IMG/VR virus record: IMGVR_UViG_3300002052_000634 | Location: 1 to 64,000 of that record | Reading direction: 5' to 3' (one strand) | DNA length: 64,000 nucleotides | Source of the DNA: a virus | Shown here: positions 1-64,000 of the stretch, one piece after another | Layout of the letters: every line of letters begins with the position of its first letter | Numbering within the stretch: position 1 is the first letter of the stretch | Notes under the pieces: model-generated | Seen by the model: only the letters and a program-made list of their open reading frames with translations | The model's database searches: none | Told to the model about the DNA's origin: nothing | Made by a program: the position numbers and the translations under genes

Positions 1-456
1 AGTAGAGTTTATTATAGAATGATAAGATTTTTCGAAGATATTCCACTCAATATAAAAACTTTTATTCAAAGAGGAAAAAGAGGATGGGCTAATAGCGATA
101 CGTGGGACTTTCATAGTTATCTGTCAGAAATAATATGCGAAGGCGTAAAACACTTAAAAAAAATTCAACATGGTTTATTTACTTGGACTCCAGGTAAAAC
201 AGAATTAGAAGCAGAAAACGAACAGGATTGTATTTTAAATACAATTATTAACACCTTTGAATTAGCTAAAGAAATTTCAAATGGAGATGTTCTTTATTTG
301 CCTTCTAAAGAATGGTCAGATAAAGAATATAAAAAATTAAAAAAATGGAAAGAAGAACATAAATATAAAAATAAAATCCTAAACAAAAAGGAAGTAGAAG
401 AATTCGAAAGAGGCTTTGACTTATTTAAAGAATATTTCTTTTCTTTGTGGGATTAA
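1..456 (+). CDS. Phage hypothetical protein, 5' end probably outside window
   Basis: The frame is open from the first base; an ATG at 19 is available but has no good ribosome binding site, so the protein may begin upstream of the window. The visible part reads as a charged, Trp- and Lys-rich protein with a cluster around FIQRGKRGWA and a long acidic/basic helical C-terminus (KEW..KEYKKLKKWKEEHKYK). From memory it resembles a widespread uncharacterised phage protein whose N-terminus carries a YYR..RFF..D.P motif. No catalytic residues can be named. It is followed after 12 bp by a membrane-protein gene. Confidence 0.7.
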   Translation, partial: SRVYYRMIRFFEDIPLNIKTFIQRGKRGWANSDTWDFHSYLSEIICEGVKHLKKIQHGLFTWTPGKTELEAENEQDCILNTIINTFELAKEISNGDVLYLPSKEWSDKEYKKLKKWKEEHKYKNKILNKKEVEEFERGFDLFKEYFFSLWD

Positions 457-468
457 AAGGAGTATAAT

Positions 469-987
469 ATGAAAAAATTAGTATTGGTGATATTAGGGAT
501 TATAGGAGGATTATTAGGAGCTTATGGAGGAGCTTCTGAAACAGATAAAAACTGGCGAAGATTAGGAATTCCTATTTCAATTACTTTAATAGCTTTATTA
601 GTTTTACATCACTGGTTAGTTTTATCTATTCTATTTTTAATTGGAATTTTATGTCTTGGTTATGGTATTCCAGATAATACGGATTCTGGTTCTCCTTTAG
701 GGAAATTTTTTTATAATTTGTTTTCTGGTAATAATTTATTAGTCAATATATTTACAAGAGGTACTATAGGAATTTTAGCTTCTTTATCTTTAATAAGTAT
801 ACCTATAATAAAAGGTTGTTGGATTCTCTATATTTTAGGAAGTCTATTAATTATTGCTGTTTATTCATTTTTAAGTTGGAAAAATTTTGGTTTATTTACT
901 TTTTTTAGGAAATTATTAGCAAAATCAGAATTCGTAACTTATTTTACTTTAACTCTAGGAGCTATGCTTCTTATATTTATAGGATAA
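469..987 (+). CDS. Multi-pass membrane protein, unknown function
   Basis: 172 aa with about four to five hydrophobic segments, starting with a Gly-rich N-terminal helix (GIIGGLLGAYGGA) followed by a WRRLGIP motif, a GYG motif and a TRGTIGIL motif. The start has an AAAGGAG Shine-Dalgarno. It shares overall length, the Gly-rich first helix, the W-R motif, GYG and TR.T.G with the minus-strand protein at 45736-46245, so the two look like divergent paralogues. Inner-membrane location is inferred. It could be a lysis or host-envelope-modifying protein, but nothing proves that. Confidence 0.8.
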   Translation: MKKLVLVILGIIGGLLGAYGGASETDKNWRRLGIPISITLIALLVLHHWLVLSILFLIGILCLGYGIPDNTDSGSPLGKFFYNLFSGNNLLVNIFTRGTIGILASLSLISIPIIKGCWILYILGSLLIIAVYSFLSWKNFGLFTFFRKLLAKSEFVTYFTLTLGAMLLIFIG

Positions 988-1011
988 TATGAAAAAAAAT
1001 TTTAATAAAAT

Positions 1012-1023
1012 AAAAAAAAAAAA
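1012..1023 (+). repeat. A12 homopolymer at the 5' end of the HNH gene
   Basis: Twelve consecutive A residues. The ATG at 989 (AGGA five bases upstream) opens a frame that enters this tract and stops at 1031-1033. Removing one A would join that start to the HNH frame, which has no ATG of its own at its natural N-terminus. Confidence 0.85.
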
Positions 1024-1040
1024 TAATAACTAAAACATTT

Positions 1041-1670
1041 TTGATTAAAGAATATAATAGAAAACAAAAATCTGTTCCAATAATTGCTAAAGAAGTAGGC
1101 TACAGTCGTAGTACTATCAGAAGATATTTGAAGAAATTTAAGATTAAAATTCGAAATTATAGCGAAGCTCAAACAGGAAAATTAAATCATAGTTATATTG
1201 ATGGTAGAACTAATAAAAAGTATTATTGTGTAGATTGTGGTAAAAAATTATCTTGTTATACTTCAACTTATTGCAATACTTGTAAATATAAACATAAAAA
1301 ATCTTTAACAACTAAAGCCAAAATGAATATAAGTAAAGCATTAAAAGGAAAATACAAAGGCGAAAAAGCACATAATTATAAAAATGGAAAATGCAAGAGT
1401 AGAGGATATATTTTAATATTTTCCCCTACTCATCCTTATAGAGCTACAAATAATTATGTTATGGAACATCGTTTAGTTATGGAAAAATATTTAGGTAGAT
1501 ATTTAAGAACAGAAGAAATAGTTCATCATACTAATGGAATTAAAGATGATAATAGAATAGAAAATTTATCCATCGCAAATCTTAAAACTCACGAACATAA
1601 TACTTTGTTAAAAATAGCTCAACAAAAAATAAGAAAATTGGAGAAAATAATTGAGGGATTTAAAAAATAA
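1041..1670 (+). CDS. HTH-HNH endonuclease, start displaced by A12 tract
   Basis: Predicted free-standing homing-type endonuclease. The N-terminus (about residues 1-40) is a resolvase-like helix-turn-helix ([19 protein letters not shown]). A four-Cys zinc-binding knuckle follows (CVDCGKK...CNTCKY). The C-terminal HNH nuclease has the family signature [13 protein letters not shown]..., [15 protein letters not shown]. The listed start is TTG without a Shine-Dalgarno, and the reading frame is open back to 1014 with conserved-looking HTH residues (ITKTF). The real start is probably ATG 989, now out of frame because of the A12 run at 1012-1023. It may be functional through slippage, be an assembly artefact, or be a decayed gene. 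Confidence 0.8.
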
Positions 1671-2367
1671 ACCTACTCAATGTATAATCATAGGAGGAGG
1701 TTTTTCTATAAAAGAGGGGATTAAAAAAGGATTATGGCAAAAAATTAATAATTATTTTGTCATAGGGTTAAATTATAGTTTTTATCATTTTCCTAATCCT
1801 ACGTTTCAATCCTTTGTAGATAATGATTTTTATGACAAAAATATTGAAAGATTAAAGGAATTGCCTCTTATTATAGGTAATAAAAAAAAGTTAGAAAAAC
1901 AATTATCAAATACTTTACTTTTACCTTCTATTACAACTTATTATAGAGATATTAAACATGGAGTATATAAGGCTTCTTTGGTCGGTATGTGGGCATTATC
2001 TATGGCAATTTACCTGGCAAATTCAGGAGATGAAATATATTTATTAGGATATGACTACGGAGAATTGAAAAAACCTCAAGAAAAGAAGTCTCTTACTCAT
2101 TATTATCAAGGAGAGATAAATCATCGGGGTATTAATAAGGTAAATTATTATAATTCTAATGGACGAGCAGAAAGAGACTTTGGAGTGTATAGAAATATAA
2201 AAGATATTAAAATTTATAATGTGTCGCAAATAAGTAGAATTCCTTGCGACATCTTCCCAAAGTTAAGTTACGACGAATTCTTTAACCGTCTCAATGGGGA
2301 CGTGTATGACCAAGAAAAACTTCGAAATGACATCCGTAAAAAGCTAAATTGGGTCAAAAACGCCTAA
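1651..2367 (+). CDS. DUF115-like / nucleotide-sugar-fold phage protein
   Basis: 238 aa. It starts at TTG 1651, seven bases after a GGAG, and overlaps the end of the HNH gene. The N-terminus is [13 protein letters not shown], a glycine-rich loop after a beta strand. Later it has [15 protein letters not shown] followed by [11 protein letters not shown], the pattern I associate with DUF115/6-hydroxymethylpterin-kinase-like or sialyltransferase-like phage proteins that sense or transfer phosphorylated sugars or pterins. Substrate unknown. The C-terminal 40 residues are less AT-rich than the rest. Confidence 0.65.
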
Positions 2368-2380
2368 AATAGCCTATTTA

Positions 2381-2396
2381 AAGCCTATTAGGGCTT
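2381..2396 (+). terminator. Short intergenic hairpin
   Basis: AAGCCT and GGGCTT can pair as a six-pair stem (one G-T) with an ATTA loop. It lies just after the DUF115-like gene. There is no T-run, so it is only a weak terminator candidate. Confidence 0.3.
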
Positions 2397-2422
2397 GCCA
2401 GGATTGAATATGAGAGGATTTT

Positions 2423-2602
2423 ATGCGGAAATGGATATACGTCTTTACTAAAAAATTCACTGTCTATATAGAGACTCTCAACGATAAAATTGTAGAAACT
2501 GCCCCTATAAATAAGTGGGTTAAAGGAAAATCAGCTAAATGGTATAAACAATATTTACAAGATAAAAGAATGTTAAAGGAGTGGAAAGAGTATGAAGTGT
2601 AA
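2423..2602 (+). CDS. Small basic Trp/Tyr-rich protein
   Basis: 59 aa, ATG with a GAGAGGA upstream. It is rich in Trp, Tyr and Lys (KWIYVFTKKF, KWYKQYLQDKR). It overlaps the next zinc-ribbon gene by 11 bp, which supports translational coupling. No known family assigned. Confidence 0.65.
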   Translation: MRKWIYVFTKKFTVYIETLNDKIVETAPINKWVKGKSAKWYKQYLQDKRMLKEWKEYEV

Positions 2603-2822
2603 TATTTGCGGAATAGAAACTAATAGTTTATTTAACGGTAAATGTATGGAATGTTATGGTAAATATAATATTTACCCCATTACTACTCAAATAGAATTTA
2701 ATTACGAATGTCCCACTTGTAAAGGACGTTTTAATTATCCAGCTTATAGTAGCTATCCAGGAACTATTCGAAGTGCTTATTGTCCCTTTTGTGGATACCA
2801 AATGGTAGGGTTAAGTCAATAA
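2592..2822 (+). CDS. Zinc-ribbon protein
   Basis: 76 aa with four Cys pairs: CNIC near residue 3, CMEC near residue 16, CPTC near residue 41 and CPFC near residue 68. This suggests two zinc knuckles of the rubredoxin type. It overlaps its upstream neighbour and its TAA overlaps the ATG of the nuclease gene (TAATG). Likely a small nucleic-acid or protein-binding module; function unknown. Confidence 0.8.
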   Translation: MKCNICGIETNSLFNGKCMECYGKYNIYPITTQIEFNYECPTCKGRFNYPAYSSYPGTIRSAYCPFCGYQMVGLSQ

Positions 2823-3514
2823 TGAAAAAACTTACATTTAAATCAGAAGTAAAACTAGCAGAAAAGGTTATAGAATATCTTCAAGATTTAAAATGGGAAG
2901 TTTATCAAGAAGTTACAATACATGGACAAATAGCTGATATTGTAGCTATCCAAAATGGATTAATTTGGATAATTGAATGTAAGAAATCATTAAGCCTCGA
3001 TGTCATTGCTCAAGCAGAACGTTGGACTCATTACGCTAATTATGTCTCCGTTGCAGTTCCTAAAACTTATCGAAACAATAATGGGAGACAATTTGCTTAT
3101 AAAGTTTTAAAACAATATGGTATTGGATGTTTAGAACTTGAACCAGAAATGCTTTTAAGTTCTGTGTCTTATATATCTCCTCAACTTCATAGAAAAGTAA
3201 TTAGCCAATATATAAAAGAAAGATTATGTGAAGAACATAAAAAGTGGGCTAAAGCTGGAAATTCTAAGGGAGAACGTTATACTCCCTTCCAAGACACTGT
3301 TCGACAAATTCACAGAGTTGTCAAAGATAAACCAGGTATAACTTTCAAAGAACTTATGACTGAGATAAATCATCATTATTCTTCCGATACTTGTGCCAGA
3401 AGTTCTATTGTTCAATGGATACATAGAGGTGTAATAAAGAATATATCTTTAAAACCAAAGGGGCGGTCTTACGCCTTATATTATGAGGAAAATAAAAAAG
3501 AAAGGAAAATTTAA
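2822..3514 (+). CDS. PD-(D/E)XK nuclease with C-terminal winged-helix-like tail
   Basis: 230 aa, starting at ATG 2822 that overlaps the previous stop. The restriction-endonuclease-like core is visible: an acidic residue in the first helix (SEVKLAEKV), D39 in IADIVAIQNG, and E52-x-K54 in LIWIIECKKS, followed by a Q-rich helix (DVIAQAERW). The C-terminal 90 residues look like a small DNA-binding domain (ITFKELMTEINHHYSS...ARSSIVQWIHRGV). The family includes Holliday-junction resolvases and Mrr/VSR-like nucleases. I infer a DNA-cleaving role in recombination or host DNA attack. Confidence 0.75.
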   Translation: MKKLTFKSEVKLAEKVIEYLQDLKWEVYQEVTIHGQIADIVAIQNGLIWIIECKKSLSLDVIAQAERWTHYANYVSVAVPKTYRNNNGRQFAYKVLKQYGIGCLELEPEMLLSSVSYISPQLHRKVISQYIKERLCEEHKKWAKAGNSKGERYTPFQDTVRQIHRVVKDKPGITFKELMTEINHHYSSDTCARSSIVQWIHRGVIKNISLKPKGRSYALYYEENKKERKI

Positions 3515-3700
3515 ATGATACTATTAATATTTTTAACAGTATTTATTTTATATTGGGTAATCTTTATAAAAATAATTACAAATAAAAGAAAGTTTAATAA
3601 ACCAAAATATTATAAGAGAAACGCCGAATTTAACCGTATAAACGAAGAATTAAAGAAGTTTGACGATAGTATAGAGGCAAAGGAACAAGATAATAGCTAA
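3515..3700 (+). CDS. Small single-pass membrane protein
   Basis: 61 aa, immediately adjacent to the nuclease stop with an AAAGGAAA ribosome site. The first 22 residues are strongly hydrophobic (LLIFLTVFILYWVIFI). The rest is a basic then acidic cytoplasmic-type tail. Function unknown. Confidence 0.65.
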   Translation: MILLIFLTVFILYWVIFIKIITNKRKFNKPKYYKRNAEFNRINEELKKFDDSIEAKEQDNS

Positions 3701-3755
3701 TAGTTTATATAAAGAGCTACGTGGGACGTTTTTATACTCTATATTATGAGGAATA

Positions 3756-3866
3756 ATGGAAGAAAGAACTCTATGCCCTCATTGTTGTAATATAACTAAA
3801 ACTGTTAAAGGAATGTGGAATAAATGTTATAAAAAGAAAAGGAAAATATGGAAAAAAGAGAAATAA
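3756..3866 (+). CDS. Tiny Cys-pair protein
   Basis: 36 aa with CPHCC and a later lone Cys in a very basic tail (KCYKKKRKIWKKEK). ATG preceded by GAGGAAT. It overlaps the next small gene by 19 bp in another frame. Probable half zinc-knuckle protein. Confidence 0.5.
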   Translation: MEERTLCPHCCNITKTVKGMWNKCYKKKRKIWKKEK

Positions 3867-4027
3867 GATGTGATAATTGCGATAAACTTTTAAATATCGA
3901 AAATAATTATAATAAATATGAATTGAGTCGTAAAAATATATATTTACAAAGTACGACTTCTAAATGGGATTTTTGTAATATTGATTGTTTATTAGAATAT
4001 ATACAAAAACATTATAACGAATTTTAA
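3848..4027 (+). CDS. Small zinc-binding protein
   Basis: 59 aa. CDNC near the N-terminus and CNIDC near residue 43 form a four-Cys site. The start has AAAGGAAA upstream. Unknown role; one of many Cys-pair proteins in this genome. Confidence 0.6.
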   Translation: MEKREIRCDNCDKLLNIENNYNKYELSRKNIYLQSTTSKWDFCNIDCLLEYIQKHYNEF

Positions 4028-4037
4028 GGAGAAAAAA

Positions 4038-4190
4038 ATGCCAAAGTATAGAATTTATTTCTCACGTCTCTATACAGTAGATATAGAAGCAGAAGATGAC
4101 ATTGAAGCTGAAAATATGTTTACTGGAGGTAATTATAAACAGTATGAAGAAATATATCACGATACCGAAATTACTGATATAGAGGAATAA
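4038..4190 (+). CDS. DpnD/PcfM-like small protein
   Basis: 50 aa, AAGGAG eight bases upstream of the ATG. The pattern is a short beta strand (KYRIYFSRLYTVDIEAE) followed by an acidic helix with A-E-N pattern and a C-terminal strand ending EITDIEE, as in DpnD/PcfM-like proteins of phages and plasmids. A second member lies at 58286-58462. Function unknown. Confidence 0.6.
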   Translation: MPKYRIYFSRLYTVDIEAEDDIEAENMFTGGNYKQYEEIYHDTEITDIEE

Positions 4191-4278
4191 ATACCCCTTA
4201 ATAGGTCACTGGTGAAGCTAGGATAAGCGTAGCGAGGCGTAAAACCGTAAATAGGGGTAAGTGTCGTATATAAAAAAT

Positions 4279-4298
4279 AAGCCCCTTATAGGGGCTTT
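4279..4298 (+). terminator. Hairpin AAGCCCC / GGGGCTT
   Basis: Seven-pair stem with a five-base TTATA-type loop in the 128-bp gap between 4190 and 4319. A second, long-range pair (ACCCCT 4193-4198 with AGGGGT 4253-4258) lies just upstream. The T-run is short, so it may be a terminator or an RNA processing element. Confidence 0.55.
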
Positions 4299-4318
4299 AA
4301 ACAACGTTTAGAGGTAAT

Positions 4319-4480
4319 ATGGACTGGAATTATATATGTTTAGATTGTAAAAAGACGTATTTAGCGTGTCATGAGGAATGTTTACGTTGTGGCGGTATAA
4401 TCGTTAATAGGAAAGAATACGAAAAGACGTGGAACGTTGATATTAGAGGACGTAGACGGAACGAGCCGAGAGGCGAGTGA
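4319..4480 (+). CDS. Small zinc-ribbon protein at the convergent junction
   Basis: 53 aa with CLDC, CHEEC and CLRCGG. The ATG follows GAGGTAAT. The C-terminus is Arg-rich (RGRRRNEPRGE). It is the last plus-strand gene; the next gene (4501) ends toward it on the minus strand. Confidence 0.6.
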   Translation: MDWNYICLDCKKTYLACHEECLRCGGIIVNRKEYEKTWNVDIRGRRRNEPRGE

Positions 4481-4500
4481 AGCGTCTGAATGGGAAGAAA

Positions 4501-5682
4501 TTAATCCCACTTGGGAACTCCGATTTCCTTACTTAAAGCACCTGTCAATTTCATCACAGCATAATCATATCCATAATAATCTATATAACTATCAACTAAA
4601 GACCAATGTAAATGAACAATTATTTCATATTCAGAAATATCTCCATAATCTGTTTGAACTATTGTACCATCAGTAGCGTAATCGGGATAATCTGGAGATT
4701 GATAATAATCTATCCTATATCCATTAATACCTCCCCTAGTAATAGTTCCATAACTACCTTCGTATTCTTTAGTATTAATTCTTTCTTGTTCAGATGATTT
4801 AGTATAACTAATAATATCAGAAGGAGGAGTTAAATTGGGTATAGATTTAGAAAAAGAAAAATTAGCTTCTGGATATTGATTTTGAAAATTTTCAGTTACA
4901 GAATGAATATAATGGTCGGTATCTATTCTAGTTCCATCGTATATTGTTCCAGATTGTGCATGATATGACAATCCCCAATGATAGTAAGGATTTTCAGGGT
5001 CGTCATCGTTATATCCTATATCTAAAGGCCAAGTAGTAGAATTACTCCAATACCAGGGAGGAACAGTACCTTCAACAAAAGTAGAATTACTATCAGATTC
5101 TATATCTTCTTGAAGTGTTGGATGAGGTACAGGATTAGCACCCATTACTTTATAATGATGTCTAAAATCTTCTATATGAACATTTTTAATCCGTCCTTTA
5201 TAATTATCTAAATCGGGGTCATGCCAATTGGTCTGATATGTGCCCATCCATTTTAAAATAGCATAATTAAAAAAACCAGCCCATCCTATAGCAAATTTTG
5301 CTAGAACTTTTGTAACAACATTTCTCAAATCTCTAATATGCTTTTTATTAAATCTATCTATAATATCTTCTTCTACTATATCTAATTCAATTCGTTCTGC
5401 TTCAACTATATAAATCTGTTGAACGGAATTCCATTCTTCTTGTATTTCTATAATATGATTATTTTGAAGACGTTCTAGTCCTTGAAAATTAGGAATAAAA
5501 TTTTCATCGTTTTCATGATTAATCCAATTCCAAGTTACTCCTCCGTCTTCTGATTCTAAAGTATATTTAGTACCAGATTTGGTAAGTATAGGGTCATGTT
5601 CAAAGGAAGAGCTTTCTATTTCTCCCTCTTCATTTATGGTATAATTATTATAACAAAAAGGACATCTGTAAATAGTTGCCAT
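4501..5682 (-). CDS. Distal virion-operon protein, putative tail or receptor-binding component
   Basis: 393 aa, last gene of the virion operon. It begins with a lone CPFC pair (MATIYRCPFCYN). A long helical section with a hydrophobic stretch follows (VLAKFAIGWAGFFNYAILKW, near residues 145-165). The C-terminal half is Tyr/Asp/Ser/Gly-rich, typical of beta-structured fibres (EYEGSYGTITRGGINGYRIDYY). It lies after a coiled-coil protein and the 1202-aa hub fusion, so I infer a peripheral tail role. No family recognised. Confidence 0.6.
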   Translation of the reverse strand: MATIYRCPFCYNNYTINEEGEIESSSFEHDPILTKSGTKYTLESEDGGVTWNWINHENDENFIPNFQGLERLQNNHIIEIQEEWNSVQQIYIVEAERIELDIVEEDIIDRFNKKHIRDLRNVVTKVLAKFAIGWAGFFNYAILKWMGTYQTNWHDPDLDNYKGRIKNVHIEDFRHHYKVMGANPVPHPTLQEDIESDSNSTFVEGTVPPWYWSNSTTWPLDIGYNDDDPENPYYHWGLSYHAQSGTIYDGTRIDTDHYIHSVTENFQNQYPEANFSFSKSIPNLTPPSDIISYTKSSEQERINTKEYEGSYGTITRGGINGYRIDYYQSPDYPDYATDGTIVQTDYGDISEYEIIVHLHWSLVDSYIDYYGYDYAVMKLTGALSKEIGVPKWD

Positions 5683-5685
5683 AAT

Positions 5686-6408
5686 TTACTCCTGTGCAGG
5701 GTCTTCAGCGAATACCGCATAGAATCTCCAAACATTAGCTTCATCATCCCATACCACGCTACTTTTACTATCATCTGAAGTATCAAGTAACGGTGATTTC
5801 ATTTCTACTTCATCTTCACCTGTAGTCATAATCTCTCCAGTTTCGGGGTCTTTACGAACTAAATAAGTATTTTCAACATCTATATATTTACCTCCAGCTA
5901 CCCATTTTTGTGTTGATACATCAAACTCAATGTCTAAATTACCTATTTTAGGAATAAATTCACTTTGTCCATCTTCTGTCTTTTTTTCAACGGTTTTAAC
6001 CTTTCCATTTCTTGACCAAAATTGCTGAGTATGTTTATTTAAAATTTCTCCTTCTTCATCTAATAAATTACCGTTGTCATCAGTTTCATATTCTACTAAT
6101 TCTAAAGTTGATATATCTAAAGCTCCACCAGCGTATCTAGAATGTCCATGTTTATTATATCCTTTACTAGGTTCTTCTGGTTGAGCATTAGAAGGAGGTT
6201 TTATTATTTCAGCATCATTCCAGGGTAAAATACCTAATCCAAATCCTACTTTAGGGTCTACAGGCATAACTTGACTCATATCTATATTTTTTACTTTAGA
6301 ATAAGGAACGATAGATTTATTTTCTAAATTTTTAGATAAATCATTTACTTTAGATTGTAGAGAGGCTATCTGTTGTTTTAATTGTTTTATTTCTTCGTTA
6401 ATAGTCAT
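5686..6408 (-). CDS. Coiled-coil tail-tip/fibre protein
   Basis: 240 aa. Residues 1-33 are a heptad coiled coil (INEEIKQLKQQIASLQSKVNDL). The remainder is Gly/Asp-rich and beta-like and includes a Lys/Glu-rich EDGQSEF region. It sits three bases from the next gene. A trimeric fibre attachment protein downstream of the hub fusion is the best inference. Confidence 0.6.
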   Translation of the reverse strand: MTINEEIKQLKQQIASLQSKVNDLSKNLENKSIVPYSKVKNIDMSQVMPVDPKVGFGLGILPWNDAEIIKPPSNAQPEEPSKGYNKHGHSRYAGGALDISTLELVEYETDDNGNLLDEEGEILNKHTQQFWSRNGKVKTVEKKTEDGQSEFIPKIGNLDIEFDVSTQKWVAGGKYIDVENTYLVRKDPETGEIMTTGEDEVEMKSPLLDTSDDSKSSVVWDDEANVWRFYAVFAEDPAQE

Positions 6409-6427
6409 TTATTAAACCTTTCTAAGG

Positions 6428-9400
6428 CTACGTTGTAAAACGAAACCTTGCCCTATTATCAGGAACGAAATGATTAGGAATAGACATTTTTCTTCTATAA
6501 TATTGCCCATTTTGTAATTGGATAGTTACTTGGAAATTCGACATATTATATGTCATAGAAATTATATTCAAAGGATTCTCAGTAACTCCATCTATTTGAA
6601 TTCTATTAGATAATTCTATCCCATAAGTTACTGCACTATCTAAAGTTACATCGATAGACCCTCTGATAGATTTATAAGCACTATTACTTAATTGCCAATA
6701 TGCCAAATCTTCAGCGAAATCTGTATCATCCCAAGAAGGTACAATTATCCTATTTCCATCGGCATCTAAATAAGAACCTCCGATTTGAATAGATAAATTT
6801 GTTAGTTGTAATAAATCTATAATAGTTTCTGAATATGTGCCTACTTTATCAGTTATAAATAATAAGGGATTAGAAATATCAATTTCGGGGTCTTCAGATT
6901 CGTCATCAGTATTAGAATAATACTTTTTTTTCCATAATTTCAATCTAATCATAGGTGCTCTTATTTCTTCAATTTCTCCATAATCGTTTTTTATAAAAAG
7001 ATAAATAGGTTCATTAAATATTAATTTTTGATTGTCATAGTCTATAGTGAATCCTTCCGTTAAAACTCCTTCATTTAAAGAACATTCCCACCACAAACTG
7101 TAAGGTAATATTACTTCTACTTGAGGAGGATAACGGTCTGTCCATGATTCTGATTCTGGATTTAAAAAAGGAAGTTCATATTTAGTAAAAACTGTTTTGT
7201 ATTTTTCATTATCTTCTGTTTTATGCCAATCCCATCCGTAACCATTATCGGAATTTTTAGATAAAACTTCATAATCTTCATCCCAATCTGGATTAACAGC
7301 AGTATTGATATTTTCGTACATAAAAGACGGATATTCTTTGGTTTCTCCCGTATCATTAAAATTACGAATAACTTTATCGCCCATTTGTACTCTTAATTTG
7401 TTTACTATAGTAGATATATCTTCAGTGAATTGATGCCTTAATACTTGATATAATCCTAAATTTTTTCCAATTTCTTGACGTTCTAAATCTATAATCGAAC
7501 CTCTTCCTGCTGTCCATAATTTTTTATTTTCATCCTTATCATAATACCACCCATAATTCCCACAATTCGTAATTAAATCGGTAGTTACTTCGGATTTTCC
7601 AATTCCGAATAAATTCATTGTCTGTGGAATAAAATTTCCTATTCCAGGAGACCATCCTAGTTCGTTTGTTAATGCTGTTGAAATATTATAATAATACTTT
7701 TCCTTATTATCCACTGGTTCATGTCCGACAAAAAAGTAAAGTTTTTCTCTATTTTCTTTCCAATATAGATTATTGCAATTTATTCTAATTGCCTCTGGAG
7801 TGCTCGCAGGGGTAATAGAAGTAATATATCCTTTATATAATAGCCAGTTATGATAATAAATCGTGACAACAGATTCTACTGATGGTTTTGTGGAATCGTA
7901 AGCTCTTCCTAATTCAAAAGTCGCTGTATGTGCTCCATTTACAATCTTAGTAATACTTATACTGTCTACATTCAAATCTGTTTGTTCGCTTCCTCCTATA
8001 TATACTTTAACATACTCTTTTCCTAAAGATTGAAATCCTGTATCTCCAGGTACTTGATAATCTGCTAATACCCTTACGTCGTTATCTACATTATTAGTGC
8101 TTTCTGCGAGAGTACGAATATCATTATCAAAATCGGAAATATCTCCATTAACCGCAGACATTAAATTAACAAAATAAGAAGTAGACCTGACAGCAGTATT
8201 GAACTTTTGGTCTATATCAATTTCTTCTTCTTTTACTGTTCGAATTTTTTGACTAATATCTTTCCTAACAGTGGCTAAGAATTCAAATTCATCTCCTATT
8301 GTTATAGTAGCTTCATCTTCTTCTTGACTAGTTACAGAATCATCTCTTAATAGAGTGATTTGGTCATCTAAAAATACAGGAACGAAGTTGATGTCATATC
8401 CTATATAATGGTCATAAGTTTCATTACCGCTAAATGCACAAGGAGACGAAGTACGAATAAGATAATTATCCTCTGAGATATTAATAAATTCAGGGTCACT
8501 TGTAATAGAATTAGTTCCTGCACTTACTCCATCTACGTTAGTGTTACAGCTATAATAATCATTATAATCCACGTCAAATGAAATATTGGAATCGGTTTCT
8601 TTTATTCCAGTATCCCAATCATATATAATATTATTATGTACATAAGCAGTTCCAATACCATCGGCATCGTTGAAAAATATTCCTTCATCAGAACCAGAGC
8701 CAACTAATGTGTTATTAATAATATTTATATTTCCATTGTAATCTTGACTTCCTCCTATTTCAATAGCTTCTGTAACAGTATCGTAAATTAAATTGTATTG
8801 AATATCTATTGTAGAATTTAATCCCCAACCACAATAAATTCCAAGATTAACATCGTAAATAATATTATTTTCTATGTAAATATCAGTATTATTATAAGGT
8901 TCAATCCCCGCTCCATTACAATGCCTAATAATACAATTTTTTACTTCTGGAATATGTCGTATTGCAGTTACTGAACCCTGACCTGCATATTCTACTATGG
9001 CATAATGTACATAAGAAGTTTTTGGAGTCGTTACATTCCCATCGTTAATATATTCCCAATCTCCTTTTGCAGGATTGCCTCCATATAATGGTAATTTATT
9101 AGCGGAAGTAAATAAAATAGGATTTTCTTCTGTTCCATCTACTTTTATGGCAGTTCCGTTGGACATTATAGTAATTCTAGTCCCTGCCTCAAAATATATC
9201 TCACATCCAGCTTCTATGGTTAATGTTGCTCCATTAGCAATTGACACATTACCAATTATTCCATGAGGATTATCTTCAGCTTTCCAAGTTTCATTAGAAT
9301 ATATAGTGCCTTCGTGATAAGTTCTAAAGAAAATAATTCTATCGTCTAAAGATATAGTGTCATCTACTCTTAAAATTTCTTTTGTCGGACTTACTAAAAT

Positions 9401-10036
9401 TTCATCAGATAATATTACAGTATCTGCCCCTTCAAAAGTTTCCTCTCCTGGTGCACCAGGGGTTAAATCCATATTTTCAACATAACCACTTTGAGTAGTA
9501 GCTCCTCCTACCCCATAAGGGTAACCACATTGAAGATACTTATATTTTGTGGTAGGACAACTATTATATGTATTAGAAAATATAGCATTAGTATCATTTT
9601 CTCTATCGTTAGCTGTTGGATAAATTCCATAATATATATCTGTCCCACTTCTTCCTACTTTAACATAATAAGTGGTATCTTGTGATAAACCACTCATTTC
9701 CATTGCTCCTTTAGATGTACTTGGAGCAGTGAAAATACCAAAAGTAAATCCTCCTCCATAAGCAAGAAAATACATACCATCTCCAGCCACTGTCATATCA
9801 TACCAAGTGCCAGGAGTATTACATAAAGCCCAATAACCTATAAGTGGAAATCCCCCATCGGTAGTATTAAAATCAAAATAATGTTCAAAATCTTCAAAAT
9901 AATCTACTCCTAAGTCTTTATATACATATGAAGAATCCGTATAGGGTAAATTAGTACCTGTATTTCTTACAGATGTTTGAGACCAATAATTATTAGGGTC
10001 AACTTCTATAAATGTTGTAAAATCTTGATAAGCCAT
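6428..10036 (-). CDS. 1202-aa fusion: lectin-like N-terminus, parallel beta-helix, tail hub
   Basis: Three parts are visible. Residues about 1-190 are a Gly/Tyr/Thr-rich beta domain, probably carbohydrate-binding. Residues about 255-540 are a right-handed parallel beta-helix with PbH1-type rungs (NNIIYD, NCIIRHCNG, INIINNTLVG, YVHNNIIYD), as in pectate-lyase-like depolymerases. Residues about 690-1202 resemble phage tail hub/gp27-like proteins (SISITKIVNGAHTATFEL, VTIYYHNWLLYKGYI, a long OB/beta segment and a C-terminal SNRIQIDGVTENPLNI). Normally hub and tailspike are separate proteins. It may attach the tail to the cell surface and cut polysaccharide; no catalytic residues can be assigned. 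Confidence 0.7.
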   Translation of the reverse strand: MAYQDFTTFIEVDPNNYWSQTSVRNTGTNLPYTDSSYVYKDLGVDYFEDFEHYFDFNTTDGGFPLIGYWALCNTPGTWYDMTVAGDGMYFLAYGGGFTFGIFTAPSTSKGAMEMSGLSQDTTYYVKVGRSGTDIYYGIYPTANDRENDTNAIFSNTYNSCPTTKYKYLQCGYPYGVGGATTQSGYVENMDLTPGAPGEETFEGADTVILSDEILVSPTKEILRVDDTISLDDRIIFFRTYHEGTIYSNETWKAEDNPHGIIGNVSIANGATLTIEAGCEIYFEAGTRITIMSNGTAIKVDGTEENPILFTSANKLPLYGGNPAKGDWEYINDGNVTTPKTSYVHYAIVEYAGQGSVTAIRHIPEVKNCIIRHCNGAGIEPYNNTDIYIENNIIYDVNLGIYCGWGLNSTIDIQYNLIYDTVTEAIEIGGSQDYNGNINIINNTLVGSGSDEGIFFNDADGIGTAYVHNNIIYDWDTGIKETDSNISFDVDYNDYYSCNTNVDGVSAGTNSITSDPEFINISEDNYLIRTSSPCAFSGNETYDHYIGYDINFVPVFLDDQITLLRDDSVTSQEEDEATITIGDEFEFLATVRKDISQKIRTVKEEEIDIDQKFNTAVRSTSYFVNLMSAVNGDISDFDNDIRTLAESTNNVDNDVRVLADYQVPGDTGFQSLGKEYVKVYIGGSEQTDLNVDSISITKIVNGAHTATFELGRAYDSTKPSVESVVTIYYHNWLLYKGYITSITPASTPEAIRINCNNLYWKENREKLYFFVGHEPVDNKEKYYYNISTALTNELGWSPGIGNFIPQTMNLFGIGKSEVTTDLITNCGNYGWYYDKDENKKLWTAGRGSIIDLERQEIGKNLGLYQVLRHQFTEDISTIVNKLRVQMGDKVIRNFNDTGETKEYPSFMYENINTAVNPDWDEDYEVLSKNSDNGYGWDWHKTEDNEKYKTVFTKYELPFLNPESESWTDRYPPQVEVILPYSLWWECSLNEGVLTEGFTIDYDNQKLIFNEPIYLFIKNDYGEIEEIRAPMIRLKLWKKKYYSNTDDESEDPEIDISNPLLFITDKVGTYSETIIDLLQLTNLSIQIGGSYLDADGNRIIVPSWDDTDFAEDLAYWQLSNSAYKSIRGSIDVTLDSAVTYGIELSNRIQIDGVTENPLNIISMTYNMSNFQVTIQLQNGQYYRRKMSIPNHFVPDNRARFRFTT

Positions 10037-10061
10037 ACTTTAAAAAATCCTTTCACTAAGA

Positions 10062-10526
10062 TTATGAAGACACTGTAATCGTTATCTTAATATATAAATC
10101 TGTATCTGCATCTACTTCTTTCGCTGTGAATGTAAACCTATCAAGCATTGTAGAACCAGATTCCGTATTACTATCAAATAAACCAGCTTCGGTAATATTA
10201 TGAGTAACACCAGAACCGAAAGAAAAAGTATATTCGAATGTCGCTTTATAATCTGCTTCATAAGCTTTAGTAGCTAATGCTCTAGTTATTTCCGTTTCTA
10301 AAGATGTATCACTAGCACTTACTCCTGTAGTTCCTGTTCCAATCGCTATGGACTGAAATTCACTAATACCACTAACAAGACCTCCTATCAATTTTGCAAC
10401 ATGTTCTTTTCCAACATTAACAATGAGATTTTTCATATTTTCTCTGTCTATAACTTTACCATTTTTCTTTCTTCTTTCTATAACTACAGTTCCTGTTAAT
10501 TTTAGGAAATCTTTACTTGGATTCAT
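10062..10526 (-). CDS. Tail-associated beta protein, hypothetical
   Basis: 154 aa if started at ATG 10526, which has GGAGG seven bases upstream; a longer frame runs to 10556 without a ribosome site. The pattern includes GTVVIERRKKNGKVI, then LIVNVGKEHVAKLIGG..., then SIAIGTGTTGVSASDTSLETEI and a beta-rich C-terminus, resembling a family of phage tail-tip or fibre-attachment proteins that I recall but cannot name. Confidence 0.65.
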   Translation of the reverse strand: MNPSKDFLKLTGTVVIERRKKNGKVIDRENMKNLIVNVGKEHVAKLIGGLVSGISEFQSIAIGTGTTGVSASDTSLETEITRALATKAYEADYKATFEYTFSFGSGVTHNITEAGLFDSNTESGSTMLDRFTFTAKEVDADTDLYIKITITVSS

Positions 10527-10539
10527 GTTTGTTCCTCCT

Positions 10540-10938
10540 TTATCCGACCCATCCAACAGGATTGAGTCCTTTAATTTTTTTGTCTGTTTCTTTATATATT
10601 TTTTTGGTAATATCTTTTATAGTAAAATTCTGTTTTATTATATTACATAAAGGAATTCTATAAACTGTAACCATTTTGTTCCTTTTACCCATAAGATACA
10701 CATATTGTAGTTGTACTTTACCTGCGTTTCTTCCATTTAAATCTGTTATAGCTTCTATCATATGATAATATTGTTCAAAATTTTTTATCGATAGATAACT
10801 TCCATTAGCCAATCTATACAAGATTCTTCTAATTTTTTTACGTGGAATCTCCGTCCATTTAGTTTTAAAATAGTCAGTACCGCCTAAAAATCTTGTCCCA
10901 TCTTCAAAGATTATAATAAAAATAGATTCTTTTTTCAT
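10540..10938 (-). CDS. Hypothetical basic protein in tail module
   Basis: 132 aa, very Lys/Ile-rich, with an N-terminal FIIIFEDGTRFLGGTDYFKTKW segment and a helical C-terminus. Its stop lies just upstream of the ribosome site of the next gene, so the genes are coupled. No family recognised. Confidence 0.65.
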   Translation of the reverse strand: MKKESIFIIIFEDGTRFLGGTDYFKTKWTEIPRKKIRRILYRLANGSYLSIKNFEQYYHMIEAITDLNGRNAGKVQLQYVYLMGKRNKMVTVYRIPLCNIIKQNFTIKDITKKIYKETDKKIKGLNPVGWVG

Positions 10939-11118
10939 CTATCTCTCCTTCGATAAATTAAGTCCAAACCACCCTGCTTTTATCCTAGACTTAATGTCAC
11001 ATTCTTTACGTCCACAAAGCATTTCATGTCTTCCATTAATTAATCTAAACGCAGTAGCTTGTTTGGAACAATAAGTACATTTTTTGTTAGAAAAAAAAGG
11101 TTTTCTTTTTTTATACAT
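10939..11118 (-). CDS. Small zinc-finger protein
   Basis: 59 aa from ATG 11118 (AGAGGAT six bases upstream), rather than the longer open frame to 11151. CTYC and, 20 residues later, CGRKEC give a treble-clef-like four-Cys site. Adjacent to the next gene without a gap. Its presence inside the tail module is unusual; role unknown. Confidence 0.65.
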   Translation of the reverse strand: MYKKRKPFFSNKKCTYCSKQATAFRLINGRHEMLCGRKECDIKSRIKAGWFGLNLSKER

Positions 11119-11129
11119 AAATATCCTCT

Positions 11130-11798
11130 TTAATTCCAAGTATATCGGCATGTTAGCACAAATGTTTCTATGAACGGAATAGAATATGCTTGAGGTATAA
11201 CTATTTTAAGATTAGCATATAATTCCTGAGTCGTTTGTCCACTTGGTACATCGCCCAATGCACCATTTCCAGCATTTAATTGAATAACTCTTGCTGAAGC
11301 GTCTCCAGCTATGGGAGTTCCAGCCCAATCTTCTCCAGGTAAAGCGTCTGTAGTACATACCGCTTTTACCATAGAATCCGCAGGAGTTCCATCTCCTAAA
11401 ACGTTCTTAGCATAAGTATTATGATTTTCATCATCCCATGCCTCTAATTGAGGCTCAGAAGCAGTTGCTCCGTCAAAAGAAAATGCGTATACGTATCGTT
11501 TATTTTCTCCCATTCCTACAACTTCATGGGTGTAATAAGCCCCTCCTACATTGTGGCTATAATCCATAAGTAGGCATTTATTAACCTGTTTGTCATCATC
11601 ATTATCTATAATCGTAGAAGCTTCATTCAATTCAGCAGGTGTAGGTTCTGAGGTCATCAAATCCTTTACTGTAGCATTTCCTTCAGTCCAGATGAGATAA
11701 TCATTATCTAAGTCCATCGTGATATAGTCTGCTGGAGTTGTCTGATAATCAACGTCAGCATCCACATAATTCACTCTAACTGATAAATTAGTTGCCAT
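11130..11798 (-). CDS. Tail protein, Ig/beta-rich, hypothetical
   Basis: 222 aa, acidic N-terminus and a central alternating beta pattern (GGAYYTHEVVGMGENKRYVYAFSFDG) with a C-terminal Ile-Val-rich domain. It lies between the Dit-like protein and small genes before the hub fusion, so a tail-tip role is likely. Its ATG has GGAGAAAT upstream. Confidence 0.6.
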   Translation of the reverse strand: MATNLSVRVNYVDADVDYQTTPADYITMDLDNDYLIWTEGNATVKDLMTSEPTPAELNEASTIIDNDDDKQVNKCLLMDYSHNVGGAYYTHEVVGMGENKRYVYAFSFDGATASEPQLEAWDDENHNTYAKNVLGDGTPADSMVKAVCTTDALPGEDWAGTPIAGDASARVIQLNAGNGALGDVPSGQTTQELYANLKIVIPQAYSIPFIETFVLTCRYTWN

Positions 11799-11832
11799 TG
11801 TATTTCTCCTTTACCGTTTTTAATTATTATCT

Positions 11833-12249
11833 TTAGTAAGCCAATACTAAAAATTCAGCTTGATATTCTTGTTTTCCAGTACGTAAACTTCGAGGAAAGC
11901 GTACTTCGTCTATCCTACAGACTGTATAAGTCCAATCTGTTATCCAACTAACCCCTTCTAAATGTTTCATTGTAAGGGTAGCTACGTCAGTGGTAATTTT
12001 GCTTTTTAGATTAACCATAGCAGTTGTTAAAGAAGCATATCCATCTCCTTCAAATAAATTACCTCTAACTGTAATTGTTTGGCTAGATTTACCTCCAGGG
12101 ATAACAATACTACCATCTCCTCTAGTTCCTTTAATGACTGTGGCTTTCATACCTTCTTTCGGGTCAGTTACATGAAAAACATGAGGTAAATCATAATCAT
12201 TAGTACCGTCATTAAAGTTTATTTTTACTGTGTAATTTTGATATGCCAT
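11833..12249 (-). CDS. Distal-tail-like (Dit-like) protein
   Basis: 138 aa directly downstream of the tape measure, the usual Dit position. Features include a beta-sandwich pattern with GSIVIPGGKSSQTITVRGNLF and the family-like ending QEYQAEFLVLAY. Shorter than full Dit proteins (about 250 aa), so it may be only the core ring domain. Confidence 0.6.
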   Translation of the reverse strand: MAYQNYTVKINFNDGTNDYDLPHVFHVTDPKEGMKATVIKGTRGDGSIVIPGGKSSQTITVRGNLFEGDGYASLTTAMVNLKSKITTDVATLTMKHLEGVSWITDWTYTVCRIDEVRFPRSLRTGKQEYQAEFLVLAY

Positions 12250-12261
12250 ACTAGTTCTCCT

Positions 12262-14796
12262 TTATAACAATCTCCTGATACGGTCTATGAACTTTTTCTG
12301 GAATTCTTCATTACTAAGTAATGCTTCCTTGAGTTGTTCTCCAGCTTGTTCCGCAACATTATCTAAAGCATTTTCAGGTAGATTAACTTCTACGTTTTCT
12401 ATTTTAGTTCCTAAATCTACATTTTGGTCAATCGCAATCCTATCTTGTATGATTTGTCCTACGTTTCCTAATCCTCCACCGCCAGCAAAAACTCTTTCCC
12501 ATTCCTGTTTAAATTCGTTAAGTTTTTCTCTAGCTTGCACCATCCAGTTGTCCCAAAATGGAGTCGTAAGGTCAGGACTGCCTAACAAGTTTCTTAACTG
12601 GTCTGCAGGCAATTCTGCAAGTCCTCCCTGTGCAGGCATAGGCAAGTCAAACATTTGTCTTATAATTTCTCCTATTGCCTGTTGCCCTTGCTGTGAAAAA
12701 TGACTAAAATATTCATCTATAATCCTCTGGTCGAACATATTTTCTTTGTAACGTTTAGCCAATTCCTCTGGAGATAATTGTCTTAGTTCCATTAATCTGC
12801 GAAGTCGTGTACGTTCAAATTCGTCTGCTTGTTTATATTGTTGATATAAACTTGTTGCTGTTTGGAGTTCTTTCTGTTTTTCTTGTAATAAAGCCAATTG
12901 CTGTTGATGTCGTAATTTTGTAAGTTGTAGCATGAATTGGGCTTGTCCTATACTTTCTTTATCAAGTTGCAATTGTCTAATTTTAAGCTCTAATATTTGA
13001 GATTCTGAAGCTCCCATAACTTTTAATATATTTAACGCAGTATCTCTAACAGTATCTAACATATCCTGTCTATATCTAGTTTGTGTCTCTAAAAGAGCAT
13101 TTTGAAGTTTTAATCTTTCAACTTCTTCTTCTTCTAAAGTCATATATTCGGACAATATATCCAACTGTTCTAGTTTAAATTTAGCTATATCCTTTTCGTG
13201 TGCTCCCATAATTTTCATTATTTTGACTTGAGAATTTATAACTTCTTTTTGTTTAGCTAATTCATTAGTTCTAACTTTTTCTAACCCTTCTAAATCTTGA
13301 GTGGTTTTTGTTAATTTTTCTCTTTGTTTATTTTCTTCTTCTGCTTTTTCAACTGCTTTATCTTGTTGCTGTATATATTCTTCTAAAGTAAGATTACCTA
13401 CATTTTCTCGAATTTCTTTTATAGCGTCAAGAAGAGATTCTGCATTTCCTTTTTCATCTATTCTTGTTAATCCTCCCCAAAAATCTCTTTTTGCTAATTC
13501 TTCCGTAAAAACTGATAATTCTCCCATTTTAGCACTGGCAAATCCAATCATATCTCCCATTGCTCTTATATTAGGACGTAAAGTTACTAACCAATCATTT
13601 ATAATTCTTAAAGTTTCTACAAATCCTTGACCTCCTGTAATACCTGTCATAAATTCATTGCCTAAAACTGCTAATATGTTTTTAAATCTTTCAGCTTGGG
13701 CTGTAACTGTTCCCATTCTAATTTCTTCCATCCGTTTAGCAAAACCCTCCGCATTTTCCCCTGCGAATTCTAAAGCTTCATTCCATTCTTTAAAACTATC
13801 TAATAATAATTGAATAGAAATTGCCCCTCTAGTAGCAAAAACTTGTTGAATGGCTCTACTCTGTTTTTCTGTTAATTTAGTTCCTGTATTCATTGCACTA
13901 TGAATTTGTTTTAATGTTTGAACAAAATTTATAGGTTTTGTAGAGTCAAAAGTTATCCCAAAAATTTCTGCTAATTTTCCTGCATTTTTACTTAATTGCA
14001 CAATAGCACGACCTGTTAATCTTCCTGCTCTTCCTGCTTTTAATAAACGAGTATTTAAAAAACCCAAAGTTGTTACAACGTCTACAAAACTATCGTCTAG
14101 TCCTGAAACGTAAGGAGCAAATTTAGAATAACTAGCAATTAATTCTGATAACTGAACATCCTGTGTTGCATATGTAAAGGCTAGAACGTCTGCAATTCTA
14201 GTAAATGCTTCAGCATCTGTCATAGTTTCCGTTATAGATTTACCCATCGTATTAAAAATACCAGCTAAAGCTCTAGTAGTTTCTTTTAGAGAATTTCCTG
14301 TTCCTATGGCAAGATTAACAGCAGGTGTAAAAGCATCTAAGGCTTGCTTGGTACTTAAATTAGAGGTTCTTAAAAAGTAAAATCCTTCTGCTAGGTCTTT
14401 AAGACTTATTCTAGATTTTACTGCCATATCAAGTATAGCACTTTTAACTAAAATCATATCTCTATCTATTTCCTGAGATGTACCGTGCATAACTGTACGG
14501 ATTCGAGCCATTTGTTCTTCTAATTGTAGATTTGACCTTATTACATCACCTACGGTACGTATAAGTCCCATAAAAACGCTACGTAACAATAACCACACAG
14601 GAATTGTTAATAAGGCACGTTTAGTAAGATTTCCAATTACAGTACCAAAACTTTGTGTAGTTTTAGTAGTTACTCCCATAGTTTTTCTGGTTTTGCTTAT
14701 CTCTCTTTCCATACCACGTAAACCACTAATTACAGCCTTATCGCCTTTTAATGTGGCTAGGAAGCTAATAAGGTAAGACCTCGCCTCTGTTGCCAT
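12262..14796 (-). CDS. Tail tape measure protein
   Basis: 844 aa with the TP901-type core: helical N-terminus, then SLKETTRALAGIFNTMGKSI, YATQDVQLSELIASYSKFAPYVSGL and LLKAGRAGRLTGRAIVQLSKNAGK. A hydrophobic segment lies near residues 50-75 (TKRALLTIPVWLLLRSVFMGLI). Residues about 480-680 form a long coiled coil rich in Gln/Glu/Leu. It sets tail length and is ejected with DNA. 844 aa implies a tail of roughly 120-130 nm at about 1.5 angstrom per residue (rule of thumb). Confidence 0.92.
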   Translation of the reverse strand: MATEARSYLISFLATLKGDKAVISGLRGMEREISKTRKTMGVTTKTTQSFGTVIGNLTKRALLTIPVWLLLRSVFMGLIRTVGDVIRSNLQLEEQMARIRTVMHGTSQEIDRDMILVKSAILDMAVKSRISLKDLAEGFYFLRTSNLSTKQALDAFTPAVNLAIGTGNSLKETTRALAGIFNTMGKSITETMTDAEAFTRIADVLAFTYATQDVQLSELIASYSKFAPYVSGLDDSFVDVVTTLGFLNTRLLKAGRAGRLTGRAIVQLSKNAGKLAEIFGITFDSTKPINFVQTLKQIHSAMNTGTKLTEKQSRAIQQVFATRGAISIQLLLDSFKEWNEALEFAGENAEGFAKRMEEIRMGTVTAQAERFKNILAVLGNEFMTGITGGQGFVETLRIINDWLVTLRPNIRAMGDMIGFASAKMGELSVFTEELAKRDFWGGLTRIDEKGNAESLLDAIKEIRENVGNLTLEEYIQQQDKAVEKAEEENKQREKLTKTTQDLEGLEKVRTNELAKQKEVINSQVKIMKIMGAHEKDIAKFKLEQLDILSEYMTLEEEEVERLKLQNALLETQTRYRQDMLDTVRDTALNILKVMGASESQILELKIRQLQLDKESIGQAQFMLQLTKLRHQQQLALLQEKQKELQTATSLYQQYKQADEFERTRLRRLMELRQLSPEELAKRYKENMFDQRIIDEYFSHFSQQGQQAIGEIIRQMFDLPMPAQGGLAELPADQLRNLLGSPDLTTPFWDNWMVQAREKLNEFKQEWERVFAGGGGLGNVGQIIQDRIAIDQNVDLGTKIENVEVNLPENALDNVAEQAGEQLKEALLSNEEFQKKFIDRIRRLL

Positions 14797-14846
14797 TTAA
14801 ATCACTCCTATTCGTTCTAATCTTTTTTTATTAATATTTATTATTC

Positions 14847-16262
14847 TCATTTTTTCCTATGGAATACCATATGAGGAATATTAGTTTTAGTGTCTACTTT
14901 TCTACCTTTTCTTGATTTATTAGATTTTTCTTTTTCCTCTTTATATTTTTGTTTACTTCTCCAAAATATATAAGCATCGCAATTTCCTGACCATATTACT
15001 TTCCCATTTCGTCTAACTAATAAAATATGATATTTAGGAACTAATATATCATATACTCTTCCCTTATATTTTATCCATTGTGCTTTTTTGCCTTTGATTT
15101 TCCAATAGTTCTTATATTTTTTTAAAAAAGTAATACTCCAAGTATTATATCTCTTATTTTTACAAGAATGAACACAAAAACCTGCTTTTATACCAAGTTC
15201 CATCAAATCGTCTTTCATTCTTACTGAAGATGTGTCTATATAAAAACTATTTTTACTTTTTTTGCATCCGTCTCCTAGTTTATATGAATTTAAAAAAATT
15301 CTTATCATTTGAGGATTTAAATTTTTAATAAATTTAGGAACGAATTTATCCCTTGCTTTTCCAAATTGCTTAAGATATTTATATAATTGTTTAGAAGCTA
15401 AACAAAATTCTTTATCATAGCTCTGAAATTTCCAGGGTAATCGTGTCAATAAATTATAAATTATAATATATTTTTTAGGATTTGCTCTTTTTGATTGTGC
15501 AATTCTCAATCTATAATTGCCCTTTGAAGGGCACGAATAACTTCCTTCACTTAAATACCATCCTAAAAATTCTAACCAATCTTCCATTTTAATCTTAATA
15601 AAGTTTGTTTTTTTATCAAATTTAAACCATAAATTTTTATACCATCTATTAGGAACTAACAATTTTTTAGTCACACTATCTAAAGTAAAATATCTTTGAT
15701 ACTGTCCTTTCCATAATCCTGTATTCTTAAATACTAACCAAAAATTGTTAAAAATTTCAAAAGATTTTTTAAATGTCCATCTCAATTTTTTATCTACATT
15801 TATTCCTACAAAATGACTATGATTCGGAGTAGTTACTAAATCAAATTGTTTAGTTTTTAATTTGAACATTTCTCCATTATAACTATAATCAATATATTTA
15901 ATAGGTTTTTGATACTTTATAATATCGTTCTCAGGATTTAATGTAGCTACTTTTTCTGTTCTATCTAAATCTTTAAAATATTTCCAACCCTGGTCGGTAA
16001 GAATTTCTGTTTTTTCATCATAACATCTTATTTCATCATCAATAACCGCTTCACTGATATAAGGCTCATGCGAAGCTAAATCTCTATATAAACTAGAATA
16101 AAGTTCTAAATAATATAAAAATAATATTTGAGCTTTAGTTAAATCGCTATCATTATCAAATAATTTTATAGTACCTAGTTCCTTTGCTCTATTATAAATT
16201 ATTTGCCATCTATCTGACTTAGCTAGATTTCTCAGAATTCGTAGATTCATCAAATCCCCCAT
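14847..16262 (-). CDS. Second tail-assembly-chaperone-like frame, interrupted by an intein
   Basis: 471 aa overlapping the preceding chaperone-like frame by 44 bp in the +1 (-2) frame, the position of gpGT-type extensions. Extein 1 is residues 1-79 (helical, ...YISEAVIDDEIR), the intein is 80-427, and extein 2 is residues 428-471 (CDAYIFWRSKQKYKEEK...). The intein begins with Cys and ends Asn-Cys, with Hint motifs and LAGLIDADG-like sites. The ligated host protein would be about 123 aa. It may begin at ATG 16262 by re-initiation, at the internal ATG 16250 preceded by GGGGGA, or by frameshifting. Chaperone function is inferred from position before the tape measure. Confidence 0.75.
   Translation of the reverse strand: MGDLMNLRILRNLAKSDRWQIIYNRAKELGTIKLFDNDSDLTKAQILFLYYLELYSSLYRDLASHEPYISEAVIDDEIRCYDEKTEILTDQGWKYFKDLDRTEKVATLNPENDIIKYQKPIKYIDYSYNGEMFKLKTKQFDLVTTPNHSHFVGINVDKKLRWTFKKSFEIFNNFWLVFKNTGLWKGQYQRYFTLDSVTKKLLVPNRWYKNLWFKFDKKTNFIKIKMEDWLEFLGWYLSEGSYSCPSKGNYRLRIAQSKRANPKKYIIIYNLLTRLPWKFQSYDKEFCLASKQLYKYLKQFGKARDKFVPKFIKNLNPQMIRIFLNSYKLGDGCKKSKNSFYIDTSSVRMKDDLMELGIKAGFCVHSCKNKRYNTWSITFLKKYKNYWKIKGKKAQWIKYKGRVYDILVPKYHILLVRRNGKVIWSGNCDAYIFWRSKQKYKEEKEKSNKSRKGRKVDTKTNIPHMVFHRKK
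14982..16025 (-). mobile_element. Intein with LAGLIDADG homing endonuclease
   Basis: 348-residue intein. Block A is CYDEKTEILTDQGW with the nucleophilic Cys1. Block B is TTPNHSHFV, with the TxxH motif. Two LAGLIDADG-like dodecapeptides are LEFLGWYLSEGS and FLNSYKLGDGC. The C-terminal block is VYDILVPKYHILLVRRNGKVIWSGN followed by the +1 Cys of the C-extein (split here by the text: the block is VYDILVPKYH then ILLVRRNGK). The penultimate residue is Gly rather than the usual His. Self-splicing by Cys1/Asn-end/Cys+1 chemistry is expected. Confidence 0.9.
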
Positions 16263-16878
16263 ATATTAAACTACTAATATAATTAAACGTTTTTGTCATT
16301 AAATCGTCATCAATACAGTTCTGGAAATCGTTATAATTTTCAAAATGCTTTTTCCAAGTATTTTTATCTTTAACTTCTAGAACCAAATAAGTAGTATAAC
16401 TATTAACTCTAAGTAATAATTGGTCTTCTATTGAATGTTGAAGCAAATCTGTTCTCTCTACATTAATATCCCACATCTTTCTACGTAAATCGATTATATC
16501 TTTACGGATATTTCCAATTACTTTTATATCTTCTATTTTTACAAGTTTCAGCAATAAGGCTTCAATCTCTGCTTGCATATTTTTCATTTCGGCTTCCATC
16601 TTAGCTATATCAATACCTTTTTTCTGGTAAAGGTCAACCCACTGTTTTCTAAAAAGCATAGTATCGTCTTTAATTAATTCTAGGTACATCTTTCTTTGAA
16701 AATCTAAGATATTTTGACGTTCTACAAAATTAGGTTTTCTAACTCTATATTGTTTCTCGCCAGATTTAAATTCAATAGTATTATTTTTAATTACATGCCC
16801 CATAGTCATATTTTGTTCTATCTCATTTAAAACTTCTAACTGTTTTTTTGCCAAGTTCTTACGTTCTTCTTTATTCAT
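16219..16878 (-). CDS. Tail assembly chaperone-like protein (G-frame)
   Basis: 219 aa, alpha-helical and strongly charged, with a coiled region near residues 95-135. It lies between the tail tube gene and the tape measure, where G-type chaperones sit, and its 3' end overlaps the intein-containing frame. It begins with AAGGAG upstream. Such chaperones bind the tape measure during tail assembly and are absent from the virion. The assignment is positional; no sequence family was recognised. Confidence 0.65.
   Translation of the reverse strand: MNKEERKNLAKKQLEVLNEIEQNMTMGHVIKNNTIEFKSGEKQYRVRKPNFVERQNILDFQRKMYLELIKDDTMLFRKQWVDLYQKKGIDIAKMEAEMKNMQAEIEALLLKLVKIEDIKVIGNIRKDIIDLRRKMWDINVERTDLLQHSIEDQLLLRVNSYTTYLVLEVKDKNTWKKHFENYNDFQNCIDDDLMTKTFNYISSLIYGGFDESTNSEKSS
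16250..16262 (-). promoter_or_regulatory. GGGGGA overlap: recoding site or internal ribosome site
   Basis: On the minus strand the overlap reads TATGGGGGATTTGATG. The upstream frame reads TAT GGG GGA and the downstream frame ATG GGG GAT. A -2/+1 shift on the G-run would fuse the frames, as in chaperone pairs of other phages. Alternatively GGGGGA acts as Shine-Dalgarno for ATG 16250. The downstream frame has a stop just before ATG 16262, so the shift must occur here. Confidence 0.5.
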
Positions 16879-16912
16879 TTTATTCTCCTTACGTTAATAA
16901 AAAATAACCAGA

Positions 16913-17137
16913 CTACTCCTGCCTGGTTTTAAATTCAAGTTTAAATAATTGCGATTGTATATCTAAAAGATTTTTTAGATTACGACTATGCTCATATACA
17001 ATTTCTTTTGCCAAAGATTTATATAAATTGGGAGACAATACTCCTTCTTTATCTAAAACTTCTACACGTTTACACAATACCCCAACCAAGCGACGTGTCT
17101 CACTGTCTATAATATTATATATTTTTTCTTTATTCAT
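16913..17137 (-). CDS. Small helical protein between tail tube and chaperone
   Basis: 74 aa, all-helical pattern (IYNIIDSETRRLVGVL...LYKSLAKEIVYEHSRNL). Start at ATG 17137 with AAGGAAAA upstream. It follows the hairpin after the tail-tube gene. Function unknown; tail assembly inferred from position. Confidence 0.6.
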   Translation of the reverse strand: MNKEKIYNIIDSETRRLVGVLCKRVEVLDKEGVLSPNLYKSLAKEIVYEHSRNLKNLLDIQSQLFKLEFKTRQE

Positions 17138-17163
17138 ATCTTACTTTTCCTTACTATATGGTA

Positions 17164-17184
17164 GGGGAGGGAGTTGCCCTCCCC
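17164..17184 (-). terminator. GC-rich hairpin after the tail tube gene
   Basis: GGGGAGGG pairs with CCCTCCCC over eight bases with a five-base loop. It lies between the stop of the tail tube gene and the next start. No T-run on the minus side, so it more likely limits read-through or stabilises the tail-tube mRNA 3' end than stops transcription fully. Confidence 0.7.
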
Positions 17185-17195
17185 TTTATTTTAAC

Positions 17196-18437
17196 TTATA
17201 TACCAAGTTTGGACGTGTCAGCACTGATAATTAAATTCTCTCCTTCGAGAGTATCATCCGCAGTAGCATATTCCTGAACAGTTTGTCCAAGTCTAATTTC
17301 GTTTGGTGTTAACCCTGTAGCTTTGAACCCATATTTAAATGTGCCCTTCGTGTTGTCAGAGAATATCTTGACTATCAACGCAATATCATCTGAAAACTGC
17401 TCAACGTCTATCAATCCATAGTCAGCACTCTGTCCAGCCAGGACTTCCTCTATCGTGTGAGATTCGAGGATTCTTCCCAACGTGACCGTAACAGTGTTAT
17501 CCGTTACGCCTCTAGCAACAACGTCTTTGTTTCCTATTTCCCTAATATCCTCTCTATCAAAAGCCACGTCTATTGTTACGCTCTGTAACCTGTAGACGTA
17601 ATCACTTGAACCAGGTTTTCCACTGGCAGGAATATAGAGATATATTGAAACTGAGTCCCCTAACAATGCAGGGACATCCGAATCATTTTCTGAGAATATC
17701 GTATCAGGAGCGGTTGCAGACGTGTAATACGTCTTTATAACGTCACTAGTCTGTATACTGGTTATCGTGAGTACCTTAGTACCGTCACTGTAACTGAAAT
17801 CTGTACCATCTACTAATTCGGTAGATACTCCACTGCGAACTCTAATTACTCTCTCGATATACTTACCAGATTCATTAGGATTCTCAGCAGGAAGTTTAGC
17901 ACTAAGGTCTATTTCATTATCTCCACCAGAACCAGCTTCATGTCTATTATAAATGAAATATTTGTTAGTACCTTGCCAAATCTTTGCAGATTCTCCAACG
18001 AAATCAAAACTTCTCTCTATAATAGCCTGTGGGTCGGAAATAGTTATCGAAAATCCAGCAGTTCTAAGTGCAGGATACTGGACTGTGCCTTTGAAAGTAC
18101 CATCATCATCTTCAAGATAACCGCATATATCAAAATATGGAGTTTTGAAATCGCCAAGTGTGATTTCATCCTCTCCATTTGCACCCTTAGTTGTAGTATT
18201 TACTATCTTCTGCCAAAACTCGATTGAACCATATTCAAACTGAGTTAATCTGTAAGTAACTGTAGGGCTAGTTTGATTATAGCCTACCGCATCTTGTCTA
18301 CCAATCTCATTAATCTCTTCCCTATTTAGGGCAACTGTCGGGTCAATTGACTGTGCTCGGTCTATCTCCGCATCAGCCACATCTCCGTTAATCGGGAAAA
18401 TTCTAGGTTTATAACCTGAACTGTGTATTAAAGCCAT
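17196..18437 (-). CDS. Major tail (tube) protein
   Basis: 413 aa, start after GGAGGAAC. It has a beta-rich repetitive structure with two NREEINEIGRQDAVG / DREDIREIGNKDVVARG motifs, suggesting an internal duplication of the tube fold (about residues 25-150 and 280-400), separated by an insert with SGVSTELVDGTDF...DVIKTYYTS that looks like an added Ig/phage beta domain. Less AT-rich wobble use than neighbouring genes and flanking hairpins fit a highly expressed gene. It forms the tail tube of a siphovirus. Confidence 0.75.
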   Translation of the reverse strand: MALIHSSGYKPRIFPINGDVADAEIDRAQSIDPTVALNREEINEIGRQDAVGYNQTSPTVTYRLTQFEYGSIEFWQKIVNTTTKGANGEDEITLGDFKTPYFDICGYLEDDDGTFKGTVQYPALRTAGFSITISDPQAIIERSFDFVGESAKIWQGTNKYFIYNRHEAGSGGDNEIDLSAKLPAENPNESGKYIERVIRVRSGVSTELVDGTDFSYSDGTKVLTITSIQTSDVIKTYYTSATAPDTIFSENDSDVPALLGDSVSIYLYIPASGKPGSSDYVYRLQSVTIDVAFDREDIREIGNKDVVARGVTDNTVTVTLGRILESHTIEEVLAGQSADYGLIDVEQFSDDIALIVKIFSDNTKGTFKYGFKATGLTPNEIRLGQTVQEYATADDTLEGENLIISADTSKLGI

Positions 18438-18464
18438 TTTAGTTCCTCCTTTGAACTTTGTTCG

Positions 18465-18491
18465 TTAGTTTTCTCTCCTATAGAAAACTAA
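18465..18491 (-). promoter_or_regulatory. 5'-leader hairpin of the tail tube gene
   Basis: TTAGTTTTCT and AGAAAACTAA form a ten-pair stem with a seven-base loop 28 bases upstream of the tail-tube ATG. Its position fits either mRNA 5'-end stabilisation or a terminator of the upstream genes. Confidence 0.6.
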
Positions 18492-18523
18492 TCTATCAAT
18501 TTTCCCTTACTATTGGGTCAACC

Positions 18524-18829
18524 TTACTTTTTATCTAGTTTATGACGCTCATCACATATAGCGTCTCTCTTGATTTGTTTCTTTTCGATACGTGAAATCC
18601 CTAATTTTATAGAGTGTATATCATCTTTTATTTCTTTCTTAAATTCCTTATCGCCTTCTTTGATTGCGTCCACGTCGTCAGTTAAATGTTTCAAGTCATT
18701 AGATACTATTTTGTTGGCAACTGCACGACCTACGATAAAATTAAAGACGCTCCATAGTAAAGAAATAGCTCCTATAATAGTAGGAATAAAGAAATACCAT
18801 TTTGTCATTAATTCTAATTGTACTTTCAT
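18524..18829 (-). CDS. Membrane protein with coiled-coil tail
   Basis: 101 aa. One transmembrane segment near residues 11-32 (WYFFIPTIIGAISLLWSVFNFI) followed by a charged helical domain with heptads (VDAIKEGDKEFKKEIKDDIHSI...). Its ATG overlaps the previous stop (TAATG). It could be a holin-like, spanin-like or tail-tip membrane protein; none is proven. Confidence 0.65.
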   Translation of the reverse strand: MKVQLELMTKWYFFIPTIIGAISLLWSVFNFIVGRAVANKIVSNDLKHLTDDVDAIKEGDKEFKKEIKDDIHSIKLGISRIEKKQIKRDAICDERHKLDKK

Positions 18830-19323
18830 TATGCTTCCACCTGTCCTATACTGACGGTAATTGTCAAGAGATGTCTGAACCTATCATGGACATCTAAAGC
18901 ATTTTTGTCTACATCAAAATTTATAGGTGCGTCTTCCATTGTCAAGACTGTAATTCTACCGTTTTGAGTTTTAGATTGTATCTCTCCGTTGGTTATCACA
19001 TATTCATAATATAGTAAACCTGATTTAAGCTTCTCAATGATGTAATCTTTTAGGTCTAAGCGTTGCCCATCATTGGAAGCAAATATGTCTATTAATACCT
19101 GTGCCTCTCGTCTGGTAGAATTGCCTCCGACTTCTACTCTTGTATGGTCAGTTGTTCCTACCCTTACACAAACACAGGCAGTTTTGTCTTTTTCACTGAA
19201 TTGGATTTGATATACTCTGGCAAAGGTTTTTTCTACCTCTATGTTGCCCCAATCCGTGTCTAAATGTCCTTCTAAAAATTCTATAATTGATGCCTCTATG
19301 TTACGTGTTCGTCTATATGACAT
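18829..19323 (-). CDS. Tail terminator / neck protein
   Basis: 164 aa, in the conserved position between the tail-completion protein and the tail tube gene. Mixed alpha-beta pattern (IEASIIEFLEGHLDTDW at the N-terminus; long beta segments with RREAQVLIDIFASNDG). Tail terminator proteins of this size sit here in siphoviruses. Assigned mostly from synteny. Confidence 0.6.
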   Translation of the reverse strand: MSYRRTRNIEASIIEFLEGHLDTDWGNIEVEKTFARVYQIQFSEKDKTACVCVRVGTTDHTRVEVGGNSTRREAQVLIDIFASNDGQRLDLKDYIIEKLKSGLLYYEYVITNGEIQSKTQNGRITVLTMEDAPINFDVDKNALDVHDRFRHLLTITVSIGQVEA

Positions 19324-19324
19324 A

Positions 19325-19864
19325 TTATAGTCCCTTCTTTAGTCTCGTTATTATGGCTCGGATGCCTATATCCATACGTCTACGTCCTGCCTGGATGTAA
19401 TTTAGTGGACGAATCGGTGACTTGGGAAACATCCCAAAATTACTTCCATCACTATAATTAAACTTTTGTACTCCGCCTTTTAATGCAGGGTCGGCAGGTG
19501 TACCTTCAAATGAACCTGGTACATATCTTCCTCTATTCGGTACATAAGGCTGACCGCCTACCATAGCTCCATAGTTAACAACGTACCAATATTTAGCTTT
19601 TTGATTAAGTACATTTATATTTCCTATGCCCCATCCCACTTGAGCAGGAGCAGTTGAGAAAGATTCAAAACTGATTGAGCTGGCTAGATTACCACTGCCT
19701 CCTCTACGTCTGCGTCTGGTATTAATATAATTTTGTATATAGTCTCTTAGTTTTATTCCAAATTCGAATACCTCGTTTTGGAATATGAACCAATCTCGCT
19801 TTATAGTCTCATTAAAAATATTTCTAGCACTAAAACGAGGAGTAATTTTCATTTTTAATTCCAA
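19325..19864 (-). CDS. HK97 gp10-like tail completion/neck protein
   Basis: 179 aa. The C-terminal part YWYVVNYGAMVGGQPYVPNRGRYVPG (given here in part), FEGTPADPALKG, FPKSPIRPLNYIQAGR is typical of phage neck/minor tail proteins of the HK97_gp10-like group. Start is TTG 19864 after AAGGTG or, less likely, ATG 19852. It has an Arg-rich linker RRRRRGG near residue 52. Confidence 0.65.
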   Translation of the reverse strand: MELKMKITPRFSARNIFNETIKRDWFIFQNEVFEFGIKLRDYIQNYINTRRRRRGGSGNLASSISFESFSTAPAQVGWGIGNINVLNQKAKYWYVVNYGAMVGGQPYVPNRGRYVPGSFEGTPADPALKGGVQKFNYSDGSNFGMFPKSPIRPLNYIQAGRRRMDIGIRAIITRLKKGL

Positions 19865-19867
19865 TTC

Positions 19868-20218
19868 TTACACCTTCTTTATGTAAACGTAAGCACGGAG
19901 GTATTCTCCCTCTATCCGATATTGTAGCTTCCCATTAATTTTCCAGCCTTCGTAGTCGTTTCCGTCAATCCGTATTTTATAGGAAAGTTTAAGGAAATTC
20001 TCGTACTTATTCTCTATTATAATTTCTTTTGCTCTATCCGTCTCGATTCCAGGCATTGCATATTGAACTTTAGCAAATGTTAGGTCAGATACTATTGCTT
20101 TTATAGGTAATCTATTCATTCTGGTAATAGTAACATTTTTCTCAAAAGGGTCTGAAATTTCTTCCAATGAAGGGTATATATAAATATTCTGTGCATGTTC
20201 TCTAAATAGAATATCCAT
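19868..20218 (-). CDS. Head-tail joining protein
   Basis: 116 aa, beta-rich, one gene after the capsid/fibre set and before the tail completion protein. Contains IDGNDYEGWKINGKLQYRIEGEYLRAYVY (seen in pieces) resembling head-closure proteins with a small beta barrel. Assigned from position and composition. Confidence 0.5.
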   Translation of the reverse strand: MDILFREHAQNIYIYPSLEEISDPFEKNVTITRMNRLPIKAIVSDLTFAKVQYAMPGIETDRAKEIIIENKYENFLKLSYKIRIDGNDYEGWKINGKLQYRIEGEYLRAYVYIKKV

Positions 20219-20242
20219 TATTGTCCTTTCTACTAATATTAT

Positions 20243-21883
20243 TTATCTCCATGCCACTGATGTACCATGTATTTTACAGTTTTTGCTGTTATGGGTAGTA
20301 ATTTTATAAACTATATTAGTGCCACTTCCAATTCCAGATTGAGCTAAATCTACTTCTCCATATAATATTTTAATACTTGCTCCATAATCTCCCACATCTG
20401 TTAAAGTTATTTGTGCAAATGTACTTCCATCATCTTTAGATAACCAAGCTTTTAAATCAGTATTGAGAGTTATACTACTGACTTCTTCCATAAGAATTAC
20501 AATTCTTGCTTCATCAGGCTCAGATTCTGCTACTTGATTTTCTGAAATTAAAGTATAACCCGATGGGTTAGCATAAGCATATAATTCATCTATATAAATA
20601 GTATTGGCAGAATCTGCATTTATTATTTCAAAAGCTATTCCTTCAATATCCTCTTTTTCTGCACTATCATAAGAGCTAATATCAATTTCTTTAGTTTCCC
20701 AAGTATTAGCAGAATATATTTCTATATTGGACGCAAAATAAGCATTAGGAATAAATGAAGAAGTATAACGAGCAGTGTTGGAAATTCTAACTCCATCAAA
20801 ATAAATATCATAAGAACCATTTTGTCCAGCACCTAAATATATATCATCACTATAACTATGATTTTGAGTATCGCTTGCAATAGTAGAACCCTCTTGTTTT
20901 CCATTTACCCACATTTTAATTTGCCCACTATTTCTTACAATTGCAATATGAGACCACTGGTCTAGAGGAACAGATTGATTACTAGCATCGGTAATATTAT
21001 TACCTTCAGATACCCCATACCAATTTATTTTTTCATTTGCTGAACTATAATTCAAACACCATTTTCTAGTAGTATAATTAGAATTATAAGCTGTATTTCT
21101 TCCAAAAAAGAAAGAACTTCCACTAGCCCCTGTAATTGGACGTATCCAACATTCAATAGTAAAATCTCCAGTCCCAAAATCCCAATCAGCATGGTCGGGA
21201 ATATTCACATAATCGGCACTGTCATCTGTTTCTAAACAAGTAGTTCCAAACTTATTCTGGTCTTCTTCTATATGAGCAGAACCGTTAAAACTAGGAGTAT
21301 GTCCAGAATCACTTTCGTCAGTTGTGGAAGTATCGCCATCTGTTCCATTGAAATTTAACAAAAGTTTAGTATTAGAATCAGGTTCAAATTCTTTTATAAA
21401 ATGTATTTTAAAATTAGTTCCAATTCTAGTAGCTCTAGCTTGAAATTTTATAGTATCCCTATTAGTTAAATCTATAGCAGAAAAATCTTTCGTTAAACTA
21501 TCATTTAGAGAATCTGTTTGGGTAGCTACCATCTTTAAAGAATAAGAACCTTGTTGCTTTATAGTGTCCTCAGAATAAGACTGAAAATTTGTACTATCAT
21601 TTGCTACATAAGCGGTTTGTGCATCTCCATCTGTTGCATATTCCATATTATCAATAGTTGTAGTATCTCCTTCTCCCATAGAATAATAATCATCTATAGC
21701 GTCATATTGTATATTTATACTATTTCCACTATCTATCCCAGTTTCGTCTTCATATTCATCCACAAACATATCTACCATATCTTGAAGAGATATATTATCG
21801 CCTACAGCTATCCTAAAAGCATTGACAGCTATATTCATTATTAAATTGTTATAATCATTTCCTTCAAGTTTTCCAAATTCCAT
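20243..21883 (-). CDS. LamG/concanavalin-fold virion protein
   Basis: 546 aa. Residues about 170-370 carry a LamG-like domain (CLETDDSADYVNIPDH..., FTIECWIRPI..., WSHIAIVRNSGQIKMWVNG, DIYFDGVRISNTARY), a beta-sandwich that binds sugars or proteins. It is preceded by a second sandwich-like domain (YSLKMVATQTDSLND...) and followed by beta-rich Ig-like segments. Probably a decoration or host-binding fibre protein on head or tail. Adjacent to a repeat-rich fibre gene. Confidence 0.75.
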   Translation of the reverse strand: MEFGKLEGNDYNNLIMNIAVNAFRIAVGDNISLQDMVDMFVDEYEDETGIDSGNSINIQYDAIDDYYSMGEGDTTTIDNMEYATDGDAQTAYVANDSTNFQSYSEDTIKQQGSYSLKMVATQTDSLNDSLTKDFSAIDLTNRDTIKFQARATRIGTNFKIHFIKEFEPDSNTKLLLNFNGTDGDTSTTDESDSGHTPSFNGSAHIEEDQNKFGTTCLETDDSADYVNIPDHADWDFGTGDFTIECWIRPITGASGSSFFFGRNTAYNSNYTTRKWCLNYSSANEKINWYGVSEGNNITDASNQSVPLDQWSHIAIVRNSGQIKMWVNGKQEGSTIASDTQNHSYSDDIYLGAGQNGSYDIYFDGVRISNTARYTSSFIPNAYFASNIEIYSANTWETKEIDISSYDSAEKEDIEGIAFEIINADSANTIYIDELYAYANPSGYTLISENQVAESEPDEARIVILMEEVSSITLNTDLKAWLSKDDGSTFAQITLTDVGDYGASIKILYGEVDLAQSGIGSGTNIVYKITTHNSKNCKIHGTSVAWR

Positions 21884-21895
21884 TTATATACTCCT

Positions 21896-24799
21896 TTATG
21901 CAACTACTATTACATGCCATGTACCAGAAATAGTTCCAAATCCAGATAAATCTATTTCCAAAGAGTTTGTTGTTTTTAATTCTATATCATCTGGTATTAT
22001 CATTTTTTCATTATTATTATAAATTTGAACAAATACATATTGTTGACTTAAATTATGAGTTACAGTTAAAATACCGCTTGATAAATCTCCATTATTGAAA
22101 CTGGTTCTATATGAATTAGCACTTCCAGAAACAGCTATAGTTATCTTCTTTGGCATTGTTCCAGAGTTAGTTGTTATATCAATTCCACTACCAGCTTCAA
22201 ATTCTAAACTTTCTACTCCATCAGGTATTAAAGTGCTCTGCCCATCTACTACTAAATTTTTCCAGTGACTTCCTATTGATATTTTTGCTATCCCACCACT
22301 TAGTTCTGTTAAAACTAATCCAGAATCTTGGTCTATTTGAATTTCAGATACATTATTTATAGTGGGATTCCCATCAACTTCTTTTACAGTTAAAGAACCT
22401 CCGCTACCAATATCAAGAAATGTAGAACCATCGTTAGAATATCTCCATTTATTTAAAGCAGAATCATATTTTATTTTAGGTTCATTAACATCTCCATTAT
22501 CTACGGTTATAGTTTTATCTGTATCAGTTCCATCTCCAATTGCAAAGTCATCACTATCAGTTCCCACATCGGTATTTTGACTGTGTTTCTTTGTGACCGC
22601 ATCAGATACATCACTGACTGCTAACCCTGAGTCATCAGGAAGACCATTAGCATCCGCATTAATTAAATTATTTTCTGTTATACTTGAAGTATGGTCTGCA
22701 CTAGAATCTATAGCGTGTTGTCTTGTATGTTTTTTTGTTACTGCATCTGCTAAATCTACTTCTATTTGTGTATAAGTATCTAATAATGCCTTATTTGAAT
22801 GTATATGACTATCATCCACAGCCCCTTTAATTTCTGAAGCTGTTGCCGAATTTCCTACTCCATCATCTATAGATTCCGCTTTATCTACTATTCCATCTTC
22901 ATCTGTATCATATGTACTTTTAAGCATATCTCCAGAACCTGTACCTGCTTCTATATCATTCCATGTACTTCCATCATTAGAAATCTGCCAAGTATCTGTA
23001 TCTTTGTTGTATCGAATTCCTGGTTGAGTGCCAGACTGCCCTATATTTGCTTCTATTAATTTATGAGCACCTTCTGTACCGTTTCCTATGGAAAAGGTGT
23101 CTTGATTTGTTCCTGTGTCAGTATTCTGTGCATGTTTTTTAATGACAGCATCTGAAACATCTGCAACTGCTAATCCACTATCATTAGGCAATCCATTAGC
23201 ATCAGCGTCTATTAAATTGTTCTGTGTGATACTAGAGGTATGGTCTGAAGTAGAATCTATAGCATGTTGCCTATCGTGTTTTTTATCTACTGCATCACTC
23301 AAGTCTGCGTTTGTCTGGTCGTAGATATCCAGAAGAGCTTTATTTGAGTGCGTATGGCTATCATCTACTGCTCCTCTAATTTCAGAGGCTGTTGACCTAT
23401 TGACTTCTCCACTAGTACCATCATCTACCGCTTCTGCATAATCTACTATCCCATTATCATTTGTATCATATGTAGACTTAAACATATCTCCAAATCCTCC
23501 ACCCACTAGAGCATCATCTACATATTTTTTCGTTGCAGGTTCATAATCAGCATCTGGTGTAAAGGGAGTTATATTATCAAGTGCTAAATATTCTGTATCA
23601 TGATTATGCCCTGAAAGAGCATAATCAGAATGTTTATGTCCAGAATCTTTTATATTTCCTACATTGTCTATAGAAACGAAATTATCTTCAACTCCCTCAC
23701 TAATTTTATCAGCTTTTCCAGAAATAGTAGTATCTAATGCAGTTCTTAATTCAGAAGCAGAGGTCTCATTTGCTCCTCCAGAATCTAAAGAAGTGTCTGT
23801 ATTCTGCGAATGTTTTTTATCTACTGCATCTTTAACATCTCCAGCAGATACTTGGTCAACTGTTCCAAAAGCTAAATAAGTATCTTTATTTTGTTCATGG
23901 ATATTAGTATGATTATAAGTATCAGTATGGTCTGAATTTAATATTTCTTTACTATCAGTTCCATCAAAATGATATAATTTACTATCATTACTATCTATCC
24001 AGATACCCTCTTGACCAGAACCCATTGGATTAATTGCTTGGGAATTTAATACTATTCCTGTCGGGTCTATTAACCCATCTACAGTTAATTTACCAGCAAA
24101 ATATCCATCTTTAAATTTTTTAGAAGAACTTCCTAAGTCTATATCATTATCAGTTGTGGGTAATATAACCCCATCTTCTATTATAAATTGTTCAGCACCT
24201 GCTATATCAAATCTAATTTTATCTTCATCAGCAGATTCTTCCACTTGAATTTTTGTATCGTTATCAGCATCTTTAAGTTCGTCTCCACCTGGCACGTCTT
24301 GAGCTTTCCATTTACTACTTCCAGAATCATATATTAAAGCTTGACCATCAGTAGGAGTACCACTATCAAAATCCACATCTCCTAAATCTTCAATATTAGA
24401 AACTGAACTTCCACCAGAATTTACTCTAATATGCCAAGTACCAGAAATGGGAGCAAATGAAGATAAATCTATTTCTATTTGGTTAGCTGTTTTATATTCT
24501 ATTTCATCTGGTTCAATTACTAAATTATTATTATCATATATAATTACTAAAGGATATGTAGAATTTAAATTATGATTAACAATTAATATTCCTGCACTAG
24601 AAAGGTCATTATTATCAAAAGAAGTAGTGTATCCTTCAGAACCTGCTCCTCCAGCCGATTGTGCTACCCATGTAAATTTCCCTGTTGCTTGGTCATATGA
24701 AGGGATATAAGTATCAGTTAAACCATTTGTAGCGTCTAAATCATCTGGTCTTACTGAAGCTATTTGAGAATAACGAATACGAGTATTTCTTTCAGTCAT
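21896..24799 (-). CDS. Long modular fibre protein with internal duplications
   Basis: 967 aa. Residues 57-127 and 896-967 are two copies of the same beta domain (TTSF.N.DLSS.GIL...HNL...ISGTWH). Residues 133-165 carry the LGDVDFDSGTPTDGQALIYD..S.KW motif shared with the fibre-like protein at 33115-34206. Residues 438-622 and 623-800 are tandem repeats of about 180 aa rich in Asp, Ser and His. Low-complexity Asp/Ser-rich fibre composition and GHNHD motifs fit a receptor-binding or head fibre. Confidence 0.8.
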   Translation of the reverse strand: MTERNTRIRYSQIASVRPDDLDATNGLTDTYIPSYDQATGKFTWVAQSAGGAGSEGYTTSFDNNDLSSAGILIVNHNLNSTYPLVIIYDNNNLVIEPDEIEYKTANQIEIDLSSFAPISGTWHIRVNSGGSSVSNIEDLGDVDFDSGTPTDGQALIYDSGSSKWKAQDVPGGDELKDADNDTKIQVEESADEDKIRFDIAGAEQFIIEDGVILPTTDNDIDLGSSSKKFKDGYFAGKLTVDGLIDPTGIVLNSQAINPMGSGQEGIWIDSNDSKLYHFDGTDSKEILNSDHTDTYNHTNIHEQNKDTYLAFGTVDQVSAGDVKDAVDKKHSQNTDTSLDSGGANETSASELRTALDTTISGKADKISEGVEDNFVSIDNVGNIKDSGHKHSDYALSGHNHDTEYLALDNITPFTPDADYEPATKKYVDDALVGGGFGDMFKSTYDTNDNGIVDYAEAVDDGTSGEVNRSTASEIRGAVDDSHTHSNKALLDIYDQTNADLSDAVDKKHDRQHAIDSTSDHTSSITQNNLIDADANGLPNDSGLAVADVSDAVIKKHAQNTDTGTNQDTFSIGNGTEGAHKLIEANIGQSGTQPGIRYNKDTDTWQISNDGSTWNDIEAGTGSGDMLKSTYDTDEDGIVDKAESIDDGVGNSATASEIKGAVDDSHIHSNKALLDTYTQIEVDLADAVTKKHTRQHAIDSSADHTSSITENNLINADANGLPDDSGLAVSDVSDAVTKKHSQNTDVGTDSDDFAIGDGTDTDKTITVDNGDVNEPKIKYDSALNKWRYSNDGSTFLDIGSGGSLTVKEVDGNPTINNVSEIQIDQDSGLVLTELSGGIAKISIGSHWKNLVVDGQSTLIPDGVESLEFEAGSGIDITTNSGTMPKKITIAVSGSANSYRTSFNNGDLSSGILTVTHNLSQQYVFVQIYNNNEKMIIPDDIELKTTNSLEIDLSGFGTISGTWHVIVVA
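22400..23488 (-). repeat. Tandem duplication of about 180 codons inside the fibre gene
   Basis: Repeat A (23488-22934) and repeat B (22933-22400) share GDM.KSTYDT..DGIVD.AE, ASEI.GAVDDSH.HSNKALLD, KH.RQHAIDS..DHTSSIT and DANGLP.DSGLAV.DVSDAV. This suggests growth of the fibre by unequal recombination. Confidence 0.85.
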
Positions 24800-24815
24800 T
24801 GATTTATCCTTACAT

Positions 24816-25073
24816 TTATTCTATATTTTCTAAATCATTTTCATTTAAATCATTTATATTATCTTTAAAATCTGACTCTTGAGGATTTTCTTTTTTCCAT
24901 TTTTTTATTCCAATATTTTCTATTGATAAACCATTATTATTTGCACATCTATCTTTAGAAAAAGGATTTAATAATTTCTCGCTTTCATCATATACGAACC
25001 TGTACCTAACATAACTTAATATAGTACCATCTAATATTTTATAAAATATAATATAATAATTTTCTGTAGTCAT
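24816..25073 (-). CDS. Small acidic hypothetical protein
   Basis: 85 aa, N-terminal beta-type segment (NYYIIFYKILDGTILSYVRYRF) and a very acidic Asn/Asp/Glu-rich C-terminus. It lies between two fibre genes. Possibly a fibre chaperone or attachment protein; no family recognised. Confidence 0.55.
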   Translation of the reverse strand: MTTENYYIIFYKILDGTILSYVRYRFVYDESEKLLNPFSKDRCANNNGLSIENIGIKKWKKENPQESDFKDNINDLNENDLENIE

Positions 25074-25085
25074 TTATATTTCCTT

Positions 25086-26156
25086 TTATTCATGAGCTTT
25101 TATATGAAATTTAGCTTTGAAACCATATATTCTTATATCTGTTAAAGTACTGTCTGTAATTGTTTTAATTCTTAACCAATGAGGAGCGTCATGCAATTCA
25201 GTCGAATTATCAATTAAATTATGATTAGAATCTATATTATAAGAATCGTCTCCTATATTATCAGTATGAGTAACTTCTGTACTATCTCCACTAGCTAAAT
25301 CACTGTAATATAAATAAATATAATCAATATAATCCCCACTATTATTTGTATTAGAATCATCATCTCTAATTCCATAGTATACAATTAATTCATCTAAAAC
25401 GACAGTTTTTCCTTTTATTTTAGTAGGTAAAGGACATGGAATCCATATAACCGCATTGGTAAATGATGGAGTTAAATACCATCCAGTTATATTATGATTT
25501 GCGTTAATAGCTTCATCAGGAGCAATCCAAATTGTTTGCTGTCTATATAGATAATCTTTAGGATGAACAGAATATCCAAAAGGCATAGCTCCTGCAACTA
25601 AAGTAATAGCATCATAATATACCGTAGAAGTAATATCTGCTTTTAACCTTATATCAAGAACTGTTGCAGATTCGCTTATAGTCTTTGTTACTGTCAATAA
25701 TTCCCAATCTCCTCCTCCAGTATGATAAGAAGAATTAGAATTAGAAACTCCATCTCCTATTAATATTCTAGCAGAATTTGCTGTTGAAGTTTTTACCCAT
25801 GCAGATAGAGTAATTGATTTTCCTTTATAAGGAGCAAACCAATTAGAAATATTATAATTAGCATTACGTAAATACATTTGAGCAGTGGCTGTGAGTTTAG
25901 CTGAATATGATTCTATTTTAACTTCTGTAGACTCTTTATCTATAGAACCATTTACTAATAACCATCCATCAGGAGCTACCGAGTTTCCAGAATACCAATA
26001 TTCAAAATTTCCATTAAAAAGTAAATTACTCGGATTAATATCCTTACTTAATGCTTCATTTGATAAAGTCAGATTTGTAATATTTCCAATTAGAAATTTA
26101 ATCAAATTTCCTTTGGACTTTAAATTACCTAATATATTACTATTTCCTTTACGCAT
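25086..26156 (-). CDS. Fibre protein with carbohydrate-binding-like domain
   Basis: 356 aa. Residues about 45-195 follow the CBM_4_9/galactose-binding-like pattern: LLFNGNFEYWYSGNSVAPDGW, YSAKLTATAQ, GKSITLSAWVKTSTAN and VYYDAITLVAGAMPFGYSVHP. The C-terminal part is beta-rich and Asp/Tyr-rich. The family occurs in phage head fibres and tail appendages that bind cell-surface polysaccharide. Confidence 0.75.
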   Translation of the reverse strand: MRKGNSNILGNLKSKGNLIKFLIGNITNLTLSNEALSKDINPSNLLFNGNFEYWYSGNSVAPDGWLLVNGSIDKESTEVKIESYSAKLTATAQMYLRNANYNISNWFAPYKGKSITLSAWVKTSTANSARILIGDGVSNSNSSYHTGGGDWELLTVTKTISESATVLDIRLKADITSTVYYDAITLVAGAMPFGYSVHPKDYLYRQQTIWIAPDEAINANHNITGWYLTPSFTNAVIWIPCPLPTKIKGKTVVLDELIVYYGIRDDDSNTNNSGDYIDYIYLYYSDLASGDSTEVTHTDNIGDDSYNIDSNHNLIDNSTELHDAPHWLRIKTITDSTLTDIRIYGFKAKFHIKAHE

Positions 26157-26167
26157 ATTAATCCTTT

Positions 26168-26347
26168 TTATATAGCTCTAATATTAAATCGAAGGATATA
26201 ATTCTTTCCGCAATGTTTACACTGTAAATTATATTTATCTATTGAATTTATAAAGTCGTTGTTTACCTTCTTTTTCAGAGGCATAATATAGAAATTTTTC
26301 CCATTGCACATTTTGCACTTAAAATCAATTGTTGCTTTTATCGCCAT
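26168..26347 (-). CDS. Small zinc-ribbon protein
   Basis: 59 aa with CKMC near residue 11 and CKHCG near residue 48, and a basic middle. It overlaps the end of the upstream coiled-coil gene by 23 bp. Clear four-Cys ribbon; function unknown. Confidence 0.7.
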   Translation of the reverse strand: MAIKATIDFKCKMCNGKNFYIMPLKKKVNNDFINSIDKYNLQCKHCGKNYILRFNIRAI

Positions 26348-26645
26348 TTAATTCTTCCTTTTTAGTTGAGGCATTTAAAATTCCCTGTATAGTAATAATA
26401 GCCCCTTCTAATTTTAAAACTTGCTCTTTAAGAAGGTCTATTTTGTTTCTATGAATTTCTATAGCCTGCAATCCTTTTGCTCTTTCTGCTACCGCAAATT
26501 TTAATTTAGTTTGTAATAAATCTCGTAATAAAATATTATCGTCTTCTCTAATTTTATCCATTTTTGCTAAAGTTTTTTCCATTTTATCCTTCTTATTTTT
26601 AGGAAGTCTATTAACATTTACTCCTTTTAATTTACGTTTTGTCAT
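26325..26645 (-). CDS. Coiled-coil protein
   Basis: 106 aa, almost entirely helical with heptads (MEKTLAKMDKIREDDNILLRDLLQTK..., KIDLLKEQVLKLEGAIITIQG). Lys-rich N-terminus. Overlaps the following zinc-ribbon gene. Candidate assembly or linker protein in the virion module. Confidence 0.65.
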   Translation of the reverse strand: MTKRKLKGVNVNRLPKNKKDKMEKTLAKMDKIREDDNILLRDLLQTKLKFAVAERAKGLQAIEIHRNKIDLLKEQVLKLEGAIITIQGILNASTKKEELNGDKSNN

Positions 26646-26697
26646 CTTATTTTCCTTTGATTCAAGTTTTAGCTTATATGTATTTAGGTTTATTTAA

Positions 26698-27555
26698 TTA
26701 ATCGTTAAGAATATAATGAGCAATTATAATATCTCCGCTTTCAGGTTCGGTAGTAAACTGTATCGTGCTACCAGTAAGAGTATAATCTTTTCCAGACCCT
26801 TCTTCTTGCAATAAACCGTTTAAGAAAAGCTGAAGAGAATTTGCAATAGGAGTATTAGCTAATGTATGTTCACCAGAATATCCTGAAGCATCTACATCAG
26901 CAGAAAGATTTTCCATCTTTATATCGCCTTCAACTATATTATCAGCTATAGTATCTACAGACAATACGCCATCAGTAGCAGTAAGTCCAGTACCAGCTAT
27001 AGCAGAAACTATATCTGCAAATTTTTCTTTCTTAGTATCGCCATTATCAGAAGCATCTAAAAGAGCAATATAATCATTAGCAACATCTATAGCTACTTCT
27101 CCGACTTCATCTAAATCGACAGCAAGAACACCAGCCGAAGCCACTAAACCAACACCTGCTAAACCACTAGCAACATCATCATTCAACATAGCATCTGTAA
27201 CCTTAGTAGCTCCTATAGCAGTTACACCAGCGTTAGTGATTGTTATATCACCACTTACTGCAACCGAATTTATATCAGTGCCATCACCTATAAGAATATA
27301 TCCGTCAGTTTTAGCATCCAAATCAGTAGGAGCATCAGACGCTCCACCAACTTTAACACTACCTCTAGATATATTCGCTAATTTATCATTAGTAACACCA
27401 TCATCTTTTACTCTTAAAGCATCGGAATTAATTTCTATCGTGCTATCATCAACTTGAACATCCATGATGTCGCCATCAGCACCATTACGTGCCAAGCCAG
27501 CACCAAAGAAAGCATCTCTAATCTGCAATCCACGAATACTTGTATTTAACGCCAT
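26698..27555 (-). CDS. Decoration or fibre protein
   Basis: 285 aa. Low-complexity, Asp/Ala/Val-rich repeats (ALRVKDDGVTNDKLANI, LLDASDNGDTKKEKFADIVSAIAGTGLTATDGVLSVD) common in phage structural glycine/aspartate-rich fibres. The C-terminus (LQLFLNGLLQEEGSGKDYTLTG, IQFTTEPESGDIIIAHY) is a recurring phage-fibre end domain. ATG follows AAAGGAGG. Confidence 0.7.
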   Translation of the reverse strand: MALNTSIRGLQIRDAFFGAGLARNGADGDIMDVQVDDSTIEINSDALRVKDDGVTNDKLANISRGSVKVGGASDAPTDLDAKTDGYILIGDGTDINSVAVSGDITITNAGVTAIGATKVTDAMLNDDVASGLAGVGLVASAGVLAVDLDEVGEVAIDVANDYIALLDASDNGDTKKEKFADIVSAIAGTGLTATDGVLSVDTIADNIVEGDIKMENLSADVDASGYSGEHTLANTPIANSLQLFLNGLLQEEGSGKDYTLTGSTIQFTTEPESGDIIIAHYILND

Positions 27556-27630
27556 AAATTTTTATTCCTCCTTTTTACTCGAATTTTCAAGTTCAGGAGT
27601 CATTTTAATTGTCAGCCCTACAAGGCATTT

Positions 27631-27652
27631 TCTCGCATTTGACCCTGCGAGA
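27631..27652 (-). terminator. Hairpin TCTCGCA / TGCGAGA
   Basis: Seven-pair stem with an eight-base loop in the 135-bp gap upstream of the decoration-protein gene. No T-run is present on the minus side. Could be a leader structure for that gene. Confidence 0.5.
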
Positions 27653-27689
27653 CATATAAGCTAATCATTTCAATAACATACGTGTCATT

Positions 27690-27962
27690 TTATATTTTAT
27701 TTAGGTATCCACTCCCACCGCATTCGCAATCGGAGTAGCCTTGTCTCATTTTACATTTTTTAGGACATTTTATTATAGTTTTTTCATCGTATAATTGTTT
27801 AAATATCTTAGTTAGTCCTTTATAAGAGTAGTCAAAAACTTGTTTTTTAAAATATTTATAATCGTCAGATTTCTTGCCAAGTTTAAATTCCCCTAAATCT
27901 AATATTCGTTTAGTTACATCTAAAAATTCTAGAAAAATAATCTTGGCAATTTGTATTTTCAT
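27690..27962 (-). CDS. Small protein with C-terminal zinc knuckle
   Basis: 90 aa, helical N-terminal 65 residues and a C-terminal Cys cluster (CPKKC, then CECGG within 12 residues). Located between connector genes and the decoration protein. Unknown function. Confidence 0.6.
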   Translation of the reverse strand: MKIQIAKIIFLEFLDVTKRILDLGEFKLGKKSDDYKYFKKQVFDYSYKGLTKIFKQLYDEKTIIKCPKKCKMRQGYSDCECGGSGYLNKI

Positions 27963-27972
27963 CTTTGACTCC

Positions 27973-28317
27973 TTATAGTTTTATATAATTTATTTCAATG
28001 TAGTCTGATACAACAGTATCTATTGGAAGAGAAAAATCTGTAGTTGAATGTATAGTTATATTTTTTTCTTTAATGCCATTTAAAAATACTTGCAAAGAAG
28101 TTTCGACATATTCATTATCTGCTCTAAATTTCTTAGAAGTTAATTTTGTTGGAACTTCATTAAAAATAAAATTATCTTTTACAGTTTGAACTACCCATGC
28201 TCTATTTTTAGCTATTTCTACTGTATTAAAATTTACAGTGATTATTCCTTCTTCTATGAATTCTACTTCTATTATTTCCGACTCTGTTATAGTCGCTTCT
28301 AAATATTCTTGTATCAT
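27973..28317 (-). CDS. Beta-rich structural protein
   Basis: 114 aa; N-terminal short strands (TITESEIIEVEFIEEGIITVNF), central YVETSLQVFLNGIKEKNITIH. The LQVFLNGIK element matches the C-terminal element LQLFLNGLLQ of the decoration protein at 26698-27555, suggesting a shared fibre-knob domain. Head or neck location inferred. Confidence 0.55.
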   Translation of the reverse strand: MIQEYLEATITESEIIEVEFIEEGIITVNFNTVEIAKNRAWVVQTVKDNFIFNEVPTKLTSKKFRADNEYVETSLQVFLNGIKEKNITIHSTTDFSLPIDTVVSDYIEINYIKL

Positions 28318-28318
28318 G

Positions 28319-28681
28319 TTAATCTCTTAATTTACGTACAATGTCTTCAAATTCAATTCTACCATATAAAAGCACTCCTTCATTATCTTCATCGTCTTTA
28401 TAATCCACAGAAAAATAATAAGTACCTACTAAATCAGTTTCGGACGCTGTAAATTCTATTAAAGATTCTCCATTGGTAGCATCACTATGAGCAGTTATTT
28501 TTTTGTCAATTATAGCTTGATTATCGTTATCATTCATTGAGGTCTTCAAAGTAAAATAAATTGTCCATCCTGTTATATCTTCTGCTATTCCATCTTTCTT
28601 AACTTTAATTTTATATGGTTGGGTACTTCTACGATGCCTTCTTATATCTTTCCACTTAGGGTCTGTTCTGAATTTTGGCAT
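28319..28681 (-). CDS. BppU-like Ig-fold structural protein
   Basis: 120 aa. The core EDITGWTIYFTLKTSMND..., DKKITAHSDATNGESLIEFTASETDL..GTYYFSVDY matches the N-terminal Ig-like domain of baseplate upper proteins and related phage structural proteins. Start overlaps two bases after the connector gene. Placed with head connectors, so it may be a decoration protein. Confidence 0.65.
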   Translation of the reverse strand: MPKFRTDPKWKDIRRHRRSTQPYKIKVKKDGIAEDITGWTIYFTLKTSMNDNDNQAIIDKKITAHSDATNGESLIEFTASETDLVGTYYFSVDYKDDEDNEGVLLYGRIEFEDIVRKLRD

Positions 28682-28691
28682 ATCTTTCTCC

Positions 28692-29273
28692 TTAATCTTC
28701 CGTATAAGTTATAATTTCTGATACTCCAAGTCCCATCTGAAATCTTGATACTATTTTTTCTATACGCTCTTCTTTAGGCATTGTTTTAGGGTATCTAACA
28801 GTAATATTAGGAAGTCTATATTCTGAATAGTTGGGTCTAATTAATATGCTGGCTATAATAGATATTAAGTCCTCTGTTTTATTATCTGGATTTGGACGAA
28901 TATTATCATCATCTTCATCTACTTCATAATCATCTTCTCCATATGAAAAAAGACTCATCCAAGTTATAGCTCCAATTATATATTTTGTTAATTCAGTATC
29001 GGAATATTTATTAAAAGTATAATCTACCTCTATTTTATCGCCTGATGATAAGCTATTACCAGAAGACAGATTAATAGTAATTTTATTAGTGGTAGAATCA
29101 TAAGAATATTCTCCTGAAGTTAGTTCTGTTCCATTCCATAAAACGGAATCTATAGCGGTAATATTAGATTCTGCAAGAGTAAAAATATTAGATTGTTCAT
29201 ATTCTTGTATTTCGAAATCTGTTTCTCCAAAATCTTCTACCAAAGCTCTAACCTTTGTGCGTATCGTGTCCAT
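28692..29273 (-). CDS. Head-tail connector with inserted Ig-like domain
   Basis: 193 aa. The N- and C-terminal helical parts (MDTIRTKVRALVEDF; TKYIIGAITWMSLFSYGEDD; ISIIASILIRPNYSEYRLP) are typical of phage connector Ad1-like proteins. Residues about 28-90 are an inserted beta domain (SVLWNGTELTSGEYSYDSTTNKITI) resembling virion Ig/decoration modules. It overlaps the upstream GNAT-like gene by 26 bp. Confidence 0.65.
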   Translation of the reverse strand: MDTIRTKVRALVEDFGETDFEIQEYEQSNIFTLAESNITAIDSVLWNGTELTSGEYSYDSTTNKITINLSSGNSLSSGDKIEVDYTFNKYSDTELTKYIIGAITWMSLFSYGEDDYEVDEDDDNIRPNPDNKTEDLISIIASILIRPNYSEYRLPNITVRYPKTMPKEERIEKIVSRFQMGLGVSEIITYTED

Positions 29274-29709
29274 TATTATCTCCTCTATACTTTTTTACAA
29301 AAAGCATTTCTTTGCCTCTATTACCTTTAAATATAAAATAATTTCGCTTTAATATTTCAATTATTGGATTTGTCTTTTTTATTTTTATGTATAAATCCTC
29401 TTTTACGTTCCACAATAAAACCTTTAACAATCTATTTGCAGAATCGTTATCTTCCGCTAATATTTTTAAATATTTTCTAGGAGATTTGTCTGACCATCCA
29501 GTTATAAAAGCTATTCCTTTTCCTTCCTCAAAAACAATTTTATCTCCTCTTTGTAAAGCTTCAAATAATAAATGTTCGTTTTCTTTAATAAAAAGTCTAA
29601 AATTAGATTTAGTGATATAAAAATCCCTATATTCATCTGTAAGTTCATCTAAAATAGATTTTACCACTTTACATTGTTTTTTGGAAATTTGAGTTCCAAA
29701 TTGAATCAT
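29248..29709 (-). CDS. GNAT-fold-like hypothetical protein in head module
   Basis: 153 aa with a C-terminal pattern YFIFKGNRGKEMLFVKKY and a strand FEEGKGIAFITGW, as in degenerate acetyltransferase-fold proteins often located near phage capsid genes. No acetyl-CoA P-loop is evident, so it is probably a non-enzymatic member. Starts after the hairpin that follows the capsid gene. Confidence 0.55.
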   Translation of the reverse strand: MIQFGTQISKKQCKVVKSILDELTDEYRDFYITKSNFRLFIKENEHLLFEALQRGDKIVFEEGKGIAFITGWSDKSPRKYLKILAEDNDSANRLLKVLLWNVKEDLYIKIKKTNPIIEILKRNYFIFKGNRGKEMLFVKKYRGDNNGHDTHKG

Positions 29710-29737
29710 TGGTTTTCCTTTATTTTTATTTTATTGG

Positions 29738-29777
29738 ATTAGGGAGAGCTATCGACCTAGTCAACGCCCTCCCTAAT
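29738..29777 (-). terminator. Hairpin after the major capsid gene
   Basis: ATTAGGGAG and CTCCCTAAT form a nine-pair stem with a 22-base loop immediately downstream of the capsid stop. No T-run. Probably a partial terminator or 3'-end stabiliser separating the abundant capsid message. Confidence 0.65.
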
Positions 29778-29786
29778 TTATCTATG

Positions 29787-30752
29787 TTAAAGTATCGAAG
29801 TAGCGTCACACTTAACAATCATCTTCGGATTAGGAATAGCAAAAATCACGCTCTCATAACCAACAACCGAGAACCCTAACACGTTGGCTGATGTACCACT
29901 GAAGTCTACGACTTCAGGAGTCTGACCAACCATGAGTGCTCTCTGAGCCTGGTCAACATCTGCACCCATCAATCTTGCGATTTCAGGGGAGATTTTCCTT
30001 CTCACGAACCATATCGGCTTACCTTCAGCTACTCTAGAATTCCTCGCTAACAAAATCATATGCTTAGTGTTAAGGAGAACTGCTTCTCCACCACCATCTG
30101 TACTCTCAACTTTACCAAATATCTTCATCGGCGTTATGCCAAGCTCTTTAAGCTTTGCTATAAGCGTAACGTTATAATTAAAAGTACCAGCATTATCTTT
30201 ATCATACATATCAATGGCTTCTTTCACAGCAGAACCACAAAGAAGTACATAATCATCACCATAATCCTCAACCAAATGCTTCATAGCCATAATAGCATCA
30301 TAAAGGTCATCACCAGAAGCTATAGTATATTCCTGAACATTAGCATTACCTGGAGTATTAGTATCAGCTTCCAGACCATCCAGCACGAGTTTCAACTCTC
30401 TCTTATCCATACCACGTGTAATAGCTTCTTTCTTCCGACCAAGCACTTTAGTATCTGGACTAGAAAGTACCGCATCAACAAGTACATATTCCTTCTTCGA
30501 ATTAAGACCCTGGAAAGATATTTCAGTATCTCCCAACGGACTTCTCTTTACCTGCACCAATTTTCCATCTGTAGTATCCACGACTAAGATTGTATCCAAA
30601 TCTGAATCAACATTAGTGTATCTCCACAGCTTTTCGCCTGGCTCAACAGTATCTAGGTTACAAATCTCACGAAGCTCAACAGGAACTGGTAACTGATAGT
30701 TAATAGGCTCGCCTATCAACTTCGAAATTTCCAAATCAACTCTACGTTCCAT
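29787..30752 (-). CDS. Major capsid protein
   Basis: 321 aa, located directly after the protease/scaffold gene, flanked by a 3' hairpin and with less AT-biased codons than its neighbours. Pattern fits an HK97-fold capsid: N-arm, an E-loop-like segment (VLSSPDTKVLGRKKEAITRGMDKREL), a P-domain helix (DDLYDAIMAMKHLVEDYGDDYVLLCGS), and A-domain strands ending SVVGYESVIFAIPNPKMIVK. It builds the head shell. Confidence 0.85.
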   Translation of the reverse strand: MERRVDLEISKLIGEPINYQLPVPVELREICNLDTVEPGEKLWRYTNVDSDLDTILVVDTTDGKLVQVKRSPLGDTEISFQGLNSKKEYVLVDAVLSSPDTKVLGRKKEAITRGMDKRELKLVLDGLEADTNTPGNANVQEYTIASGDDLYDAIMAMKHLVEDYGDDYVLLCGSAVKEAIDMYDKDNAGTFNYNVTLIAKLKELGITPMKIFGKVESTDGGGEAVLLNTKHMILLARNSRVAEGKPIWFVRRKISPEIARLMGADVDQAQRALMVGQTPEVVDFSGTSANVLGFSVVGYESVIFAIPNPKMIVKCDATSIL

Positions 30753-30849
30753 TGTATTTACCTCTCTATAATTTTTTTGAACAAATTTACACTATTATAA
30801 TATCTTTTCGTGTCGGCATTATCTTTGCCATATATTAATTTATCTTTTT

Positions 30850-31917
30850 TTATTTATTACGACCAAAAGCTACATCGTCAATTTGCTTCTTTATTTTTCT
30901 ATAATAACCATCATCATTAATTTTAGAACCGACTATTTCAGAAGCAGTATCTTTGTTTGTTTTGGCTCTTGCCTTTTCTAATGATAATCTAGCTCTTTCG
31001 AACTTATCATCATTAACTATTTCTTCGTCTGTTAAGTAATCTTTACCAATTATCTCTTGTCTCTCAAGAATTTTCTTCGCATTTTCTTGATAGAATTTTA
31101 TTTTCTTATCAGTATTTTTCTTAACCTTTGCAAGTTCTGCCTCTAACTTTTTTTGAGTATTATTACTCTTTTTTGATTCATCAAGATGTTGCTTTATAGC
31201 TTTTCTAACACCAGCTTTAAATATCTCTTCTCTTTTAGAAGTCTCAGTTATAATTGTTTTCATATCTTTACGAGCTTTTCTTAGTTTTCTCTGATGTTTC
31301 TTCATAGCTTTCTGGTAACGTTTCAAAAGAGTAGTCATCTTTAATTCTCTTGCTCTTTTAAGAATTTTATTTCTAACTGAATCAGCACTTACGCCTAATT
31401 TTTTCAAGGTTTCCTTAACTTTAGTTTGAGCTAATCTTGCTAAAGCATTACGAACATGAACTTGGTCATTTATAGGAAACATTCGAATTTTACGAGGTTC
31501 TCCTGTTCTCTTATTTTTTACTGTCTTAACAATAGCAAATAAACTATCAGGAAGTGCTTTTCGTGTCTTAGTAGTCATTTGTTCAGACTTACCTGGCTGT
31601 CCTGCTCCTGGACGTTCTTTTCTTCTCATCTGACCGCCACATTTGGGACATTTCAAATCTTTACAGTGAGAATCTGAAGCTTTAGAAAAACCGCATTTAA
31701 TACATTCGCAATTAAACTTAGCACTTTTTTCTATTTCATCATCACCTTCTATTTCCTTTACTGTAACATCAATATCTTCAACCTCTATTAAGTCTTCGGA
31801 GACAGGAGCTTCTGGCTTCTTCTCCTCTTTAGCTTTAACTTTTTCCAGTCTTTCGGAAATTACTTTCTTATTATCTTCCTCTGTAGATTCGAGAAAATCA
31901 TGAATCTTTTCTGCCAT
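30850..31917 (-). CDS. Nested scaffold protein from internal start
   Basis: In-frame ATG at 31917 (residue 392 of the fusion) has GGAGG seven bases upstream, the best ribosome site in the gene. It would give a separate 355-aa protein with one zinc ribbon, the HVRNALARL domain and the coiled coil. This is the lambda C/Nu3 arrangement, where the scaffold is also made alone in excess. Confidence 0.7.
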   Translation of the reverse strand: MAEKIHDFLESTEEDNKKVISERLEKVKAKEEKKPEAPVSEDLIEVEDIDVTVKEIEGDDEIEKSAKFNCECIKCGFSKASDSHCKDLKCPKCGGQMRRKERPGAGQPGKSEQMTTKTRKALPDSLFAIVKTVKNKRTGEPRKIRMFPINDQVHVRNALARLAQTKVKETLKKLGVSADSVRNKILKRARELKMTTLLKRYQKAMKKHQRKLRKARKDMKTIITETSKREEIFKAGVRKAIKQHLDESKKSNNTQKKLEAELAKVKKNTDKKIKFYQENAKKILERQEIIGKDYLTDEEIVNDDKFERARLSLEKARAKTNKDTASEIVGSKINDDGYYRKIKKQIDDVAFGRNK

Positions 31918-33090
31918 ATTTTTTCCTCCTTTTTCCGAAGCTTTTGTAGGCTCATTTGCCTTATCTTTAGTTTCATTTATTGTTGCAATTCTTTTGCTAG
32001 TTTCTTTATAACTATCCGTATAAAACTTCAATCCGCATTTAGGACATGCCACTTGTCTAACATTTACATCCGATATTCCTTCTATATTTATTTTAGCGTT
32101 ACACTGAGGACAATTAATATGTCCAGAATATATGAATCTAGATTTAAATAAAGGATTAGTTTTACTATTTTTAGCAAAAGTAATATTATATTCTTTAGAA
32201 CAATTCATACATTTTAATTTGGCTTTTTCATCATCTCTTGATATAATTAACCAATTATTTACTTTACAGGAAGGGCAAAGTATTTTAAAATCTTTAACTT
32301 GAGGGGGATATTTCATATTTCCAGTATTATCAAGAATAGCAAAACATTTGGGACATTTAATACTAACTTGACCTTCACCTACTTCAAACTCTTCTCCACA
32401 ATTTGAACATTTTACCTTTATGAGAGTTGCGGTAGTAGATTGTCCAGCCATTAATATTTCATCTTCTTTATATTTGGAAGCATAAACAAGTTCAGGTAAA
32501 GCAGTATCATCATTAGCCATCATCAAAACTTTAGCATTTTTAAAAGCAGGAGCGTTGTCTTTGTCTTCGTATATTAAAGCTCCTCCTGCGATTTCCATGT
32601 TGTGAAGTTCATAAGTTCCGTCTTTATAATATTTGCGTTTATCCTTTGGAGACCATATTTCGAATGAAGAAGAAAGTTTCTTCTTCTTAAATAGTTCTTG
32701 AGCCTTTTTCCATAGTTCTATATAGTAAGTTTTGTAATAAACACCATAAGCAATTGCTTCATTTTCCTTTTGACGATAACGAAAATCTATATAATGCCCA
32801 ACTACTTTATCTCTATCGTGATTTATATTTATAGGTTTTCCTATAATTTGCGGAAGAACCTTTATTAACTCATTTTTTGGTAATATAGCTCCATTAGCAT
32901 TGGGTTCGTTTATAAAAGCATATACCGTTTTAAAAAATCCTAAATCCCTAGCTGTTATGTCCATACCTCTTGCTTTAGCTATTTTTTCTAGCTCACTTTT
33001 TTCCTTACCTTCTTCTAATAGAATCGTTTCTGAATTTTCTGTATAATCATTCAAAAATTCTTCTATTATAACATTATTTAATCTTTCCAT
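30850..33090 (-). CDS. Prohead protease fused to zinc ribbons and scaffold
   Basis: 746 aa. Residues about 1-200 are a serine prohead protease (XkdF/S78-like): PININHDRDKVVGHYIDF holds the likely catalytic His and LSSSFEIWSP the likely Ser. Residues about 225-380 and 455-485 hold four zinc ribbons (CSNC/CPKC, CPSC/CMNC, CPQC/CPKC and CIKC/CPKC). Residues about 535-585 have the RMFPINDQVHVRNALARL motif seen in other phage proteases. The rest is a long basic coiled coil of scaffold type. The zinc array is unusual. Confidence 0.8.
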   Translation of the reverse strand: MERLNNVIIEEFLNDYTENSETILLEEGKEKSELEKIAKARGMDITARDLGFFKTVYAFINEPNANGAILPKNELIKVLPQIIGKPININHDRDKVVGHYIDFRYRQKENEAIAYGVYYKTYYIELWKKAQELFKKKKLSSSFEIWSPKDKRKYYKDGTYELHNMEIAGGALIYEDKDNAPAFKNAKVLMMANDDTALPELVYASKYKEDEILMAGQSTTATLIKVKCSNCGEEFEVGEGQVSIKCPKCFAILDNTGNMKYPPQVKDFKILCPSCKVNNWLIISRDDEKAKLKCMNCSKEYNITFAKNSKTNPLFKSRFIYSGHINCPQCNAKINIEGISDVNVRQVACPKCGLKFYTDSYKETSKRIATINETKDKANEPTKASEKGGKNMAEKIHDFLESTEEDNKKVISERLEKVKAKEEKKPEAPVSEDLIEVEDIDVTVKEIEGDDEIEKSAKFNCECIKCGFSKASDSHCKDLKCPKCGGQMRRKERPGAGQPGKSEQMTTKTRKALPDSLFAIVKTVKNKRTGEPRKIRMFPINDQVHVRNALARLAQTKVKETLKKLGVSADSVRNKILKRARELKMTTLLKRYQKAMKKHQRKLRKARKDMKTIITETSKREEIFKAGVRKAIKQHLDESKKSNNTQKKLEAELAKVKKNTDKKIKFYQENAKKILERQEIIGKDYLTDEEIVNDDKFERARLSLEKARAKTNKDTASEIVGSKINDDGYYRKIKKQIDDVAFGRNK

Positions 33091-33114
33091 TGTTTCGTCT
33101 CCTTTATAAGTATA

Positions 33115-34206
33115 TTAAGTGATAGCGGTTATTTGACCATCTACAACTGTTATCGTTTTTCCATCAGTTGTTGTAAATGTTCCATTTATTCCGTTTTTCT
33201 CTGTTAGATTATTTAAAGCATCTTTTACGGTATCTCCAGTTACAGAAGAATCGTTTTTTGTTCCTGACGCTCTTTCTATCAAAACTGGATTATCTGGAGT
33301 TGTAAATGTCGGAGTTCCTGAAATTATACAAGAACTTGTCAGAAAACAAGCATCTATTGTTTCTGAAGCTAAATAGACACCTGCTCTATCAAATAAATGT
33401 AGAACTAAAGTTGCAGGGTTGGAAAAAGCTATCCAACCTAATTCTTCGGCTCCTATTAGAGTAACTCCTCTCGAAATAAGATGAGCTTCTTTTCCATTAC
33501 AATTAAAAACAGAAGGAGAGTTAGTAGGTGCACCAAGACCTATACAAGATGTATAGTTAAGAGTTACATCTTGATAATTTTCAGTATATCTAAATATTTC
33601 ATTAGCTCCAGTATCGAATAATCTATAAAACCATATATTTTTAAAAATTACATCTTTTCCATACCAATAACCGCCATTTACAGTTTTACTTATTTTTCTT
33701 GTTCCAGAATAAAATAAATCTCCTTCAAACTCAATATGACTTATATCTTTTATAGCTGTTGAAGTTATTGTCATATCAGTAATAACAATAATTTTTCCTC
33801 CATTTAAAATTCTTAAATAATCGATAGCATCGTCAAAATTATCATAATCTGCTCCTGATGTGCCTACTGTGATTATAACACGACTTAGACCGATAGCATC
33901 TTTGGTTTTCCATTTTCCAGAAACAGAATCATATATAAGCGTTTGACAGTCTGTAGGAGTGCCAGATTCAAACTCTACATCATCAAGTTCAGATAAATTA
34001 GAAACTCCTCCTTCTGAAGGGCCTTTTGCCTGCCATGTTCCAGAAGCATTATCATAAGTTAAAATTTGCCCATCAGTAGGAGTTCCGCTAAGAAATTCTA
34101 CATCATTTAAATCTTCTAAATTTTCTACAGTAGATAAACTAGAATCATCTAATACTTTTTGAAGCTTGCCCGTAAAGGGATTTAATTTATGTTTAAAATT
34201 TGCCAT
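33115..34206 (-). CDS. Fibre-like protein between portal and protease
   Basis: 363 aa. Two tandem copies of L.ELDDVEF.SGTPTD.Q.L.YD..SG.W (residues about 31-63 and 71-103), the same module as in the 967-aa fibre, then a beta-helix-like body (IIVITDMTITST, HIEFEGDLFYSG, VIFKNIWFYRL, AHLISRGVTLIG). Its place among head genes suggests a head fibre. C-terminus ends in TFTTTDGKTITVVDG. Confidence 0.7.
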   Translation of the reverse strand: MANFKHKLNPFTGKLQKVLDDSSLSTVENLEDLNDVEFLSGTPTDGQILTYDNASGTWQAKGPSEGGVSNLSELDDVEFESGTPTDCQTLIYDSVSGKWKTKDAIGLSRVIITVGTSGADYDNFDDAIDYLRILNGGKIIVITDMTITSTAIKDISHIEFEGDLFYSGTRKISKTVNGGYWYGKDVIFKNIWFYRLFDTGANEIFRYTENYQDVTLNYTSCIGLGAPTNSPSVFNCNGKEAHLISRGVTLIGAEELGWIAFSNPATLVLHLFDRAGVYLASETIDACFLTSSCIISGTPTFTTPDNPVLIERASGTKNDSSVTGDTVKDALNNLTEKNGINGTFTTTDGKTITVVDGQITAIT

Positions 34207-34217
34207 TATATTTCTCC

Positions 34218-34466
34218 TTATGCTAATTCATCGTATGTTATATAAGTCAAAGAAGTTCTATTAGCCCATTTATTATCTCCTCTACCTGCATTGGCATATC
34301 TATATTCAGTTTCATCTGATTTTTCTCTCATTATAATTGCCTGACCTCTCGGATGAATATATAAATAATAATTATAAAGAGTACCGCTTTCTTCTCCTGA
34401 TTCGTTCTCAGCTATATTATGAATCATAAATTCTGAAATATCTGAGTCTCTAAATTTTGTTCCCAT
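34218..34466 (-). CDS. Small beta-rich protein next to portal
   Basis: 82 aa, with LYNYYLYIHPRGQAIIMREKSDETEYRYANAG (shown in part) and a C-terminal YITYDELA. One-base overlap with the portal stop. Similar short proteins occur beside fibre genes, where they may act as accessory subunits. Not recognised. Confidence 0.6.
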   Translation of the reverse strand: MGTKFRDSDISEFMIHNIAENESGEESGTLYNYYLYIHPRGQAIIMREKSDETEYRYANAGRGDNKWANRTSLTYITYDELA

Positions 34467-36136
34467 TATTCTTCCTCCATTAATTCTAATATTTCGTTTA
34501 TTTGAGATTTAGTTAGACTTGCCTTTCTTATCCATTTTTTTCCACGTTTCTTATATTTTAATTTAACATTTCTCCAAGCACTTTGTCTAGCTTGAGTTTC
34601 ATTCTGAGTTTCTTCGTATACAGCATTAAAGGTTTTTATCCATATTGTTCTTGCTCCTGCTGGTAAATTTTTTAATTGTGCTGGATAATTGGTCTTCGTA
34701 TAAGGAGCAATTTCTAAATCTTTATTTTTACTCATATCAAACTTTTCATTATCGTCAACTTTATCTCTTGGAATGGGTCTTCCATTTGTATCCACTTCTT
34801 CTCTTTCTTCTTCCTGTGGAGAAATATCCGATTCTCTGTTATCTGTTATGTGAGGGTACATTAAAATTTCAGTACCATCTTTAGCTTCTTTTTCACGTCT
34901 ACTTTTCTCAGTATCAAAATCTGTTTCTCCAACCAATTCACAATATGTCTTATTCGATAATTGCCCATGTTTCCATAGTAATCTAAGTTCCTGCTTAAAT
35001 CTATCGTTAATAAAACCCCTAACTGGAGAGGACGTGATATGAAATTCTGAATTTTTATATTTTATGGAAGTAGAATTTTTTTCTAAAGCTAAAAGTAGTA
35101 TTTGATAAAGTAAGAGTTTAAAATCTTCCACTCCAGCCCTTATTTCTTCTATAAAAGCTTTAGGATTAATAATAGCTTCTCTTCGAGTCTCAGATACACT
35201 TTGAACAATATCCACAAATCCTAATCCACTAAGAATATTCTTTTCAGCTTGTTCGAAAAGTTTAGGAGCGAAAGCTGTTGCTAAATCGGGAATTAAATGT
35301 CTTATTTCCTCAGCATAATCAGTAACTCTCATTTTTGTCTGAGAATCTCTACTGCCAAAATTGTCTTTATACTCTCTTAATAATGCTTGAATATCTTCAT
35401 AAATAGCCTTAAATTCGGCATCTGTATAAGTTTTACCTGCTGTAGTTAAAGTATCGCTACCTTTCTTAACTAACATCATATAAGGAATTATTTCTTCAAC
35501 AACTTTACTTCCAAATTGTTTAAGAGATTCTATTATTTTATAATTATGATATACTCCTCGTTTTATTAAGAAAGGAACTGGATACTTATCAAACCATCTA
35601 CCATAAGGACGAGAAAAAATAACTCCAGCATCTAATTTTGCTCTATCATTATCAGTATCTCCTAAATAATAATCATAACTATCTAAAGTTAATACTTCAT
35701 CATCATCCTTTGGTTTAGCGAGTATTTCTTTACCATCTATAAAGAACATTCGAGAAGGTAGTTGGAATCCTCCAAAATTATCCCATTTAGTAATTTTAAG
35801 AACGGGAAAAGAAGAACCTTTCCATCTTTCCTTAAAATATTCTTTCGCAAGGGATTTTATTCCAGGAGGTATTTTACCGTTATAATCCTTATTTACTTGT
35901 AATGCCCATTTTCGTAAAATTTTAGTAAGATTATTATTGCTCGTTTCTATTCCATATTCTACTGTTGCACTTTCAACCGCAAAGTCAGTTAAACTATCTA
36001 TAATACCACTAACATCATCTCTAAGCATAACTTCGATAGCTTGAGCTTGTTCTTTGAAAGTATCTGGTATAATTATTTTCTTTAAAAATAATGAAAACAA
36101 ATTATGTAAAAAAACCGTAGAATCTATCGTACTCAT
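34466..36136 (-). CDS. Portal protein with C-terminal ChaB domain
   Basis: 556 aa. The portal body has a DDV-rich N-terminus, FKERWKGSSFPVLKITKWD, LPSRMFFIDGKEI, and a helical clip/crown region with RVTDYAEEIRHLIPD. Residues about 490-545 form a ChaB domain: LKNLPAGARTIWIKTFNAVY...ARQSAWRNVKLKY. It follows terminase directly and has a one-base overlap with the next gene. It forms the dodecameric DNA gate. The ChaB fusion is addressed separately. Confidence 0.88.
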   Translation of the reverse strand: MSTIDSTVFLHNLFSLFLKKIIIPDTFKEQAQAIEVMLRDDVSGIIDSLTDFAVESATVEYGIETSNNNLTKILRKWALQVNKDYNGKIPPGIKSLAKEYFKERWKGSSFPVLKITKWDNFGGFQLPSRMFFIDGKEILAKPKDDDEVLTLDSYDYYLGDTDNDRAKLDAGVIFSRPYGRWFDKYPVPFLIKRGVYHNYKIIESLKQFGSKVVEEIIPYMMLVKKGSDTLTTAGKTYTDAEFKAIYEDIQALLREYKDNFGSRDSQTKMRVTDYAEEIRHLIPDLATAFAPKLFEQAEKNILSGLGFVDIVQSVSETRREAIINPKAFIEEIRAGVEDFKLLLYQILLLALEKNSTSIKYKNSEFHITSSPVRGFINDRFKQELRLLWKHGQLSNKTYCELVGETDFDTEKSRREKEAKDGTEILMYPHITDNRESDISPQEEEREEVDTNGRPIPRDKVDDNEKFDMSKNKDLEIAPYTKTNYPAQLKNLPAGARTIWIKTFNAVYEETQNETQARQSAWRNVKLKYKKRGKKWIRKASLTKSQINEILELMEEE

Positions 36137-36137
36137 C

Positions 36138-37988
36138 TTATTCTCCTTTTATAGTTTCAAATTTCTTAGTTAAGCGTTTTAGTTCAGAGACCGCTATACT
36201 TGCTCTTGTAGTATCTCCTCTAAATGTATAATAATTAGCTCTTTCTAATAGCAAGGTTCTCACATATTTGTCAAACTGGCTTTTATCACAATTAACTAAT
36301 TTGCCTTGATGAATTTTATTTATTATTTCTTCTTTAGTTTCTTTAATATCTTCTATTTTTTTCCTAAGAGAACTAATACCTAATCCAATTTCAGAAGTCA
36401 TGTTAGGAGTAGTATTAAAATCTTTTTTTAACCATTGAGCAATGGAAAATACCCGAAAAGCTGACCAGTAATGGTCTCCTGTTTCACTAATGCACTCATA
36501 CGTTGTACGAGTATCTGATTTCGTAGAAATTACCGAACTAAACTGATTATCAAATTTATAATCTTTTTCGGGTATAAATAATCGAGGTTCATAAAGTAAT
36601 ATTTTAAGTCTTTTTATTACCCATTCCGACATAAATTCTTCTCGAACTATGGGCTTACCTTTTTTATCTAATTTGATAGATTTATTAGCATCTTGTTCAA
36701 AACCAGAAATCACTTTATCATTTCCTCTATACCATACTAAATTCTTCTTATATCCTGCTTTTTCAAATTTATCATATAATCCTCTTCCACATGCTTCTCC
36801 ACAATCAAAACCTAAAACATTAGCTTGAGTTTGTTCAACTAAATATTTAAAAATTTCATATTGTTCTTGTTCGGTCATATTATATAAAATAATATTATAT
36901 AATAAATAATATTTATCTCCGATTTCTGATAAAATAATTATATCAGAACCTCCCGCACCGTCGCCTACATCAGAACAAATAAAAATACGGTCTATATTCT
37001 TAGGTCTTTCTACTATAATTAAATTTTTAAAATTTTCAAATTGTTCTTTTTTTAATTCGAATCTTTTAATTTCTCGATTTTTTAAATATGCAAATTTAAC
37101 TCTTTCCATATCAAAAGTAGAAAAAGCGTCTTCAGCAACTTCGCCCTCAAAATATATTCTGAAATTTAAACTTTCTTTTCCACCGTAATCTTTTTCCGCT
37201 TCTAAAATATCTTTATCTGAACAAGTGGGATTAACATATCGAGGTAAATTTAAAATTTTGTCTTTATTTATAGGGTCAAAAAATATTTTACCTATTGGAG
37301 AATGTTTAAGAAAATTAGTCATCCCTGCTAATCGAAATATAGACCCTAACTCTGAACAACTATCACGACGTTTCTTATATATTTCTTCATTTTCGAATGA
37401 AATTTCGTCCCCCCACATCTTATCCACATGAAGCTGATAAAAAGCACTTCCAGGAGATTTTCCAGATAAATGCATATTAACGCCATGAAGAGTCCAATTA
37501 TTTTTTCTACCGTAAAATTTAATAGCAGGTTTATATCTACAAATAAAATAGAAAATCTTAAAAATAGGATGATATTTCATTGCTTTTTCTACAGCAGTTA
37601 GAATACCTCGTAATCTTTTTTCATCTATAGAATAGAGCAAAGCTTTCAGATTTTTCTCATAAAGAGCAGAAAGGGCGATGTCTATAATAAGAGATATTAA
37701 TGACTTCCCAAAAAGCCTCGCTCCAAGATTATATAAATCTCCTATATTTTTTCTTAAATCGAAAGTTTGTTTATCGCTTAATTCATGATATTTTTGCATG
37801 GCTTTAAAATCATAAATAGATTCATATGATAACATAGGCAATTGGTATTTTCGAATTTTACCATAAGCTTTTTTATCAAAGTGCCCTAAATTATCAAAAT
37901 CGTCAAATAAACATTCCGCTAAAGTTACTGGATTATACCATGAAGTTATAAAGTCTAATTCTTTTTTTGAGATTTTTTCTATAAGCAT
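36138..37988 (-). CDS. terL: Terminase large subunit
   Basis: 616 aa. ATPase: Walker A-like GARLFGKS (residues 89-96) and Walker B-like MWGDEISFE (acidic pair at 194-195). RNase-H-like nuclease: D340 in IFICSDVGDG, D395 in GFDCGEACG and a late acidic/His site GDHYWSAFRV. It cuts concatemers and pumps DNA into the prohead through the portal encoded next. Order small subunit, large subunit, portal is canonical. No intein in this gene. Confidence 0.92.
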   Translation of the reverse strand: MLIEKISKKELDFITSWYNPVTLAECLFDDFDNLGHFDKKAYGKIRKYQLPMLSYESIYDFKAMQKYHELSDKQTFDLRKNIGDLYNLGARLFGKSLISLIIDIALSALYEKNLKALLYSIDEKRLRGILTAVEKAMKYHPIFKIFYFICRYKPAIKFYGRKNNWTLHGVNMHLSGKSPGSAFYQLHVDKMWGDEISFENEEIYKKRRDSCSELGSIFRLAGMTNFLKHSPIGKIFFDPINKDKILNLPRYVNPTCSDKDILEAEKDYGGKESLNFRIYFEGEVAEDAFSTFDMERVKFAYLKNREIKRFELKKEQFENFKNLIIVERPKNIDRIFICSDVGDGAGGSDIIILSEIGDKYYLLYNIILYNMTEQEQYEIFKYLVEQTQANVLGFDCGEACGRGLYDKFEKAGYKKNLVWYRGNDKVISGFEQDANKSIKLDKKGKPIVREEFMSEWVIKRLKILLYEPRLFIPEKDYKFDNQFSSVISTKSDTRTTYECISETGDHYWSAFRVFSIAQWLKKDFNTTPNMTSEIGLGISSLRKKIEDIKETKEEIINKIHQGKLVNCDKSQFDKYVRTLLLERANYYTFRGDTTRASIAVSELKRLTKKFETIKGE

Positions 37989-38044
37989 ACTATTTTAATT
38001 AAATGAGCTAAATAGAAGAAGGTAGCGACAAACAAGGAAGGAAA

Positions 38045-38659
38045 TTATGAAGCACTGTAGAAACGTTTTTCTAGAAAATCTATATATCGAACTCTAGTGT
38101 CATAGATTTTAGCTAAGTCTTCTTTTGTTATTTTTTTGTCTGTTTTATATAATTTCCATAAATAGTCGTTAGTCAAAAATTTACCTTTAAAAAAAGGGTG
38201 TTTATTTAAATCATAATTTTTTACTTTAAATATAAAAAATATTAATTTTTGACAAAAAGGACAAGGTGCAGTATAATCGGCTTGATTTTCTTCTCTATGT
38301 TTTTCAAATTTTTTGTCTACTTCTTCAAATATTTGATAAGGGTCTTTAGCTTTTTTATCCTCAAATAATCCTAATTTTTCCCGAAGTGTAAGAGTCTGAG
38401 TTTCTATATCATTTAAACGTTCTAACCATATTTTAGGAACAACTTCGGCATCTGTTACTGTTTTACTTTTAGTTAAATCTTCGATTTTATTTTTTATTCG
38501 AAGAATTAAGATTTCATGGAATACTAAAGATTCTAACAGTTCTAAGTCGTTTATTTTCTCATAGTTATAAATCTTACAGTATTTGTCAAATTTCCGTTTG
38601 GCTCTCTTACGTTCCGCAGAAGATAAACCTGCTCCCTGGAACTTATAAGCTTTTGACAT
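38045..38659 (-). CDS. Putative terminase small subunit
   Basis: 204 aa, first substantial gene of the virion operon and directly upstream of terL. Helical and Lys-rich, with a CPFC pair in ADYTAPCPFCQKL and a C-terminal helix-turn-helix-like pattern (KITKEDLAKIYDTRVRYIDFL). Function is assigned from position; the sequence is not a clear family match. Confidence 0.65.
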   Translation of the reverse strand: MSKAYKFQGAGLSSAERKRAKRKFDKYCKIYNYEKINDLELLESLVFHEILILRIKNKIEDLTKSKTVTDAEVVPKIWLERLNDIETQTLTLREKLGLFEDKKAKDPYQIFEEVDKKFEKHREENQADYTAPCPFCQKLIFFIFKVKNYDLNKHPFFKGKFLTNDYLWKLYKTDKKITKEDLAKIYDTRVRYIDFLEKRFYSAS

Positions 38660-38702
38660 ATTTACCTTACTTGTTAATATTCAATAAGTTACAAATAAAA
38701 GC

Positions 38703-38722
38703 ACCGCCCTAAAATGGGCGGT
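38703..38722 (-). terminator. Terminator-like hairpin in the leader of the virion operon
   Basis: ACCGCCC and GGGCGGT form a seven-pair GC-rich stem with a six-base loop, followed on the minus strand by GCTTTTATTTG. It lies between promoter 38822-38850 and the terminase small-subunit ATG, directly after a small leader ORF, so it looks like an attenuator. Confidence 0.75.
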
Positions 38723-38729
38723 TTATTAT

Positions 38730-38798
38730 TTATATATAAAGAGAAGATATAATTGTAATAAAATATGATAATATATAATAAGATATAAAAATAGACAT
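38730..38798 (-). CDS. 22-aa hydrophobic leader peptide
   Basis: ATG 38798 has AGGAGAGGG about eight bases upstream, placed a few bases after the predicted transcription start. The peptide is 22 residues, almost all Ile, Tyr, Ser, Leu and Phe (begins MSIFISYYIL). Its stop is eight bases before the attenuator-like hairpin. Leader peptide or small membrane protein. Confidence 0.55.
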   Translation of the reverse strand: MSIFISYYILSYFITIISSLYI

Positions 38799-38821
38799 AC
38801 TTTTACCCTCTCCTACTATAT

Positions 38822-38850
38822 ATTATATCATATAAATAGCTTGGTGTCAA
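38822..38850 (-). promoter_or_regulatory. Promoter of the virion operon
   Basis: Minus strand TTGACA, 17-bp spacer, TATAAT, with TGA immediately before the -10 (extended -10). It shares TTGACAC, spacer end ATATGA and TATAATA with the promoters at 46535 and 47284. Confidence 0.9.
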
Positions 38851-38864
38851 GGGTAGCGAAACAA

Positions 38865-39002
38865 TTATTTTTTATCGTCCTCTTTAAGCATTTGTTCTTT
38901 TATTTGTCTAAAAAATTTAATAGCTTTCTTCGTCTCTTTATCTAATTTAAGATTTCGATAAAATTTATTTAGAGTTCTTCTTATGTTTATTTTGCTCGCC
39001 AT
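38865..39002 (-). CDS. Small basic protein
   Basis: 45 aa, overlaps the metallophosphoesterase stop by 38 bp. Lys/Arg-rich (INIRRTLNKFYRNLKLDKETKKAIKF). Last gene before the virion promoter. Unknown. Confidence 0.5.
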   Translation of the reverse strand: MASKINIRRTLNKFYRNLKLDKETKKAIKFFRQIKEQMLKEDDKK

Positions 39003-39630
39003 GTTCTTGTTTCCTTTTCCATTTATAATATCTTTTCATAATTTCTTCGAAGCTTACAGGATAGAAATTCCAACAATCTACACCAACATTGATAGCATCG
39101 GTAAAACCAAAGGAGGTTTTTATCCGTTTAATTTGCCATGCTAAATGAACATGCCCTACTAGATTTATTTTATAGTTAGGGTCGACGTGAGCAGGATTGT
39201 GTACTATATTTATTCTTTTACCTCCATATCGAATTACTAATCTTTCGATAGGAGTTTTTACTCCATTATTTCCGTCATGATTTCCTTTACAAAACAAAAT
39301 TTTTCCATTCAATTTCTTCTCTATTTCTGTAGGTTTAATCGGAAGTCCTTCTCCTTTTTTTCCACCTGGAGAATTCTTAAAAATGAAATCGCCAACAAAA
39401 ATAACTAAATCTTCTGGTTTTACTCTTTCATTCCAACGTCTAATTAATTCTTTATTCATTTTATCTAGAGATTCGAAACTAATAGCGAATTTTCGTTGTT
39501 CTTCTTGGGATTTATTTTTATAAATTTCATATAACTCTTTATCTTCTTTAGTCATAAATTCAGTACGACCTACATATTTTAAAATATTAGCATGGTTAAA
39601 GTGAGTATCTGCTGAAAACCAAAGTTTCAT
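38965..39630 (-). CDS. Calcineurin-like metallophosphoesterase
   Basis: 221 aa with all metal-binding motifs: SADTHFNH near residue 6, VGDFIF near 81, KGNHDG near 115, and GHVHLAW near 158. It hydrolyses phosphodiesters or phosphomonoesters; substrate unknown. It overlaps the CCA-adding enzyme by four bases, so the pair with the nucleotidyltransferases may form an RNA end-healing set (inference). Confidence 0.9.
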   Translation of the reverse strand: MKLWFSADTHFNHANILKYVGRTEFMTKEDKELYEIYKNKSQEEQRKFAISFESLDKMNKELIRRWNERVKPEDLVIFVGDFIFKNSPGGKKGEGLPIKPTEIEKKLNGKILFCKGNHDGNNGVKTPIERLVIRYGGKRINIVHNPAHVDPNYKINLVGHVHLAWQIKRIKTSFGFTDAINVGVDCWNFYPVSFEEIMKRYYKWKRKQEHGEQNKHKKNSK

Positions 39631-40622
39631 TTCTTTCCTTTCTCATCTGCTTCTTTCAAAGGACTATCTTGTTCTAAGTGATGTAAGACTAAATTTTTTA
39701 CAATTTCTCTTCTGTCATTAGACCACTTTAAATACAAAGCTAATCTGGTCACAAATTCTACTGCTAACAATTCATGCTTTATATAATTACTTCTATCTTC
39801 TCTATCAGTTCTCACGAAAGGTTTACCAATATCATGTAACAGTCCTGCCCATCTAAGATTTATTTCTTTAGGAGTATTAAGAACTACTCTCTTTGTATGT
39901 TCCCACAAAGTAAAGTTATGATGAGGGCTGTTTTGTTCATAAGCTATTTGCAAAGATAATTCTGGAAGTATAAAATTCAATAATTTTGTTTTTGCCAAAA
40001 ATTCTAATCCTACTTCTGGATGGTCTGCCAATAGTAATTTATCGAGTTCGGCTACCCATCTTTCCTTACTAATCTGTAATATTTTATAATTCATAGAATT
40101 TACAGCATGATAAATAGAAGGATGTATTTCAAATTCTAACTGAGAAGCGAATCTAGCTACTCTAAGCATCCTCAAGGGGTCTTCTTTGAATCTCTCATTT
40201 GGCTTTCCAACACATCTAATAATTTTATCTTGAATATCTTTTCTTCCACCAAAAGGGTCAATGTATCTATCTCCTGTTTTAGCAATAGCGTTAATGGTAA
40301 AATCTCTTCTGCTTAAATCAGCAGTGATGTCTTTGACAAAAGTAACTTCAGGTTTTCTACTTCCAGATTTATATTTTTCATTTCTAAATGTAGTTATCTC
40401 AATTAGATTACCGTTTATTTTTACTCCTAAAGTCCCGAATCTTTTTCCTGTCAAATAAGGTCTTCTACCTGCTTTTCTAATAGAAGCTTCAATTTCATCT
40501 GGAGTTAAAGGAGTAGTAAAATCAAAATCTTTAGGAACGTTCCCTAAAATTTTATCTCTAACTGCTCCTCCTACCATATAGAGAGGACTAACTATTTTTT
40601 TGACTTCTTCGTATATAGTCAT
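39627..40622 (-). CDS. CCA tRNA nucleotidyltransferase with HD domain
   Basis: 331 aa. Class II pol-beta nucleotidyltransferase head: YMVGGAVRDKILGNVPKDFDF with the GG...D.D site, ISR-like RRDFTINAIA, and EDPLRMLRVARFASQL. A C-terminal HD domain has LLHDIGKP and ends NLVLHHLEQD. It adds or repairs the 3'-CCA of tRNA, or tail-adds to RNA. It is shorter than bacterial enzymes (about 410 aa). It overlaps both neighbours. Confidence 0.88.
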   Translation of the reverse strand: MTIYEEVKKIVSPLYMVGGAVRDKILGNVPKDFDFTTPLTPDEIEASIRKAGRRPYLTGKRFGTLGVKINGNLIEITTFRNEKYKSGSRKPEVTFVKDITADLSRRDFTINAIAKTGDRYIDPFGGRKDIQDKIIRCVGKPNERFKEDPLRMLRVARFASQLEFEIHPSIYHAVNSMNYKILQISKERWVAELDKLLLADHPEVGLEFLAKTKLLNFILPELSLQIAYEQNSPHHNFTLWEHTKRVVLNTPKEINLRWAGLLHDIGKPFVRTDREDRSNYIKHELLAVEFVTRLALYLKWSNDRREIVKNLVLHHLEQDSPLKEADEKGKK

Positions 40623-41565
40623 ATAAAATCCCTATTGTAAATTTTTCGATTTCTTCAGTTCTCGGTTTAGCAGGTAGCGTACTCGATATTGTCAAAGATT
40701 CCATTTCTCTTTCTAGTTGCTCAGAAAATTCCAAGACTTGTTCTACAGTCCATTTGCCTTCTCTAATATCTAGAAGTAATTGTCTTTCTTTCAAAGGGAA
40801 TTCTAATTTGCCAGTTTTCAATAATTCTATTCCTTCTAACATTAATCTTATTAAATGACTCGCAAATTTTACATCGAATCCATATCTATTTAACAACCCT
40901 CTCCTATTTCCTACTTTTGATATTCTTTCTTCTAAACTCTTTATAACTTTCTTAATTGGTAACGATGGAGAAAAATTTATATCTCCGATTGAAACAAACT
41001 TTACATTATTATATCCCGATTTTCTTAATTTAATAAAATGAGGACAAGTAGATAAAGTAATAACTTCTATTAGAAATTTATTTTTATCTATTTTCGAAAG
41101 ATAATTAACTCCATTAATCAAGTCAAAATAACAATCTTTCTTTATTATCATTTTGTGTTTTTGAGAAAAAGCATATCCTAAAAATTTTTGTTTTAATCCT
41201 TTATGTGGAAAAAGATGTTTAATATCTAATAATTTCTGTCCTAATTCATTTTTGAATACTATATTTTTTTCGTTTACAAATAATATCTCCAAAATATTAG
41301 GGTTATTTGAAAGAGCGAGTTGGATAAATTTTCTAAATTCGTAGAGTTTTCTATCTATAGCTTTATCAGTATTTTTTCCGTTTTCGTCTTTGGCTTTTAT
41401 AGAAAGATTAACTTCTTCACATTTTTTAAATCCCAATATATATTCTATAGGAGATAAGAAAATCCCTATATAATCTTTGTCAGAATTTTCAGTGTTAGTT
41501 CCATACAAATGAGACCCTGATATTATTTCTAAAATTTTATTTTTATCGGCAATTAAAGGATTCAT
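40588..41565 (-). CDS. RlaP-like nucleotidyltransferase
   Basis: 325 aa. ISGSHLYGTNTENSDKDYIGIFL carries the G-S...S-D-x-D metal and nucleotide site of the minimal pol-beta superfamily (here given in two parts: GSHLYGT and SDKDYIGIF). The rest resembles RlaP-type predicted nucleotidyltransferases associated with RNA ligases in other genomes. Overlaps the CCA enzyme by 35 bp and is preceded by ATGA overlap. Substrate likely RNA; unproven. Confidence 0.75.
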   Translation of the reverse strand: MNPLIADKNKILEIISGSHLYGTNTENSDKDYIGIFLSPIEYILGFKKCEEVNLSIKAKDENGKNTDKAIDRKLYEFRKFIQLALSNNPNILEILFVNEKNIVFKNELGQKLLDIKHLFPHKGLKQKFLGYAFSQKHKMIIKKDCYFDLINGVNYLSKIDKNKFLIEVITLSTCPHFIKLRKSGYNNVKFVSIGDINFSPSLPIKKVIKSLEERISKVGNRRGLLNRYGFDVKFASHLIRLMLEGIELLKTGKLEFPLKERQLLLDIREGKWTVEQVLEFSEQLEREMESLTISSTLPAKPRTEEIEKFTIGILYDYIRRSQKNS

Positions 41566-41720
41566 TTATCCTTCCCCATCAACTCATCGAGTTCCTCATT
41601 ATTAGTACATTCTTCAAATACGTGAGGATAGCATTTTTGGATTCTTGCTAGTATAGTAAATGCAAGAACTAATTGCTTGAGAGTGTGTTCATATTTTTGT
41701 ATTATTTTTTCAAATGACAT
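41562..41720 (-). CDS. Small helical protein coupled to nucleotidyltransferase
   Basis: 52 aa (FEKIIQKYEHTLKQLVLAFTILARI..., ending ELDELMGKD). Its TGA overlaps the next ATG (ATGA), which implies translational coupling to the RlaP-like gene. Possible antitoxin-type or regulatory partner, but no family evidence. Confidence 0.55.
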   Translation of the reverse strand: MSFEKIIQKYEHTLKQLVLAFTILARIQKCYPHVFEECTNNEELDELMGKDK

Positions 41721-42135
41721 TTATCTTTTTAATCTTTCTCTTTAAATTTAAAAATAGATTAACCTCTTTAGAAGGTCTATCATAATAGTAATTATTAGAC
41801 GTTGCCACCCAATAAGGATTAATATAAAATATTTCTTTAATTTCTGCCCACGCAATCGCAGTTAAACACATAGGACAAGGTTCTCCAGAACAATATATTT
41901 TAGCTGTTGTTAAAAATTCGGTTTTTTCTTTTTTACATACTTTTCTAATAACTTGAATTTCTGCATGGGCAGTTGGGTCATGTTTTAAGGTCACTTCATT
42001 AACTGCAAAATACTGTTTACCTTTATATTCTATACAAGCCGAAAAAGGATAGCCTTTTCTATTTCTATTTGCTAATCTAATTAATTGTTTAGCTATTTTT
42101 TGCATTTTAATCCCATTCATACCAATGTTTGTCAC
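41710..42135 (-). CDS. Cytidine/deoxycytidylate deaminase-family protein
   Basis: Zinc-dependent deaminase. The active site HAE (TAHAEIQVIRK) supplies His and the catalytic Glu, and CSGEPCPMCLTAI the two Cys. Substrate could be dCMP, guanine or a modified base. The listed start (42135) overlaps the previous gene by 29 bp; ATG 42105 (131 aa), which directly follows the TAA of that gene with GGGA seven bases upstream, is at least as likely. It may supply a modified-base pathway with the Mom-like proteins (inference). Confidence 0.85.
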   Translation of the reverse strand: MTNIGMNGIKMQKIAKQLIRLANRNRKGYPFSACIEYKGKQYFAVNEVTLKHDPTAHAEIQVIRKVCKKEKTEFLTTAKIYCSGEPCPMCLTAIAWAEIKEIFYINPYWVATSNNYYYDRPSKEVNLFLNLKRKIKKINVI

Positions 42136-42340
42136 GTTTTTCTAAACAGCACCTTATCGCTAATTCTACATCCCACTTATAATATCCACATTCTCCATTA
42201 GATAAGATTGGGCAAGTGTTTATTCCGAATTTTTCGTTAAATACTTTTTCGGAGATATTATAAATTTTAATAATTTTAGAAATTTCTTCTTTAGTATATC
42301 CTAATGAGTCTTTAGGTTCTGGTAAATTAAGTTTTTTCAT
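42107..42340 (-). CDS. Small Cys-containing hypothetical protein
   Basis: 77 aa. KEEISKIIKIYNISEKVFNEKFGINTCPI and CGYYKWDVELAIRCCLEKRDKHWYEWD (seen in pieces) resemble a small family next to phage deaminases. Precedes the deaminase with overlap. No known function. Confidence 0.6.
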   Translation of the reverse strand: MKKLNLPEPKDSLGYTKEEISKIIKIYNISEKVFNEKFGINTCPILSNGECGYYKWDVELAIRCCLEKRDKHWYEWD

Positions 42341-42342
42341 TT

Positions 42343-42489
42343 TTATTCCTCTCTATATGCCAATATTTCATATTCGTCATATCGTACATACCAAACTTTA
42401 TAAATTGTATATCTTTGAGAAGAAAGAGAATTTAATTCTTTTTCTAATGTTATAGCATGTAGTTTAATTTTATGTATCCATTTTTTCAT
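42343..42489 (-). CDS. Small basic protein
   Basis: 48 aa, overlaps the preceding gene by 20 bp; ATG after AAGGAGAT. Ends IYKVWYVRYDEYEILAY. Unknown. Confidence 0.5.
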   Translation of the reverse strand: MKKWIHKIKLHAITLEKELNSLSSQRYTIYKVWYVRYDEYEILAYREE

Positions 42490-42769
42490 AATATCTCCTT
42501 TTATATTCTCTTGCTTTTGAAGGCAATAAAGAACACATCAGATTTTCTTCCAACATTCTATCTCTAACAATTTGATATTTTTCTACTATACTTATAGCAT
42601 AAAGGTCTGTATATCCAAATTGTATATTAAATTCTTTCAATAAAAAATTATAATAATCTACTAATTTATCTTTTTCACAATAATGACATTGTGCTAAAGT
42701 AGGTATATTATGCCATTTTTCAGGATTGCAATATTCTATTAATATCCTAGCCCAAGATTTTTTATACAT
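42470..42769 (-). CDS. Hypothetical protein with CxxC
   Basis: 99 aa. WHNIPTLAQCHYCEKDKLVDYYNF and a helical C-terminus with MCSLLPSKAREYKRRY. A lone CHYC pair. No start conflict; ATG 42769 follows AAAATAAT. Unknown. Confidence 0.55.
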   Translation of the reverse strand: MYKKSWARILIEYCNPEKWHNIPTLAQCHYCEKDKLVDYYNFLLKEFNIQFGYTDLYAISIVEKYQIVRDRMLEENLMCSLLPSKAREYKRRYYEKMDT

Positions 42770-42771
42770 TA

Positions 42772-42942
42772 TTATAATCCTATTTTCAATCTTTGCATTG
42801 TTTCGTATATTTCTAATTTTTCTTCATAGGTATAATTACAAATTCCAGAACTATCCAAATGTCCACAGCCTTCACAAAATCTCTCGCTAATATTTTCTTT
42901 TTCCCATTCGGGGCAAAAGTTTTCTAAAATTTCAAATTTCAT
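42772..42942 (-). CDS. Small Cys-rich protein
   Basis: 56 aa from ATG 42942, which has GGAGGAAGAG immediately upstream (a longer open frame to 42990 lacks a ribosome site). CPEW..., CEGCG and C later give a zinc-type cluster. ATGA overlap with the upstream gene. Confidence 0.65.
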   Translation of the reverse strand: MKFEILENFCPEWEKENISERFCEGCGHLDSSGICNYTYEEKLEIYETMQRLKIGL

Positions 42943-43088
42943 TTCTCTTCCTCCAATGTAAATAATCCTTGATGACCACAAGGTAAACAACTTGCTCTAA
43001 TTTTATCCTCATCTTTTTTAGTAACAACTTTCCAATAAGTTTTCTCTCCACAAATCATACATTTTTGAACTAAAATTCTAACTTTCAT
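42939..43088 (-). CDS. Small zinc-ribbon protein
   Basis: 49 aa with CMICG near residue 10 and CLPCGH near residue 34. Its TGA overlaps the ATG of the next gene (ATGA). Four-Cys ribbon, function unknown. Confidence 0.65.
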   Translation of the reverse strand: MKVRILVQKCMICGEKTYWKVVTKKDEDKIRASCLPCGHQGLFTLEEEK

Positions 43089-43113
43089 TATATTATGCCT
43101 TTCGTTCATTATA

Positions 43114-43308
43114 TTATTTATTGTCAGCTACTGTAATTTCTAAATGACTATGTAAAGGAACTAAATAACCATCAGAAGCCCATTTAATAATTTCACTTAC
43201 TGGAGTATCAGGGTCAAATATTTTAGTTTCTCTCCACATATCTCCTACAGTAGTGTTTCCAGCCGAGCAGTGTTTTATAGCTATGATTTTTGGAAAAGTA
43301 TTATTCAT
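43114..43308 (-). CDS. Hypothetical protein
   Basis: 64 aa. FPKIIAIKHCSAGNTTVGDMWRETK..., ending HSHLEITVADN. Start near 43308 with AAGGAG upstream; overlaps the neighbouring zinc protein by eight bases. Not recognised; one Cys only. Confidence 0.55.
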   Translation of the reverse strand: MNNTFPKIIAIKHCSAGNTTVGDMWRETKIFDPDTPVSEIIKWASDGYLVPLHSHLEITVADNK

Positions 43309-43513
43309 ATTTCTCCTTTAGTTCGATTTCATCTACTTCTTTTACTTCTCTAATTATATTGTCTTTTGTAATTGCTATTTTAGGTAAACATGAGTCACAA
43401 CATAGAAAAACCCTATCTGTAGTGTCATTCATAGAAAATAGGAAATATTTTTCTTTAATTTTAAGCCCACAAAAATAACAATACCAATTTTTTTTATTAA
43501 ATATTATTTTCAT
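43301..43513 (-). CDS. Zinc-finger protein, paralogue of 44650-44820
   Basis: 70 aa. WYCYFCG..., FLCCDSC with the shared SM...TDRVFLCC core also found at 44650-44820. Four Cys (CYFC, CDSC) make a ribbon. ATG directly follows the three-way-junction element. Function unknown. Confidence 0.7.
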   Translation of the reverse strand: MKIIFNKKNWYCYFCGLKIKEKYFLFSMNDTTDRVFLCCDSCLPKIAITKDNIIREVKEVDEIELKEKYE

Positions 43514-43526
43514 ATTATTCTTTTTA

Positions 43527-43589
43527 TGGTGAGGGACAGTCGAGCAGGAATCCCTACTCCTTGATTATTCCATTAGGAAACTGCCCCTC
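43527..43589 (-). ncRNA. Compact three-way-junction element, tRNA-like ends
   Basis: 63 nt fill the gap between two genes. GAGGGGCAG pairs with CTGTCCCTC over nine bases (one G-T), closing two hairpins: TTCC-TAAT-GGAA and GAGTAGG-GATT-CCTGCTC. The 3' end reads ACCA. It has no T-loop and is too short for a tRNA. Immediately upstream of a ribosome site, so could be a leader or degenerate tRNA-like structure. Confidence 0.4.
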
Positions 43590-43748
43590 TTATTTTTCTA
43601 ATTTCGTTAATTCATCATCAGTAATGGTACAACATACAACATTCTCATCTTCATTATAATAAACAGCATAACCTTGTCTAACTAGAGCAGTTATAAGTTG
43701 GTCTGTATAATTTTTGTCTAATATTTGGATTTTAAGTTCGTATTTCAT
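43590..43748 (-). CDS. Small hypothetical protein
   Basis: 52 aa. KYELKIQILDKNYTDQLITALVRQGYAVYY, DENVVCCTITDDEL (partial). An alpha-beta pattern and a CC pair. Its start overlaps the 3' end of the first Mom-like gene by 17 bp. Unknown. Confidence 0.55.
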   Translation of the reverse strand: MKYELKIQILDKNYTDQLITALVRQGYAVYYNEDENVVCCTITDDELTKLEK

Positions 43749-44337
43749 TTAGAATTTTCTTTCTGGTTTTTTTATTCAATATTTTTATAAATCTTTTTTT
43801 TAAAGGTTTTTTCTTTAATTCTAATCTATTGCCATAAATTTCTTTCATTTTCCCAACTGCTTGTATTCCATGTTTATCATACAAGGTTCTCGGTGAAATT
43901 CTTTTACCATCAATAAAAAATAAAGGATGACCGTCCTTTCCAATAATTCCATCAAATATCCATCCACTTGCTTTATATACCATTCCATTATGACCAGCAA
44001 AAGGGTCTGAATATGTAACAATCAAATCATAATTATATGATTTTTTGATTTTTTTTATTACTTCTGCTGTTAAACTACTCATACTCCATTTGTGGTTATC
44101 TTTACCGACCATTCTTGCTAATTCAATAACTTTTATATTTTTTTGACTGTATTTTTTTTCATAAATCCTCGACCTACAATTTGTAAATACCAAACAACCT
44201 TCTTCGTGTCCATAAGCAAATAAAATCCCTTTTACTTCTCCAAGATAATGCCATTTATTTAACATAGTATTTGCTATTTTTTTATCCAATTTGATAATTG
44301 GTGGAGTTTTCTGTAATCCGCTTAATTTGTAATTCAT
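43732..44337 (-). CDS. Mom-like DNA-modification protein (intact copy)
   Basis: 201 aa. GNAT-like Mom family: ELARMVGKDNHKWSMSSLTAEVIKKIKKS, then DLIVTYSDPFAGHNGMVYKASGWIFDG, and GKRISPRTLYDKHGIQAVGKMKEIYG. Mu Mom adds an acetamido group to adenine to evade restriction. The second, split copy is at 46574-47193. It probably modifies the phage genome against host nucleases; the precise modification is unknown. Confidence 0.8.
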   Translation of the reverse strand: MNYKLSGLQKTPPIIKLDKKIANTMLNKWHYLGEVKGILFAYGHEEGCLVFTNCRSRIYEKKYSQKNIKVIELARMVGKDNHKWSMSSLTAEVIKKIKKSYNYDLIVTYSDPFAGHNGMVYKASGWIFDGIIGKDGHPLFFIDGKRISPRTLYDKHGIQAVGKMKEIYGNRLELKKKPLKKRFIKILNKKTRKKILNEIRT

Positions 44338-44338
44338 C

Positions 44339-44653
44339 TTAAATTCCCATAGAATTACATAAATCTTCTAAATATTGTTGTTGTTTTTCGTTTAGATTTA
44401 ATCTTTGTTGAACTTTATATAATCTATCTTTTTGCCAACCTGACCCTGTTCTAAGATAATAATTTTCAGCATGTCTCCATAATAGTGCTAATCTATTTAA
44501 AACATTAAATCTTGAATATTTTAATTGTATATTAATAGGAATTGGGCAATTATATTTTTCAGCTAACATCGTCAAATCATGTAATGAATAAGCTACATTA
44601 TTTTTATCCCATTCCTCTTGATGTAGACAAAATCCTTTATAATCTGCTTTCAT
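44339..44653 (-). CDS. Hypothetical helical protein upstream of mom-like gene
   Basis: 104 aa with CLHQEEWDKNN at the start, a helical middle and WRHAENYYLRTGSGWQKDRLYKVQQRL. One-base overlap with the next gene. It might act with the Mom-like protein, but no family is known. Confidence 0.6.
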   Translation of the reverse strand: MKADYKGFCLHQEEWDKNNVAYSLHDLTMLAEKYNCPIPINIQLKYSRFNVLNRLALLWRHAENYYLRTGSGWQKDRLYKVQQRLNLNEKQQQYLEDLCNSMGI

Positions 44654-44820
44654 TTTTCCTCCTTAACCTTATTAATAACACAATCTCCTTCTATATTTAT
44701 TTGACTTATACATTTAGAACAACATAAAAAAACTCTATCGGTACTTTTTCTCATAGACCATAAATAATAATTATTCTTTAAAATTTTTCCACATAAATAA
44801 CAATACCACTCTTTTTTCAT
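44650..44820 (-). CDS. Zinc-finger protein, paralogue of 43301-43513
   Basis: 56 aa from ATG 44820 (AGGC upstream). WYCYLCGKILKNNYYLWSMRKSTDRVFLCCSKC (quoted here by its landmarks: WYCYLCG, STDRVFLCCSKC). Same fold and core as 43301-43513, so the pair arose by duplication. Function unknown. Confidence 0.7.
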   Translation of the reverse strand: MKKEWYCYLCGKILKNNYYLWSMRKSTDRVFLCCSKCISQINIEGDCVINKVKEEK

Positions 44821-44821
44821 A

Positions 44822-45070
44822 TTAAGCCTTTTCTGTATAACCACAATTCCAACATTTCTTATCATCTCCAAGTATATAATCTATTTCTTGTTTACATTCA
44901 GGACAAACCCATATGTTCTCTTTTCTTCCCCAATCATCTTCATCAACCATTACAATTTTAGTTCCTTTACATGCAGGACAAGTTATTGTTGAAGCACTGC
45001 TAACAGGCTCAGGATTATCTATTAATCCTCTTCCTCTACAACTAGGACATACTATTGGGTATCTTCTCAT
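44822..45070 (-). CDS. DnaJ-type zinc-finger protein
   Basis: 82 aa. CPSCRGRG, CPACKGTK and CPECK / CWNCG: the CxxCxGxG pattern of the DnaJ cysteine-rich domain without the J domain. Overlaps the cupin gene by four bases. May bind protein or nucleic acid; role unknown. Confidence 0.7.
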   Translation of the reverse strand: MRRYPIVCPSCRGRGLIDNPEPVSSASTITCPACKGTKIVMVDEDDWGRKENIWVCPECKQEIDYILGDDKKCWNCGYTEKA

Positions 45071-45411
45071 ATTTTTCTTGATACCTCCAGTCTATAGGAG
45101 TCAGAATCAGAGTGAGGAGTAGAAACTTCTAAAATAACAGATTTAGGAGTTAGAGAACGAAATCTATGGTAGACTCCTGGTTTAATTCTTATTTGCTTTC
45201 CTTCTCTTAATTTAATAACAAAAGTATAATCGTTTATTTTTATATCTAATTCTACAGTTCCACCTAGTATATAAAAAGTTTCGTCTTTCTTTTTGTGCAT
45301 ATGTAAACTACATTGATACCCTTGAATCAAATTGAGACGTTTTGCACAATACTTATCCGTATTGACTAACCATTCTTCACTGCCCCATAATTTAGGAACG
45401 TATTTTATCAT
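45067..45411 (-). CDS. Cupin, mannose-6-phosphate-isomerase-like
   Basis: 114 aa. Cupin motif 1 SLHMHKKKDETFYILGG and motif 2 RIKPGVYHRF, plus a WGSEEWL N-terminus typical of type II phosphomannose isomerase/GDP-mannose cupins. It could act on sugar phosphates or bind a metal-dependent sugar; the activity is not proven. Confidence 0.75.
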   Translation of the reverse strand: MIKYVPKLWGSEEWLVNTDKYCAKRLNLIQGYQCSLHMHKKKDETFYILGGTVELDIKINDYTFVIKLREGKQIRIKPGVYHRFRSLTPKSVILEVSTPHSDSDSYRLEVSRKI

Positions 45412-45620
45412 ATTTGCCTTAAATTTTTCAGTTTTATTTCCATAATTTTAATTGGTTTATCACTTTCCCATCCGATAAAAACGTCAAAAATAGCTTCTTT
45501 CTTCTTTTCATTCCAAGTTCTAAAAACAACATTTTTAGCAAATACTTTAGTTTCTAAAAATCTTAAAGGAGATAAATAACTGGCTATTAAATTGTCAAAT
45601 TCTGCATTACACTTTATCAT
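45408..45620 (-). CDS. Small hypothetical protein
   Basis: 70 aa, beta-rich (FRTWNEKKKEAIFDVFIGWESDKPIKIMEI). Four-base overlap with the cupin gene and a GGAGG upstream. Unknown. Confidence 0.6.
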   Translation of the reverse strand: MIKCNAEFDNLIASYLSPLRFLETKVFAKNVVFRTWNEKKKEAIFDVFIGWESDKPIKIMEIKLKNLRQI

Positions 45621-45637
45621 ATATTCCTCCTACATTA

Positions 45638-45721
45638 TCATGCTAAAAAATCAGTTATCCAATAATTACCGAAACGCCATCGTCCTTTTTTATCAATATG
45701 CCAATAAAAAGGACTTTTCAT
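45638..45721 (-). CDS. 27-aa mini-protein
   Basis: 27 aa, AGGAGG nine bases upstream of the ATG. Aromatic and Trp-rich (SPFYWHIDKKGRWRFGNYW). The strong ribosome site supports translation. Unknown. Confidence 0.5.
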   Translation of the reverse strand: MKSPFYWHIDKKGRWRFGNYWITDFLA

Positions 45722-45735
45722 TATTTATGCCTCCT

Positions 45736-46245
45736 TTATAATAAAGCAATTATTCCTGCTATTCCTACTCCTAATCCTGTCATAAATTCAGTCATATTAA
45801 TATAAAATCCAAAAATAAATAAAAGAGGCAAAGGCTTATAAATACAATTCCAATAAATATTATTAATAGTTGCCATAATTATTGAAATAGGAAACAGCCA
45901 CCAATGACCCATTAAAAAACAAAATAAACCTACACTACCTCCATATAATAATCCCAATGTGGCACGTGTTAAAAGATTAGCTATTTGATGTTCATAAAAT
46001 TTTGTCCAAAAAAGATAAACTGGAGCAGTTTTACCATATCCCGTTGCTATTGCTCCCCATATCAATAAAAAAATTATTGTAATATAGAAAATATTCGTTA
46101 GAGTTAATGGGATTTTAAATAAAGCAAAAATAGTTAATGGAACTGCAACACACATCCATCTCCATTGACCCCCAATATTGCCTCCGATAGCCCAACCAAA
46201 AGCACTAATTAAAATTATTATAAGAGCTATGATTAAATTTACCAT
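45736..46245 (-). CDS. Multi-pass membrane protein, paralogue of 469-987
   Basis: 169 aa with four or more hydrophobic segments, GNIGGQWRW near residue 23, GYGKTAP near 69 and TRATLGLL near 94. The same landmarks occur in the plus-strand protein at 469-987. Inner membrane inferred; function unknown. Confidence 0.75.
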   Translation of the reverse strand: MVNLIIALIIILISAFGWAIGGNIGGQWRWMCVAVPLTIFALFKIPLTLTNIFYITIIFLLIWGAIATGYGKTAPVYLFWTKFYEHQIANLLTRATLGLLYGGSVGLFCFLMGHWWLFPISIIMATINNIYWNCIYKPLPLLFIFGFYINMTEFMTGLGVGIAGIIALL

Positions 46246-46272
46246 TTTTCTATTTCTCCAGATATTAGGATA

Positions 46273-46296
46273 GAGGGAGAATATATATTCTCCCTC
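46273..46296. other. Perfect 24-bp palindrome
   Basis: GAGGGAGAATA, two central bases, then TATTCTCCCTC: an 11-bp inverted repeat with a 2-bp centre between the two small genes. Possible terminator or operator. No adjacent T-run on the minus strand. Confidence 0.7.
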
Positions 46297-46325
46297 GTAT
46301 TCTATACTTTCCTTATAAATCTAAA

Positions 46326-46481
46326 TTACCCTTTAATAAAATGACCAACTACAACAGCACCTATTCCTACTAATGCCAATATAGCTACTATAGGATTAAT
46401 TTTAGCTACCATAATCCCTGCTACTGCTACCGCAGTAACTCCACTACCCTGAACTATAAGACCTATTTCTTTTCGGTTCAT
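46326..46481 (-). CDS. Small Gly/Ala/Val-rich membrane peptide
   Basis: 51 aa, ATG after GGAGG. One long hydrophobic Ala/Val segment (VTAVAVAGIMVAKINPIVAILALVGIG) and a short basic end. It is the first gene after promoter 46535-46563. Holin-like size, but not assigned. Confidence 0.65.
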   Translation of the reverse strand: MNRKEIGLIVQGSGVTAVAVAGIMVAKINPIVAILALVGIGAVVVGHFIKG

Positions 46482-46534
46482 AATTTCCTCCATGTAAACA
46501 TTACTGTATATAATAATTTGTTTCTAGTACCTAT

Positions 46535-46563
46535 ATTATATCATATAATATGTTTGGTGTCAA
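46535..46563 (-). promoter_or_regulatory. Promoter for the membrane/accessory operon
   Basis: Minus strand TTGACA, 17-bp spacer, TATAAT with TGA ahead of the -10. Nearly identical to promoters 38822-38850 and 47284-47312. It lies immediately after the end of the split Mom-like gene. Confidence 0.9.
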
Positions 46564-46573
46564 GGTTTTAAAT

Positions 46574-46813
46574 CTATTTATTTTTGTTTAGTAAATCAAA
46601 ATTTATCTTATATCTTTGATTTTTTCCTTTTGGGTAAGGTAATACTTTATATCTTAAATTATGTCTAAATACTGTTTTGTCTGCCTTATTGCCAAGAAAT
46701 AAGATATACCTGTGTTTTGGAAACCAGGCTACTCTTTCTGTAAAATCTCCTACATAATGTCTAGGATGTTTTCCTCCTTTTCCTTTTATATGAGTTCTTT
46801 TTTTTTCCCACAT
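46574..46813 (-). CDS. 3' part of split Mom-like gene
   Basis: 79 aa, ATG 46813 inside the A9 overlap and no Shine-Dalgarno. Its sequence (VAWFPKHRYILFLGNKAD, then RYKVLPYPKGKNQRY) is the usual C-terminal part of the Mom family. It is in the -1 frame relative to 46786-47193, so one protein of about 204 aa is restored by a -1 shift. Confidence 0.7.
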   Translation of the reverse strand: MWEKKRTHIKGKGGKHPRHYVGDFTERVAWFPKHRYILFLGNKADKTVFRHNLRYKVLPYPKGKNQRYKINFDLLNKNK

Positions 46814-47193
46814 CCAGTATATATAAAATTTAATGCTTGATATATATATCCAAAATGATTCATTTTTGTGTCACTATAACTAACAATTATTTTCGTTTTT
46901 TCAATTTGTTTTAAACATCTAGAAACAAAAAAAGAAAAGCTATTTTTAGGTAAGTTTTCTTTTATAACTAATCTATTAAGTTCTAATACGAATTTTTTAA
47001 AAGGTTCTCCGCAAATGCCTTTGCATACATTAGGACTTGCAAGTTGTCCAAAGGTACATACTCCTATCATTTCTTCTTTATCAAATAACCCAAAAGCTAC
47101 TGATATAGAAGGTATCCTTTTAGCGTAATGAATATTTAATAACCATTTTTTAGTATCTTTATATTCTATTCTTCTAACTTCATATTGTATCAT
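46786..47193 (-). CDS. 5' part of split Mom-like gene
   Basis: 135 aa. It ends TGCGKKKELI at the frame break. The Mom signature is ELNRLVIKENLPKNSFSFFVSR..., IIVSYSDTKMNHFGYIYQALNFIYTG, which matches the catalytic part of the other copy at 43732-44337. The start has AAGG six bases upstream and follows promoter 47284-47312. Confidence 0.8.
   Translation of the reverse strand: MIQYEVRRIEYKDTKKWLLNIHYAKRIPSISVAFGLFDKEEMIGVCTFGQLASPNVCKGICGEPFKKFVLELNRLVIKENLPKNSFSFFVSRCLKQIEKTKIIVSYSDTKMNHFGYIYQALNFIYTGCGKKKELI
46798..46806 (-). promoter_or_regulatory. A9 slippery run in the split Mom-like gene
   Basis: GGG followed by nine A and then GAAC. The 5' frame reads AAA AAA AAA GAA and the 3' frame continues one base back, the classic A-AAA-AAA arrangement for -1 frameshifting. 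It could also be a slippage-prone phase switch. Confidence 0.7.
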
Positions 47194-47211
47194 ATTTTGC
47201 CTTATTTTGGA

Positions 47212-47277
47212 GCGAAGAGGTCGATTTTACGCCATCTTAACTCTGGAAGAGTTATGTTTTAATTAAACTATCTTCGC
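47212..47277 (-). promoter_or_regulatory. Nested stem in the mom-like 5' leader
   Basis: GCGAAGA and TCTTCGC form a seven-pair outer stem around a six-pair hairpin AACTCT-TCC-AGAGTT (at 47239-47253). It sits between promoter 47284-47312 and the Mom-like ATG, consistent with translational control as known for Mu mom through Com. Inference only. Confidence 0.45.
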
Positions 47278-47283
47278 AATTCT

Positions 47284-47312
47284 ATTATATCATATATTAC
47301 TGTTCGTGTCAA
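47284..47312 (-). promoter_or_regulatory. Leftward promoter of the accessory operon
   Basis: Minus strand TTGACA, 17-bp spacer, TATAAT with TGA before the -10. Third member of the set with 38822-38850 and 46535-46563. It starts the leftward Mom-like transcript. Confidence 0.9.
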
Positions 47313-47494
47313 GGGTACGTATCCTTTTTTTTTTTTCTACTATGTCACATCTCCACTCCGTTCCGTTCCGTCATTTCACTAATCCTTACCCTTCCAGGGG
47401 GCTACTTTGTCAGAAAAACTATACATCTTTTGTGACAACTATACCTTTACTTTCTGACCATAATACAAACTGCTAATGTTTACCCTACCTCAAT

Positions 47495-47512
47495 GTTCAC
47501 TAAATAGTGAAC
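47495..47512. promoter_or_regulatory. 18-bp palindrome, operator-like
   Basis: GTTCACTA, AA, TAGTGAAC: a perfect 8-bp inverted repeat. A half site GTGAAC recurs about 17 bp to the right. Typical of a dimeric repressor operator. Confidence 0.6.
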
Positions 47513-47708
47513 TATAATAATCCAGTGAACCTTAATGTCTCATATATAATGGACATTTTGCGACAATGGACTTTTCTAAATAGGGTATTCTAACAGTTAT
47601 ATTACCCCATTTATGCTAAACGTTACCCCATTAATTACCTAACGAACTGCCGAATTCCGTACCTTGTTAGGTAAGCCCTCTTACGTAGATATAACTAAGT
47701 AACGTGGC

Positions 47709-47726
47709 GTATATACGTGTATATAC
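47709..47726. promoter_or_regulatory. Double GTATATAC palindrome
   Basis: GTATATAC, GT, GTATATAC: two identical self-complementary octamers two bases apart, followed by TTATATA direct repeats near 47731-47748. Possible binding site of a regulator or initiator. Confidence 0.5.
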
Positions 47727-48340
47727 AGGCTTATATAGGTTTATATAAGTTTATGTACGTTTCCGTATAATTTCGCTTTTAGCGTTTCGCTTAATGTGAA
47801 ATGGGTATTTAAACGTACCGCTAGGGGGCGAGTGTAGCTCTAGGAGCATTATTTAAGGCTTTTAAGGGTAGGGTGACGGTAGTAATTTTAGGAGCGTATG
47901 GAACGTAATTGTGTCATTTTTTGAGGCGATATGAACCAATTTTAGGGCGTTACAGATGCGATTAGCCGAAGGAACGGAGCGAAGTGGAATCGGGGTATTT
48001 GTTATTGTTCGGAGCGATAGCGGTCAGAAACGGTTCGTTATGGTTCGTTTTGGAACGTTATTGGCGTGAAATGGGGTGATAGTAGGGGTTTAAAGTATCA
48101 AAAAACTAGCTTTTGCTAATCTTAACCCCTATGGTCTTATATTTATAACTTATTGATATATAAAGACTTATATATATTTACTTTAGGCTATAATTTATTA
48201 TTATAACCTTTATTACTTTAAATTCCCATAAAAATATATTTTATATAGATTTGCCTATGTTTGTATATGTTTACCTAGCTTTATATACATTTTAATTATT
48301 ACCTATTTATTATTTTAACTAATTGATACATAAAACTTTA

Positions 48341-48576
48341 TAAAGATATTTAATAACTAACTATTATTTATATTAAAGTGACTTTTACATCTACATAACT
48401 AGCTATTTATTATACTAATTACTTATTATAGATATTTAATAAATGGACATTTATTATCAGGCTTTTTTAAAGGATTAAATAAGTTAGAGGTATTATCTGA
48501 CTATTTATTTACTTAACATGAGATAGAATTATTAAAAAAGTTTAAGAAGTAGGGGTTTTATAAAGATATTTAATAA
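48341..48576 (+). repeat. Three 16-bp AT-rich direct repeats
   Basis: TAAAGATATTTAATAA at 48341-48356 and 48561-48576, and TATAGATATTTAATAA at 48427-48442. Iteron-like and easily melted, next to the first rightward promoter. A related sequence occurs at 51060-51075. Confidence 0.7.
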
Positions 48577-48694
48577 GATAGGTTATTATCTAGCTTTTTA
48601 TACTGTTAATAGCAGATATCCAAGGAATAAACTGACTTTTTATTTTTTTAATTGTAGGGATAATGTTAAGATAGACAATAGCTTAATTTATTAT

Positions 48695-48723
48695 TTGCCT
48701 TTTCGCTTGACATAGTGTATACT
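48695..48723 (+). promoter_or_regulatory. First rightward promoter
   Basis: TTGCCT, 17-bp spacer, TATACT. Alternative reading: TTGACA at 48707-48712 with a weaker TATTTG at 48731. The first rightward gene starts at 48773. Confidence 0.55.
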
Positions 48724-48772
48724 TAATTTGTATTTGAAAAATAAAAACAAGGTAACAAAGGGGTAAAAAATC

Positions 48773-48988
48773 ATGGTATACGATACGGAAAAGAGCTTAC
48801 AACATCAGGCAATTAAAAAGCTGGAAAGTCAAGGCATAAGTACTAATGACTTTTACAAATGGAAATTGTATCACTCCGAAGCCTTTGACAAGTTTATAAA
48901 ACAAACGGAGATAAGCCTTGACATTGCTATTGACAGATACAAGGGAAGTATAAAAAAGCATAGATACATAGTACATACAAGAGGATAA
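48773..48988 (+). CDS. Small early protein
   Basis: 71 aa, AAAGGGG upstream of ATG. LQHQAIKKLESQGISTNDFYKWKL... looks like a small helical DNA- or protein-binding domain. First gene to the right of the control region. Unknown. Confidence 0.65.
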   Translation: MVYDTEKSLQHQAIKKLESQGISTNDFYKWKLYHSEAFDKFIKQTEISLDIAIDRYKGSIKKHRYIVHTRG

Positions 48989-49023
48989 AACTTTATTAAA
49001 AGGTTAAAAAAGGGGGTTAAAGT

Positions 49024-49167
49024 ATGGAAAAGTTTATTTTGTACCTAATAGTAAAAGGCAAATTGTCAAGGTCACAAAGTAAGCACAAGGGAAGAATTAA
49101 GCGGATAATAAAAAACAATCCGCAAATAGTAAGCGAATTTTTGAACAGGAAAAAGGCTTACTGTTAG
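49024..49167 (+). CDS. Small basic early protein
   Basis: 47 aa with a hydrophobic start then a Lys/Arg-rich helix (KHKGRIKRIIKNNPQIV), ending KKAYC. Preceded by AGGGGG. A strong terminator follows 15 bases later. Unknown. Confidence 0.6.
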   Translation: MEKFILYLIVKGKLSRSQSKHKGRIKRIIKNNPQIVSEFLNRKKAYC

Positions 49168-49181
49168 GGAAGATTAAAAGG

Positions 49182-49219
49182 CACAAAAGGCAGGTTTTAT
49201 ACTTGCCTTTTGTGTTTTT
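49182..49219 (+). terminator. Rho-independent terminator
   Basis: CACAAAAGGCA and TGCCTTTTGTG form an 11-pair stem followed by TTTTT. Ends the first small transcription unit. Confidence 0.9.
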
Positions 49220-49231
49220 ATCAGGTATACT
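49204..49231 (+). promoter_or_regulatory. Candidate promoter overlapping the terminator
   Basis: TTGCCT, 16-bp spacer, TATACT. The -35 element overlaps the 3' arm of the terminator stem, so transcription restarts directly after termination. Same TTGCCT/TATACT type as 48695. Confidence 0.5.
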
Positions 49232-49266
49232 TATATTAGATTATGATAAAATAGGAGTAAAAGAAA

Positions 49267-49494
49267 ATGACAAAAATAAACAAAAAACATATTAAAAAAT
49301 TAGATTATTTTCAATTATCCGCATATATTACGGAATACAAGGAAAGGCTATCTATAATGACTAACGGAGAATTAAAAGAGGCAAAAAAGATATATAATAG
49401 GCTTTTACGATATCAAAAAAGACTAGCTAAAAGAGATAAAATCGAAACGTTAATACAGATGGAAAATAGAAAATTGGATAAACATATAAAATAG
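49267..49494 (+). CDS. Helical early protein
   Basis: 75 aa, all-helical and basic (YITEYKERLSIMTNGELKEAKKIYNRLLRYQKRLAKRD). Start after ATAGGAGTAAAAG. Unknown. Confidence 0.65.
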   Translation: MTKINKKHIKKLDYFQLSAYITEYKERLSIMTNGELKEAKKIYNRLLRYQKRLAKRDKIETLIQMENRKLDKHIK

Positions 49495-49567
49495 GGAGTA
49501 TGTAAAAAAGACTAGCGTATACCTTATAAAGAGGCTAGAGACTACGATATAAGGCATACTCCCCTAT
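49491..49567 (+). ncRNA. Structured RNA element with pseudoknot
   Basis: Outer stem GGGAGTATG (49494-49502) with CATACTCCC (49555-49563). Inner stem CCTTATA (49522-49528) with TATAAGG (49548-49554). CTAGC (49512-49516) can pair with GCTAG (49534-49538), which crosses the inner stem and forms a pseudoknot. It lies between two genes and begins in the stop region of the first. No ribosome-site overlap, so it is more than a simple terminator. Confidence 0.55.
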
Positions 49568-49584
49568 ATAATAAAGGATAAAAA

Positions 49585-49956
49585 ATGTATACCTTGTATA
49601 TAGTAAACAATAGCAAAAAATCGGATATACTAGGTTTATGGTATAATAAAGGTAAATTATATCGGGATTATATACATATAAAGGCATACAGGACTAAAAA
49701 AGACTTGCAAGGGGATATTGATAAGCTTTTTTTGCAAGGTGAAAATGCCATTTTTTATACTGAAAAAAATCTAGTTGACAAGGAAAGTATGGCATATATA
49801 ATCAATAGGCAAGAGGATATTACTACGTTATACAATAGGCAAGTGTTAAAGCGATATAAATTAAGTATAACAGAGATTAAAAGCTTATTAGAGCAATACG
49901 GAGGCTTGACTATATATAAGTATGACAAGAGATATATTATAGAGATTTACAATTAA
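49585..49956 (+). CDS. Hypothetical early protein
   Basis: 123 aa. YTLYIVNNSKKSDILGLWYNKGKLYRDYI, then DLQGDIDKLFLQGENAIFYTE, C-terminal YGGLTIYKYDKRYIIEIYN. I recall similar phage proteins with the same ending but no function. Immediately after the structured element. It lacks recognisable ToxN-type residues. Confidence 0.65.
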   Translation: MYTLYIVNNSKKSDILGLWYNKGKLYRDYIHIKAYRTKKDLQGDIDKLFLQGENAIFYTEKNLVDKESMAYIINRQEDITTLYNRQVLKRYKLSITEIKSLLEQYGGLTIYKYDKRYIIEIYN

Positions 49957-49974
49957 AAAGGGGAATAAAAAACG

Positions 49975-50163
49975 ATTAAAAAAACTTATGTATCAATAAA
50001 AAGTAAGCCCTGTAAATTCTGCCAAGCTCCAATAGGATTTATTAGAAGTAAAAGCGGTAAATGGTTTATAGTAGAGGTATATTCTATCAATGGCGAAGAA
50101 GTGACCTATTATCACAGTAAAGGCATATATCCTTTGCATCATTGTAATAAAAATCCTTTATAA
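49975..50163 (+). CDS. Zinc-ribbon protein with an ATT start codon
   Basis: 62 aa reading ATT at 49975; there is an in-frame TAA at 49967 and no ATG, GTG or TTG in the coding part, while AAGGGG is 11 bases upstream. CKFCQAPIGF near residue 13 and a C-terminal PLHHC with an upstream His give a zinc ribbon. KSGKWFIVEVY is typical of phage zinc-binding small proteins. Frame is clearly coding. Confidence 0.7.
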   Translation: MKKTYVSIKSKPCKFCQAPIGFIRSKSGKWFIVEVYSINGEEVTYYHSKGIYPLHHCNKNPL

Positions 50164-50217
50164 TACGCTATTATAGACACGATAATTGACAAGGCTATAC
50201 CTAGACAAGGGGATAAC

Positions 50218-50391
50218 ATGAAGATAACAAAAAAGCTTATAAAAGAGATAATACAATTACATAATTCTACATTGCAAGATATAGAAGTATTAAAAGATTA
50301 TATATCTTTATGCCTTCATAGCAAGTATGATGATAAACTTTATTATGAAGCTATAAAAAAGTATAATCTATGGAGTGATAGACATGAATAA
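50218..50391 (+). CDS. Small helical early protein
   Basis: 57 aa (LIKEIIQLHNSTLQDIEVLKDYI...). AAGGGGATAAC upstream of the ATG. It overlaps the next gene by eight bases. Unknown. Confidence 0.6.
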   Translation: MKITKKLIKEIIQLHNSTLQDIEVLKDYISLCLHSKYDDKLYYEAIKKYNLWSDRHE

Positions 50392-50755
50392 AAACAAAGT
50401 CACATTATATCATTATAGCAATAAAGATTTAAAGGTTATAAATCCTTTATACTTCGGAGATAATAACTATACTTTTAATGATGTAAAGGCTTGTGACATA
50501 AAACGGACTTTTTTTTATCTTAACAATGAGCCTTTGGAATATATTTTTAAAAAAGCGAAATACCTTTACAAGGTGACAATAGATAAAAAAAATCTTTATG
50601 ACTTGAAGCTTGACAAGCTAGGACTAAAAGCAAAATATAACGGAGATATTAAAGGCTTATTATCTTACTGTAAGAGGCATTATAAAGGTATTATTTATAA
50701 TGTAGGCTTTGACATAGCAAGCTTATTTTATAACGTAAAGGCTAGCAAAGTATAA
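50384..50755 (+). CDS. ADP-ribosyltransferase-fold-like early protein
   Basis: 123 aa from ATG 50384 (GGAG eight bases upstream); a GTG at 50375 is also possible. TLYHYSNKDLKVINPLYFGDNNYTFND, RTFFYLNNEPLEYIFKKAKYLYKV and the YNGDIKGLLSYCKRHYKGIIYNVG segment resemble phage/plasmid proteins I associate with an ART-like fold. No activity is proven. Confidence 0.55.
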   Translation: MNKNKVTLYHYSNKDLKVINPLYFGDNNYTFNDVKACDIKRTFFYLNNEPLEYIFKKAKYLYKVTIDKKNLYDLKLDKLGLKAKYNGDIKGLLSYCKRHYKGIIYNVGFDIASLFYNVKASKV

Positions 50756-51290
50756 AAAAATACCTTCTATAATGCGATTACAGAGGCGATAATTGACAAG
50801 GCATACCATAGCATAGGCAAGCGGTAAACGTGCCTATAAACGCAAATAAAAGCGATTTTTTCAAGAGGTATAGAGATATACAAGGCGATAATTGACAAGC
50901 TATATATAGGTATATAGTATATAACATAGTATAGTATATATTATATATAGGTATAGTTTAAAATAAATAAAAGGCAGATTTTTTGATAATAGAAAAGTTA
51001 TTAAAAGACTTTAAAAAGTGGTAAAAAAAGTTTACGGATAAAAAAGTTATTAAAAGACTTTATAAAGATGTTAAGAAAATAAAAAGGAAGATAACTTATT
51101 AAAAGACTTAATAAAGTGGTAAAATAAGAAAAATAAAAGTTAGATTTGACAATATGGCAATATGGAAAACTCCGAAGTTAATAATATGCAAAAGTCAGAA
51201 ACTCCGAGATATAATATAGAGGTATATTATAATATGGCTTTACAAAAAACTGCTGAGATTTTAAGAGTGACAAAATTTAGTTTTTGCCTA
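50756..51290 (+). other. 535-bp intergenic region with iteron-like repeats
   Basis: No gene longer than about 20 codons. It holds repeat copies 2 and 3 above and, at 50993-51123, three copies about 48-49 bp apart of TTATTAAAAGACTT followed by AAAGTGGTAA or a close variant. A second rightward origin or a regulator-binding array is possible. Confidence 0.6.
50993..51123 (+). repeat. Three tandem TTATTAAAAGACTT repeats
   Basis: Copies near 50993, 51042 and 51090 share GTTATTAAAAGACTTTA (or CTTATTAAAAGACTTAA) and a following (A)TAAAG.(T)GGT.A. Spacing of about 48-49 bp is near-regular. Copy 2 reads CTTTATAAAGATGTT, related to the 48341 repeats. Confidence 0.75.
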
Positions 51291-51318
51291 TTGACAAAGT
51301 TAAAAAAATCCGTATACT
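51291..51318 (+). promoter_or_regulatory. Rightward promoter (TTGACA-16-TATACT)
   Basis: TTGACAAAGTTAAAAAA..., TATACTTTAAA. The same sequence recurs at 53388-53415 and a variant at 54658-54685. It drives the CKKC mini-gene at 51339. Confidence 0.85.
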
Positions 51319-51338
51319 TTAAAGTGGAGGGGTAAAAA

Positions 51339-51437
51339 ATGAATAAACTTTGTAAAAAATGTATAGGAAAATGTAAGCAAAAAATGGCTATTGTTATAAT
51401 AGCTTGTCCGAATTACCGAAAACAAAAAAAGGGATAA
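51339..51437 (+). CDS. 32-aa four-Cys mini-protein (CKKC family)
   Basis: MNKLCKKCIGKCKQK... with four Cys, GGAGGGG upstream of the ATG. A near-copy is at 53440-53538. It is the first product of its promoter. Probable zinc knuckle. Confidence 0.7.
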   Translation: MNKLCKKCIGKCKQKMAIVIIACPNYRKQKKG

Positions 51438-51438
51438 C

Positions 51439-51975
51439 ATGAAAATAGAAAATGGAAAAATAAAATATGAATATAGGACTTGTTGGGATTGCGAAGGCAA
51501 AAAGACAGTTGTCCGAAATAGGCTTTGTCCGAATTGGGGCAAAAAAACATATCGAAAAAAATGTCCAGTATGCGGAGGTATAGGAAAAAATGGACATAAA
51601 ACTATAGGACAATATACAAAAGTATGCGACACTTGTAACGGGGAAGGCGTAAGACTAGAAAATAGTTGTGACAGTATGACAAAAGCTGAACGGATAAACT
51701 GGCTTGAAAATGTAACTTTCAAATTTGTAGAAAATCAAAAAAAGACTTTCAACGACAGTTATATAGGTATAGGGAATTTATGCGGTATAACAGATTATAC
51801 CGACCATAGACACGACAAAGGTATAGTTGAGAAAATTAAAAGTCAGTTATTAAATGATACTACGTTGCAATATACCAAAATAATAAAAAACGGTAAACTT
51901 TGTAACGTGGTATATTGTAAAGGGCAATATGGCGGTTATACTGCAGTTGCAGGTTACGAAAGTGTGGGGGGTTAA
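51439..51975 (+). CDS. DnaJ-like zinc-finger protein
   Basis: 178 aa. CWDCEGKK, CPVCGGIG, CDTCNGEG are the CxxCxGxG repeats of the DnaJ cysteine-rich domain. A C-terminal domain of about 110 residues ends YGGYTAVAGYESVGG. Small phage proteins with this architecture occur in replication or anti-defence regions. No J domain. Confidence 0.75.
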   Translation: MKIENGKIKYEYRTCWDCEGKKTVVRNRLCPNWGKKTYRKKCPVCGGIGKNGHKTIGQYTKVCDTCNGEGVRLENSCDSMTKAERINWLENVTFKFVENQKKTFNDSYIGIGNLCGITDYTDHRHDKGIVEKIKSQLLNDTTLQYTKIIKNGKLCNVVYCKGQYGGYTAVAGYESVGG

Positions 51976-51976
51976 T

Positions 51977-52915
51977 ATGAAAAGAGTATTTTCGAGTAAC
52001 GCTAAAACGGTTGCAAAATGGGCAGAGAGAAGTCAAGACTATGGCAGAAATTCCAGAGGTAATATCTTTTTCGAAGGCGATATGATATACTCTTATGGCA
52101 GACATTATCCTATAGCAAGGTTTTATCGAAATTTTGTATTGGTAAACTCTCGAACATATAGCGTAACTACTCAACAGCATAAGAGATTAGTATATTATGC
52201 AGTAAGACAGGATTACAATATAACTTTGATACCAGATATAGACAATATTGATAATCCTTTAAATTTGCAATATTTAAAATCGGAATATAAGAAATTTTAT
52301 AAATTGACATTGCGAAGTAAACGCTTTGGCAGGTATTATTATGAAAGTTATATCGAAGCATTAAACAGTTACAGGCGATTTTGTAACCTATTATATAATA
52401 AAAATATACCTTTAATATCTGGTAGAAGCGATATATTGAATGAGTTAGAACAGAGACAAAAAGACTTTGAGGCTGACAGAGAAAAAAGGACTATTGACAA
52501 CGTATTAATGCCGAAGCCGATTTTTAAAAAGATAGAAAAAAAGACTTTAAAGCCTATTGATATATTTAAGGAGAGAAATGCACAGAGGCGGAGTGTATTA
52601 TTGAAAATATATACTTATGAGAGACTTTTAAAAGACAGCAACGCAAAATTAATCCATAAAGACGGGGATTACGAATTGTTACTAGTGCCTACTCCAAAAA
52701 CTAAACAGGTTACAAATAGATTTTGGGAAAATGGAGAAATGAAAATCAGGACAATCAAATTACCAGAAGATATTATGTTATTGAAAGTCAAATGCCCCTC
52801 AACAGGCGTATATTACGTTTTAAGAGTGCCTCCGACAATGACAAGGTGTAAAGAGGCTTTAGCGTGGACTTTTGACATGACAGAATTGGAATACAAGTTA
52901 GAAATGGAAACGTAA
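51977..52915 (+). CDS. Conserved phage/plasmid hypothetical (DUF8033-like)
   Basis: 312 aa from ATG 51977, which has GGGGGG five bases upstream; the longer frame overlaps the previous gene. FSSNAKTVAKWAERSQDYGRNSRGNIFFEGDMIYSYG and YSVTTQQHKRLVYYAV (in parts) are the hallmark of a common phage family found beside the cupin-like gene that follows. Function unknown; possibly nucleic-acid modification. Confidence 0.7.
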   Translation: MKRVFSSNAKTVAKWAERSQDYGRNSRGNIFFEGDMIYSYGRHYPIARFYRNFVLVNSRTYSVTTQQHKRLVYYAVRQDYNITLIPDIDNIDNPLNLQYLKSEYKKFYKLTLRSKRFGRYYYESYIEALNSYRRFCNLLYNKNIPLISGRSDILNELEQRQKDFEADREKRTIDNVLMPKPIFKKIEKKTLKPIDIFKERNAQRRSVLLKIYTYERLLKDSNAKLIHKDGDYELLLVPTPKTKQVTNRFWENGEMKIRTIKLPEDIMLLKVKCPSTGVYYVLRVPPTMTRCKEALAWTFDMTELEYKLEMET

Positions 52916-52930
52916 AAAAAGGAGGATAAA

Positions 52931-53239
52931 ATGAAAAGACAAGGAGAGTTATTAATAATAAAAGTGGACAGCTTTGAAGGGTTAGAACTGAACAAAATAG
53001 AGCATAGAATATTAGCCGAAGGCGAAACGACAGGACATAAGCACGAATTAAACACAGGAGTATTATATCGCAGGGTTTATTCGTGGAAAAATAGGGAATT
53101 ATTTTTTGAAGTGCCCGAAAATAAGGTTGCGATATTAAGTCATCCTGAACATAGGGAATTGACTTTTGAGACAGGCAAATATAAAGTCATTACACAAAGG
53201 GAATATGAAGAACGGGGTAACAGATGGGTTAGAGATTAA
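52931..53239 (+). CDS. Conserved early protein, beta-sandwich
   Basis: 102 aa. MKRQGELLIIKVDSFEGLELNKI, GETTGHKHELNTG, VPENKVAILSHPEHRELTFETGKYKVITQREY: a conserved phage/plasmid protein that typically sits next to the preceding one. Cupin-like pattern with a GHKH and HPEHREL, suggesting a metal site. GGAGG precedes the ATG. Confidence 0.7.
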   Translation: MKRQGELLIIKVDSFEGLELNKIEHRILAEGETTGHKHELNTGVLYRRVYSWKNRELFFEVPENKVAILSHPEHRELTFETGKYKVITQREYEERGNRWVRD

Positions 53240-53254
53240 GAAAGCGAGGTCAAT

Positions 53255-53419
53255 ATGAGATTTGATAAAAAGACGAGAGAAATAGTCCGATTTGTCCGAG
53301 ATATGCAAGGCACAAGGCGATACAAAATCAATATCTGGAAAGTAAAGCCAGTTAAAGTTAAGATAGCCAATAGGAAGATTTTTACTCTTGACAAAGTTAA
53401 AAAATATGATATACTTTAA
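53255..53419 (+). CDS. MRFDKK duplicated small protein, copy 1
   Basis: 54 aa. Basic (RDMQGTRRYKINIWKVKPVKVKIANRK). Its last 11 codons overlap the promoter at 53388-53415. Duplicated at 54525-54674. Confidence 0.65.
   Translation: MRFDKKTREIVRFVRDMQGTRRYKINIWKVKPVKVKIANRKIFTLDKVKKYDIL
53388..53415 (+). promoter_or_regulatory. Rightward promoter inside the end of the MRFDKK gene
   Basis: TTGACA, 16-bp spacer ending ATATGA, TATACT. Near-copy of 51291-51318. Drives the CKKC mini-gene at 53440. Confidence 0.85.
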
Positions 53420-53439
53420 ATAACAAAGGAAAAAATAAA

Positions 53440-53538
53440 ATGAATAAACTTTGCAAAAAATGCACAAAAAAATGTAAGCAAAAAAAGACTATAATTATTA
53501 TCCGTTGCCCAAATTATGAAAAAATAAAAGAGAGGTAA
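53440..53538 (+). CDS. 32-aa four-Cys mini-protein, copy 2
   Basis: MNKLCKKCTKKCKQKK..., same length and Cys spacing as 51339-51437, ending CPNYEKIKER. AAAGGAAAAAAT upstream. Paralogue. Confidence 0.7.
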   Translation: MNKLCKKCTKKCKQKKTIIIIRCPNYEKIKER

Positions 53539-53542
53539 TATC

Positions 53543-53866
53543 ATGGAAAAAATATTTGACTATGAAAAATTACAAGCGGAAAAAGAAAATATTTACAATG
53601 CTATAAAAGCGGAATATAAATATATACAAGTCTCTACACTAGGAGGTAAGGAAAATGTAACTTTACTTATTAGATTATCACTTGACAAAAAAGAAACTTG
53701 GCAATATGGAATATTTGAAAATAGCAGATATTATCATTTTCATATTGATAATAATGGAACGGTTGAAAATTTTTCGAAAAGTTATAGGCTAGAAAAAATC
53801 AGGAAAAAAAGAGTTAAAAGCTTAACTGAGGCAATAGAATATATCAATAAAAAAATAGGAGGATAA
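53543..53866 (+). CDS. Conserved phage/plasmid hypothetical protein
   Basis: 107 aa. IQVSTLGGKENVTLLIRLSLDKKETWQYGIFENSRYYHFHID (in parts) is a pattern seen in conjugative plasmids and phages. Beta-rich with a helical C-terminus. AGAGGTAAT upstream. Unknown role. Confidence 0.65.
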   Translation: MEKIFDYEKLQAEKENIYNAIKAEYKYIQVSTLGGKENVTLLIRLSLDKKETWQYGIFENSRYYHFHIDNNGTVENFSKSYRLEKIRKKRVKSLTEAIEYINKKIGG

Positions 53867-53872
53867 AATAAT

Positions 53873-54010
53873 ATGAAATGCGAAAAAATTATAAACGGTA
53901 AAAAGTGCGATAGAGAAGCCACGAAAAAATTGTTGATAGGGTTATTACCATTGCGGTTGTGTGACGAATGTTTTGAAAAAACATGGAGTAAAAAATTAAA
54001 AAGAAAGTGA
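53873..54010 (+). CDS. Small zinc-ribbon protein
   Basis: 45 aa. CEKIINGKKC and CDECF with a basic tail. GGAGGAT upstream. Unknown. Confidence 0.6.
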   Translation: MKCEKIINGKKCDREATKKLLIGLLPLRLCDECFEKTWSKKLKRK

Positions 54011-54016
54011 GGTTGT

Positions 54017-54238
54017 ATGTTTTGTTTAAGTAAATTTGACGGAATACCGACAAAAAACGAAATAGCTTATAAACAATTTTATGATTATATAAACGATAAT
54101 AAAAAAAGAAGCGATTTTCTATTAAAAGGTTATCTTGTATTAAAAAGACATGAAACAGGAATATATAAAGGTTTATTATCAACATTTTATTATGTAAATA
54201 AGCCTAAAAAAGCAATAGTTATTTATAAAATAAAATAA
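54017..54238 (+). CDS. Hypothetical early protein
   Basis: 73 aa, Lys-rich, one short hydrophobic end. GAGG precedes the ATG by four bases. Unknown. Confidence 0.5.
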   Translation: MFCLSKFDGIPTKNEIAYKQFYDYINDNKKRSDFLLKGYLVLKRHETGIYKGLLSTFYYVNKPKKAIVIYKIK

Positions 54239-54248
54239 AGGGCAATAT

Positions 54249-54506
54249 ATGACAAATTATATTAAATTAGGTAAATGTAAAATAAAGGGTTGTAATAATT
54301 TTATATCTTGGCATTGGCAAATGACTATTGATAGCGAAAATCCGCTTGTGTTTATACCTCTAGGGTATTTTTATCGGAGTTTTACAGCGATAAATATATG
54401 CAATAAGTGTAAAAATAAAATAAAACAAGGCGAAAGTGTGAAATTTAGTTATAAAAAGAGACAATTTATATTTAAAAATTTCAAATTGATAGAATACAAA
54501 ATATAA
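54249..54506 (+). CDS. Zinc-finger-like early protein
   Basis: 85 aa with CKIKGCNNF and CNKCKNK. Basic and Tyr/Phe-rich C-terminus. Unknown. Confidence 0.6.
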   Translation: MTNYIKLGKCKIKGCNNFISWHWQMTIDSENPLVFIPLGYFYRSFTAINICNKCKNKIKQGESVKFSYKKRQFIFKNFKLIEYKI

Positions 54507-54524
54507 AACGAAAGTGAGGGCAAT

Positions 54525-54674
54525 ATGAGATTTGACAAAAAGACACAGGAGATAATAAAATTTATCCGAGATATGCAAGGCACAAGGCGATACAAAATCA
54601 ATATCTGGAAAGTAAAGCCAGTTAAAGTTAAGATAGCCAATAGGAAGATTTTGGCTCTTGACAATATCCGATAA
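54525..54674 (+). CDS. MRFDKK duplicated small protein, copy 2
   Basis: 49 aa. Nearly identical over 45 residues to 53255-53419 (RDMQGTRRYKINIWKVK shared) and again ending inside a promoter. Confidence 0.65.
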   Translation: MRFDKKTQEIIKFIRDMQGTRRYKINIWKVKPVKVKIANRKILALDNIR

Positions 54675-54685
54675 TATGGTATACT
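54658..54685 (+). promoter_or_regulatory. Rightward promoter
   Basis: TTGACA, 16-bp spacer ending ATATGG, TATACT. Overlaps the stop of the preceding gene. Confidence 0.85.
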
Positions 54686-54713
54686 TGAATTAAGGAAAGG
54701 AAAAGGTGATAAT

Positions 54714-54938
54714 ATGACATTACGAGATAAATTGATAAACGAAATAATAGATAACGATTTTACACAGATGACAAAAGAAGATTTGGAAAGTCAAGGTTAC
54801 GACTCTACAAAATTTGAGGCAGAAGGGTCAATCTGGATTGTGTATATTTACGATTGCATGAGGAATTATTACCAGAAAAATAAAACAGAAATTGATAACA
54901 GAGTGAATGAAATTTTGAAAGAGAATATAATAGAATAA
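54714..54938 (+). CDS. Acidic early protein
   Basis: 74 aa. FTQMTKEDLESQGYDSTKFEAEGSIWIVYIYDCMRNY (partial) has a helical acidic pattern. AAAGGTGAT upstream. Unknown. Confidence 0.6.
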   Translation: MTLRDKLINEIIDNDFTQMTKEDLESQGYDSTKFEAEGSIWIVYIYDCMRNYYQKNKTEIDNRVNEILKENIIE

Positions 54939-54953
54939 CAAAAGGAAAATAAA

Positions 54954-55142
54954 ATGAAAATTAAAGCAATATCACAAGTTAAAACAAAAAACGAAGCAAG
55001 GACAATAGCTATAAACTGGCAAATATGGCAAAGTAAAAAATCGTTAAGTTATAAGGAAATAATAAACTGGTATAATTATTTTATATCATTAGCCGAGAAA
55101 TTTAATTTAAAAAAGGAATTTAGAGAAAACGCTATAATATAA
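54954..55142 (+). CDS. Small helical early protein
   Basis: 62 aa (AISQVKTKNEARTIAINWQIWQSKK). Resembles a small phage DNA-binding or plasmid protein. AAAGGAAA upstream. Unknown. Confidence 0.6.
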   Translation: MKIKAISQVKTKNEARTIAINWQIWQSKKSLSYKEIINWYNYFISLAEKFNLKKEFRENAII

Positions 55143-55157
55143 CAAGGAGATGAAAAA

Positions 55158-55703
55158 ATGAAAACTATTGACGAAATAAAAAAAGAATATGCAGAAAAAT
55201 ATAGACTAGAGTTAAGCGATTATCAGGCAAAAATTGCCCAGAAGCATGAAGTTATTGATAATGACATAAAATTAAATGGTTGTGACGTTGTTAGAATTAG
55301 CTTTTATTCTGACGAAGCAAAAAAAGCTATAAAAGAATATATCACTAATAACGAAATACCTGTTATAAGAGACGGAAAAGTAAATGCTGGTTGGTATTTT
55401 GGCAATTATTGTCTCTGTTTTTTAAGAATAAAAGACGCCGATAGGCTCATAGAGGTATTAAAAGACCATAAAATAGTAAAGGACTTGACAAGGCATTATA
55501 TAGGCAAAAATGACGTTAAGGACTTCAAAATAGGCGATAAAGTGTATTGTTACGCTGAAAACTTTTTCGGCGGTATATCGCAAAGTAAAGGCACAGTTTA
55601 CAATATTACAGATAATAATATCACTATACGGAAATATAGAAGTAAAAGCAAAGGGTGGATATTAAATTTTGGAGATGTAGGTAAAATAGAAAAAAGAAAG
55701 TGA
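55158..55703 (+). CDS. Hypothetical early protein with KOW-like end
   Basis: 181 aa. Helical N-half (IDEIKKEYAEKYRLELSDYQAKIAQKHEVID) and beta-rich C-terminal domain (FKIGDKVYCYAENFFGGISQSKGTVYNITDNNITIR in parts) resembling an SH3/KOW-type RNA-binding fold. AAGGAGAT upstream. Function inferred only. Confidence 0.6.
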   Translation: MKTIDEIKKEYAEKYRLELSDYQAKIAQKHEVIDNDIKLNGCDVVRISFYSDEAKKAIKEYITNNEIPVIRDGKVNAGWYFGNYCLCFLRIKDADRLIEVLKDHKIVKDLTRHYIGKNDVKDFKIGDKVYCYAENFFGGISQSKGTVYNITDNNITIRKYRSKSKGWILNFGDVGKIEKRK

Positions 55704-55710
55704 GGACAAT

Positions 55711-56130
55711 ATGACCACTAAAGAATTGAAAAACATTATAACAGACTTGAAACAGAATTTTGATAAAGATGAACGAAAAGAGATAATCGAAAATATGCAA
55801 AATGAGGAAACTGACTTTGAAGTTGCAGATTATCGCTTTATTCACAAAGATAATATTGACGAAATTTTAAAAGATGAGTTGTTAAGTGATGAGTATATGT
55901 TAGGGTGTTTTTCGGCATGTTTTATAGCTGATATTACAGGACTTGACTATAATATCGTTGAGAAGGCACAGAAAGCCGAGAATTTTGAGTTATTAGGGGC
56001 TTTAATGGCTCAAAAAATAGATGATGTAGTTGACGGATTTATTTCAAATGACGGATACGGACATCATTTTGGACATTATGACGGTACGGAATATGAAACG
56101 GGAGAATATTATTATTTTCGTATTAACTAA
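55711..56130 (+). CDS. Conserved phage/plasmid hypothetical protein
   Basis: 139 aa, acidic N-terminus (EIIENMQNEETDFEVADYRFIHKDNIDEIL) then YMLGCFSACFIADITGLDYNIVEK and a C-terminal YGHHFGHYDGTEYETGEYYYF. This pattern is common in mobile-element early regions. Unknown. Confidence 0.65.
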   Translation: MTTKELKNIITDLKQNFDKDERKEIIENMQNEETDFEVADYRFIHKDNIDEILKDELLSDEYMLGCFSACFIADITGLDYNIVEKAQKAENFELLGALMAQKIDDVVDGFISNDGYGHHFGHYDGTEYETGEYYYFRIN

Positions 56131-56141
56131 TAGGGGCATAT

Positions 56142-56486
56142 ATGGAGATTAAAAAATTATATAAATTTAGAGATTGCATATCTGAAAGTCAACGAGTATA
56201 TCATTATTTAAAAAATAAAGGATATAATCCTTATATGATAGAGGGATATGTAGAAGTAAATAATCCTCTTGACATTTTACCAGATAAAGAATTTTTATTT
56301 TTCTTTTATCCCGACGAACTCAAAAAAGTTGAACAGGATATATATTATGAAGATTATCCGAAAGTATTAAAACATACTTGGATAGAAGTTAATAATCATA
56401 AAATAGATATTACAAAAAATCAATTTGATATTTATAATGGAATATCAAAATATTATTCATTAGAAAAATATAATATAGAGGTATAA
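56142..56486 (+). CDS. Hypothetical early protein
   Basis: 114 aa, mixed alpha-beta, ending KNQFDIYNGISKYYSLEKYN. Start after ATAGGGGCATAT. Unknown. Confidence 0.6.
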   Translation: MEIKKLYKFRDCISESQRVYHYLKNKGYNPYMIEGYVEVNNPLDILPDKEFLFFFYPDELKKVEQDIYYEDYPKVLKHTWIEVNNHKIDITKNQFDIYNGISKYYSLEKYNIEV

Positions 56487-56490
56487 TATT

Positions 56491-56595
56491 ATGAAGTGTA
56501 AATATTGCGATGGAGAAGTAAACGAAAAAATTTGTATTAAATGTTTAATGCCCCAAGATATACCAGAAAAAGAAAAGGAAAAAAATAATGAATAA
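56491..56595 (+). CDS. Small Cys-rich mini-protein
   Basis: 34 aa. CKYCDG near residue 3 and CIKCL near 15, then a Glu/Lys tail. GAGGTATAAT upstream. Overlaps the next gene by eight bases. Confidence 0.6.
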   Translation: MKCKYCDGEVNEKICIKCLMPQDIPEKEKEKNNE

Positions 56596-56764
56596 TATGA
56601 CTTTATTTTCATTAGCATATTTACAGTTAAAAAGAGAGGGTAAACTTGACGCTGATAATTTTATGGAATTGCTTTTTGATAGAACCGAAACTATTGGCAA
56701 ATATATGAGCAAACAAAGGTGGAGTGAAGGGTTAAGAAAAAGAAAAGTTGGCTTAAAAAACTAA
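56588..56764 (+). CDS. Small helical early protein
   Basis: 58 aa (LFSLAYLQLKREGKLDADNF..., ending SEGLRKRKVGLKN). Weak ribosome site; probably translated by coupling. Unknown. Confidence 0.55.
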   Translation: MNNMTLFSLAYLQLKREGKLDADNFMELLFDRTETIGKYMSKQRWSEGLRKRKVGLKN

Positions 56765-56837
56765 CTTTTGAGAACAAGTTGTCCGTTAAAATAGACAATA
56801 GATAGTTTTTTCGACGAAAGAAAAATTTTGTGAGGAC

Positions 56838-56866
56838 TTGACAAGTTAGGAATATTCAAGTATACT
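56838..56866 (+). promoter_or_regulatory. Rightward promoter
   Basis: TTGACA, 17-bp spacer, TATACT in the 121-bp gap after 56764. Drives 56886. Confidence 0.85.
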
Positions 56867-56885
56867 ACAATTAGAGGTGATAAAA

Positions 56886-57041
56886 ATGAAAGTAAAATAT
56901 GAAACTATAAAATTATACTCCGAAAGAGATTTTGAAAGAGCCGAAAATCTAAAACATAGAGGATATAAAATAATATCAGTAGGATTTGAAACTGTAACTT
57001 TAATGAAAAAAGGAATACAATATGACTATAAAAGAAATTAA
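56886..57041 (+). CDS. Small early protein
   Basis: 51 aa (YETIKLYSERDFERAENLKHRGYKIISVG). AGAGGTGAT upstream. Overlaps the next gene by 20 bp. Unknown. Confidence 0.55.
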   Translation: MKVKYETIKLYSERDFERAENLKHRGYKIISVGFETVTLMKKGIQYDYKRN

Positions 57042-57288
57042 AAAAAGTATAAGACAGCTTAATAAGCTAAAAAAGAATACACAAGTAGGCACAGAAGCTA
57101 GGCGAGATATTAACCGCCATATACGGAAATTAAAGAATAAACTTGACAATATAATACATTGTGACAATCCTGAAAAATTAGAGTTAATACAAAAAATAAA
57201 TACTATAAGACCGTATTTTACAGATTTAAGGAAGTTTACAGTTAAGCAGTTGCAATATCACTATAATAAAATAAAGGAGGAAAAATAA
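57022..57288 (+). CDS. Coiled-coil early protein
   Basis: 88 aa, helical with a Lys-rich core (IRQLNKLKKNTQVGTEARRDINRHIRKLKNKLDN in parts). Start after AAGGAATAC. Unknown. Confidence 0.6.
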   Translation: MTIKEIKKSIRQLNKLKKNTQVGTEARRDINRHIRKLKNKLDNIIHCDNPEKLELIQKINTIRPYFTDLRKFTVKQLQYHYNKIKEEK

Positions 57289-57289
57289 A

Positions 57290-57451
57290 ATGACAAAAGA
57301 AGAATTGTTACATGGTATTTATGAAATTGGGGAATGGATTTATGGTGTTAGTGACGTAGCAGATGAAGATATTGAAACAGAAGAAAACGCCCATATATTG
57401 TATTTTTATAAAATATTAAATGAATTAGAACAAAAATTAAGAAAAAACTAA
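57290..57451 (+). CDS. Acidic early protein
   Basis: 53 aa (HGIYEIGEWIYGVSDVADEDIETEENAHI...). GGAGG upstream of the ATG. Unknown. Confidence 0.6.
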   Translation: MTKEELLHGIYEIGEWIYGVSDVADEDIETEENAHILYFYKILNELEQKLRKN

Positions 57452-57467
57452 AAAAGGAGAAAAAATA

Positions 57468-58064
57468 ATGAAAGCCACAAAAAAAGTAACTTATCAAGTA
57501 GAAGATTTTGAAACGACCTTTGAGCCGATTGAAGATAGTATCACGATAGAAAAAACAAAAGAAGGTTATACTATGAAATATCTTGTTAGAGATGATATAC
57601 CATTAAGCCCTAGAGAATGGGATAATCTTGGCACAATGGTATGTTTTCATAGGCGTTATGACTTAGGAGATAAACACGACTATACAGTTGAGGATATAAA
57701 GGAATTAGTAAAGAGAGAAGATATTATATCCTTACCTTTATATCTATATGACCATAGCGGTATCTCTATGAGGACATATCCTCATGGACACCACGTTGCA
57801 TGGGATTGCGGACAGGTGGGGTATATATTTGTTACTAAGGAACGGATAAAAAAAGAATATGGAAAAGTTACTAAAAAGACTATTGAAAAGGCAATAGAAG
57901 TATTGAAGGGAGAAGTTGAAAATTATGACCAGTATATTCAAGGTGACGTTTATTGTTGTGTAGTAGAGACATATGACAAGGAAAAAAATCATCTTGATTA
58001 TGACGTTGTAGGCGGTTATTATGGTGTAGATTATGCTTTACAGGCATTAAAAGAGGAATATTAA
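57468..58064 (+). CDS. Conserved phage/plasmid hypothetical protein
   Basis: 198 aa. LSPREWDNLGTMVCFHRRYDLGDKH, LPLYLYDHSGISM, WDCGQVGYIFVTKERIKKEYGK and LKGEVENYDQYIQGDVYCCVVE (in parts) belong to a family I have seen in many phages and plasmids. No catalytic residues named; often in early or anti-defence clusters. GGAG upstream. Confidence 0.75.
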   Translation: MKATKKVTYQVEDFETTFEPIEDSITIEKTKEGYTMKYLVRDDIPLSPREWDNLGTMVCFHRRYDLGDKHDYTVEDIKELVKREDIISLPLYLYDHSGISMRTYPHGHHVAWDCGQVGYIFVTKERIKKEYGKVTKKTIEKAIEVLKGEVENYDQYIQGDVYCCVVETYDKEKNHLDYDVVGGYYGVDYALQALKEEY

Positions 58065-58079
58065 AAGGAGGATAACATT

Positions 58080-58268
58080 ATGGCTAACGATATTGATATG
58101 TGGAGAGATATTGAAGAATATGGGCAAGACCCTAACTCTACTCACGAATTTAATCAAGATTTGTTAGATTGTTATACAGCAAAGTATATTGAAGGGAATG
58201 AAGAAAACGCAGAGAAGTTTAAAGAAATGTTTATTGACAAGTATAAATTTTGGAATAATTGGTATTAA
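58080..58268 (+). CDS. Small acidic early protein
   Basis: 62 aa (ANDIDMWRDIEEYGQDPNSTHEFNQDLLDCY). GGAGG upstream. Unknown. Confidence 0.6.
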   Translation: MANDIDMWRDIEEYGQDPNSTHEFNQDLLDCYTAKYIEGNEENAEKFKEMFIDKYKFWNNWY

Positions 58269-58285
58269 AAAAAGGAGGGAACGCT

Positions 58286-58462
58286 ATGAAAAAGTATCAG
58301 GTACGGATAACTTACAATGGAGATATTACTTTAGAAATTTTAGCTGATAGTAAAGAACAGGCTAGATTTTTTGCTGACGAAGAAATTAACAATATGAACG
58401 ATAAAGAATATCTTGAACATCTGAATTTAGAAATAGACAACGCAGAAATTACTGAAATATAA
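58286..58462 (+). CDS. DpnD/PcfM-like small protein, second copy
   Basis: 58 aa from ATG 58286 (AGGAGGG upstream). KKYQVRITYNGDITLEILADSKEQARFFADEEINN (in parts) is the beta-helix-beta pattern of DpnD/PcfM-like proteins and relates to 4038-4190. Unknown function. Confidence 0.65.
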   Translation: MKKYQVRITYNGDITLEILADSKEQARFFADEEINNMNDKEYLEHLNLEIDNAEITEI

Positions 58463-58465
58463 TAC

Positions 58466-58496
58466 TTGACATAAACAAGTAAGAATATGGTATACT
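58466..58496 (+). promoter_or_regulatory. Rightward promoter
   Basis: TTGACA, 19-bp spacer, TATACT with TGG ahead of the -10 (extended -10). Long spacer but strong boxes. Confidence 0.75.
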
Positions 58497-58517
58497 TTAG
58501 ATATAGGAGAAGATGAA

Positions 58518-58559
58518 ATGAATAATAACTATTCTTGTAAAAAATGTAAAAGAATATAA
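58518..58559 (+). CDS. 13-aa CKKC micro-ORF
   Basis: NNNYSCKKCKRI after GGAGAAGATGAA. Truncated relative of the 32-aa CKKC proteins at 51339 and 53440, again directly after a promoter. May be a leader peptide. Confidence 0.4.
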   Translation: MNNNYSCKKCKRI

Positions 58560-58588
58560 CGATAGAGGATTAAACGAAAGAGAATAAA

Positions 58589-58912
58589 ATGAAAAAATTT
58601 AAATTTTATTGTCCTAATTGTGGTTGGGAAACAATGTTAGAAGAAGATTATTTAGAGCAGGGTGAACGTTGCTCTTTATGTGGAAAAATTTTAGTGTTAG
58701 ACGAAGATAGCCTTGATAATTTGATAGCAGAAGATATAGAAAGAGAACAATTAGAAACTATGCGAGAAAATATACAACGTAGAGGAAACGACGCAACGTG
58801 GTATGCTATTGAAAATAATATAGACAATCCTTATACCAGAATGATGTTAAGGGGGCAGTTTTTTAGGGCAAGGGGACATTGTCCAGAGAAAGAAAATTAT
58901 GAACAAATATAA
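58589..58912 (+). CDS. Zinc-ribbon early protein
   Basis: 107 aa. FYCPNCGWETMLEEDYLEQGERCSLCGKIL (in parts) forms a ribbon, then an acidic helix-rich C-terminus (NLIAEDIEREQLETMRENIQRR). Overlaps the HNH gene start by 14 bp. Unknown. Confidence 0.65.
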   Translation: MKKFKFYCPNCGWETMLEEDYLEQGERCSLCGKILVLDEDSLDNLIAEDIEREQLETMRENIQRRGNDATWYAIENNIDNPYTRMMLRGQFFRARGHCPEKENYEQI

Positions 58913-59471
58913 AATTTATCAAAAACAATATCGAGAAAATCATAAAGAATATTTTAAAGAATATCAAAAGGAATATCAGAGAAAGAATAAACAAATCCTA
59001 AAAAAGAAACAAAAAAGATATAGGCTTAAAAATAAAGAGAAAATTAAAATCAATAGAAAAGAATGGGTTAAAAATCATAAATATTATCAACATTATCATG
59101 GAGCAAAAAGACGTTGTAATAATATCAATAATAAAAACTATAAAAATTACGGAGGTAGAGGTATTAGATTTTTGATGACATTGACTGATTTCAAGTATTT
59201 ATGGTATAGAGATAAAGCATATAATATGAAACAAGCAAGTATTGACAGAATAGATAATAATGGAAATTATGAATTAAGTAATTGCAAGTTTATAGAATTT
59301 ACAGAAAATAATAGAAAAGATAAATGTAAATTAACTAAGTCACAAGTAAAAACGGTAAGAAGATTATATAAAAAAGGAAATATAACGCAAAAACAGCTAG
59401 AATTAAAATATAATGTAACTAGAGAGGCTATAAAAAATATAATAAATAGAAAGACGTGGAAACATATTTAG
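58899..59471 (+). CDS. HNH-type homing endonuclease
   Basis: 190 aa. Very basic N-terminus. Nuclease core AKRRCNNINNKNYKNYGGRGI and SIDRIDNNGNYELSNCKFIE is the phage family related to HNH/AP2 endonucleases. The C-terminus has an HTH-like LTKSQVKTVRRLYKKGNITQKQLELKYNVTREAIKNI (in parts). A second HNH protein lies at 1041-1670. Probably a mobile intruder. Confidence 0.8.
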   Translation: MNKYKIYQKQYRENHKEYFKEYQKEYQRKNKQILKKKQKRYRLKNKEKIKINRKEWVKNHKYYQHYHGAKRRCNNINNKNYKNYGGRGIRFLMTLTDFKYLWYRDKAYNMKQASIDRIDNNGNYELSNCKFIEFTENNRKDKCKLTKSQVKTVRRLYKKGNITQKQLELKYNVTREAIKNIINRKTWKHI

Positions 59472-59479
59472 GAGACGTT

Positions 59480-59662
59480 ATGAATAAATTTAGAGTAGCA
59501 ATTATGACAGACAAAAAAGTAATGAGCAAAAATTGTGATACGAGAGAAGAAGTTGACCAATTTATACTCGAAAATGACGCTAAACGGTTTAGGATATTAG
59601 ATAGAGATTTGAATAGAGTTATTGAAAGTGATAAGGGAATAATTATAAAGGAGGAAAAATAA
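59480..59662 (+). CDS. Small early protein
   Basis: 60 aa from ATG 59480 (GGAG upstream; the frame extends to 59456 in overlap with the HNH stop). NKFRVAIMTDKKVMSKNCDTREEVDQFI pattern. Unknown. Confidence 0.55.
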   Translation: MNKFRVAIMTDKKVMSKNCDTREEVDQFILENDAKRFRILDRDLNRVIESDKGIIIKEEK

Positions 59663-59663
59663 C

Positions 59664-59837
59664 ATGGATAAAACTAAACAATTAGATTATATCATTAATA
59701 GTTACAAAGGAATAACTTTACTATTGGAACAAGTAAGAGATAAAAAAATTACACCTGAACAAGCATTAAAATATTCTGATAGATATTTAAGAGACGAAGT
59801 TTATAGTGCGTTAGATAATGCAGGGTATTTCGAGTAA
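59664..59837 (+). CDS. Small helical early protein
   Basis: 57 aa (KGITLLLEQVRDKKITPEQALKYSDRYLRDEVYS). GGAGG upstream. Unknown. Confidence 0.6.
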   Translation: MDKTKQLDYIINSYKGITLLLEQVRDKKITPEQALKYSDRYLRDEVYSALDNAGYFE

Positions 59838-59845
59838 AAATAAAT

Positions 59846-59876
59846 TTGACATAGTAAAGTAGGAATATGGTATATT
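59846..59876 (+). promoter_or_regulatory. Rightward promoter
   Basis: TTGACA, 19-bp spacer, TATATT with TGG before the -10. Starts eight bases after the previous stop. Confidence 0.7.
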
Positions 59877-59893
59877 ATAATTAAGGAGAAATT

Positions 59894-60055
59894 ATGCAAA
59901 TAATTTTGTTGAGTTTTTTAGGATTAACTTTGCTTGTTTTTTGTGTAGTAGACTTATATCATCTAAAACAAATATTAAAAACTTTACGGAGTATAGAGTA
60001 TTATATAAGCAATATGGAAGAATTTGAAAGGATTAAATTAAATAATTGGAAATAA
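59894..60055 (+). CDS. Small membrane protein
   Basis: 53 aa. N-terminal transmembrane segment (ILLSFLGLTLLVFCVVDLYHL) and a helical cytoplasmic tail. AAGGAGAAAT upstream. Unknown. Confidence 0.55.
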   Translation: MQIILLSFLGLTLLVFCVVDLYHLKQILKTLRSIEYYISNMEEFERIKLNNWK

Positions 60056-60056
60056 T

Positions 60057-60173
60057 ATGGGAATATTTCAAGATGTATGTAATTTAATAGAAATGATTTT
60101 TAAAAGTATATTTATATTTACAGCATGGTTGTGTATGATTAAATATTTAACAAAAGATGACTTGACACAGTAA
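60057..60173 (+). CDS. 38-aa membrane mini-protein
   Basis: Hydrophobic middle (IEMIFKSIFIFTAWLCMIKYL). The stop lies inside the next promoter. Unknown. Confidence 0.45.
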   Translation: MGIFQDVCNLIEMIFKSIFIFTAWLCMIKYLTKDDLTQ

Positions 60174-60191
60174 ATAATAATATGATATAAT
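60162..60191 (+). promoter_or_regulatory. Rightward promoter
   Basis: TTGACA, 18-bp spacer, TATAAT with TGA before the -10. Overlaps the 38-aa gene end. Confidence 0.85.
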
Positions 60192-60210
60192 AAAAACAAA
60201 GGAGAATAAA

Positions 60211-60582
60211 ATGAAATATAAAGTAGCGGATTTACAAATTAATGGAAGATATTTCAATGACGGACACATATTTGACGGTATAGAAGAAGTAGCCGACCAC
60301 CTGATAGATTATCATAGCGTAGATTTTTCTGGTGCTGATGAAAACGATAATGAATTAGAAATTGAAGAATATTTAAAACATTATGGAATAATTACGCCAG
60401 AACAAAGACTTAATTGGGTATTAGAATATGGACAATGGGAGCTTGAAGAAGTGCCTGACTATGATAAAATAAGAGACATAATTGATAATTTCATAATATA
60501 TGTTACTAGCAATGATGAATATAGAGAAGAATTAAGAGAAGCATTGGATATGTATTTGGAAGAAGGAGAACCGTTTTTTTAA
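60211..60582 (+). CDS. Acidic early protein
   Basis: 123 aa, strongly acidic (DENDNELEIEEYLKHYGIITPEQRLNWVLEYGQWELEEV in parts). Acidic small proteins can mimic DNA and inhibit nucleases; that is only a hypothesis here. Similar sequences exist in other phages. GGAGAATAAAAT upstream. Confidence 0.65.
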   Translation: MKYKVADLQINGRYFNDGHIFDGIEEVADHLIDYHSVDFSGADENDNELEIEEYLKHYGIITPEQRLNWVLEYGQWELEEVPDYDKIRDIIDNFIIYVTSNDEYREELREALDMYLEEGEPFF

Positions 60583-60596
60583 ATTAGGAGGATAAT

Positions 60597-60845
60597 ATGA
60601 AGAAAATTTTACTATTAACGTGGTTAATATTGTTGACTATTGTTGCATTAGCTTTTGCTAATCCTATTTGTGACAGATGTGGACACGAAATGACTAGAGT
60701 GCCATGTGAAATAGGAGACTTATATATTTGCAGGGATTGTGCGAAAGATATTATTGTTGACGTGGAAATTGAAGATGATACGAGAGAGAAAATAGATGAA
60801 AAGAATAAAGAAAGGAAAAATTATGAAAATATCGAGAAAAATTGA
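60597..60845 (+). CDS. Secreted or membrane-anchored Cys-rich protein
   Basis: 82 aa. N-terminal signal-like segment (KKILLLTWLILLTIVALAFANP) with likely cleavage after AFA or a TM anchor. The exported part has CDRCGH and CRDC and an acidic/Lys tail. GGAGGAT upstream. A metal-binding extracellular protein, unusual for a phage. Confidence 0.65.
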   Translation: MKKILLLTWLILLTIVALAFANPICDRCGHEMTRVPCEIGDLYICRDCAKDIIVDVEIEDDTREKIDEKNKERKNYENIEKN

Positions 60846-61032
60846 TTGTCCTTATTGTGGAGTTGGAATAGTATATCATAATATAAACTTGGCGTATTTA
60901 GGCGAACAAGAAAAAGTTTTAACTTGCAATCTTGATGAGGAAGGTTGTGACAGGACTTTTGTGATAAAACTTAAACCTTCTTTAAATATCGAAGTAGGGA
61001 GAATAGAATATGACAGTCAGAAAACTACTTAA
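60823..61032 (+). CDS. Small zinc-ribbon protein
   Basis: 69 aa from ATG 60823 (AAAGGA upstream). CPYCGVG and later CNLDEEGC. Overlaps the previous gene by 23 bp and the next by 23 bp. Confidence 0.6.
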   Translation: MKISRKIDCPYCGVGIVYHNINLAYLGEQEKVLTCNLDEEGCDRTFVIKLKPSLNIEVGRIEYDSQKTT

Positions 61033-61162
61033 AAAATATCAGCGAATTCAAAAGGACGGATTTGAAATGGTTATTGTTCATCAAGTAGTAAATGACCTTT
61101 ATCAAATAGTTAGAGAATTAGATTATAAAAAGTATAAAAGGAGAGAAAGATATGGCAAATAG
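61010..61162 (+). CDS. Small early protein
   Basis: 50 aa (TVRKLLKKYQRIQKDGFEMVIVHQVVNDL). AGGGAGAAT upstream. Overlaps the next gene by 11 bp. Unknown. Confidence 0.5.
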   Translation: MTVRKLLKKYQRIQKDGFEMVIVHQVVNDLYQIVRELDYKKYKRRERYGK

Positions 61163-61292
61163 AAAGAAAAGAATAGGTTGGCAATTACTTCCTTTAAACA
61201 AAAGATTAACATTTGCACAAAAAAAGAAACGTATTAAAAAAATAAATAGACGTAAAGAAAAATACGAATATCAAGAAAAGAAAGGGGAATAA
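61152..61292 (+). CDS. Small very basic protein
   Basis: 46 aa, Lys/Arg-rich (ANRKKRIGWQLLPLNKRLTF, KKKRIKKINRRKEKYEYQEKK). GGAGAGAAAG upstream. Could bind DNA or RNA. Confidence 0.5.
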   Translation: MANRKKRIGWQLLPLNKRLTFAQKKKRIKKINRRKEKYEYQEKKGE

Positions 61293-61293
61293 T

Positions 61294-61473
61294 ATGATTA
61301 AACATGAAATAATTAACAAAACAGAAGGGCATATAATAATTTATGCGAATGAACCTATCAGATTTGAAATATTAAAAGGGGCAGATAGTGGTTATTTAGT
61401 GTATGGATATAAAGGAACAAAAATTAATAAAGAACAAGAGCCAGATTTTATTTACGACACTTTGCAAGATTAA
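61294..61473 (+). CDS. Small early protein
   Basis: 59 aa (EIINKTEGHIIIYANEPIRFEIL...). AAGGGGAATAAT upstream. Ends two bases before the next promoter -35. Unknown. Confidence 0.55.
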   Translation: MIKHEIINKTEGHIIIYANEPIRFEILKGADSGYLVYGYKGTKINKEQEPDFIYDTLQD

Positions 61474-61474
61474 T

Positions 61475-61504
61475 TTGACATAGAAAAGAATAATAGGATA
61501 TAAT
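61475..61504 (+). promoter_or_regulatory. Rightward promoter
   Basis: TTGACA, 18-bp spacer, TATAAT. Immediately after the stop at 61473. Confidence 0.85.
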
Positions 61505-61538
61505 ATAAATAGGAATAAAGAAATAAAAGAGGTAATAA

Positions 61539-61775
61539 ATGCTAACAAAAGAAAAATTATTAAAAAAATTAGATAGATTTTTACCTGATACTGTTTTGGA
61601 ATTAGTAAATTCTGGCGGTCATCTTTGTCTAATTATATTAGAAAGTGGAAAAGTATTATATAACACGAAAACAGAAATTTTAGGGTATAAATGTCCAAAT
61701 AATTCAATGATATGTAATCAGCAATATGCGTGTGACGCTTGTCCATATAATGAAGATTTAAAAAAGGAGAAATAA
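61539..61775 (+). CDS. Cys-rich early protein
   Basis: 78 aa. C-terminal CPNNSMICNQQYACDACPYN has five Cys, suggesting a metal cluster. AGAGGTAAT upstream. Unknown. Confidence 0.6.
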   Translation: MLTKEKLLKKLDRFLPDTVLELVNSGGHLCLIILESGKVLYNTKTEILGYKCPNNSMICNQQYACDACPYNEDLKKEK

Positions 61776-61777
61776 TT

Positions 61778-62026
61778 ATGAAATATCCAGAACATGAAAA
61801 ATTGCAAAAAATACAAGATAAATCTCAAACTATTGGAGAATTTTTAGATTGGTTAGGATATGAACATGAATATTTTATTTGTGAAAAATCTGGAAAATAT
61901 CAAGAATGGTATCCTATTTCACAAAATCATCAAAAATTACTGGCACAATATTTTGATATTAATTTAGATAAATTAGAACAAGAGAAAAAACAAATGTTAG
62001 AAGCATTAAAAAATGAGAGACGTTGA
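61778..62026 (+). CDS. Conserved phage hypothetical protein
   Basis: 82 aa. KYPEHEKLQKIQDKSQTIGEFLDWLGY, then LLAQYFDINLDKLEQEKKQMLEAL: a pattern I recognise as widespread in phages, function unknown. GGAGAAATAAT upstream. Confidence 0.75.
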   Translation: MKYPEHEKLQKIQDKSQTIGEFLDWLGYEHEYFICEKSGKYQEWYPISQNHQKLLAQYFDINLDKLEQEKKQMLEALKNERR

Positions 62027-62177
62027 ATTATTAGAAATTTTATATGGATTGGGTTGTCAAGGGGATAAAATAGCCTCTAATTATTATAACAGTTTAATTA
62101 TGCCAAATTCACGATTTACTTATGAAGAATATAAAACATTGAGAAAAATGGCAGAAAGGTATATTAATGAGACTTAA
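62013..62177 (+). CDS. Small early protein
   Basis: 54 aa (RDVELLEILYGLGCQGDKIASNYYNSLI). Overlaps both neighbours by about 11-14 bp. Unknown. Confidence 0.5.
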   Translation: MRDVELLEILYGLGCQGDKIASNYYNSLIMPNSRFTYEEYKTLRKMAERYINET

Positions 62178-62370
62178 AACTTATTTAATTTGGGATTACA
62201 AAAATAGTAAAGTTACTTTTCAAGATGATTTGCCAGTTACTCATGCGGGAATAGAAATAGGGAAAATAATTAATGTAAAATTTAGTAAATTAACTGGTGT
62301 AGCAAAAATAGAAATGAAAATTTATGATAATAACGTGAAAAGAGTTAAACAATTATTGGAAAAAAAATAA
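62167..62370 (+). CDS. Small beta-rich early protein
   Basis: 67 aa (LKTYLIWDYKNSKVTFQDDLPVTHAGIEIG..., IEMKIYDNNVKRVKQLLE). Overlaps neighbours by one codon or less. Unknown. Confidence 0.55.
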   Translation: MRLKTYLIWDYKNSKVTFQDDLPVTHAGIEIGKIINVKFSKLTGVAKIEMKIYDNNVKRVKQLLEKK

Positions 62371-62948
62371 TGTTTACTTTTATTTATGCAAGACATAAAA
62401 TACACCCAAAAGTAGATAAATTACATGAACAATGGTATTTATTAATAGATTCAATACTCTCTTTTAATCAATTTATAGATAGAAGAAGTAAATTATTAGT
62501 CCAAAAATATTGGAATTTGAAAACCCGAAATAAAACTTTTGTTGGACATTTATCTGATACCGATGAAATACTTATCGAAACTGTTATGGAAAATAGACCT
62601 TTAAGAAAAACAATAGTAGATGACTGTACTACTTTAGATACTTTATTAGAAGGCTATTTTAATATATTTTTAAGAGAAGGTAGATTTGTGGTTAGTCCTA
62701 ATAACGCTTTTAGAAATATTGACAGTAGTTTTAAAATTTTAAATAAAATAGAAAGAGAAGAATTAATTTTCCCAATTACTTCTGAGAAAGATATTCGTAT
62801 ATTAAAATGGAACAATGGAATTCACTATTACGCAAAGATAGGAAATCAGGACGTTATTTGGAATAGAAAACAAAAATGGAATAGCCATGAGGAAGCTTAT
62901 GCCTGTGCTAATTTTTATCTAAATAATTTATTAAAGGAGAATAAATGA
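62370..62948 (+). CDS. Hypothetical protein
   Basis: 192 aa, helical N-half (YARHKIHPKVDKLHEQWYLLIDSIL) and a beta-rich C-terminus (IRILKWNNGIHYYAKIGNQDVIWNRKQKWNSHEEAYAC in parts). One-base overlap with the previous stop. The last 60 residues look like a small separate fold. Unknown. Confidence 0.65.
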   Translation: MFTFIYARHKIHPKVDKLHEQWYLLIDSILSFNQFIDRRSKLLVQKYWNLKTRNKTFVGHLSDTDEILIETVMENRPLRKTIVDDCTTLDTLLEGYFNIFLREGRFVVSPNNAFRNIDSSFKILNKIEREELIFPITSEKDIRILKWNNGIHYYAKIGNQDVIWNRKQKWNSHEEAYACANFYLNNLLKENK

Positions 62949-63142
62949 CAAAACCGAAACTAAATAAATGGAAAATTGAAATAGAAGTTATAGATAAAGG
63001 AGACCCTTTACTCTCTAATATTTTAACTAATAAAAGAGACCGATATTATATAACTAAACGAGATATAAAAAATGATTTAAACTATTTTTTTAGAAAGATG
63101 AACCCATATTACAAAATCAAGAACATCAGGAAAATAATATGA
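62945..63142 (+). CDS. Small early protein
   Basis: 65 aa, basic (KWKIEIEVIDKGDPLLSNILTNKRDRYYITKRDIKNDL). GGAGAATAA upstream, four-base overlap with the previous gene. Unknown. Confidence 0.55.
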   Translation: MTKPKLNKWKIEIEVIDKGDPLLSNILTNKRDRYYITKRDIKNDLNYFFRKMNPYYKIKNIRKII

Positions 63143-63312
63143 AATACGAGCTATATAAATATTTTGAAAGTAGATGTAATTACTTAGAAGCACAAAATCA
63201 AGCGTTAATTGATTTTATATGTGCTTTTATTAGAAACGACTTGCCTAAAGATTGGGTAGCTGATAATTGGATTAAAAAACGAACAGAACAATATCTAAAA
63301 AATAAATATTAA
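63139..63312 (+). CDS. Small helical early protein
   Basis: 57 aa (YFESRCNYLEAQNQALIDFICAFIRNDLPKDWV). AGGAAAATAAT upstream. Four-base overlap with the previous gene. Unknown. Confidence 0.55.
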   Translation: MKYELYKYFESRCNYLEAQNQALIDFICAFIRNDLPKDWVADNWIKKRTEQYLKNKY

Positions 63313-63313
63313 C

Positions 63314-63565
63314 ATGAACAAATGTAAAAAATGTAATAATCAATTAGTAATAATCCCTCCTACTGAACGATTGCAGGGGAAAGCTAAGGGGGATTTTTGG
63401 TGTAGAAATTGCCAGAAATACTTTGATAAAGACGAAATAAAAACAGAGCCAGATTATATAACTCTCTGTCCTTATTGTAAAAAATATTTGGCAGATTGCG
63501 GATATATTTTTTGTTATCATTGTGGAGAAAAATTAAAAAACCGATTAATAAAGGAGGTATTATGA
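63314..63565 (+). CDS. Double zinc-ribbon protein
   Basis: 83 aa with CKKCNN / CRNCQK in the first half and CPYCKK / CYHCGEK in the second: two ribbons. Overlaps the next gene by four bases. Unknown. Confidence 0.65.
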   Translation: MNKCKKCNNQLVIIPPTERLQGKAKGDFWCRNCQKYFDKDEIKTEPDYITLCPYCKKYLADCGYIFCYHCGEKLKNRLIKEVL

Positions 63566-64000
63566 TTAGAGTATTTTTTATAGGAATAATTGTAGCAATT
63601 TGTCTCTTTTTTGTTTCTTTATTTGCTTATGGAGAAGATTATTTAGATAATTATGGATTTTATCAATTCACCGACGAGAAATCTGCAAAAGATTATTTAA
63701 TTGATAAAGAAATAGATTACATTTATGACTATGAATATCCGAGTAAAAATGCAGGAGGAGAATATATACCTAGAGGAGATTATTATATTCCTATAAGATA
63801 TTGGGATTGTAATGGAAGTAGAGTTGTTGATGAGGATTATATTGCAATAAAAGATTTTATGAATATTCCTTCTGACTATGATGAAAGACAAGATATTACT
63901 ATAAATAATAATACCTCTATATTAAACGACCATAACAACATACTAAATAATCATTCTTCAAGATTAGATAATCACGAAAATCGATTAGATAGCTTAGAGG
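63562..64000 (+). CDS. Secreted coiled-coil protein, 3' end outside window
   Basis: Starts at ATG 63562 after AAGGAGGTAT and runs off the window (146 residues visible). Residues 1-25 are a signal-like segment (RVFFIGIIVAICLFFVSLFAYG). A Tyr/Asp-rich acidic domain follows. Residues about 110-146 carry heptads N.L..H...L..H (ILNDHNNILNNHSSRLDNH), typical of trimeric coiled coils. Possibly a phage-encoded cell-surface adhesin or fibre. Confidence 0.65.
   Translation, partial: MIRVFFIGIIVAICLFFVSLFAYGEDYLDNYGFYQFTDEKSAKDYLIDKEIDYIYDYEYPSKNAGGEYIPRGDYYIPIRYWDCNGSRVVDEDYIAIKDFMNIPSDYDERQDITINNNTSILNDHNNILNNHSSRLDNHENRLDSLE

Follow-up and report, generated by a model that had tools for sequence, protein, structure and literature searches.

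The second of two overlapping genes located upstream of the tape measure gene in an uncultured virus carries a class 1 intein that includes a LAGLIDADG endonuclease. The window analysed here comprises 64,000 nucleotides and was taken from the record of an uncultured virus (100,617 bp). In our view it is very probable that a selfish class 1 intein invaded this second gene (TAC2), that TAC2 is translated from its own ATG without frameshifting, and that the precursor splices while the endonuclease mediates homing.

Organisation of the TAC1/TAC2 locus

The genes and motifs of the locus described below are all encoded on the minus strand. The original prediction had placed the gene pair in the gpG/gpGT position before the tape measure gene, which agrees with the order of the genes detected: tail tube, small ORF, TAC1 (ORF1), TAC2 (ORF2) and tape measure. 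The putative major tail tube protein (413 aa, 17196..18437) was assigned by its position and by a weak match to the PHROG 365 tail protein (E 0.02). This protein, which served as the anchor for finding the relatives, is itself weakly assigned. Its orthologues (88-33% identity) are located upstream of the ORF pair in the relatives. The tube gene and TAC1 are separated by a small conserved ORF of 74 aa (16913..17137), orthologues of which (74-77 aa) were detected in the same position in the loci L007, L008 and L042. TAC1, the first tail-assembly-chaperone-like ORF (219 aa, 16219..16878), is kept in 14 loci. The tape measure protein (844 aa, 12262..14796) was recognised by PF10145 (E 3.5e-12).

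The ORF call for TAC2 (14847..16262) yields a precursor of 471 aa if translated from the first ATG, or of 467 aa if the start is the second ATG (16250). The latter is the likelier start, as the alignment with the relatives begins there. Counted from there, the precursor consists of an N-extein of 75 aa (16026..16250), which aligns with the intein-free TAC2 of the relatives, the intein of 348 aa (14982..16025), extending in the alignment from Cys1 to Gly-Asn348, and a C-extein of 44 aa (14847..14981, including Cys+1 at 14979-14981 and the stop codon), which aligns with the C-terminal part of the intein-free relatives. The ligated TAC2 would have 119 aa (second ATG) or 123 aa (first ATG).

The relatives, which come from uncultured phages, were gathered using the tube protein as query and subsequently using alignments; the ORF pair is present in 14 loci, including the window. 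Searches of viral contigs with the extein alone or the tape measure protein alone matched just the contig identical to the window, the extein query gave no match in the phage collection or in the GTDB genomes, and no prophage relative was found in the genomes searched.

Based on the gene order, TAC1 and TAC2 are referred to as putative tail assembly chaperones. Neither protein could be assigned convincingly to a family in PHROGs, Pfam or the PDB, and TAC1 gave no significant PDB, PHROG or profile match. Its AF2 model (pLDDT 83) matched a tail assembly chaperone as the second-ranked viral fold, which is the best viral match with a function in its name but a weak one (E 5e-3, prob 0.98, TM 0.3-0.4). 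The TAC2 model is of low confidence (pLDDT 69), and a Foldseek search with it provided no fold match. A comparison by hhalign with the overlapping pair in the same position of a Geobacillus phage was also negative.

The intein and its predicted splicing

The predicted intein of 348 residues at 14982-16025, equivalent to residues 80-427 of the 471-aa ORF, was recovered with exactly these borders, and the alignment with related inteins contains both the Hint motifs and the LAGLIDADG endonuclease that had been proposed. Cys1 (16023-16025) is invariant among the related inteins aligned, as are the Thr and His of splicing block B (T-P-N-H with Thr66 and His69, 15819..15830). The first and the second LAGLIDADG helix (LEFLGWYLSEG, 15543..15575; IFLNSYKLGDG, 15267..15299) retain the acidic Glu and Asp, respectively, and the latter is invariant. 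Block F (VYD...H) has its Asp and His in place, and block G (NGKVIWSGN) is followed by Cys+1; both the C-terminal Asn348 and Cys+1 are thus present.

PF14890 gives a weak match that falls short of its curated cut-off (E 1.1e-3), and the thymidylate synthase family PHROG 85 matches the intein part of the precursor (E 6e-11). Full-length matches to inteins of annotated phages reach E 3e-28 and include phage records such as Lak-A1, the GMA6 terminase and the P1201 ThyX. Since these matches extend over the whole length and have their endpoints near the borders of the TAC2 intein, the intein call is not a product of chance. The GC content is 24.8% in the intein compared with 27.4% in the exteins. 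Judged from these sequence features, 14982-16025 is a class 1 intein with a LAGLIDADG homing endonuclease.

The penultimate residue of block G is Gly347 and not the His that is usual, though not strictly required, in class 1 inteins. A penultimate Gly is common to the TAC2 intein and the five inteins compared with it. In mycobacteriophage inteins the penultimate His is poorly kept (PMC5050341), and the intein in the recombination directionality factor of phage Bethlehem, which has a penultimate Gly, splices completely and faster than its His mutant (Kelley 2016, PMC5050341). By analogy, Gly347 seems compatible with a class 1 intein capable of splicing, and prompt constitutive splicing of the TAC2 intein is likely. 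Excision has also been shown for an intein in a phage dCTP deaminase (PMC6293099). Cys1 and Cys+1 would carry out the acyl transfers and Asn348 would cyclise, resulting in a mature TAC2 of 119 aa joined through Arg75-Cys76.

It is improbable that the intein has lost the ability to ligate and cleaves at one or both ends, with the phage using two halves or a truncated protein. While the replacement of His by Gly and the small deletion that breaks TAC2 in this motif in L042, unless this is an assembly error, would fit such a loss, the nucleophiles are all intact and the reading frame is intact in both contigs that carry the intein. Moreover, a penultimate Gly is the norm in this group of inteins and is present in a mycobacteriophage intein that splices, and in relatives without the intein the two exteins form a single conserved chain.

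Translation of TAC2

The 44-bp overlap and the G-run of the original prediction are both present: the TAC2 ORF (14847-16262) overlaps the TAC1 ORF (16219-16878) by 44 nt, and a Shine-Dalgarno-like GGGGG run (16256..16260) is located 5 nt before the ATG at 16248-16250. It had been proposed that, if the frame is also reached by ribosomal frameshifting, expression would need two recoding steps, the shift followed by protein splicing. TAC1 and TAC2 would then be a pair of the lambda gpG/gpGT type, in which a low-level frameshift makes gpGT (PMC5009743), and the frame with the intein would be reached by programmed frameshifting (+1/-2) at the G-run. The gene order from tube to tape measure, the overlap of 32-44 nt with the GGGGG run and the +1 frame in the window are in line with such a scenario, and +1 frameshifting has been reported as very likely in halovirus HSTV-2 (PMC5009743). 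The comparison of the 14 loci, however, speaks against the two recoding steps, given the variable frame and spacing, the separate ATGs of TAC2 and the G-run that is not conserved.

The spacing between ORF1 and ORF2 ranges from -32 to +20 nt and covers all three relative frames (0, 1 or 2). The overlap is 32 nt in the window, L007 and L015 (with the ATG at which the relatives align taken as the start), 8-11 nt in L032, L042 and L045, and 1 nt in L012 and L013, whereas the ORFs are separated by gaps of 2-20 nt in L008, L014, L016, L033, L040 and L046. At the position of the window's GGGGG, the sequence before the ATG is GGAGAATACG in L007 and GGACATAATT in L015, the run itself being replaced by GGAGAA and GGACAT, respectively; L007, the closest relative, thus has a plain Shine-Dalgarno sequence, GGAG, where the window has the G-run. 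In L008 and L040, ORF2 lies in the same frame as ORF1 after a stop codon. A stop codon between the ORFs closes the ORF2 frame in L008, L040 and L033, each with a good Shine-Dalgarno sequence before ORF2, which in L008 (AGGAG) and L040 (TAAGGA) is located six bases before the separate start. AGGAG or GGAG precedes several ORF2 starts, and no clear Shine-Dalgarno sequence was detected before ORF2 in some loci (L016, L045).

The frame and the spacing of the two ORFs are variable, and there is no conserved slippery run. Frameshifting in TAC2 is mostly refuted by this comparison and is considered highly unlikely. The simplest reading suggests that the G-run is the Shine-Dalgarno sequence of an independently, probably coupled, initiated ORF2, and the TAC1/TAC2 family appears to have dropped the lambda-type frameshift or never to have had it. 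Translation of TAC2 would start at its own ATG (probably 16250), after the Shine-Dalgarno-like run in the terminal part of TAC1, and would involve ordinary, probably coupled, initiation and no frameshift. Where ORFs overlap ahead of a tape measure gene, frameshifting should accordingly not always be assumed.

Intein-free relatives and the insertion site

TAC2 is contiguous at the intein site in 11 other loci, to which the two flanks of the intein, once joined, can be aligned gap-free; intein-free homologues, which the original prediction had proposed to look for, thus exist, and the absence of residues 80-427 from them identifies the intein as an insertion and not as a part of the chaperone. 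This count leaves out L046, in which the motif is too divergent to be placed exactly, and L042, which is broken there. The residues across the empty site are R|T in seven loci, R|C in two, R|V in one and R|A in one. The extein joint of the window (VIDDEIR|CDAYIFW) corresponds to VINDELR|TDAYVLW in L007, and the two empty sites with Cys are VIEDDIR|CEAYLLY in L014 and VITDEIR|CDAYLKH in L032. The natural Cys+1 in these two alleles indicates that the nucleophile at +1 can pre-date the invasion.

A TAC2 profile matches the precursor in two pieces which meet at profile position 76, and Asp72, Arg75, Ala78 and Tyr79 are invariant in an alignment of eight rows. As placed by these alignments, the intein splits the D-x-x-R|x-x-A-Y motif, which is among the most conserved of TAC2. 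The host had been expected to lack a conserved nucleotide-binding site of the kind invaded by other inteins; the site is indeed not a nucleotide-binding one, but it is conserved. The codons of D-x-x-R|T/C-x-A-Y in intein-free alleles would be the target of the endonuclease, and their cleavage may lead to the spread of the intein among co-infecting relatives.

Although just one intein-bearing allele of TAC2 was found (two identical contigs), the notion that residues 80-427 are a native domain or an assembly chimaera has next to no probability and is not viable on present data, in view of the contiguous flanks in 11 relatives, the intein motifs and the second contig (IMG/VR 3300027901_000377), which is 100% identical over 9150 bp and spans both junctions.

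In L042 (7426-7470, contig 3300045950_000282), TAC2 is devoid of the D-x-x-R-x-x-A motif and its frame is changed at the window's intein site. A further insertion at this site was considered and rejected, as a short deletion with a frame change was found instead. The break may have been left by cleavage and subsequent repair, may mark a pseudogene or may be an error of the assembly.

Related inteins in the phage lineage

According to a scan with the intein, the nearest relative of the TAC2 intein is located in the tape measure gene of IMG/VR contig 3300033153_010326. This intein (L013:5669-6739) interrupts a precursor of 1245 aa at FTYA|TQDVQL, a motif that is conserved in its empty form in the window, L007, L012, L014 and L015. 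The two inteins are sisters in the tree (97/92) and share 37% identity (BLASTP), which implies that their split is not recent. Their host genes show a reciprocal state: TAC2 is empty in the L013 phage, and the tape measure gene is empty in the window. As sisters residing in adjacent genes within a single phage family, they make it possible to test how inteins reach new sites.

Further inteins of the relatives were detected in PolB, a terminase, a 5'-3' exonuclease, a phosphoesterase-like protein, a tyrosine recombinase, a glycosyltransferase-type ORF and a very large tail protein; the terminase, phosphoesterase and tail labels were given by inspection of the sequence. With inteins in many genes of the relatives the phage lineage is intein-rich, as has been reported for some crAss-like phages (PMC7886860), and its tail genes share in this intein load. 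A single clade of tail-gene inteins is not supported, as the intein of the big tail protein groups with that of the exonuclease.

The intein in the probable tail protein (L053/L068, record G012, contig 3300032342_001227) lies in an open frame of about 2640 residues. A related intein was found in a glycosyltransferase-like protein beside a capsid-like gene (L049:2146-4338, contig 3300033149_005682). In Bacteroides phage BF766P4 (L023:1279-2697), a protein annotated as hypothetical is a peptidase M15, a probable endolysin, with a LAGLIDADG intein inside and Cys+1.

Since splicing is likely to be prompt and constitutive, plain selfish persistence seems more probable than a regulatory role, and we regard the use of the tail-assembly-gene inteins (TAC2 and, in the relative, the tape measure gene) as regulators in this lineage as very doubtful. 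If this were the case, the splicing rate would determine how much of the second chaperone is made, or when, and replace the dosage role of frameshifting in lambda-like phages.

Comparison with known systems

Known phage inteins are mostly found in DNA-handling proteins. The annotated intein hosts among the phage-collection matches listed were ThyX, TerL, a nucleotidyltransferase, NAMPT, a methylase, RNR and DNA polymerase, in addition to proteins annotated as hypothetical or phosphatase. The inteins of Corynebacterium phage P1201 ThyX and Gordonia phage GMA6 TerL match the TAC2 intein over its full length (24-25% identity) and resemble it in Cys1, TxxH and the Gly-Asn end, but their hosts, ThyX and terminase, are not involved in tail assembly. 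The same applies to the recombination directionality factor of mycobacteriophage Bethlehem, known here from PMC5050341 only. The L013 intein belongs to the same phage family and an adjacent gene but differs in host gene, site and +1 residue (Thr).

The mycobacteriophage inteins of Kelley et al. 2016, including one in the portal protein, occupy conserved motifs in phage-specific genes and have a variable penultimate residue (PMC5050341), but unlike in TAC2 no tail chaperone-like protein is among their hosts (PMC5050341). All phage intein hosts have been reported to bind nucleic acid after splicing (PMC5050341), and the inteins in TAC2 and the tape measure gene run against this rule. This suggests that a conserved motif in an important gene, and not nucleotide binding, counts in the choice of the site.

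Like lambda gpG/gpGT, TAC1 and TAC2 are two ORFs between the tail tube and tape measure genes, but they have separate starts and no conserved frameshift, and they share no detectable sequence similarity with the one tested pair in that position (Geobacillus phage). Searches of open-access full texts did not reveal any earlier description of inteins in tail assembly chaperones or tape measure proteins. The element is ordinary; its host gene is new as far as this literature was searched, which extends the intein host range to a small tail-assembly protein and, via the relative, to a tape measure protein.

Other genes of the phage

A DAHP-synthase-family gene, which reads like KdsA of the lipopolysaccharide Kdo synthesis, is located beside an MFS transporter resembling AmpG (L004:17366-18157 and L004:15893-17119; about 78.9-81.2 kb of the record). 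Genes for ClpP, a peptide deformylase and a trypsin-like protease were found near the KdsA-like gene. The KdsA-like/AmpG-like pair and the neighbouring genes suggest a Gram-negative host.

Two adjoining nucleotidyltransferase genes are located at 39627-41565 of the window, one of which matches a tRNA nucleotidyltransferase (PHROG 2244, E 4e-73), despite which no tRNA genes were found in the window. A Mom-like DNA modification protein is predicted at 43732-44337 (PHROG 1384, E 3.5e-29), and a free-standing protein of 282 aa (L005:8546-9394) reads like an HNH-type homing endonuclease. Furthermore, a protein of 746 aa with several weak zinc-ribbon matches is encoded in the structural region of the window (30850-33090).
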